NCBI GenBank assembly: GCA_029204225.1
Contig: CM055092.1
Coordinates: 70,993,472-71,057,471 of the forward strand
From: Diphasiastrum complanatum
Taxonomy: Eukaryota; Streptophyta; Lycopodiopsida; Lycopodiales; Lycopodiaceae
Direction: 5' to 3'
DNA length: 64,000 nucleotides
The notes below the pieces were generated by a model. The model saw only the letters and a program-made list of their open reading frames with translations. It was not told the DNA's origin and ran no database searches. This document shows positions 1 to 64,000 of the stretch, one piece after another. The position numbers and the translations under genes were made by a program. Within the stretch, counting starts at the first letter, position 1, and each line of letters starts with the position of its first letter.

Positions 1-451
1 TTTTTCTCAAGCACAGACAGATGTCATGGTTCTTCTAAATGTGCACCTAAATCATCCAAGTAAACTTCTAGGGTGTCACCCATCTACTGAGAGAAGGCAG
101 CTTGCATAACACGTTGGAAGGTGCTAGGAGCATTACAGAGACCAAAAGGCATGACTTTCCAACAGAAGGTTTCCCATTTTGTGGCAAAAGCGGTTTTATG
201 TTGATCTTCTTCAACAATTTGGATCATATTATCTCCGCTAAATCCATCTAAGAAGGAGTAGCCTCATCTCCTGCGAGATTTTCTAGGATGGATTCTCTGA
301 AAGGTAATGGAAAATGATCACGTTCTGTAACGGCATTAAGTTTCTTAAAGTCGACACAGATCCGGTGTTTTTCATTTTTCTTAAGAACGATGACGATTGG
401 GAAGACCCACTCAGTATGTTCAATTTCATAGATGAATCTTGCATCTAACAA
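1..451 (-). pseudogene. Ty3/gypsy reverse transcriptase, N-terminal half (decayed)
   Basis: This is the RNA-dependent DNA polymerase domain of a Ty3/gypsy retrotransposon, cut by the left edge of the window. Reading down the minus strand, RICVDFKKLNAVTERDHFP (RT motif 1-2) lies near 300-370. After a frameshift near 260 come the DGFSG-type segment carrying the first catalytic Asp, then WKVMPFGLCNAPSTFQR and finally YLDDL, the YxDD box. An in-frame TAG interrupts the segment near 98. It belongs to the element whose gag, protease and LTR follow to the right. Family assignment is firm from the motifs; the element is not functional. Confidence 0.88.
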
Positions 452-770
452 GCGTCAGAGTTCTTTTTTGAGTTTGGCCTTGTAGATCAGATTGCATAGG
501 GACGACTAGCAGTTGGCCCGGTTTAAGGGGAATACAATGCACAACTACTTGGGGTGAGACGCCTTTCATGTCTTGGTAGGACCAGACAAAGACATGTCTA
601 TATTTGCGCAGTAGCTTTTCAACCTGTCTACATTGTTCGTGATTGAGATGAGCCCCGACGTGGACAATGTATTCGTTAGTTTCAGTTGGCTCACTCAAGG
701 AAAGGGCAACGGTGCGGGCAAGGCCTTCATAGGGCGAATTACCATTTGGCTCATGTTGAGCTTGGGGTAA

Positions 771-1226
771 TTAGATTGAAACATCCTCGATTGTATAGTC
801 CTTAAAATATTCAGGCACATCATGGGCTGGAGATTCGAGGGGGGCCTTGCCTTTCAACAGTCTGGATGATGATTTGGGAGGTTTGGGGGTTGGTGTAGGA
901 ACATGTGCAGTCTCAGGGACTTCCCTAACAGTGGTAAGGTCGTCAGCCGGTTGAATTTGAAGAGGTTTCTTCATCTTTTCCTTCATGGTATGACCACGTG
1001 GTTGTGGCTTCGGAGGTCGTGAGGTGTGCGGATGAGGAAGTGGTGGCACATCATGGAGGATTTTGTCGTCGATTGGAAAAATTGTTTCCTCCTCATAGAG
1101 GTCCCATGGATAATTTGGTCTTTTGACACGGTAGAACTTGGTATCAGGTTTGTCAACTGTAACTTTAGCAATGGGTTCCACTTTGGATGACTGCTGTGGA
1201 AAGGCCTTGAGTGGAAGGGCCTCCAT
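771..1226 (-). pseudogene. gypsy polyprotein linker between protease and RT, Pro-rich
   Basis: This open stretch of about 150 codons lies between the protease and RT parts of the same minus-strand gypsy element. It is rich in Pro, Lys and Thr (for example PPLPHPHTSRPPKPQPRG) and shows no recognisable catalytic motif. Such linkers are common in plant gypsy polyproteins. The assignment rests on position and strand rather than homology. The first codon is internal, so this is not an independent gene. Confidence 0.5.
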
Positions 1227-1319
1227 GTAGTTGAGGATTTGAATATCAAAAATGTCTAAATCTTCTGAGCAATTTTGAATTCACAAGACATTTTCGCCAT
1301 CTACGAAAAATCTTTTGAT

Positions 1320-1545
1320 TCATTAGTGGGAATATCAAGTACTACTAGATCTACAGAAAGCTTTAGACCTCTTAGTTTGATCAGCACTTGCGGAAGGAAA
1401 CCGGTAGGTCGAACACACTTTGATCAGCCATCCTAAGCTGACAAGTGGATTTGGTAAGCTTGTCTCTTAGATTCCATTTTAGCATGAGGGATGTGGAAAT
1501 GATATTGACACCTGAGCCACCATCGAGGACAGCTAGGACTTCGTG
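1320..1545 (-). pseudogene. gypsy aspartic protease (decayed)
   Basis: The minus strand reads VLDGGSGVNIISTSLM, matching the active-site loop of retrotransposon aspartic proteases (D-[GS]-G-[AS]-G-V-N-I). It continues as LKWNLRDKLTKSTCQLRMAD before stops appear near 1390. The active-site Asp is present but the frame is broken on both sides. It lies between the zinc-knuckle gag region and the linker, which is the normal gag-PR-RT order. Confidence 0.75.
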
Positions 1546-2309
1546 AGATTGCGATGGGTAGTTGGAATTTTGATGTTGCCCCGTTCACTGAGTGGATTGG
1601 TGAGGTGTAATGGCATTTCGGGCAACTCATCCGGGGTGGTGGTGTCAGTGGATTGGATCTGGTGTTTCCATTTGCCAGCATGCTTCCATAGAACATGGAA
1701 AGGGAGAGTGACATTGGCTTGCGGTAAATCCCCCCCAACTTCAGTACCTTCAAGGGTTTTGCTTTCAAAAGGCATGTGAGGGACTTTATGGGAGGTGGAA
1801 GATTGTTGGTCGGCATTGCGAATTTGCTGGTGATACTGATGATGCAGCCGAATTTCTTCAGATGGGCGAGGATAAACTATCGGGGTTGAATTTTCACTTG
1901 GAGGGACAACATGCTGTTGAGTTTTGCTGGGTGCAAGTGTAGGGGCTTGGCGTTGGGTTTGTGCCCGAGTCAAGACCCATGCAGGATGAGTCACAACTGG
2001 CAAAATTTCTACATGCACTGAACAGACATGAGTAGCAGGTTTGGATCGGGATGGACAGTCTTTCACGTGATGTTCAATACAACAGTTTTCACAAGATGGA
2101 GGAAAGCGGACTTTATCTGGGCAGCGAATACTAGGATGCTTACCTGCATAGATAAAACACTTTCGTATTGCTGGGAATTGATGCGTGACAAAGATAGCTT
2201 GGTTTGGATTGCAAGCTTGGGCATTGGGATTGATTGCTTGATCATTAGGATCATATGTATAATAAAGAACCATTTCAGTAGAGTACTGTGGTTGAGTATT
2301 GTCTTCCAC
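1533..2309 (-). pseudogene. gypsy gag C-terminal region with zinc-knuckle-like cluster
   Basis: About 258 codons are open. Near the N-terminal third there is a Cys/His cluster (CFIYAGKHPSIRCPDKV then CENCCIEHHVKDCPSR) that resembles two successive nucleocapsid zinc knuckles, the first with a Cys changed to Tyr. A Gln/Thr/Pro-rich low-complexity region follows. It precedes the protease in the same orientation. The knuckle reading is by eye and one cluster is imperfect. Confidence 0.65.
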
Positions 2310-2780
2310 ATAGTAGGTTGTTGGATGGTATTTGGATCAAGGTAATGGACAGCTTGTTGTGGAGCAGGTTGGTTAACGATAAACTGTTGACGAGGTTGGT
2401 ACTAATTGGGTGCAGATGGTCATGGTTGGGATACCCCTGGTCATGGAATGGGGTTGGGTAGGGGCGATATACGCGATACATGGGTCTGGGTGCTAATGGA
2501 AAATGATATTGCAGTTGAGGGCACTCATTAGCAGTGTGATGCTGTGAGCAGATCGGACACCAGACATTTTATCTTGCTGAAAAAGATTTCTCAGCAATTT
2601 GTTTCATGGCGGTTTGGAAATCGGCAGTGAGTTTATCCATATGAGATTGTTGAGCTTTTTGTCAGGTTTCCATTTGGTACAGATGTTCAGAAGATTGGGC
2701 AACATTTTCAGATTTCGGATGATTAGGGATGGTCGGAATATCTAGTGTCTGATCTGCTGTGAGCAGATCGGACACCAGAC

Positions 2781-3300
2781 CTTTAAGTTAATCATAAAGG
2801 TCAACCGGTTTAAGTTCGCGGCGGATGTTTTTAGGCAATCCAACCAAGAACAGTTTTATGGCCATACGTTCAGTGATGTTTTATCAACACATTCTACTTT
2901 GAGATGCTTAAAATGCTCAATGTAGTTTCGGACAGACTCGTCGCGACGCATCTTGATATGGGTAATTTGGATGAATGGGCTCTGAGTCAGTTTGGATGGT
3001 TTGAAACGCTTTATGAGGGCGTATTTGAGAGTGGTCCAAGAAGCCAAATAAGGAGTTTCGAGGTTAAGATACCACTCTTTGGCTGTTCCATAGAGTACCA
3101 TGGGAAATAGGCGAAGCTTTTCAGTCTTAGAGGTATCTCTCCATAGAAGCGGCATGCAATATCAAAGTCTTGGAGAAATCGGACTGGGTCAGATTCTCCA
3201 TCATACTTTGGTGCATTGATACGTGGAATTCTGCGTTCTAGTCGTGGAGGAGTTGGATTTGAAGATTCAGCACAATCTCGAGACTTGATGCAGAGCGTGG
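2781..3300 (-). pseudogene. gypsy gag (capsid-like) fragment
   Basis: The minus strand reads LRLFPMVLYGTAKEWYLNL, then a Trp/Leu segment and RRDESVRNYIEHFKHL. This is the pattern of the retrotransposon gag domain (L-x-G-x-A-x-x-W-Y ... E-S-V-x-x-Y-x-x-x-F). It sits between the primer site and the zinc-knuckle region, where capsid should be. The frame is broken outside 2856-3155. About 850 bases between it and the primer site hold no motif I recognise and probably form the 5' untranslated leader. Confidence 0.75.
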
Positions 3301-4133
3301 AGTAGAGTAATAGTACAGATGACTAGGGCAGTATTGTACTTTGGCAAAAAGGCAGTTTTCTTTTTGGGCAAAAAAATGGACATTTGTGCTATACGAGAAT
3401 TCGCGGACAGGCTAGGAAATCGTTGAGAGGTAGAGAAATCGATCTACAGTACTCGCGGATTTTGAAAGGGAGTGCTTTTTGTCAAAATACTGATTTTTTT
3501 TAATATTTTTGAAACTTTGTTTGAATGGTAGAATTCGCGGAGGGTACATGGAATTCGTTTGCACGGAGGACGATTTCGTAGGGTGGCTGGCGAATTTTGA
3601 TATAGGGATTTTACTGACAGAGAGAGGATATGGTGAAAAAGGTGACTTTCTGACAGAAAATAGGCAAAATCTCAGAGATAGAATTCGCGGAGCTGCTGGA
3701 GGACTGATCTTGACTAGACCTAGCCTCAGGGAAGCCGACGAATTCTAAGACAAAGATTTGGGTGGAAAACAAGGGATTTTGACAGTATATATCAGGCCGT
3801 TTTCACAAAGTCTGAGATAGGTCAGAATTTGTGGAGGTGATAAAATGAAAGATCAAGGTCTGTTATGGCTGTAGACAGACCGACGAATTCTGATATACCT
3901 GGTTGGTTGGAAAAAAAATGTCACTTGGGTCACTTCTTTTCAAAGAAAATGCCCAAGTTGACACTTTTGTTGCTTCCCCCCGGCTTGGTAGGTTGCTCTG
4001 CAGCTCGTGTAGGACCTGGAGAGAAGACTCGTGTTGTGGTTGGAAGGTAAAAAAAGCAAGCAAACAAGCACATAAACACGGAGGCAAAAAGACAAAAGAA
4101 AAAAAGAAGCTAGGTAGAAAAATCTTAAAAAGC

Positions 4134-4146
4134 GACAACGGCGCCA
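4134..4146 (-). promoter_or_regulatory. gypsy primer-binding site, tRNA-Asp type
   Basis: On the minus strand the LTR end is followed by one spacer base and TGGCGCCGTTGTC. This corresponds to the 3' end of plant tRNA-Asp, a primer used by many plant gypsy elements. It fixes the position of the 5' LTR edge and the direction of the element. Confidence 0.82.
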
Positions 4147-4147
4147 A

Positions 4148-4916
4148 TGTTGGAAGTAAACCTTGTTTGTGCGTGTTGGCTAGATCTACTCACGATGTGG
4201 TGTAGTATAGAGAGGATCGTCCACCTTTTAAGATTCTACCAAAAGCTTCAAACATAAATAAATAACAAGTATGGAGGCACTAAGGCTTACCCAACTAGTG
4301 CCGGAACTGGAATGAAACTAACAATAATAAATCCTTACTAAGGCTTACCCAACTAGCAAGGTTACTAAACTAGTTCCTAAATTAACACCCACAAGGAAAA
4401 TGGAAAGATAGATTGCGGCTAACTAATAATCAATCCAATAAATACATGTCACAATACAAACCGATGAGGAGGAGGCAAGAGGAGGCCCGAGCACCTTCCT
4501 AAGGGGAACACAAATGAAATAGAGAGATAATCTCAAAAATAGAGAGCTTGATTGCTAATCTCAAAAGTGTTTATATGGCAAATACCTCTCCTTTTATGGC
4601 AAGGAGGGTCTTCCATAAGTATCCACTAACTTATGGGATTAATTTATTTCTAGCCATTCTAGAACTTCTAACTTAGGATTTAGAACTTCAAAGTTTCTAA
4701 CTTAAGAAAACTTAAGACAAATATTTCTAAGCTTAAGGTTCCTAAGTTTAACTTCTAAGACTAAATTTATTATTTTTTTAAGCTTCTACTCGTGGACTTC
4801 AAAAATGCCATGTTTGAAGTTTATTGACAGATACTCATACGTAGACTTATAAAACACATGCCATGGAGTTTTATCTCTTTCTTTTTATTTTCTCTGTGTT
4901 AGCACAGTTGCTAACA
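4148..4916 (-). mobile_element. 5' LTR of the minus-strand gypsy element
   Basis: The segment begins and ends with the short inverted pair TGTTGG / GCTAACA (TG...CA on the minus strand). It abuts the tRNA-Asp-type primer site and is about 770 bp long. The partner LTR lies beyond the left edge of the window, so neither LTR identity nor the target-site duplication can be checked. The right flank reads GCTCA, the expected target-site duplicate if the boundary is right. Confidence 0.7.
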
Positions 4917-4932
4917 GCTCACCTTCAATCAA

Positions 4933-4944
4933 GCTCTAATACCA
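4933..4944 (-). promoter_or_regulatory. copia primer-binding-site relic (initiator tRNA-Met type)
   Basis: The minus strand reads TGGTATTAGAGC, one base off the canonical plant copia primer site TGGTATCAGAGC. It follows an AT-rich stretch that could be the end of an older copia LTR. It lies only 16 bases from the gypsy LTR edge, suggesting the gypsy element inserted into the leader of an older copia. Confidence 0.6.
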
Positions 4945-4949
4945 TGATA

Positions 4950-5800
4950 AAATGAGTAATCAATAATAAAATAATGGAGTTTGCACAAAGCATCAAATTG
5001 AATGCATACTAATACTTGAAATCAAGTCAAGATCACAATTCTAGCTTATTTTGCCACTGAACATAAAGTAGTTTATGAGACTCTTACGTTGTTCCTCCTC
5101 ACTTTAATACATATACACTAGTGATCCATATACAATTTTACTGACTTAGCAATCCATGGATTTGTTTGGAGATTGATGTAAAAATTCGTGACTTATAGAA
5201 GGCATTGATCTCTCCTAATTGATGATATTGTCACAATGGAAGTTTTCAGCTAAGACATGATGGCAGACTAAAGATATGGTGGCAAAAGCCAAGGGAGGCA
5301 CAAAGAAAGTATGCTAACCATGGTGAACATTCATTGACAAGTTGTCAACGACTTCGACAAGACTTAGTTTAATGGCTCATGTAGAACACTTAGCTCAATT
5401 TGCAAAAGCAAGAAGACGATGCAACAAACAAGATGATGATATCGAAATGATTTTTTGATCACACTAGCAAATTAGGCTATATAGTGAGATTGGGCAAGCT
5501 CTAGCTCTCGGAAGGTAAAACAATGGCTACTTTTGGTGAACCTGAAAGATCTTGGGCGAGGTTCTAAAAGAAGCAAGACAAGCACTAGTTGTGGCCCAAG
5601 AGTAAGGTTCAACCCATGGTGCAACAGGTGCAAACTCCTGAAGATATTTAACATGAATCGCCTGACCACAAAGTTATCTCAAAGGAAGCTGAGCTTATTT
5701 AGCAAAAAGGTATAGGAATCAAAAGAACAAAAAAAGTATAAGAATCAAAAGAACAATATGCAAGCAATAGAACCTTACAATGAACCTTCTAGTCCGGGTG
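4950..5800. other. unassigned spacer, possible degraded copia LTR
   Basis: No open frame of convincing quality is seen. If the relic primer site at 4933-4944 is real, the first few hundred bases should be a copia LTR on the minus strand, but I found no second copy in the window to delimit it. A plus-strand open stretch at 5533-5715 (Lys/Arg-rich) shows no family motif. Confidence 0.3.
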
Positions 5801-5867
5801 CCAATAAGAGTCGAGGGTCCCCCACATCAAAACAATCAATTGTGACAAAACCAATGCTACCGATTTT

Positions 5868-5915
5868 GTTTCAAACGTTTGAAATTTAATTTCAAACGAT
5901 TTTCAGATGTGGATG
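5868..5915. repeat. left subterminal repeats of the hAT element
   Basis: The motif TTCAAACG and its complement CGTTTGAA occur several times here, and again at 8540-8650 on the far side of the transposase remnant. Clustered short subterminal motifs in both orientations are typical of hAT transposon ends. The terminal inverted repeat and 8-bp target duplication could not be pinned down. Confidence 0.5.
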
Positions 5916-6359
5916 TTTGATGTTTTGACAATTTTTAAACTAGTTCTAATTTAAGTGCTGGAATCTTAAATATCACATAAAAGTGGTTGAATAAGCATGT
6001 TCAACAAATAAAAGCATTCAATGTAAACACTAGACAGTAATATGTAAAAATTACAATCATTAGTTGGATATATAAGAGACAATTATCAACAAGTGCATAA
6101 AAACCATTCATATAGTTCTATAGCAAACAAAAGATCAAACCATTTCCATTTTCTTAGACCGCTATCTAGAGAAGTAACAATTTGATGTAATGTCTCATGA
6201 AATGCAAGTACATAATAATGAGCCATGAACATTCTCAAAATTTGTTCGGTTCAAAATGAAAATCAAGCTCACTAGTTACATTCTATTGCAAAATGGCCGT
6301 TGGCTAGTAACTAGCAAACTAAACATGATAACATAGCAAAGCAAATAGTAAATCAAATG

Positions 6360-8090
6360 TCCTCAAGTGGTATAACATCGGCATCCTCAACATCAACCTA
6401 TAGTCAACATCTTCCTCATTCTTGAAACAATATATTATAAAATGCCTCTACTATATTGCATGCTAAGAAGCAATCCTCAAGCTCAGGAGGAACAAATGAA
6501 AAAGCATGAGAGGAAGTGTAAGCCATGCCCATCTCGCTATCCCTAACAAGCTGAGTAACACCATGTATTTCCAAGCCCTCCCTTATGTCGACTCTCTCAA
6601 CCTCCAACACCAATAATCAATCCTCATCTCTTGCCTCCTCGACTTGACCCTCGTGCCTTGATCTTATCAAAGATACCAAAGATGGCTTCAACCTATTTAT
6701 TCTCTTGGTATGAATCAAGGAGAAGGTATTTCAATTTCTCTCATAAGGAGAGGCTGTAATTCCTTGGCTAAGTATCCTGATTGCTAAGTATCCCATGATG
6801 GCTCCCTCACAATTTGTAACAACTTTAGAATGAGTTGGCATAGCTTCATAATATTCTCTCTCTCCTCCCAAAAAGATGGACCAAACAAAGATTGTATTCT
6901 CAATGTCTCTCCCCACTTTAGTTTGATGAGGACTTCAAGTTATGGCACTCCTCATAGACCACCAACCACCTAACCTCCAAGAGATTTGCAAGCACAATGT
7001 ACCTGTAGGCAAAGCGTGTTTCAACCGGCTTCAAAAGCTCACAATTGCTCACTTTTCGAAAAACACCTAGCACCATCCCGTGATGACCTATGATGAAAGT
7101 CACTATTTTATGTGCCTGCACCATCCCGTGATGACCTATGATGAAAGTCACTATTTTATGTGCCTTTTGCAAAACAGGAGCTACGCAACCTAGTGCTTCC
7201 TTCGATGTCCTCAAACAACAAATCTAGACAATTGCAAGTGCAACATGTCTTCGAATACTCCTAGCATCTTACCAACTCTCAAACAATTTGTGACATTATC
7301 CATTAAAATTTGTACCACATTGTGCTCTCCTACCTTGACAATGATTTCTTTTAATGTTGATAGATATACAAACCTGATTTTGCCAAACCACTAACATCCA
7401 CACAACATAAAAAGATAGTACCATAGATACTAGTAGCAACAAAGTTAATGATCGGTCCGTCTGTGTGTGTCAGACCAACCATCCATCACACACACGATCG
7501 TGCACCCATATTTTACCCACTTATCTTTTACCATTTGCAATTTTGCCTCCTCTCATAGATCTTTCACCTGGATAGCTCATAAGAAGGGGCTTTTCACTGA
7601 ACCATCAACCTCTCTTGTAGTTCTCAGCATATCCTGAAAGTATTTGCTCTTGAGTATGTTGAAAAGAAGTAGCATAAAAATATTTCCTTCAAGCAATAAA
7701 AAATTTCTCTCTTTTCTAAGGCAGGCTGTCAAACCACCAATATCTGCAGCTCGACCTCTAACATGTAGAAGCTTCATTGGATTGATTGCGCTCTATCTCA
7801 TGAGCTCCATCCTCATTGCTATTGACAATCTCAATGCTTACACCACGCTGACAAGTGGTTTCTCACATTTATCCACTTCACATCCTGCTGACCCAAGCAA
7901 ATGTGAAACAATCCTTTGAGGCCCTCCTTGATAATGATGTTCACAATAACGGCATTTCATCCATTTCATGCCTCCACCACCCTTCCCTTGCTTACACATT
8001 AGATTTTCGCTTAAGCATTTTGAAAATTGATAAAATTGTGAAGTTAAGATCTGAAAATTGTGCAAAAAGCCCAAAACCTGCAACTGCTCT
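6360..8090 (-). pseudogene. hAT-family transposase remnant (BED finger plus DUF659-type region)
   Basis: Reading down the minus strand, a BED-type zinc finger appears near 7850-8000 (KWMKCRYCEHHYQGG, then HLLG). Next comes SKYFQDMLRTTREVDGSVK near 7580-7650, then NVVQILMDNVTNCLRVGKML near 7230-7310 (DUF659-like, the usual V-Q-x-x-T-D-N-A core). ELLKPVETRFAYRYIVLANL follows near 6970-7050. This order is that of plant BED-DUF659-hATC transposases. The frames are separated by stops and frameshifts, the C-terminal dimerisation domain is not clear, and a 16-codon duplication lies inside (7070-7165). It cannot encode active transposase. Confidence 0.75.
7070..7165 (-). repeat. 48-bp tandem duplication within the hAT remnant
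   Basis: Two essentially identical 48-base units sit head to tail and duplicate 16 codons in frame (AHKIVTFIIGHHGMV twice). The near identity shows the duplication is younger than most mutations of the surrounding transposase remnant. Confidence 0.9.
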
Positions 8091-8545
8091 TCACAAGAAA
8101 TTTGGCCAAGCAGATGGTGATGTGAATAGCTAGGATGGAGCGCCCTAGAGTCTCAAAGACTGCCTCCAAATCTAAGTTGAATCTGATCAGTGACCAAAGA
8201 GGACCGATTGATTCTTGCACCAGCTGCTTGTATCTCCTCAATCAGGCTTCAGAGCTCTGATCTGATGTTCTCAATCACTCCAGCATAGTCCAAAACCCCT
8301 GCCTACAAGAAATCTTGGCAAAAGATGGAGAGGAGAGGGAGATTTGATCAATCACAAGAAATAAAGGGCACACTCCTTGTCCACGATGGAGCAGCAGTTA
8401 GTGAAGGAGTAATGAGGGCCGCATGAGCTGTCTCAGCCTCGTGGTACGTAGCTTTTTAGGTAGATGGAACCTAGACATGGTCCATTGGCCATTTGGACCC
8501 CATTTGGAGGGCTAGGGCCCCGGAAAAATTTCAGATACAAATGCC

Positions 8546-8602
8546 CACGTCTGAAACGTGTTTCAAACACATTTGAATAATCATTCAAACACGTTTCAGA
8601 TG
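8546..8602. repeat. imperfect palindrome at the right end of the hAT element
   Basis: The left arm GTCTGAAACGTGTTT is matched by the right arm AAACACGTTTCAGAT around a loop containing TGAATAATCATTCA, itself a palindrome. A further TTCGAAAGCGTTTGAA-like unit follows. This is consistent with the subterminal region of the hAT element and could form a hairpin. Confidence 0.7.
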
Positions 8603-8659
8603 TAAATGCTGGGCATTTCGAAAGCGTTTGAATAAGCATTCAAGCGCACTTGAATGCAA

Positions 8660-10105
8660 CCATGAATCCAAGAAATATGTCCACAAGCACTCATTATCAT
8701 AAGTCAGTCAAAGTAATAATTTTGGCAGGTACATTACATGCTCCAGTGACCGTGCATCCATCCAGCTTCATATTCTGTGGCTTTTCTATGGTTACCCGCT
8801 CCCACTGACATGAGCAAAACCGATTCATGACAGCAGGCATGAACAGTAAAAACAGGCATGTGAAGCCCAAAACAACCTGGACCTGAGAAAAAAGACGGCG
8901 ATTCGCCTAACCTTCATGGTCATCAAGTTCAGCTTCAAACAATGAATAATTGCGTAAAGACAGACGTGTATAATAACTCTGGCCTGCATGCATAGTGCCC
9001 TTATTCTGTTAGCTTACTACCTGTTGAGTTCATGAGTTCAGTGAAAACAACAGTTTTATCCACGCATTTGATAGCAGAATCTTGGATACGTTCTATAGGA
9101 TTCACCTTAGATCAATACCCATCACACCAAATCAGCTTTGTCTCTTGCAAACCAGTGTATGTGTTTGGTGATTAATACAAGAATGGAGTGCTACAAACAA
9201 ATCCACCAAGACGATATCACATACACTGAACTGTGAATGGTTAGATCAGACTCGAAATAAAACAATCACCAAAAGTATCAGGAACTCCTGACAAGTCAGT
9301 TGAACAGGCCTTTAAAGACAAAAAACACCATGTATTTCCCCTGGATTATAGCAACCATCAGGACCAAGCACTTAATTCTGATAAAATGTGGTCTACTAAA
9401 CAGGCCAAGACTGCCTCAGCTATCCTTCATGCCTTTTTCTCCTCTCAACAACAGGAGAAAATGGCTGATCAAATGTGGAAATTTCACAGGCCAGAATCAA
9501 TTGAGATTTAGAACAAAAGGTGACTAATAATAACTCAACAACTAAATTCACTTCCCCACAGACGAGGATATCCCAGATGTACTACCGATACAAAAACAAA
9601 GTCCTCAAACTACCCATTTGTGATAAGTACAGTTTTTGGACCCCTGTAATTAGTACAAGAATTATTCAACCAGTTCGATGGTCAATCTACCAATTTCTTC
9701 CAACAAAGCGTCTGTTTGAGAAAAGATAGGTGTAATTGCAAACAAGGCAGCTAGTCAATCTTCACAAGTTCAATGTGTGCCATATTTGTCAGAGAGAAAA
9801 GCTATCATTCATTCACACAACAATTTGTCAAATGTCACTCCCAATTTTCGAGGTCCGGCAAAAAATTCTAAACATCTAGTTCCGCATTAGCCTTTATCAA
9901 GTTAGCAACTGAGATGCAGAAGACAAAAACATATGCTGAAAATTTTCTGCTCTCTAGCTGAAAGTACAAATATGTAACATCTATTCACAAATCATGATCT
10001 GATTGTTGATAACAACAATAAACTAGGATCCAGAACTTGCTTTGCTGAAGTCTATTGTAACTCAAGTGTGACCATTCTACAAGAATCAGAATCCTGGTAA
10101 TGATA
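8660..10105. other. 3' flank of gene A; no gene recognised
   Basis: This is AT-rich sequence with scattered short open frames and no family motif. Its right part should hold the 3'UTR of the minus-strand gene ending at 10106. No poly(A) signal could be singled out among the many A/T-rich hexamers. Confidence 0.35.
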
Positions 10106-10178
10106 TCATATTCCTGCTTTGACTTTAGTAGAGCAACAGATGTGCGATTTCCAGAAGACGTCAACCAGTTTGCCAAAT
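10106..10178 (-). CDS. gene A predicted terminal exon 6
   Basis: The acceptor TGGTTTCATCAG|ATTTGG leads into a frame (FGKLVDVFWKSHICC...) that ends at TGA 10106-10108. In another phase the same bases read DLANWLTSSGNRTSVALLK, which looks equally plausible as protein. The exon is therefore likely but its frame is not secure. Confidence 0.35.
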
Positions 10179-12526
10179 CTGATGAAACCAATATGCAGCC
10201 TGTCCACTCAATGAAGGACTGTGGTTATGATATAACACGCCTGCCTTGATCTTTAGCGTACCTTGACTGTTTCCTCCTCCTATCATTGAAAAGAAGATCA
10301 AACAAAACATCTTAACAAAATGAGATCATATACAACAGCAACCAAACAGAAGCTAATCACGTGTTGGTATCAAAAAAAGCAATTAAAACCACCTACTTTC
10401 GACCGTGCTGGAATGATGCTTGCCCGCTACATGCAACATCCTTGGAAGGAGAAGATGATTGCTCCCCAGCTTGAACCATTTCATAGGCATCTGATGGACC
10501 ATTAGCAATTTTAGGTTTCTCAGTAAGTCGGGAAAAGTTGCGATCAATAACATGAAGGAGATTGATTGTACTTGTAACAAACTCAGATATTTGGTCAGTC
10601 TGTTTGGTTGTAACTGGAAAAGGAGAAGGGACGTGAAACTCGTATCCATAGATAGCTTTGAAAGGAGAAATCCCTGTAGAAGGGAAGATTGAGTTATTGT
10701 ATACAAACTCAACTAAGTGAAGGTTTTCTTGCCACTGCTGTTGTTGAGACGCTACATATGATCTCAGAAGATCCTCAAGTATCTTGTCAACTTTTTCAAC
10801 TTCACTATCATTTTCACCAATTTGTATCAGATTGAAATCTATAGTAACTCCAAACCTTTTCCACATAGAAATCCAGAAATCGTTTTTGAATATACTTGCA
10901 TCATCCGAGAGGATAAACTTTGGAAGGCCATGTAACCTTACAATGTCCGTGAAGTAAATACGAGCCATTTCAACGACAGTGAAGGTCTTCTTACAAGCTA
11001 CAAAATGTGCTTGTTTGGACATTCTGTCAACCAAAATTAAGATACAATCATGGCCTCCTGATGAGCTAGGAATCCCATCAACAAACTTTAAGATCACACT
11101 TTGCCATGAGCTCCTTAGAAGCTCTGGATCACCTAAAAGATTTTGAATTCCACTCTTATTGGGATTAAGACATGTAGTGCAAGAACCAACATACTTTTGT
11201 ACATCCTTGCGCATGTTAGGCCAGTAAAAGCTCGTTTGCAGCAATTGGCTGGTTACATCAGAATCCAAATGCTCATGGCCAGAAGATAAATGACATTTAT
11301 GTATAAGCTCATGGCGGAAATTTTCATCATTTACTACACAAAGTTTGTTTTGAAAGAACAAAAAATCATCTTGACGGGAGTACTCTGAAATGAATGAAGC
11401 TTGCGCTGATGTTAGTTCAGATTTTTCCTTTTGCATCAGATTATATGCCCTCATGAAACTTTTGTCTTGTGCATACTTGTCTTTCATGAATACATACATA
11501 TCCTCAGAAATCATATTTTGGTCAGTAGAGGCTAAACTTTCGCCTGTCTTGGTTTCATTTGGCAACTTTGAAACACCATGCTCCTTGATGAACTCTACCA
11601 TCTCCTTCTCTCTTCCTCGGTTTAAATGTGTACATAGGTCACTAGTTTCCCTCATGTCTCCATTCTGAACTTGTGTGTCAATGTTCTGAACCGAAGTAAA
11701 AGCAGGTTGAACAGATGAACCAGCTGGAACTTCATGAAGAGGCTCTTCTATGGCATCACTGTTGATGTTTCCCTTTTCTAAAGTTTTATGGGATCTATTA
11801 TCCTGCTCTTCCAAACCTAAGCTCTCTCCAGTTGCCACTAAGGAGTCATCCCTTTCCTTGCAGTTCTGCGGCGGTATGTTGGAAGGCAGCACCTCTGTAG
11901 GCTTTGCCTGCTTTTCTGTAACAACTTCCTTATCAAGGAATAGTTCTTGGCCAACTAATCCGAGTTCTTCACCAGTGGCCTGTTTTGATTTCTTTGAAGC
12001 TCTTGAGCTGCGTTGAATTTTAATCTCTGATTGTTCCTCCCTGAGATTAATTCTCCTTGTCTTCCTACCACTTGGTTGAGGTGACGTTTTATTTTCTGCT
12101 TGGTCTAAGGCTACATCATCACCATGCACAGTTTGCAGCTTAGTAGCTGCATGTGGCTTTGGAGCTTCCAAAGGTGAGACAGATTGAATCGAAGTAGCTG
12201 CATGAAACCAACAATGAATGGAATAAAAATTGCAGTCAGTCTACAAAAAAAGTGGCTATATTTATCAGATTAAACTTAAAACCTCATCTCTGTAGCCATA
12301 AAGAACATAACTTTGCAAGCACTTGGATTCATATCTGAATGTTGATAATTGATAAAATATACTGCTACATGCAAGTTTCATGAAGTCTTTCAAATAGGAT
12401 AATCAGAACAGAAACTTGATAGTTGGCAAATTCACCCAAACCATTCAGCATATCCATTATGGAAGCTTCAACTCGCTCGTTTTCAAAAGTGAGCCTTCAA
12501 ATTTGCTGTGCATGCACATGTTCGCG

Positions 12527-12608
<82 letters not shown>

Positions 12609-15600
12609 ATTTTTTATAAACAGTAAATATAACTACAACTTTCTTGCATTTCCAATCTGTAAAATATTGCATGGTTTCATTCTACAAGGTTAATGGGCAA
12701 GGAAGCATACCTCTATGAAAAGATAGGTCGCCAAAAAGCTGCCGAGCACGAGCCCAGTTCACAGCTTTGGTTAAAAGGTCATTTACACTGGAAGCTAGTT
12801 GGACACTAGTTTTTGCCTCAACTACCTCCTTCTCCCAAGCTGTTTTCTGGATAAAACAAATAAATATCTTGTTCAAAAGCGGCATGAATTTAATTCAAGC
12901 AACCAATCTTCTAAGCTTCCTTAATCACATTCAATTATTCGTGCTTTGGAGATTAAAGTCTGGAAACATGGGTGTTAAAAACAACCCCGGATTGAACCAT
13001 GACTGAGGATCTTATCAACGTGAGAAAGATGATCTTCAGTTACAAGTGAAAGAGTAACAACAAACAACAAATGACACCATAGTTTTATAAATTGTTGAGT
13101 CTTGAAGAACTTCCAAAATATCTTGGCCTGTAGAGTTTGTGAAATGTGCAAATGCAGAAAAAGATGCATGAGTTTTAAAGATTTCACAAAGGCTCCCATA
13201 ATGGGCTTAGTAGAATGCCGTCCAGTATCTCTTATCACAAGGCAATGCCCTAGAAGATGATGGAACTTGAAAAGGACAGTTCAATAGAGCATTAAGACAA
13301 CAAAGCCACCGATACTATGTAATCTCTGAGACAGAAAAGAAAATTTTCTTGAAGAGAGAAAAAACTGTGCAAGTTCAACTTGTCTTTGACAAATTTAGCT
13401 CTGAACCACTTTGATGTAGCCCTTGGTTGCATGCACCCAAGCAAAATTGTATTAACTCTTTAACCACAAATCTCTTGTGAACTCTTGGAAGCAAGCATAT
13501 GAAACACTTGATCTCCCTGATATTGAGAAGGAATGGCACAGGAAGTCCGAAGAGCTCACTGCTTCAGAGATAAATAAGACCAGCAAAAGGAAATTGAATG
13601 ATTTCTAGCCATAACACCTTGAATGAAGACATCATGGCAGCTAAAATGTTTGTAGCAGCAAACATGAGAATATTTCAAAAGGAAGAATATCAACCTGAAC
13701 TTTCCACCACTCAGTGGACACATTGACCTTCAACTGTCTTGAGATCTCTAATATTGAAAATGCCATTAAAGCAACATTTCTTGATTCAGAGGCGCTTGAC
13801 ACTTTAAATTTCCACTTATCCCACCAATTGTCTTTCATAGCATGCACCCCTTTATAAGGAAGTCTGTCCGCTGGAGACAACACAAAACGACTTATTAGCA
13901 AATAACCATGTACATACCAACTTTCTTCCCTTCTTAAGTTCGAATGTGGCGATAAATCTTGCATTTGGTATAGCTTCAATGTAACTAACTTCCTTGAACT
14001 GAATTTTTTGAACACAAAAACAACTCAAGACTATAACTGACAAATTGGTATAACTTGATAATTGTTGAACATACAAAACTGCCAAATAGTGACTTCAATT
14101 GTGTACACCCCATACATACAGTTTTGAAGTTAAACACATGAATGAAAGGATCCACACAAGTGTTATTCAATTATCAACATAGAGTGTGCAATGCATCACA
14201 AACACATACATTTCTGGCTGTTTGCAGCTACATGCATTTCTGGTTGCTTGAACCCGTACGATCTTAATCACATGGGGACGTATAAAACAGTGATGGGCAG
14301 AAAAAAACAGAGCTCAGAAAGTACAGTGAATCGAGAGAGAAAGTGCTGGTATGTCCGGTGTCAGCTTAGCAAACCTCCTGCCCCCACCCTCCCAAACTCT
14401 CTATGCATAGCTCTATGCTGATGTATTCTGTATAAATAGCTACAAACATCTTATTAGAGCTTACATTGTTTCTCTGAAGCACATGGTGTCTTTGATTCAG
14501 GTAGATCCCCAGAATACCTGATTACTTACACTGATTCATAGCGTCTTTGAATCAGGTGGATCCCCAGAAGACCTGATTACTTATCATTGGTCATTCTGAC
14601 AGCATCAATAACCTCCTGAAAGCTGAAGACTGAAAGTTCCAAGGTTTCATTGCAGTTTGGTTTACGGAATCTTTAGCACCAAAAATTCAATACGTTGGAA
14701 CATCTTTGACTTCTGTTGCGCAAGTTCAAAGATTTTCCAAATCTCATCGTATTATCAGATCTGCTTCTACAGAGGTTTAAGGACCTGTACAGTTAGGGGC
14801 TAAGAAATACTTAAAATATCAAATTTTAGTCTGGATTTTCAAAAGTTACAATGCACCAACTTCAGGATTTAGGATTTTCTTCATCTTCCTCATCTTCATG
14901 TACAAAATGCAAAAGTTCTTAGTCTTGATATCATGAAACATACGGCACTTGAAATTCATCGTTCAGGGTTTGAAGGATCCTTGATCTCCAAAATCAAATA
15001 GTGACAATGGTTCCCCCAAAAAATATCAAGCAGCTTGTGGATTTTGAAGATCGGTAGTAGCAGTGAGGACTCTAACCTGATCCTTCAGCAAGGGAGTATG
15101 AGCAAAAGTATCAATGGGCTTCCTGGTCACCAGTAAAGTGACTATCCAACTGTGCATCAACTATGCTAAACTCCAACCTAAGCAATAGCAGCTGGCAAGA
15201 AAGAAAAGAGCTTAGGGTCAGTAGGAAACCCAGCATTATAGACTCATTTCAGTATGATATACTCATCAGGCCCAAGGGAAGTGTGTAGTAAAATTAAGTG
15301 AAATGTGTCCCAGGCTCTAGGAGTAGGGGGAAGCTATAATTCGTATGTGATCAGACTAACAGACTGATCTTGTGCAATACACGAATACGACCGTAATAGC
15401 GAGAAACCAACTTCCCTTTCCTGAGACTAATCCTATGCAAATATATGCCTAGCAAAGAGAAGGCACAAATATGCATTTGGGCCCTTATCAAGTCCATATA
15501 ATGACAATGCATATCCACAACATATATATCAGACACCCATGTGTCACTTGTGACTGTCTTGGGTCTTAGCTAATAGCCTCTTGAACATCAAATGTATGTT

Positions 15601-17133
15601 TACCGGTGTCCATCTCCATCTCATCATCCAAGGCCTTCTCACCATCATCAAATCCCTCCTCCTCATCCCTACCCTCCTCTCCTACATCCTTTGCATTGGC
15701 CCTAGCCATGGACCTAGTGGTCCTACACTGCCTCCTATCTGTCGGGAATACTATGAAGGAATCCTCGGTGCATGAATCTATGTCTATTGGATTCGAACTA
15801 TCGTCGTTAATTCGACAATGGTTCTACTTATTCTGAGCTTCGAAGTCACAAGGATTGACGCAATCGATTCCGTATACACACAAATCTGATAAAGATGCAG
15901 AAACGTGAATAGGCCAGGCAAGTCAGAGCCAGAGCATTACAATCGACGTTAACTGTCAGTCATGAACCTACTAAATGCAACAAATCAGACAACACAGACG
16001 ATAAAGCAATCAACACGACACAGACACGACTCTATTTACTAGAAACAATTCTATTAAGTCGAAAGTATGTGTACAGTCTGAGAGCATTTAGATACGCGAT
16101 CTTTTTGAAACAATACTCTATAAAGTCAGAGAGCAAGATCGAATAGTTGCGCTCTGATTGAATGTATGATTCATCTGATTCTCTCATTAACGAACACTGA
16201 TGTGTTATTAAATATTTATACATGGTAGCTATACAATTACAAGAATGCTTAATCAATAGATTTGGATTAAGGCACTACGTGTTGTAAGTCGCTGTTGGAG
16301 AGAATCTGTTCTGTTGGAGATTTTGCGAAAATTACGGGGTCGTGAAAGTAGACAAGTTTGAGACGTATTCAATAGTGACATCGATAGTGTCTTCGTCACT
16401 TCGACTCGATAGTGTCGATACCTGTTATTGGTATTTCTGTAGACTGTGTGAGACTGTACAAGTATTTCCAGCACATGGATGGATCTAGATTAGCTATGAG
16501 ATAGGGTTGGAGAGGATAGGAATCCAACACGATCCACTGTAACCATGTTCCGGAATGTCAACAATCCATGACCCGGACCACCCAAAAAAAAAACTTAATA
16601 GGAAAAAAGCCTAATAGTTGAAAAGATATTTATAGTTTAGTTATACCATGCCAAGAGCTAGGAGTTTCAAGAACAACGTGGTCCAGTTTTGTGAAACAAT
16701 GACAACGTTCCAGAACCAGGCAGGATATGTAGATCAGATATTAGGAGGTTCAATCAAGCAATGTGATTCCATACATGCACACCTTGATATGCATACGCTC
16801 GGACTTGATTTTGCTTCATTAAAGTCTAGGACTCCCAGAGTACTTTTGAGGTCATTGATGTACCATAGAAGGAATCAAATTAAAACCCGACGGCATTCAT
16901 AGCATCTGAAAATTTGGCATAAGCTCTTTGGTAGTCACCCTCCTGAAAAACTTGTAGATTACAATCGATCAATGAACAAAATGACCAATTTTGAGTCTTG
17001 ATTGGAGCGTCAGAACATTCGAGTCCCGTCTAATACCCCTATTGTCATGATCCATACTACGTAGTACATACATTCATGGTTTGAGAGAGGAAAGAATTAA
17101 CAAACCCTGAGAAAGAATTGATGAAACAATTTT

Positions 17134-17164
<31 letters not shown>

Positions 17165-19666
17165 GGGGCATTTATTTCTAGCCTTCTATTATGGCAAAAG
17201 CACACTATTCTAAGTTCTAACAATAATCTTAAAATTAACACTATTCTAACAATAATCTTAAAATTAACACCACACTAACAGTTCTCTCAAAAACAGCAAC
17301 TCTAAACACAACAATAGAACTCTTTAAAACCCAAACAAACAACTGCATATTTTTGTTTTTTAACCGTTTCATTTAATGGAAATCCATTTCATATGGCCCA
17401 TTTTCAACTAACCATTTCGAAACAGAGTTCATTTCATGAGAAACATTTCAATGAAACTGTGGCCAACATTGAATATGATCACCTTGAAAAAATAGTTCTC
17501 TTGATTATTTTGATGACTAAATGAGAGCTAAAATCTTTAGTAAAACGTATCCAAAAAGTACCTTTCACCAAGTCAAAGGAAAACATCCTGTAACTCTAAG
17601 ATACTATCCAACATAACAAAGTACAATTTTTCACTTCTAATCCACCCACAATCTTGATCCCCCCTCTATGGTAGAGCCTCTCCAACTCTTATGATCTTTT
17701 TCCCTTTGGTCACAAGGGTAACTCAAGTATCTATGCACAATTCTCCACCAAGTAAAATTACACTCAGCGGCAAATATCCATGTTCGATTAGGAGGACTAC
17801 CCTTCAAGATCAAGAATCAAGAACTGAAGACACTAAGCAATGAAGCTTGCCTCCATGAATAGATATATCAACGTTAAGTCTAGGATAGCATCCGACATAC
17901 TAGAGGAGATCAACAAGATTTCGGACCACCAACTCTCTATTGCCTCCATAAATAGACTCTCTCCAAACCTTAAGAATTCCCTTTGCCACGTGGTATATGC
18001 CAATTCACCTTCTATGCCAAGTAGATTTAGTTTTAGGTGGCATACGTCCAAGTTGATTCGGAAAAAGGTACGTTGTTCAAAGGTGAGAAATAGAAAGAGA
18101 ATCTTTGGGCCTCTCCAAGCAGCTTCTTGCCTTTGAAATTGAAATACATTTTGTCCTTCTTATTAAGCTCTAGAATGCATGCACTAGTCATCAACACAAC
18201 CACTTGCTTTAAAGATTTGGAAATCGACGCTCTTTTCATCAAAAAAAAAAGTATTACAATTTATAGCCAACTTGGCCTTCCAATTATTGTACAACAATAT
18301 TTGGTTGTTCTGTGCACCAAAGAAAACAATATTTCTACGAAATCGGTGTAACATTTGCCCTTTCATTTGGCTCTGTCAACAGGGGGTGGCATAGCAATGG
18401 CACAAACATAGTAGAATCCAAATGATTGAAACTCAAAACATTCAAAAAGCATCTGAAAACTATGAGTCACAACTTTAAACATTTGAAACATTGCCAACTT
18501 ATTAGGGTTTTTACCCTTGGAAGGGGTTGATAAGCGTACAGGGGAGATATATATGAAGTGGATGAATTAGCATGTAGAAGCAACAAAATCTTACAAAAAT
18601 TAACATGAATAACAAAAATGCATTTTTTTTCATGCAGCAGACGCCCTGATCATCCCACAAGGGCCCATCATTCAAAATGTTGTGTAGACAAATAAATGGT
18701 GCCTCTTGGGTATCTGCCACATTGGACAACCACTAACGATATCGGACACAAGAAAAAGAAACATGACCCAAAATATTGGATAAGAAACAATCCACTAAAA
18801 ACATGCCCAGATACTTTATGTAAGTTTGGGCCTGCTTTGACTCACTCACTGACACTTTTTGAGGCCCTTTTGACCTTCAGACCTTTATATAGAATCTTCG
18901 AAAAAAAAAACAATTTCCGTTTGAAACAAGTTTAGAGCGTCAAGGTTTCAAGCAACTTTGAGACGCCGAGGTCTGAGAAGAGTTTCAAAATGCTAATATG
19001 ATAACGGGTCAAAATTCTGGCCAAATCTGCAAAATTGCCAGGGAAAAAGGATGGTTGTCTGAGGGGCCATGAGAGGGAATGAAAGGCGGACTGGCAGAAT
19101 CTGAAATCTGAATGGCATAATTTTGAAGGGCACAGGAAACTGAGGAATATCCTTCACATGATTTGGCAGTTTCTTGCGATCCACCGACCAGCTTATCCCA
19201 TCCTAGGACGGCCTTCATGTCCCCTTCAGTATAAAAGGGCGTTGGCGTTGTCTTAACTCTTACCGGCCCATGGGAGAGGTGGCCGGCCCTTCAAAACAGA
19301 ATTTTTGATAAGTTTCTTTGTCAAGCCAAGAAATAGAGGAAATTCCTGATTGCTAGACATAAATAATCATTTATTAAAATGGTCTTCCCCGCGAATAGCG
19401 CCCTTCACCCTGCCCTTCCTCCCTTCAAAGCCCTTCATGCAAATCGCCGTCACGAACGCGGCCTTCATTGATGTTAAAGCCCTACCCTTCAGTCTAGCAT
19501 CCAACTCCCTTGACTTGGGCCCTTCCAATTTTTCCAGAACGCTTTCAAAGTCCATAAATGGAAAAAATAAAATAAAAATCAAAGCTTGTGAATTACAGCA
19601 ACACACCAAAACCCTCCACTTATTCGTACATGATCCTGGAAAGGCGCTAAAGATGATGAAGCATAA

Positions 19667-19704
<38 letters not shown>

Positions 19705-20257
19705 CAAATTACCGATGTCAAAAAGAGTTTCCTTAAGGAACTTCCACTGCTTGTTTCCACTGGAACCGCTTGACAATACCGCCTTTCTTGCTGAATCCTT
19801 GTTGCTGTGAATTTTGAACTTGTCGATGTTGAGGTGGATGACCTCTTTCTCGCCATCATCATACAGAACTTGACATGAGTGTGAGGCTTCGTCGTAAGAA
19901 AGAACTTGCCCGTAATACCATTTTTTGTCGCCGTCCCAGTAGATTGAAATGCTATCTCCAGCTTTCACTTCCTTCCCACTCATGTCTACCTCTGGCGTGC
20001 AAACCGCTGTCGCTTGTCAACCTTGACTCAGCACCAATTACGATCCAACCCACCTCTGCCTAGCCGTTTTCCGCTCCTTTAATCCCCTTCCTTGCTGCTG
20101 GAATTCTCGTTCACCTCATGTTCTGGCAGGGGTTTAAGCTCACACATACCAGTCAATGATGAAACCTTCAAAGAAACAACTACAGAGTCAGAACTTGCAG
20201 CAGCACCATGCGACCATACATACAGCAAACCATAAACGGCCTTCTTTAGATTTTACC
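10106..20257 (-). CDS. gene A: Tudor-like domain protein fused to a Ty3/gypsy integrase (predicted six coding exons)
   Basis: The predicted coding exons are 19983-19713, 13870-13695, 12846-12711, 12197-10397, 10279-10262 and 10178-10106. All junctions are GT-AG and every phase matches, giving 824 residues. Residues about 6-60 form a Tudor-like fold (SISIYWDGDKKWYYGQVLSYD, LYDDGEKEVIHL). Residues about 91-194 are Trp-rich and helical. Residues about 195-420 are a basic, Ser/Glu-rich linker, and about 425-760 a gypsy integrase. Tudor folds read histone marks and integrases bind DNA, so a chromatin role is inferred. In the integrase the zinc-binding His/Cys are kept, but the first catalytic Asp is Lys, so strand transfer is unlikely. 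The 5.8-kb first intron could hide further exons, and the last two exons are the least certain. A fortuitous chain is unlikely given seven consistent phases, but transcript evidence is absent. Confidence 0.7.
10262..10279 (-). CDS. gene A predicted microexon 5 (18 bases)
   Basis: Between the acceptor TTCAATGATAG and the donor GTACGC lie 18 bases that, joined to exon 4, turn the tail into GRKRRKQS, a strongly basic stretch that could be a nuclear-localisation or nucleic-acid-binding tail. Splice sites are good on both sides, but a microexon is hard to establish from sequence alone. Confidence 0.4.
10397..12197 (-). CDS. gene A exon 4: linker plus Ty3/gypsy integrase with lost first Asp
   Basis: The acceptor TTGGTTTCATGCAG|CTACT enters in phase 1, and some 600 codons follow without a stop. 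Residues are numbered from the codon at 12171. Positions 1-225 are a Ser/Glu/Lys linker with basic patches (GRKTRR, RASKKSKQ). Positions 226-345 hold the integrase N-terminus, with the zinc-binding set H294, H299, C331 and C334 and the signature FYWPNMRKDVQKYV. Positions 355-475 are the RNase-H-fold core: VILKFVDGIP carries Lys362 where active gypsy integrases have Asp, Asp423 sits in LSDDASIF, and Glu459 is kept. FVYNNSIFPSTGISPFKAIYG ends the core-proximal region. The exon ends at AAA|GTAGGT; unspliced, a TAG follows at 10395. Confidence 0.85.
12525..12607. repeat. (GA)n microsatellite in gene A intron 3
   Basis: About 40 perfect GA units lie between the predicted exons 3 and 4. Open frames coding Arg-Glu repeats here are artefacts of the repeat. 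Confidence 0.97.
12711..12846 (-). CDS. gene A exon 3: helical segment with WSD-like ending
   Basis: Bounded by TTGTTTTATCCAG|AAAACA and CATAGAG|GTATGC, 136 bases, phase 0 to phase 1. It encodes KTAWEKEVVEAKTSVQLASS and then VNDLLTKAVNWARARQLFG. The pattern A-x-[ST]-x-x-Q-L-A-x-x-[VL]-x-x-L-x-x-A-[IV]-x-W resembles the conserved helix of BAZ/WSTF, MBD9 and PTM-type proteins (WSD motif). This supports a chromatin-remodelling ancestry for the host half of the fusion. The resemblance is from memory of the pattern, not an alignment. Confidence 0.7.
13695..13870 (-). CDS. gene A exon 2: Trp-rich helical segment
   Basis: The acceptor TTGTGTTGTCTCCAG|CGGAC and the donor GTTCAG|GTTGAT bound 176 bases. 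They enter in phase 1 (G|CG) and leave in phase 0, matching exons 1 and 3. The peptide contains DNWWDKWKFKV, then an amphipathic helix (VALMAFSILEISRQLKV), then TEWWKVQ. The alternation of Trp pairs and a Leu-rich helix recalls the WHIM/WSD regions of ISWI-associated and DDT-domain proteins, but I cannot prove that family by eye. Confidence 0.7.
14479..14585. repeat. 57-bp imperfect tandem duplication
   Basis: Two adjacent units share GTCTTTGA-TTCAGGT-GATCCCCAGAA-ACCTGATTACTTA with a few substitutions. It lies in gene A intron 1. Each unit contains the short inverted pair CAGGT...ACCTG. Confidence 0.8.
17131..17168. repeat. T-run followed by about 24 consecutive G
   Basis: A homopolymer T tract passes directly into a G tract of about two dozen bases. 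Such runs are rare and error-prone, so the true length is uncertain. A run this long could form a G-quadruplex. Confidence 0.85.
19668..19701. repeat. (CT)n microsatellite just inside gene A intron 1
   Basis: About 16 CT units start only about 12 bases downstream (in gene sense) of the exon 1 donor. Confidence 0.95.
19713..19983 (-). CDS. gene A exon 1: Tudor-like chromatin-reader domain
   Basis: The ATG at 19983 opens 90 codons ending at the donor ATCG|GTAATT (phase 1). The segment GDSISIYWDGDKKWYYGQVL / DGEKEVIHLNIDKFKI has the aromatic, acidic and beta-strand spacing of Tudor-like domains seen at the ends of plant PDS5, MSH6 and ATX-type proteins (W-x-x-D-K-x-[WF]-Y-x-G-x-V-x-x-Y-D ... 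Y-D-D-G-E). The aromatic cage residues Trp, Tyr and Tyr are present. Beyond the donor the frame runs into a (GA)n tract, which marks the exon end independently. Confidence 0.8.
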
Positions 20258-20430
20258 TGTTGCGAAAAAACAGCATCAATCGCCCCATCAAGTCCTACCT
20301 TCCGAGCCAAGTAACCCGGTCGTTCAAACGGTAAAAGGCGCAAGGCTGGGCGCGGGAGGGAGAGAAGGAAAAAGAAAGAAAGAGAGAGGAGGGGAGGAGG
20401 GAGAATCGAGAGAAAAAGTACAGAAATGTG
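20257..20430 (-). promoter_or_regulatory. gene A first (non-coding) exon and CT-rich leader
   Basis: On the minus strand a pyrimidine-rich stretch (CT/CCT tracts, about 20340-20405) typical of plant core promoters and leaders precedes an exon ending CAACAG|GTAAAATC, a good donor at 20257/20256. The next exon carries the ATG at 19983, so this would be a 5'UTR intron, common in plant genes. Sequence between the intron and the ATG has stops in the ATG frame, supporting 19983 as the start. The transcription start is a guess. Confidence 0.45.
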
Positions 20431-23234
20431 AGTAAATGTGCCGTAACACATAAATAGACACACCGCAGCTACACAGACAGACCTAAATAAAGCCTTTATT
20501 TAACCTAAACCTAGGTAGGTCCTGTGAGAGATGACCAACCCCCGCTCCAGGCTCCTCCTCCTCCTCAATCTTCTCCATACATACATAATCAATTCATCAT
20601 TGAGGGGGCAGCCTTTAATTAATGCTTCTACTTCGCACTCCAAACAAGTTAAGCTAATGAAGGAGTGCACTAAAAGTAGAGATCCCCCCCCCCCCCCCCT
20701 TGAGTTTATTGGGGGGTGGGGGAACCTCCAAGGCAGTTTCGTGCCTTTGGTCGAGGACGATAGCCCGAAGTGGAAGTGTCTTCACATGGTGGAATGGACG
20801 ATGAGTTGGACCTTCTTTCACATAAAAACTTCCATGTTTTTTAAACTTTTTTTTGTCATAAAATTTTTTTACATGCACATCCCAAAAGGCGCCTATAAAA
20901 AATTTTGAAAAAAAAAAAGAGAGGAGCGCACATATTCTGTTGTGGGAGACATCTCCTTTTTCTTCATGAAAAAGGAAAAAATGATTTTACAGCTTAAGAA
21001 GGACTTTCACCCTAGGACTCATGACTCAAGAAGACCCATTGCCCGAGGGTGAGAGCCTTGAGAGCTTGGCCCTGACACGAGCTCCAAGAGGACCCATTAC
21101 CCGAGGGCGAGAGCCTTGAGAGCGTGGCTCCAACATGAGCTCCAAGCCATTGATGTTAACCCCGCGTAATGTTAACATGTGAATCTATTTTGGTCTTTTT
21201 TTTTTTAAATTATGTTTTTATGGGATTGAAACTTGAAAGCTTCACAAGCGCCATCCATAAATTTGGTCAAAAGGTGGTACTCTTTTCATTCTTAAGCCAA
21301 TTTAGTTTCTCAAGATAAAACAAGTACAAAGAAAATATGAACACTTAGCTAGATGGAGGTGGCGAAGGAGGTCGGAGGCAAGATGCGATAGAGGCAATGA
21401 GGCCTGTAAGAGGTAAGAACAGGAAAGCAAGGAGCAATGGAGACAAGAGGTAGTGAGGTACGAGGCAACAAATGGTAGTAAGAATTAGTGGAGGCGGCAT
21501 GAGGCAACAAGGAGGTAGCAAAGCCACCTAAGAGTTAAATGATCTCAAGAAGTGTTATAAATATTAGTGCTAAGTGGGCACCCATCCTAGGCAAGTTAAA
21601 TTACCTAAGCTCAATCATTATAATTGTTGGGTGGGTATATTGACGCGTGGTTATGAGCAACATGTATCATTGCAAGGTCAACGTATTTTGCACCATTGAT
21701 GACAACTTAGTGATGGTGCAGATACCATCCAAGGGTGGTGGTGGGAGCTGCACCACCTGCCCCTTCTTCTCCCCATCTATCTTTGCCCTTCCATCATTGG
21801 ATGGAAGGTCCCAATAGTGCCACAAATAGTGGCAATGTAAAATACACTGATCCCATTGCAAATATCAACAGCTTCCGGACTCGCCAACAAGTATACAATT
21901 CTTAGAAAAATGTTATTTATGGAGAACCACAAATATAGGTTGATGGATACTCATGTTAATACTCTATTGATAACCAATCTTATATGCAGCAATTAACCAC
22001 CAAGTAATCATCGAGTATTAGGATTTTCGTTGGTATCCAGGATCGACAAGTAAGCCACCTAGGGTAGTTTTAATATACATAGAATTGACAATTATAACTG
22101 AAATCAATAGTAACATAGCAAAAATTACCCTCCCAACACTAGTATATACCCATGTTCTGGGAGCATTGACTTTATTTGATACCCGCTAAGTTTGGGTATA
22201 TGAAAATTTTGGAATTTCACTTTTGGCCGTTATGGGTATTGCTAATAGAAAAAATGCAAGGTTATGGCTGCATTTGGTTATATGATTTTGTGGTGGGTAT
22301 CGACAGATCTTAATTGGATATTGGTATTTATTGGTCGAGTTCTACATGGGGTATTGGCTAGGTAGTGTCATTTTTTTCATATCCATCATATATCAATATT
22401 GAACCGTTATCAAAAATTACAAATTTTCAGTACTACTCATGGTGCCCTAAATACATTGGTGGGCACCAACAAAGTATTAGCCTTTCAAATCATATGCATA
22501 TTGCACTTTAGAAAGTCATGCTTTAAAAAGAAAGTGATTTTACAAATAGTTTATTTATTTATATTTGGAATTTTCCTAAGCTGGTATCACCCTTATAATA
22601 CCCAGGCCAATTGATACTAGCCACCAGTTTGTAAACATGCTTATATTCATACTCGGATGCTATCAAACTTATTTCTGAAAGTGTAATATGAGGACCTAGT
22701 TATTATTGAAAATTTCAATACCTGCCCACCACTAGTACTTGCCATAAAACAACTCTCCTAAACAAGACCTTTTTCACAACACTACTCTCAAAATTTTAAT
22801 GCTCCAAGCCCATTATTCAAATTGGAATTTCACCAACTAATTTTGATGTTTGTAAGTTTTTTAGCTCTTGAAGTGATTACCTTTATTTACATATTTCAAA
22901 TTTATGGATTTTATTCCATTTTCATTGAAGCATTGTACACATGAAAAAGGGATGCATATTTGCAACGATGGCACTTTGGGAAATATTGTCCTAAACACAT
23001 TAGATAATTATTATTTAATGAAAAGAGGAGCTACAAGTTGCAATTGGATGAGGTTTCATTTTTGCAACTCGATCAAAAGCAACTCTGCCATATGGTTGTG
23101 ACAATCATAAAGTATAAGAGGAAGTTTTGCATGCATAGAGGGGACATCTATTAGCACTTAATTTTGTTGGGTTATTTTTTCTTTCACATCCATTTTGAGA
23201 TTATATGATCCATAAATTAATAACAAGCAATATG
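20431..23234. other. unassigned region upstream of gene A
   Basis: No convincing coding region is seen. It contains a C homopolymer (about 20684-20698), a GC-richer 57-bp tandem duplication at about 21018-21140, a T/A-rich segment with TTTTTTTACATGCAC related to one near 53010, and AT-rich spacer. The promoter of gene A should lie at its left end. Confidence 0.4.
21018..21140. repeat. 57-bp tandem duplication (two copies)
   Basis: The unit AGACCCATT-CCCGAGGG-GAGAGCCTTGAGAGC...GAGCTCCAAG occurs twice in succession with small changes. It is more GC-rich than its surroundings and of unknown origin. Confidence 0.8.
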
Positions 23235-24190
23235 TGTTGGAAATTAAGCCCACAGTTGTCTCCTTGGAATCACAACTTAGACAGCCAAATTATTTGAAGA
23301 ACGTCTACAAGGGGCTTCTGGTTGATCTCCAGCAAAGGGTAACCAATCTTGTCATATTTTCAAGTTCAGATGTTAAGTTCAATTATTTGAAGTCATTGAA
23401 GACTTGGCCATCTTCAAGGACTTCCAAGAACTAGCATTTAGAACAAGTCTGCAGAAATACACTAAGTGTCGCAACAGTCTGCAAAATTACTCTAAGTGTC
23501 GCTACAGTCTGCAGAAATGAACTATCTTTTACACAGTGTCGACTTTTCCCGAAAAGCGACAGTGTCGGCTTTTCCCAAAAAAGCAACACTTCAGCACAGT
23601 TCACATTCAAATTTTTGCGACAGTGTCGGTTTTTTCGCATTTTCTCGAAAAAGCGACACTTGCCTTAAACTTCTTCCTTTCAACTATCTTGAAGAAGTTA
23701 ACTTGTTTTAAGGGCACCATCGGCTTTCAAAGGATAATGTCGTCTTTTTAAAGGCACTGTCGGCTTTTTTCGCAAAATCCTGAAGAGAGAGAAAAAGTGA
23801 CAGTCGTCTATTTTTCAACGAGGAACGTTCCAGGCACTTCCTGTAAAATGCGAAGTGAGAGAATTTGCGACGTCCTCGTCCGCGACAACATTCCCTACAC
23901 GTTGATGTGCACACAATGTACAGTTGTCATCTCAAGCCAATACTTCCAAGTACAACGGCTTGCCTAATTAGATGACAAACATTTATTGTAACTAATACAT
24001 GGATGCAATGTATAAATGGATCATCCGGGCACACTCTATGTGATGCTCCGTCCATGAGACATATGATTTGAGCCTCCCAATTACGCCGCCACTTTGGTTG
24101 TAATTGCTATCTTATTGTGCTTCAGTGTAATATAGCAACAACATGTTTTTATCTGTATATAACGTAGATGAATGCTTGTTGTGATTGAAT
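23235..24190 (+). mobile_element. copia LTR, plus strand, solo or truncated
   Basis: It begins TGTTGGAAATTAAG, the same start as the minus-strand LTR ending at 56922. It shares with it GGGTAACCAATC, the CAAGGACTTCCA-type segment, the AAAGCGACA / TTTTCGCATTTT modules, and ATAACGTAGATGAATGC near its right part, after which the two diverge. No matching internal region or second LTR lies next to it, so it is a solo or right-truncated LTR. Confidence 0.7.
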
Positions 24191-24452
24191 GCACTTTATT
24201 GTTGCCTTAATGATCGTCAGTTTCGTTGGTTGCAGTTTTTACAGTCTTTTAATTTTTATAAGGCCAGCTAATACCCAATTTTAAGTTATTTGGAAGAGAA
24301 AATTCCATGTCATCATTTAAAAAAAAAAATTCTAGGTCATCAATTTTTATTAATGATGATGTGGCAGTTTTAATTAATGATGACATGGCATTTTTAATAG
24401 GGATGTGTCTATTCGGGTGTGTCTATTGCGACATGACACACACCCATCTTCG

Positions 24453-24455
<3 letters not shown>

Positions 24456-24539
<84 letters not shown>
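24456..24539. repeat. (CT)n microsatellite
   Basis: About 40 CT units lie between the LTR fragment and the copia gag/protease fragment. Ser-Leu or Arg-Glu repeat frames here are artefacts. Confidence 0.97.
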
Positions 24540-24542
<3 letters not shown>

Positions 24543-24716
24543 CATTTATCTTTTGACGCATGTCTATATTTTTTTCCTGATGCCTGCGTGCATGCGTTGC
24601 GTGTGTGCGTTCCTGCACGTCTCTCTTTGTTTGACTTCTCTCCTCCAGTTTGTGAGCGATATTGATCATCGATCGATCGATCACCTTTGCTTTACGTCTT
24701 CCATCTGTAGACCCAT

Positions 24717-25337
24717 CTAACAGACCTTTTGATGCATGCCTATGACTTGATCTAAAAGGAATCCTAGTCTGCTTTCCAAGGATGCAACTATGGCAGATAG
24801 AGAGATCGACAAATGATAGTCGAGATCAAGAGCCATGAATTGTCTGGACATGTTCGAAACAGATGCATAATTCAAGTGTCCTAAGCGATGATGCCACAGT
24901 AATGCTTTATTGACAAAAACAAAGGTTTTCAAAGCTTGACTAGAATCAGAATAACAATATGCGAATCTATATAAGTAGCCATGCCTCTTGCCGACTGCAA
25001 GAATCTTATTACTCCTATCGATAATTATGCATTGATCAGACTCAAACTCCACCTTATGACCTAAATCTGTATTTCTACTTACTGATAACAGATTTGTAGA
25101 GAGTTTAGGAATATACAAGACTTTTGACAGTAGTTTGAATTGATCATGCTGGAATATCAATCTTACAGTACCTTCACCTTCGATAGTGTGAGTACTATTG
25201 TCACCAAGATGAACATACTTCTTTGTGCTGTAAGGCGTATAGGATTGGAAAATCTCACGATGATTGGTCATATGTTGAGTAGCTCTAGAATCCAGAAACC
25301 ACAAATCATTTGAATTCGCGCATTTGTCTTTGACCAT
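24717..25337 (-). pseudogene. copia protease and GAG-pre-integrase fragment
   Basis: The reading frame gives LWFLDSRATQHMTNHREIF, the copia protease active site in which the usual D-S-G-A is D-S-R-A. It continues with LLSVSRNTDLGHKVEFESD and the GAG-pre-integrase signature LLWHHRLGHLNYASVSNM, then departs from homology near 24800. The Gly-to-Arg change in the active site and the truncation before the integrase core make it non-functional. The gag remnant follows upstream in the same direction. Confidence 0.88.
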
Positions 25338-25399
25338 AAAGTGCCTCTATCCATTTTGACTCGAGGAGATGTTATAACTGTATTTGCTTGTTGATCAAG

Positions 25400-25990
25400 T
25401 TGCTTGGCTACATTCTTTTCTTTGAGAATTCGGCAATCCTAGATCTCATGGTTATTGCGTTTGCAATACCTGCAAAACATCTTCTTCTTTGACGAATGTG
25501 GATTTGATGATTGTTCTTGACTTTGAGTCTGTTTCTGATTCGATGCAGATTGCTTGGAGCTTTTCTACTTCTATCGTTTCGAGCCCTTGTTGACATATAG
25601 AGCATGAGACGAAGAGGTAGACGAAGTGTCTTGACTTCTTCGATTATCTTCTTGCAGCAACATAGTGATAACTCTGATAAGAGTTAAATTTGAGTGTGTC
25701 GTGATGATCATCACCCAACAGCGGCCATATGTTACAAGAGATTCTTAAACTGGTTAATATGATTATAAAGAGAATCATTATTCAACATCTTGAGTGTGAA
25801 GAATTTTCTGTGAAGATGTAACTTAGTAGTTACGTCACATCATATAGTGGACTCAGGATGTCCCAAATTTCTTTCGAAGTTTTAGCTTCAGATATGTGGC
25901 CAATTTGAGTATCTGATATATTGAGGATAATAAGTGCGAAAGCTTTACCATCATTCGATTTTCATTTTAAGTCTTCTGTATCATTTTCAG
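25400..25990 (-). pseudogene. copia gag remnant (UBN2-type) with zinc knuckle
   Basis: Frames near 25800-25960 read LIILNISDTQIGHISEAKTS then KEIWDILSPLYDVT, the plant copia gag (UBN2) pattern. Near 25430-25480 a CRYCKRNNHE-like zinc-knuckle start is seen. Several stops and shifts separate the parts. With the protease fragment it forms the 5' third of a minus-strand copia whose remaining pol is absent. Confidence 0.7.
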
Positions 25991-28820
25991 ATTTCACTTC
26001 GATACCTATAACAACATCTCATAACTCGTTGGCGATTAGCAAGGTCTTCATCTTAAATTTTCACAATGTACTTTTTAATTTTATTTACATTGTTGGCATA
26101 AAATTCCATAATGTAATTGTATATTTTTGAAAGATTTGAGCTCATTGTTTCTTTTTCTTTTTCTTTTTCTACCTTTACTTGACTACATCATGAAATCAAA
26201 TAAATTTGACCTTAACTTATTAAAGATCTTTTCTATACCTGAAGTCATTCTAGAGTACAATAACCTTAAAACATAACATAGATCAAATCATGTTTTCAAG
26301 TGATAGAAATGCACTTATCAATTCAATCATAAATTGGTCATTGCAATTTAATTACAAAAAGCTTGTTAAAAACAAGAACTTTCTATTTGTTCTTCAATTA
26401 CATTAATTAATATCTTGAACATGGCTCATTAGAACTTAGTTTTATTCCTACAACAATAAGTTTGGAGTTTTTCTTCGGCAAAGGCTTAAGCCACTTTGAA
26501 ATATGATATTCATAACATTTATAATAGCTTAAATAGGCTTTCTAATAGAAAAACTATATGTGGCTCAATCTTAAATACGTCATTGACTCAAAACTCAAAA
26601 AAAATTGTACTTACGATTTTCAATGACAATGACATAATCAAGAACATGCACAACTATACATCAAAAAATGATGTTTTATGAATAACAAAAAGTCCAATGA
26701 ATGCACTCAGCGAAAAACAATTTGAAGTGCTAACTCTATTTTCTAATGAGAACAATAAAGCGCATCACTACCATGTTGGTGAACTAAATTAGTTAGATGT
26801 GAATAGTTCCAACAACCTATTGATTTTTTAGACTAATGAATATTTGATGTTCCTGAATACTTTTTTGATATTGTCAAGTTGTACAACAATTATGAGTACA
26901 TAACAAAGCTTGCAATTTACATATGAACTTTACTCCAACATGGTTAATTGTGGGAATGGGTGTAGGTGTTTATACTCCCTCAACATGGTGATGTTCAAGA
27001 GATTGGTTTATACTTTATTACTTCCATTGAATCATAATGCGTATGCGACAACTTCCAAATTCTCTTGCTTATAGTGTTTTGAAGAAACAGCCTTTTGAAT
27101 ACAAAGATTTTTCTTCAGTTCATGTTGTGATTTCACTTGTAGATTGTTTTTTGCAAAAATTAAATATATAGTATTGCTTGACCAAGATGAACATATAAAG
27201 AATTTGCTATGACTTTATATTTATAAGCATGTGCATGTGCCCACATAACGCATACACACATAACTCACTCACACTACAAGATTTTGATTTAGAAACATAT
27301 TCAATTTGAGGATGCGTAACATGGATTATTTTATATATATTTAGATATACACCTAGACAAGTAAAGCTCTCCAAAACAATTAGAATGATAGATTTAAAAA
27401 AAGAGCTTTTGCGTTGAAAAGAACAATTTGAAGAGCTTAAATAATCACATATGCTTTAGTTTTAATAAGCACACTTACAAGACTAACAAGAGCTAACTCT
27501 ACAACAACAAGGTGTATTCCTTTGCACACTCCAAACTTAAAATTATCTTCTCAAAGCCAAGTTGTTCAAAGTCTTACACACAATACCAATGGATGCCAAC
27601 CAAGTACATGAACAACATCTTAAACATGTTGATGTAAACAATTGACCCCAAAACCAGCTTGAAATTCTTCATTGTAGAGTATTTGCTTCTCAAGAGAGAA
27701 CAAAGATGACGGTTAGAGCATGGCTGAAACCAACCAAAAAGTGTCGGATGCAATATACATACGCTTTTGTGACTTGGCACTCTTCAATCTCTATTTTTAA
27801 GAACTTGACACCCATTGGTAGATGCCAACCTACATGATGTTTTGTTGAGGCCAAACATTGTTCCTATTCCGCTAGAAATTTAGACTATCCTGGCGTGGAC
27901 AATTATAGACCTAGGTGTAAAACAAATGTCAAAAGTTTTTTTTGATTGATGAGAGTAAAAAACATTATAATTATAATGTAAAACATGGATGCCCATCTAT
28001 ATAGAATGATGCAAACATGAGAATCATAGAAAACGAGCTAGAGAAAAAGGTCTAATCAATGCTCATTAAGATTTTAATCTTTTGATGTTAGAAGAAAATT
28101 TGAAAAGACATACAATCATGAATATATTCCAAAAGAGACTTGACTAGATAAGACCAACAATTGGGTTTCAAGTGTGATTGTATTTTAATTCAAGAGCACT
28201 TTTACCAAACTCACAGAATTCATTTACTTGCTAGATTGTATTATTTTGCATTGAGAGTCACGATCACATTTGGCCTACCATAGGATAATCAATTTGCAAT
28301 CATGGATGAGACTCGAGCTACAAAATAATGTGTATTTGAGAAGATACTTCAGCCCTCCTTGACCAACCTCACAGACCATTGTTGAACTCTATATCATATT
28401 GTCTTGCCTTCCTTTGCTAGCCTAGGAACAATAAAAGCTTAAATTAACAATTAAGTCGACAATTTAGGATTTTCTGGTATGCTAGCAACAAGAAACTTTA
28501 CATATATAAACCAAACACCAATAATTTCCTGTTATAGAATTAGAATTTGTGCAACCAATGTCTAAATTATGCATATTTTAATCTTTAGAATTTTAAATTA
28601 AGGGTAGACCCTAGCATTCCTAGATATCAAATCATGGACTAGTTGAATATGTACCATGGATCATTGTAGTTTTTGGGCCTCGGGTACATGATAGAAGATG
28701 CCACATATCTAATGCTAAATAAAGTTCAAAATAACTTACACGTATCAAACGAATAACCTCGTAAATTCAAAATTGTCTTCATATGTGTTAAGCCTATATG
28801 TCTTATAGATAGGCAAGCGT
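25991..28820. other. AT-rich region without recognised genes
   Basis: The sequence is strongly A/T-rich, with short frames only. I see no splice-bounded exons, transposase or RT motifs. It lies just downstream of gene B and may include its 3' flank. Confidence 0.4.
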
Positions 28821-28829
28821 GTTGATGGC

Positions 28830-52232
<23,403 letters not shown>

Positions 52233-52299
52233 CGCTACAAATCCTCTCCCCCTCCTCCTATTCCCTACGAAATGAGAATGAGGCATCCTGTCACACTAA

Positions 52300-54270
52300 C
52301 TCTATATACAAATTATTAATTTCACCCAACCAAGAGAGCAGCCCACCAAACCCCTTGAGTATCTCTGTCGTCAAAAGGAGAAAAAGTTGAGGCCCAAGCA
52401 TCCGGACAAGGAGGGTCCTTTACTTCTCAAATATAAAAGTAAAACTTGGAGTGGACTCCTCGGTATTAGTGGTTTTTTTATTTATTTATTTGGGGGACCC
52501 TACCTAGGCCATTTCATTAGGGCAGGGCTTTCGGCTGAGGGTGATAGCTTAAGGCACTGTTCCGGAAAGTCGGCATCTCTTGAGAATGGAATTGGCATCT
52601 TTTGTTAAAATCGATTTCACACAAAACTTAAGGAAGTTGACTTTCAAAAAATCAATAACTTTTTTTAAATGCAAGAAATTTTATGTTTGTCATTTTCATA
52701 TGAAAGAAATCTGTGTATAGTAAAGTAAGGAGGTCCTTACAAAACTTGGCTTACATAGGTTTATTGAGTTAATAAAATAATTTATAAATGTACGTACATA
52801 TATTGTATTCAGCCAGCAAAAAAATTGAGATGCATGATTTGGAAGGCAAAAATTTTCAAAAACCGATAACTTAAAAAAAATGTAGGATATTGGAGGGAAA
52901 CCTCAAAGAGGTTTGGCTTGAGGTGAAAGGCCTTTCCCATCACGAAACGGTCGAGGAGACGAAACTTCCTTGATGTAAAAACACTTTTACCTTTTTTATC
53001 GAAAGCTTTTTTTTACATGCACCTTTGGGGTGAAAGATGCATGTAAAAAAAGATAAATTTCTCATCCAGAAAGTGCATGTGAAAAAAAAAATTAATAAAG
53101 AGACAAAGTGCCCGAATTCCGTGCAAGGAGGCACCCCTCTTTCCTTTGTTAAAAAGAAAACCTGATTTATATGGTGGATTTTAGAATCCCAATTACCTTT
53201 TCATTGAGAATTATGCCATAAAAGATGGCTAGGCTGGCCATTTTATGGTAGCATCCCATTCTCTTATATGTAAATCAATGAAATGAAAATTAAAGGACCT
53301 TGAAATAGATATGAAAATATCTATGCCATGGCAGCTTAGCTCTTTTTTTGAACTTAATGGTTTTTGTGATATTTAAGCCTTTTCCTAAACATAGTATATC
53401 AAGTATAGAAAATCCTTTACTATGTTTTTAATGGGGTCATAAAAACCATATTTCACCCAATGGGACTTTGAGACACTTAGGGCCACTTATTCCCATTAAC
53501 CTTAGCAATGAGTAGGACTAAAAGACTATGAGAGAAATAGAGAAGAGGGGAATGAGTGGTTGGCAAGCCCAAAGATGAGACTAGTTTCACCTGAGCTTCT
53601 AATGAGAAAATAGTTATAAAATAACATTCAAATTAAAGGTTTGTCTCCAGTTTTACATTGAGTTTCCTTGAATTAATAATTAGCTTTGAGGAATTGAAAA
53701 TCACGTAAAGCATAATAGACGTTTACATCAAGATTTTGCATGGATTGAGAACTTAGGCATGAGTGCGTCAACTCCCCATCAAGCCCATAGGCATAATGGA
53801 ATCAGAAACCATATTTTATTTAGTCTCATAATGAGCAAAGACAAAGAAAATAACATTAAAAAAGAGAAATTTTGCTCGATGTTTATGTCACGGAAAGTCC
53901 TTCACCTCATAAATTTCCCAAAATTGAAAACCCGGGCACAAGGGCAATGACGTCACATAAAGCCCATGGACATTATGGCACCAATGACTAGATTTTGCCT
54001 AGGCTCATGATCAGCGAGTAAAAATAAAATAACACTAAGAAATAGAGTTTCACCCAATTTTAAAGTTGAGAAAAATCATGCCCTCTTTACTTTTCCATAA
54101 TTGAGAACCCAAACTTGGGGGCAAGTAGCCCTCAGGCCTAGGTTCTCAAATATGTGAAGCCCTCATGCATGGGCTTCTTTTAAATGAAAGTCTTAGGGTT
54201 AGAGGCTTTTTGGACAACAAACTTAGTCGAATTCACCCTTCCACTTTTGGGCCTCTACTTAGGGTGGTGG
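52300..54270. other. upstream region of gene B, no recognised gene
   Basis: The promoter of UGLYAH should lie at its left end. A hairpin (TTTTTTTACATGCACCTT / GATGCATGTAAAAAAA) sits at 53008-53052 and resembles a segment near 20866. No coding region is supported. Confidence 0.4.
53008..53052. repeat. inverted repeat around TTTACATGCAC
   Basis: The arms TTTTTTTACATGCA and TGCATGTAAAAAAA flank about 16 bases. The left arm plus CCTTTGGGGTG resembles TTTTTTTACATGCACATCCC at 20866, suggesting a small dispersed repeat family. Confidence 0.65.
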
Positions 54271-54340
54271 TGACTTGGTCAAAAGTTTTATTAGGAGCAG
54301 ATTAATAATCACACCAATAGAGAAACAGATCCTCCAAATG

Positions 54341-54632
<292 letters not shown>

Positions 54633-55284
54633 GATATAGAGATGTATGTATGTATGTATGTATTTATACATGTTATATTTATAGATGTTTTTGCTTCACC
54701 TTGTTTAGGTTTAATCTTTAAATTTAGTCTAGTTCTCTCCTATTTATCTTTCAATTCTACAGTGTTTTCTTTTAAGATTGTTTTTGCTTCACCTTGCTCT
54801 CTAATTCACACTCTTTCCTTTACTCTTTAATGCTTTAGGTCAAATCTTTAAGTTTTGTCATCAAATTTTAATGGGAAAAAATGTCTTAATAAAAATAAAA
54901 GTAAAAGTTCTGAGTTTTGGTATGCTCAATCAATTGGGGATACATACCATGGGCCCAAGATGACATGTTAACTAGTAAAGTAGTGAAATGAAGAATAAAA
55001 GGCTACAGTTTCAAAGAAATTCACATACATGATTAAGAAAGATTTGGAGCATGTCTTCCTTCTTTGTATCATATATGTATGTCAAAATTATTCTTGTTAC
55101 ATATGTCATATGTGACCTACTTCAAGAACTTATACTTGTGCTAGGTCTACAACCACCCAATTTGTTGAACTCAATCATTGGCTTAACAAGGCAACATATT
55201 TATTTTGCATGAACAACTCCATGAGTCCAAAATTTTCTGAAGACAATGCTTATTTGCAAAGTTTAAACCTCTACAAAAATGCAA

Positions 55285-55575
55285 TTAGCAACAAACAGGC
55301 TTGTCAAAATAAAAGCATTTCACCAATCTTAATTCTTCCACATTACTAAACTTCTTTTTCCTATACATGCCTTGCCCAGAGATGACAGAAGAAGGATTGT
55401 TGAGGTTAAAAGAGCCACTTCTTTCATTGGAGTTTTGGAAGTACTTATCATGAAGAGTGGAAGAGTTGGGTCTTTCTAAGAGACGTTCAATTTCTCGAAT
55501 ATTTTTCGCATCACCTAGGTTGGCAAATAAGTTGGTATTAGGATCTTTGTATAACTCAATAGAGGCATCAAGCAT
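55285..55575 (-). pseudogene. possible gag-like fragment
   Basis: About 96 codons are open, beginning immediately outside the copia LTR edge. They contain ELYKDPNTNLFANLGDAK and end KCFYFDKPVCC, which could be a zinc knuckle with a lost Cys. No family was recognised with confidence. The copia LTR appears to have inserted into it. Confidence 0.35.
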
Positions 55576-55576
55576 G

Positions 55577-56922
55577 TGTTGGTGAATATGAAAGGGCTGA
55601 GGATAGAGAACACAAACGGAGAAGAGAGCGGGAATAGTTGCGGAACAACTCTCCCGCTATTATGGGCTGCTAAATGCAATAACAGTGTAATGATTGTTAA
55701 CGCTAAATGTAGTCACAGCTCAAGTGTTCCGCCCAACAGGTTCTTAAAAATTAATTCATACTCACAAAAACGAAATGAGCACAGTCCACCGAAGAGATTA
55801 GAAATGGTTTGAGGTATTACTGGAAATCAGGTTCAATGAGAAGTTCAGTTATGAAATAGAGTGATAGTGCACAAAATAATGCAAGTTTCTCATACGTCAA
55901 AGACAGCCATCGTCTGATCAGAAACTGAGGAGTCGTGGACGTCCATATTCTGATCAGAGTGAGAAAATGAGCATGATAAAATAGAAGTGAAGTGCATTCA
56001 AATCACAATGAGCATTCATCTACGTTATACACAGATAGAAAAGCGTATTGTTGCTACATTACATTGAAGCACAACAATGACAGTTACAACCAGGATGACG
56101 ACGTAATTGGGAGGCTCAAAATCATTCGTCTCATGGACGGAGGATCTCATAGAGTGTGCTAGGATGATCCATTTATGGATTGCATCCATCTATTAATTAC
56201 AGTAAATGTTTGTCATCTAATTAGGCAAGTCGTTGTACTTGGAAGTATTTGGCTTGTGATGACAACTGTGTGTACATGGTCGACGAGTAAGGAATGTTGA
56301 CGCAGACGGGACGTTGTTTTTTTTCTCTCACTTCGCATTTTTTGAAAAGTGGCTGCCTCTCACTTCGCATTTTCGGAAAGTGGCTGGAATCGTTCCTCTT
56401 TGAAAATAGACCACCTTCGGGATTTTGCAAAAAAGCTGAAGGTCTTGTAAAATAGTTCAATTTGATAAAGTAACTGTTTTGTCACATTTCGGACAAATGC
56501 AAAAAAGACGAAGGTGTTTAAAATAGTTAAATTGTTGAACTATGCTAAAGTATCACATTTCGGGAAAATGCGAAAAAGCCGAAGCTGTTGAAAAACATAG
56601 TTCATTTCTCTAAACTATTCTACATGCTAATTCGTGGAAGTCCTTGAAGATGGCCAAGTCTTCAATGTTCTTTAAATTATTGAACTTAAAATCTGAACAT
56701 GAAAGTGATAGGATTGGTTACCCTTTGCTGGAGATCAACCGAAAGCCCGCTGTAGTCATTCTTCAAATAGTTTGGCTATCTAAGTTGTGATTCCTACATG
56801 TATCAGATGAGCAAAATTGGTTTCACCGGATCCTAGGTCAAAGATCAGTAAATCTGCAGGAAGAATCTTGAGATAGAAATTAGTATTCACCAAGGAGATA
56901 AATGTGGACTTAATTTCCAACA
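55577..56922 (-). mobile_element. copia 3' LTR (about 1.35 kb), minus strand
   Basis: It is bounded by TGTTGG and CCAACA and preceded on the minus strand by a polypurine tract. It shares its first ~900 bases with the plus-strand LTR starting at 23235. It contains GAAAATGCGAAAAAGCC-type modules near 56560 like those in the LTR pair at 32.8-34.8 kb. Confidence 0.85.
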
Positions 56923-56932
56923 GTCCCCCTTA
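56923..56932 (-). promoter_or_regulatory. copia polypurine tract
   Basis: The minus strand reads TAAGGGGGAC and then the LTR start TGTTGG, the plus-strand primer of the element. Confidence 0.85.
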
Positions 56933-56935
56933 AGG

Positions 56936-57406
56936 TCACGGTTGGTGCCTGGATATCTTCGTCAGGTTCAACATGTTAAAAGACTTTTGATGCTTGCTCT
57001 TGGGAAGCGCTTTGGTGAAGATGTCTGCAACCATTTCTATTGTGGAGCAGTATTGAAGAATCACTTGCCTTGAGAAAACTTTCTCTCGAATGAAATGATA
57101 TTGGATTTCTATGTGCTTAGATTTGCCATGAAATCTGGGATTCAGTGACAATGAAATACAACTCAAGTTGTTACACAAAATGGTGGTAGCATTGAACTGA
57201 GTGTGATGTAAGTCGTGAAGTAATAACCTAATTCGTACAACTTCTTTTGAAACTGCCAGATAGAAAGAGAACCCGGAGGTAGATTTTCTGGTGGAAACTG
57301 TTCCTCTCCAATCTGAGTCAGAGTAGCCTCGCAGGATGAGTGGGTCAATAGCATTTCCATCATAACATAAAATGTGTTCTAAATTTTCCTGAATATATCT
57401 CATCAC
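56936..57406 (-). pseudogene. copia RNase H
   Basis: The frame contains LRGYSDSDWRGTVSTRKSTS (first catalytic Asp), KHIEIQYHFIREKVF and ADIFTKALPKSKH, the standard copia RNase H order ending at the polypurine tract. A segment after GFSFYLA is out of frame or replaced, and the usual WxSKKQ is lost. A 26-bp duplication lies just upstream (57389-57440). Confidence 0.88.
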
Positions 57407-57592
57407 TCTTTTTAACTAAATATATCTCATCACTCTTTTTAATGCTTTCCAATGAGAGATCCTAGGAGTAGACATAAATGGACTTAACGTGCTAATAGTC
57501 TATGTTAGATCTGGTCTAGTACACAACATTGCATACATCAAAGATCCTATAAGTGAATGATAAGGGTACTTCGCTAAGTCGAGTACTTTACT

Positions 57593-58242
57593 TTAAGAAT
57601 CAGCACAAGTAGGTTTAGTCAATGCTATACTTGGATCCATTGGAGTATCAATTGGTTTGCAATCAAACATATGAAAATTTTCTAAAATGCCTTTTAGATA
57701 TGTCTGCTCACTAAGATAGATCTTCTTTTGAAGCCTATTTCTAGTAATGTGAATTTCTAGCAAAGAATGAACAGCTCCTAAATCAGTCATGTCAAATTCT
57801 TTTGACAGATCACTCTTAGTAGTGTGCAGTAGAAAATGAACGCATCATCTACATAAAGAGCTATATGAATTGAGTGGACACTATATGCTTGGAATAAACA
57901 TTGCAGTGAACTAAATTGTATGCAAAACCCAATGAGATAAGGTAAGAATTGATCCTTTCGAACTGCCGCTCTAGCGGCCTGTTTCAGACCATAGATTGCT
58001 TTGTGCAGCTTGCACACTATGTGCCCTTGGCCCTTGACTTTGAATCCTTCCTGTTGGAAGGTATACAAGTCATCTTTGACATTTTCGTTGAGAAACATTG
58101 ACTTGACATCCATTTGGTGCATTTCAAGGTCTTCCATGGCTGCTAACGCAATTAGAGTCCTAATAGACTGCATCTTGACGACAGGTTTGAGAATTCCTTG
58201 ATAATCCACTCCTTGGACTTGAGTGAATCCTTTAGCCACCAA
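57593..58242 (-). pseudogene. copia reverse transcriptase
   Basis: The first frame reads VAKGFTQVQGVDYQ, MHQMDVKSMFLNENVKDDLY (catalytic Asp), KLHKAIYGLKQAARA and LYVDDAFIFY (YVDD present). A shift then leads to MTDLGAVHSLLEIHITR and YLKGILENFHMFDCKPIDTP. All RT landmarks exist, but in two frames, and parts between the palm and YVDD are altered. Confidence 0.9.
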
Positions 58243-58739
58243 CCGTGCTTTCGATTTTGCAATGGAACCATCAGAGTTGATCTTCTTCTTGAAGATCCAC
58301 TTGTTGTCAATAACTCTCTTGTGAGTGGAAAAGTCGACCAGTGTCTAGGTTTGGTTCGTCAAAAATGAGTTCTACTCTCTTCCCATAGCTTGTTGCCACT
58401 TCATAGCATCCTTGGAGTTAATTGCTTCGGCTAGGCTCTCTGGTTCTTTTGAAGAAGACCAGAATAATTGAGGTGTATACCTCTTAGGAATTGTCTGAGT
58501 CCGTGAGGATCTACGGACGCTTAGTTGCGGACACTTGGTTGACTAGGATGTGATGATGCTTCTTTTAGATTTTCTTCAGATCTGTTCGAGCTAGGCATTG
58601 TCCGCCGCTCGGCTTCTATAGCTGTAGCTGCAGGTTCTGTAGAAGAAACATCAACGTTGGAAGATTCCATGCTGCGTATAATAGGATGAAATGACACAAC
58701 ATCATTTATCGATGGTTGTTTAAAATCATAGTATGTATG

Positions 58740-59266
58740 TTATTGGAAGATTACATCCCTGGAGACAAATACTACATTGGTGGATGGATCATAAACTTTG
58801 TAAGCTTTATGTTCATCAGGATAGCCAATGAAAATACATTTATTTGTCCTATGATCCAACTTCTTTCTAAGCTGTTTAGGAATGTGAACAAAACATACAC
58901 AGTCAAAGATTTTTAAATGGCTGACACTAGGCTTGTGTCCATGCCAAACTTCATAAGAAGTTTTGTTGTTGATGGCTTTGGTGCTAGATCTGTTCTGCAC
59001 GTAATATGTTGTGGCAGTAGCTTCTGCCCAGAACTTCGCAGGTAGCTGTGATTGGTGTAGCATGGATCTGACTGAGTTGAGAAGAGTTCGATTCTTCCTT
59101 TCTGCAATCCCATTCTGTTGAGGTGAATATGAAGTTGTGAACTGTCTTCTAATACCACCATGTTCAGCCAGGTAGTCACACATCTCGTTAGAGAGGTATT
59201 AGCAAGACAAGTAGCCCGATCGGTAATTTTAATAAACTCATGGAAAGTAGCTTTCTCGTGCAACAT
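58740..59266 (-). pseudogene. copia integrase, C-terminal two thirds
   Basis: The frame contains GIRRQFTTSYSPQQNGIAER (catalytic Glu in the P-Q-Q-N-G-x-A-E-R box), LLNSVRSMLHQSQLPAKFWA, TSYEVWHGHKPSVSHLKIF and FIGYPDEHKAYKVYDP. The upstream core with the two Asp residues is broken or lost near 59183-59266. Same direction and order as RT, RNase H and LTR. Confidence 0.88.
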
Positions 59267-59279
59267 ATCAAAGTCTGAA

Positions 59280-60660
59280 CAAAATAGTTAGGAGGAAGAA
59301 GGGGCTCCCCATAACCTAAGGCGACGGCATCTTGAAACCAACCTGAGGACTGTTATTAAAAAAAACCTTTGTTAGCCAATAAATCATAAATAAAAGGTAA
59401 AGGTTTGATACTACCCCAACCAAAGGATAGTCGGATTCACATCTCGAAGATGCAGAGAGAGAGTAAAGCATTCACATAGTTCTTCTTGCTTAAGCAAGAC
59501 CAAACCCTTTGAAACCTTTATTCGTAAGCAAACAAGGTAAAGTATAGCTGAAAAGTAAATATAGTACAATAAAGCACCATAAAGCAAGACTTATTTCAAG
59601 ACATCCAGCTAGTACCTGCCACCATCCCACAACACAAAACCACGCAAGTTAGTATGTGAGGAAGACAGGTGTCAAAGCTGAATGTCAGTTGTTATCCATG
59701 TACAAAATAGCATTGCTACTTAACAGCTTGGTTAAGATGAAAAATTTATAGTCCAATCTTCCCATTTGCTTGTAACTTTTAGCGATAGGCTAAGCCGTCA
59801 TATTAACGTATCAAGGCGAAAGCCATGCTAATCAGTGTAATAGGCATTTTAGACCACATCAATAATTTATCAAATAAATGAAATAAATGAAAGACGCTTG
59901 CTAATAAACATGTGCACATAGCTTTTACGAAAAGACTTTAAGGTTGAGCAAGGAAACACGTACAACGGTATTAGGGCAAATCCATGCCATACTAACCCAT
60001 GGACCCATGAAAGAGTCGTGTAAATGGTGTAAAAATCCTTGAGCATATCCACGCTTTCCAAGGATGTTCATGCTCGATTACTAGTTTTAATTATTTGTGT
60101 AAACTTGAAAGGGCATGTGCAAAAAATTATGAATTTATTTGAGCTGACGTGTTTAAGAAACAAGTAAAAAAGCCTTTGGCTTGTATAGTCTCAATGAATA
60201 TGATAGGGCAAATCCATGCCATTCTAACATCGGAGACTATAGCCACCCTTGCACAAATCCATGTGATCCAAGAGTGTTGTACGCTAATGACGGGTACGAT
60301 TCTATGTATTGGGTTAGTTCAATAATCGTTTGAAATACGTCATGTCACAAATATTCGTTTTAAAGAAGACCAAACATACGTAAAAAGTCATTTTCATAAA
60401 ATATCTGATTAAGTAGAGGTGCTGAAATGCTTATATTACAACTCATACATGAATGGTCATGGAAGCGTGATCCTGAGAAGATGCCATGATATTTTTGCTA
60501 CTATCGTATCTTCATGCATTACCACAACAAGACTTATTGATGAGCTAATACCATAGAAGTGACCGCTATTTAGTATGCCAAGAAGCTTTTAATCACATCC
60601 AGTATTTTTAATCATAGTATGGTAGGAAACTAGTTCTATAGGAGATTGAAGGTGTCAAAT
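59280..60660. other. spacer with a diverged internal duplication
   Basis: GGGCAAATCCATGCCAT(AT)CTAAC occurs at about 59973 and 60207, followed by related text ending in CCAAGGATGTT / CCAAGAGTGTT. The two copies are ~235 bp apart. No gene recognised; the missing 5' part of the copia is not evident here. Confidence 0.5.
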
Positions 60661-60662
60661 GA

Positions 60663-61282
60663 TGAGAGGTGGTGGAAAAATCTTTCGTGGTCGCAAAATA
60701 GTCACGAAAGTGAAGCAACCACGACTCAATGCGATTTGGATGGAGTTTAGATGCGATCGATGGACACTGCCAGCTGAATCACTCCTACAGCCCTCCAAAA
60801 TGTAGTCAGACACTGCTGATCTACGTTTATAAATTAATGCAACATTCAACAAACTCAACCAATGTGCGGAATTGAAATGAATGGGAGAATCAGACACACA
60901 AATAACAGCAGACACATTTGCATATAAGATCATACATCATAAATTGACATGTGCACAATGGCTACAAGGTCATCTATTGATTTTCTCTTTGATTCTTAGA
61001 GCACTGCATGCAGATCCACGCAGTGCGTTGGCGTGAGAGAAATACAATTCTCTCACGAATGGATGTCTCACTTACTAGCAGACTTGTGGATCTCTATGAT
61101 CCTGATGACATAGCTCGTCTCGCACGCAAGCAGACTTTTTGTCTGTATTTCATCTTGATTGCTTACTAGCGTGTGTATATCTGTATATATTTCTATGTGT
61201 CAAGTATCATCTAGTATATAGTCGCTCTATGTAACTTTAAGATTAGAGTGATTAAGCATCTACAACTAATCAAAAAATTACA
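60663..61282 (-). mobile_element. copia 3' LTR, minus strand
   Basis: Read on the minus strand it starts TTGTAATTTTTTGATTAG and carries ACGTAGATCAGCAGTGTCTG, both shared with the plus-strand LTR at 30818-31502. The right edge in this direction (CTCTCA near 60663) is less certain. The RNase H of the same element lies just upstream. Confidence 0.72.
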
Positions 61283-61332
61283 AGAGTGGCAGATTAGCCA
61301 CGACCTAGAGTGTATCTGCTGACGTCATGCCA

Positions 61333-62427
61333 TCAGGTCAGATAACTATACTCCTGGGTACTTGCATGAACTTTGCAGGTACTCTTTGGAGCGTGAGGGC
61401 AAAAAAGGTTTTGCGACATTTTTCGTGTCGCGTCGTTGGTTTCATTTCCGTCGTCTGATCTTCTCGTGTTGGACCGCAAAAGATTCTTGTTCGCGAATCT
61501 TTTGCGTTCGTGTCTTCTTGACTTTTGTGTTCTCGAAGCCTTCATGTTTCGTGTCTCTTGACTTTCGTGTTCGCGAACATCTTTGTTAGACAGAGGGCTG
61601 AAAGCTAGCAAATCTTTGTAATTAGAAACGTTTTGTTTCTTCAGCTCCCTCTCAAAGCATGATAGCTTTACGATCCCGAGACTGCTCCTCTGTCTCTCAA
61701 AGAGTCCTTTGTCCAGGGCTTTGGTGAAGATGTCAGCAACCATGTCTTTAGTTCTGATGAAGGTGGTTTGCAGCATCTTCTTTTCAATTAGATCCCTGAT
61801 CAAGTGGTACTTGATCGCAATGTGCTTTGTTCTGGAATGGAACACGAGATCTTTTGTCAGGTGTATTGCAGCGGTGTTGTCCATCTGCAAGACCAGAGGC
61901 TCGTTCCTTGTCCATCTGCAAGACCAGAGGCTCATTCGTCCAGGAACTACCTTAGCCAAATTATCTCGTTGGCCTTCTTTGCTGCTGCAATGTACTCTGC
62001 TTCGCAGGATGAGCTTCTTGCTGACCCAGAGAACTGTTGCTCCTGATGCGATGGTGCATCCTCCTAACACGCTTTTGCAATCATCCTTGAGGGATGCCCA
62101 GCTAGCATCGCTGTAGGAAAGCATCCTGAAACCTGCATCACGACAATAATACAACCCGTAATTCCTCGTTAATTGAAGATATTGCAAAATGCGTTTTGCA
62201 ATCTTCCAATGTGTCGAGCCTGGATTCGTGCAGAATTGGCTCATCCTGAATACTGCATAAGCAATATCAGGACGTGTGTTGTCTGCAAGGTACATCAGTG
62301 ATCCTATCAGCTTCCTGTAAGGTGTGAGCTGCATCTGTTCTCTCTCTTCCTCAGTCTTTGGACAGTCATCATTTGTCAGCACCGTCCCTACGAGCATTGG
62401 AGTATCTGCTCCTTTGCAGTTCAGCAT
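61333..62427 (-). pseudogene. copia RNase H region with a Lys/Arg-rich extension
   Basis: Some 360 codons are open. LTPYRKLIGSLMYLADNTRP and the copia connection domain come first, then RMLSYSDASWAS with the first Asp, a segment near SKKLILRSRVHCSSKE with an in-frame 36-base duplication, TKHIAIKYHLIRDLIE, and MVADIFTKALDKGLFE. About 120 further residues rich in Lys, Arg and Ser follow, which copia RNase H normally lacks. RT upstream is replaced by the Penelope-like segment, so the element is dead despite the long frame. Confidence 0.88.
61880..61945 (-). repeat. 36-bp in-frame tandem duplication in copia RNase H
   Basis: GTCCATCTGCAAGACCAGAG occurs twice 36 bases apart, giving LVLQMD-type residues twice in alternative frames. 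Confidence 0.85.
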
Positions 62428-62487
62428 CCCAAAGTCCCCTAGGATCTTCTAGGTGTATCTGGACTGGTGAAAGTACGTAACAGAGCC

Positions 62488-62513
62488 CATGAGAGAGAGA
62501 GAGAGAGAGAGAA
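62488..62513. repeat. short (GA)n at a transposon junction
   Basis: About 12 GA units lie between the truncated copia RT end and the 3' end of the Penelope-like copy. Confidence 0.95.
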
Positions 62514-62579
62514 CCCACCAACCATACCCAGAGCTAGCAAAGTTTCTCAGAGGGCAGTTAGCACCCCCGAGATGGAGTG

Positions 62580-63380
62580 CTAACTGCCCACCAAAAGAAA
62601 TTTAGCATTTTTTGGTAAAGTAAACTTGAGCCCAGGGAACAATTCATGTAGAAACAAGTTGTTTGAAATTTCATACAATCTTCCTCTTGTGAAGCCGTTA
62701 TTTTGAAAAGCAAGAACAATGTTTTTGACCTCATCCATAAAGGAGACCTGTTCGCTACAACAGTACATGGCAGCAATAGTTTGAGCGACAATCACTTTAT
62801 ACGAGTTCATAATTGGCCTATTGGCAGTTAAGTGTATATACTGAAAAAACAAAAACGGAAATTCCCGTCTTTTGTTAAAAAAATTTATATGAAACTTTCC
62901 TGATAAAGAATCAAAGGTAGTGGTAATATTCAAAAAATTAACCGTGTTATCCAAAGCGTCTTCTTTTTCAATAGTGAGGTACTCCAAGGGATAGATCCAT
63001 AAGGCATTATCATCGATACGAGGTTGCTCCTTGTCTAGAAATACAAGAGTATCTATGTTGTTTATGAAACAAATATCATCAATATAACGGAAAGTGTGCT
63101 TGAAGGCACGTAGGTATTCCATTTTTCCAAGCCTGGCCAGTCTTTTCATAGAATGTATTCCAAAGAATGATAGATACCAGTTACACCAAGTAGGGGAACA
63201 GGCAAAACCCATAGGAATACCACAGACCTGTTTCCAGGTCCTATTTCCTAATCTTCCTATGCAATTGTCAATCAGTATATCATTATACTGGCAAAGAGGT
63301 TCTATGTCAATCACAGTCCAATTATTAGTCTGATTGGTCACCCATTTCCAGTCAAATTGCTTAAGGCTTGATTGAGACAT
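62580..63380 (-). pseudogene. Penelope-like reverse transcriptase, copy 1
   Basis: About 266 codons are open. RT motifs in order: GNRTWKQVCGIPMGFACSPT then WCNWYLSFF (motif 4), FRYIDDICFINN (motif 5 with the two catalytic Asp), TVNFLNITTTF (motif 6) and KFHINFFNKRREFPFLFFQY then NRPIMNSYKVIVAQTIAAMY (motif 7 and thumb). This order and wording fit Penelope-like elements rather than LINE, copia or gypsy RT. The N-terminal fingers and first catalytic Asp are missing, and the frame ends NAKFLLVG* with no GIY-YIG endonuclease behind it. Penelope is my best call; another non-LTR-like RT family is possible. Confidence 0.7.
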
Positions 63381-63394
63381 TCAAAATGTAATGG

Positions 63395-64000
63395 GATAAA
63401 AGCAATCACACAAATGGCATTTAATTTACTCTATGATTGGAATGATCTCCTTATTGATAACTGTATCGTCAGATTAGGGAACAAGACTTGGAGACAAATA
63501 CGTGGTATACCTGTGGGTTTTTCGTGTTCACCAACCTGGTGTAATTGGTATTTATCCTTCTTTTAAGCACAATTTATAAAAAGACTTGCCAAATTAGGCC
63601 ATACCACTTTTATGAATAACTTCTTACACTCATTTAGATATATTGATGACTTTTGTTTCATCAATAACCCCTGCATTGAGCTCTTTATGGATAAAACACA
63701 AGTAAGAACTCCTAAAAACCCATTCTGGATCTACCCTCTAGACTTTCTAGAAATAGAAAAAAAAAACATCAGAGGAAAACTCTACCAACTTTTCAAATAT
63801 ATCCGTTGCCTTTGATTAAAATTCTGGTCTGACACACCTCTCAAAGTTTGACAAAAGAAGAGAATTACCTTTTCCATTTCGACAATATATACATCTGACT
63901 TTGAATAGACCAATCTATAATTCATATAAGGTGATTGTTTCATAGGTCACTGCTGCAATGTACTGTTGTAACAAACAAAATACGTTCTTAAAAGAAGTCA
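63395..64000 (+). pseudogene. Penelope-like reverse transcriptase, copy 2 (inverted)
   Basis: This is a diverged copy of the minus-strand RT in the opposite direction. It reads NDLLIDNCIVRLGNKTWRQI, GIPVGFSCSPTWCNWYLSFF, a TAA, then SFRYIDDFCFINN, FWIYPLDFLEIEK and, after a shift, FDKRRELPF and NRPIYNSYKVIVS. It runs off the right edge. Stops and shifts show it is older or more relaxed than copy 1. Both copies begin at nearly the same point of the RT domain. Confidence 0.7.

Follow-up and report, generated by a model that had tools for sequence, protein, structure and literature searches.

A predicted plant gene joining a Tudor domain to a probably non-catalytic chromovirus integrase

Within the window, by which we mean the whole 64-kb stretch of DNA analysed, we found a probable gene of five exons on the minus strand whose predicted product of 812 amino acids runs from a Tudor domain through a Trp-rich helical module, a linker, an H2C2 zinc finger and an integrase core to a basic tail. 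Exon 1 (19713–19983) contains the start codon and the Tudor domain (residues 5–56, approximately 19971–19816), as judged from splice sites and domain matches. Exons 2 (13695–13870) and 3 (12711–12846) encode the first and second halves of the helical module; splice sites and paralogues support both, and a homologue that runs across the junctions, P0010, supports exon 2 in addition. Exon 4 (10397–12197), defined by its open frame and splice sites, carries a basic linker and the integrase region over 600 open codons, and exon 5 (10225–10279), which resembles the last exon of one paralogue, supplies a short basic C-terminal tail and the stop codon. An earlier note on this DNA had proposed the first four exons, and their positions, AG acceptors (exon 1 begins with ATG), GT donors and compatible phases proved correct; the fifth exon, which completes the protein, had been overlooked. 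No RNA families or tRNAs were detected in the window.

The exon 4 product shows clear homology to the integrases of LTR elements in both profile and Ty3 structure matches. Its H2C2 (HHCC) zinc-binding domain (11164–11328, minus strand; Integrase_H2C2, PF17921, 3.6e-15) keeps four of four ligands, and it is followed by an RNase H-like integrase core (10639–11094, minus strand; Ty3 integrase 7q5b, 3.4e-22) that is predicted to be non-catalytic. The first catalytic position (11086–11088) is Lys (AAG), where all seven gypsy integrases of the comparison set, three of which are near copies, have Asp; in the alignment, the second catalytic Asp (10903–10905) is kept, as is the third catalytic Glu (10795–10797), preceded by an altered loop. 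The intact DDE triad of an active chromovirus integrase was thus not found. The window gene retains 19 of the 28 gypsy-invariant columns, the nine losses being the catalytic Asp, five active-site loop positions and three positions in the zinc-finger region, and judging from these residues the cutting activity has probably been lost. The previous description of a complete gypsy integrase is thus inexact with respect to the first catalytic residue, the loop and the C-terminal SH3-like and chromo region, which is absent. Pfam returned no RT or gag domain in the window protein; a match to geminivirus BL1 (E 0.014, under the cut-off) was set aside, and viral contigs scanned with the exon 4 protein gave nothing.

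The nearest solved structure to the Tudor domain is that of Arabidopsis RDM15 (7de9), and the cage Trp, two Tyr and two acidic residues are present as W16, Y23, Y41, D43 and E45. The Trp, both Tyr and the first Asp of the cage are common to the two proteins, whereas the fifth residue, Asp in RDM15, is replaced by Glu in the window protein, in which an Asp also aligns with the H3R2-pocket Gln of RDM15. To our knowledge, RDM15 carries no integrase. The composition of the cage makes it reasonably likely that the domain reads an H3K4me1-type mark, that is, H3K4me1 or a similar methyl-lysine. It is worth mentioning that most of the Tudor, SH3 and Chromo matches in this work lie just under the Pfam cut-offs. 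The helical module of exons 2 and 3 matched no known family, and its structure model is weak; designed repeat proteins in the PDB were considered as relatives and rejected, the aligned stretches shown having E > 1000.

Two paralogues are present in the same 1.74-Gb genome, at C15:7.1 Mb and C1:12.4 Mb, and both share the exon order and strand of the window gene, with a Tudor exon, a Trp-rich exon 2, an exon 3 and an open integrase exon. Their integrase matches (340–365 and 346 aligned columns) are free of stops, and the corresponding frames, which were chosen as open, measure 1253 and 561 codons. Intron phases at the printed junctions agree by eye across the paralogues, a last exon matching exon 5 in the same phase follows the integrase exon in the C15 copy, and a stop flagged in the C15 exon 3 match appears by eye to sit in the splice acceptor. 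The three integrases, 34–43% identical, form one clade with 100% bootstrap support; all three retain the zinc ligands and have Lys at the first catalytic position. The third catalytic Glu was found in neither paralogue (two of the three family members), the position falling in a gapped stretch.

The integrase region had been described as open for about 600 codons, and the frame at 10393–12240 indeed spans 615 codons, compared with a longest open frame of 203 codons (window composition) or 218 codons (exon 4 composition) in 60 simulated 64-kb sequences. When 300 copies of the exon 4 frame were simulated under neutrality, about one was still free of stops at 0.1 substitutions per site, and none at 0.2. 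For the integrase exon, NG86 estimates gave dN 0.46 and dS 2.70 between the window and C15 genes, and dN 0.60 and dS 1.54 between the window and C1 genes, these being the two of three pairs that were computable, with dS near saturation. The host exons gave a similar result (window and C15, dN 0.44 and dS 3.43), which suggests that the two halves of the protein are similarly constrained. The suggestion that selection has kept the frame is therefore borne out by dN/dS below 1 in both computable pairs, with dS near saturation, and by the closing of simulated neutral frames. Compared with a gypsy copy, the gene gives a codon-position pattern (0.48, 0.63, 0.28) that is uninformative, since a decayed relic in the window yields a similar one (0.59, 0.69, 0.36).

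A fourth locus, at C2:32 Mb, points to the origin of the host half. Here the Tudor exon and exons 2 and 3 are followed on one strand by PHD, chromo, chromo and SNF2 exons. CHD3 proteins are described as combining PHD, chromodomains and SNF2 (PMC2507757). The C2 relative thus has the same set as the CHD3 proteins of the plant CHD3/MOM1 family, whereas PHD, chromodomain and SNF2 are all absent from the window gene. Since the C2 relative joins the Tudor and helical exons to this set, the host half probably derives from a CHD3-type remodeller gene. This CHD3-like relative, the RDM15-type Tudor domain and the repeats all point to a plant as the host.

In a same-architecture search of about 5.8 billion sequences, the only protein whose match extends past the Tudor domain into the rest of the host part was P0010, a homologue distinct from all four loci that runs intron-free over the exon 1/2 and 2/3 junctions; its terminal residues are presumably Illumina adapter. 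No fused Tudor-helical-integrase protein was found in about 5.8 billion sequences at a setting that needs shared 5-residue words, and one search of this kind scored the 7992 best candidates. P0001, annotated as G-box-binding factor 3 from Hibiscus and holding an integrase, was rejected, as its domain list and sequence look like those of a mis-joined gene model.

These results indicate that the gene is very probably a domesticated integrase, as the earlier note proposed: both the architecture and the Asp-to-Lys change recur in the two paralogues, and dN/dS is below 1 in the two of three pairs that were computable. The probable loss of catalysis, the chromovirus origin of the integrase and the resemblance of the host half to the start of a CHD3-type remodeller gene go beyond that note. 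Because two sister genes have the same Tudor-integrase design, the host seems to have kept the fusion for a job of its own. In the history that we favour, the 5' part of a CHD3-type gene, comprising the Tudor domain and the helical module, would have been duplicated and then spliced onto a chromovirus integrase; fusion and loss of the first catalytic Asp would have preceded the separation of the gene copies, and purifying selection would have kept the frame since then. We give a probability of roughly 0.78 to this reading, in which at least three host genes carry a CHD3-type 5' end spliced onto a chromovirus integrase under purifying selection.

The alternative that survives best, although we consider it improbable, is that the Tudor-helical part forms a short gene of its own and a distinct domesticated integrase gene lies next to it, downstream, the two having been duplicated together and the exon 3/4 junction being coincidental. 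The length of the first intron (5.8 kb) counts against the favoured reading. The distance from exon 3 to the integrase exon is 0.5 kb in the window, about 12 kb in the C1 paralogue and about 16 kb in the C15 paralogue; moreover, the exon 3/4 junction is predicted from sequence, P0010 spanning the 1/2 and 2/3 junctions. However, a splice acceptor stands at the start of exon 4, the exon 3/4 phases are compatible in the window and C1 genes (in C1 by eye), exon 4 starts alike in these two (SPLEA and SPVEA), and the similar constraint on the host and integrase halves also speaks for one gene.

We regard as very unlikely that a mobile chromovirus picked up the Tudor-helical exons and that the copies are element copies. 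Exon-3-like fragments are indeed scattered over the genome (34 of the 51 search matches, 26 of these 34 with E > 0.1), which suggests amplification of a portion of the related C2-type gene, but the family copies are few and diverged, share Lys at the catalytic position and keep their introns, and their exon 4 frames gave no match to RT or gag. Nor is the window gene flanked by direct repeats of at least 40 bases, none being present at 6000–24000 of the window apart from two short tandem pairs, in a search that strongly diverged repeats escape. The least probable reading of all is that a decaying gypsy copy was recently exonised by chance and is free of selection: decayed retroelements abound around the gene, yet three diverged copies are all open, both computable pairs have dN/dS below 1 and none of the 300 neutral copies was still open at 0.2 substitutions per site. 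An active element was rejected alongside these two readings. Every other gypsy pol segment in the window had been described as riddled with stops; of those checked, the sole further integrase relic (48242–48640) has one stop in the aligned part, and a gypsy-type RT fragment is open over 171 codons.

If the gene is the spliced fusion that we favour, its Tudor domain may read H3K4me1 or a similar mark, its helical module may dock a partner, and the dead integrase may serve as a scaffold that binds DNA and proteins, so that the protein would tether factors to chromatin. Such tethering would most plausibly serve silencing or the shielding of genes from retrotransposons, and we propose that the protein acts in silencing, or in keeping retrotransposons in check, only tentatively. 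It is more doubtful still that the host uses chromatin-tethered dead integrases against living chromoviruses; the Tudor half would then bring this small family of proteins to gene bodies that carry H3K4me1, where incoming integrase complexes would be joined or blocked by the integrase half, so that insertions are steered off genes or the element is marked to be silenced.

Host genes derived from integrases have been described in other lineages. For example, GIN1 and GIN2 of vertebrates stem from a gypsy-type integrase and keep the HHCC zinc finger, while GIN2 has not kept the DDE triad (PMC3424704). Compared by description, the window gene shares with them the gypsy-type origin and the finger, but these genes are vertebrate. 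We know of no Tudor or CHD3-derived partner in GIN1 or GIN2. The crustacean gene Imagin, derived from Ginger1, keeps H2C2 and the integrase core, has lost the catalytic triad and is under purifying selection, and the same source describes NYNRIN (CGIN1) and Lyosin as domesticated elements fused to cellular genes (PMC12863088). Imagin is crustacean and of DNA-transposon origin, and the accessible part of its source mentions no chromatin-reader partner, unlike that of the window gene; NYNRIN and Lyosin resemble the window integrase in their fusion to cellular genes. Their partner domains and lineage differ from those of the window gene. In plants, the plant mobile domain (PMD) proteins carry a domain that presumably came from elements of the Ty3/gypsy type (PMC8616336), which the consulted part of that source does not describe as an integrase, so the likeness, by description, lies in the plant host and the Ty3/gypsy origin. 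The literature searched, reviews included and partly seen in excerpt, contained no plant-domesticated integrase, the cases described being vertebrate and crustacean. With a chromatin-reader module that is probably spliced to a dead chromovirus integrase, one can ask by experiment whether the remains of integrases serve plants in reading, marking or defending their chromatin.

The window integrase shares H2C2 and the core with chromovirus integrases, but it is non-catalytic by sequence and is carried by a predicted spliced host gene. The C1 paralogue retains SH3_Tf2-1 (8.6e-7) and Chromo (3.9e-5) matches, each just under the Pfam cut-off, while Pfam gave no SH3-like or chromo match for the window and C15 genes. 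If the proteins do act against living chromoviruses, the family could, as one paralogue retains a chromodomain match, hold both a euchromatic and an old heterochromatic address. The copies stand at different stages, one with these matches and two without, and they form a series that may reveal the steps by which catalysis and the targeting domain are lost from a host-transposon fusion.

The exons that the earlier note had joined into a Tudor-integrase fusion were indeed found on the minus strand of the window, where they show AG acceptors, GT donors and reading phases that fit together. Splicing from the donor that follows 10397 reaches a fifth exon (10279-10225), whose short basic tail closes the frame and brings the predicted product to 812 residues. 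The frame of exon 4 spans 615 codons from stop to stop, about three times the longest chance ORF (203 or 218 codons) in 60 simulated 64-kb sequences. The splicing of exons 1-3 is independently supported by P0010, a database protein (source code lgn; 179 residues, from a contig of 1000 bases) that is 44% identical to them, crosses both junctions (1/2 and 2/3) without a break, and differs in its letters from the window gene and from its relatives C15, C1, and C2. P0010 itself appears to end in adapter sequence and is therefore uninformative on the integrase part.

When the same genome (1.74 Gb, 5176 contigs) was searched with exons 1-3, 63 candidates yielded 51 matches with E values up to 10. 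Besides the window gene, three loci have the Tudor exon followed by exons 2 and 3 without a change of strand, namely C15 (about 7.10-7.12 Mb), C1 (about 12.35 Mb), and C2 (about 31.97 Mb). Read by eye, the phases of introns 1 and 2 agree across the four loci, as do those where exon 3 ends in C1 and at the last intron of C15; the exon 3 match of C15 was flagged with a stop, for which the only candidate seen by eye is the TAG of the acceptor. Downstream, both C15 and C1 have an integrase exon: the C15 match covers 365 columns at 45% identity and sits in a 1253-codon frame whose linker is rich in repeats, and the C1 match covers 346 columns at 40% within a 561-codon frame. At C2, no integrase turned up on the strand of the gene in roughly 20 kb beyond the exons, where the opposite strand held only a gypsy fragment. 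In the C15 paralogue (locus L033, 3786-7544, minus strand), the linker ahead of the integrase has expanded, by eye, into many copies of a Gln- and Ser-rich repeat of about 25-30 residues, and the frame remains open.

Exon 4 encodes a linker, an H2C2 zinc finger (Pfam, 3.6e-15), and an integrase core, which had no Pfam match itself and matched Ty3 integrase by sequence (3.4e-22); the integrase model (mean pLDDT 63) matched the Ty3 intasome in Foldseek (4.3e-13). The window gene keeps 19 of 28 columns invariant in gypsy integrases, as defined on six sequences including two near copies, and all four zinc ligands are among them. Of the nine lost columns, one is the first catalytic Asp, which is Lys here; five belong to the loop around the third catalytic residue, and the zinc-finger region accounts for the other three. 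Lys also occupies the first catalytic position in C15 and C1, both of which keep the second Asp; the third catalytic Glu was found in neither, the alignment being gapped there. The window integrase is therefore predicted, from its residues, to have probably lost catalysis.

Eight gypsy loci, L001-L008, which are the best H2C2 matches in this genome among the 150 candidates scored of 32173, share 30-35% identity with the window integrase in their main matched stretches (seven at E <=1e-20, L008 weaker); there may be gypsy families that are closer. A maximum-likelihood tree of ten integrases separated the window, C15, and C1 sequences, with 100% bootstrap, from seven gypsy integrases, three of them near copies (L002-L004, L007, L008, and P0005-P0006 were left out). 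Matches to SH3_Tf2-1 (8.6e-7) and Chromo (3.9e-5) persist in the C1 gene, each slightly under the Pfam cut-off, so the integrase source was probably a chromovirus; these matches are absent in the window and C15 genes.

The view that selection has kept the integrase frame agrees with dN/dS below 1 in the two computable pairs, window/C15 (dN 0.46, dS 2.70, 397 codons) and window/C1 (dN 0.60, dS 1.54, 380 codons; NG86), although the ratios of about 0.15-0.4 are only rough because dS is near saturation; dS was not computable for C1/C15. In the host exons, where dS was not computable in two of six pairs, window/C15 gave dN 0.44 and dS 3.43, and the two halves of the gene are, roughly, similarly constrained in this pair. 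None of 300 simulated neutral frames was open at 0.2 substitutions per site. Identity to the gypsy copy L005 at codon positions 1-3 was 0.48, 0.63, and 0.28 for the window gene and 0.59, 0.69, and 0.36 for the decayed integrase relic in the window (48242-48640); since the relic shows a like pattern, this pattern mostly reflects older history and the control is uninformative.

The Tudor domain occupies residues 5-56 of the window protein, and Pfam Tudor models scored mostly under cut-off (PTM_DIR17_Tudor, 24.4 of 27.2 bits; LBR_tudor, 22.2 of 22). Its closest solved relative by sequence is Arabidopsis RDM15 (7de9, 9.4e-8), also the first match (9.4e-5) for the predicted structure of P0010 (mean pLDDT 60; Tudor part about 75-80). 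RDM15 is described as holding H3K4me1 by Trp616, Tyr623, Tyr641, Asp643, and Asp645 (PMC8184781). A gapless alignment, with letters checked, places W16, Y23, Y41, D43, and E45 at these positions, so that four residues are alike and Asp645 is replaced by Glu; the identical set was read in P0010, C15, C1, and C2. The Trp-rich helical module encoded by exons 2 and 3 has no Pfam match and no credible PDB match.

Beyond its Tudor and helical exons, and on their strand, C2 has a frame with a PHD finger (5.4e-10) and a first chromodomain (6.3e-6), and then frames for a second chromodomain (6.2e-11; best PDB matches of its frame include CHD5, CHD1, and CHD4) and SNF2 (6.4e-14). These candidate exons resemble CHD3 proteins, which are characterized by PHD, a double chromodomain, and SNF2, and from which MOM1 is reported to have arisen; an N-terminal homology region (residues 33-140) is described as common to MOM1 of Arabidopsis, poplar, and Selaginella (PMC2507757). 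The simplest history suggested by these sequences is that a copied 5' part of a CHD3-type gene acquired an integrase as its new 3' end.

For such a protein, the likeliest role would be that of a chromatin tether, with the dead integrase part binding DNA or partners. RDM15 is described as tying H3K4me1 to RNA-directed DNA methylation (PMC8184781), and H3K4me1 is also associated with Tudor-bearing repair proteins (PMC13361950); the gene's two sources hint at a possible role in silencing or in steering retrotransposons. GIN1/GIN2, Imagin, and NYNRIN are precedents for integrases turned host genes, among which catalysis can be lost and fusion to a cellular gene can occur, as far as these sources describe them (PMC3424704, PMC12863088). 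No report of an integrase paired with a Tudor domain and a CHD3-type module, probably of a plant, was found among the open-licence papers listed by the literature searches.

Fragments resembling exon 3 of the CHD3-type C2 gene account for 34 of the 51 match rows genome-wide, 26 of them with E >0.1. Several are paired, and they are nearly alike in the three loci read (L030, 1021-1140 and 2364-2483; L031, 1394-1537; L032, 1279-1491), as if this exon had been captured and spread by a mobile element. Further Tudor-exon matches within long open frames (434-578 codons) at C7:2955423, C1:7479174, C14:48632082, and C3:70140890 are perhaps other reader proteins. Just downstream of the window gene, what looks like the decayed remains of a hAT transposase, including a zinc finger of BED type, occupies about 8152-6380 on the minus strand; the one frame searched had no Pfam match. 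A 266-codon ORF at 62580-63380 (minus strand) is perhaps a Penelope-like element; it matches RVT_1 weakly (0.0018, under the cut-off), and nothing in the PDB matched it clearly. The window also holds, at 47272-48640 on the plus strand, a gypsy-type RT fragment (171 codons open) and the integrase relic with a stop, as well as two tandem pairs, one perfect with a 48-base unit (7070-7165) and one imperfect (86%) with a 58-base unit (21027-21142).
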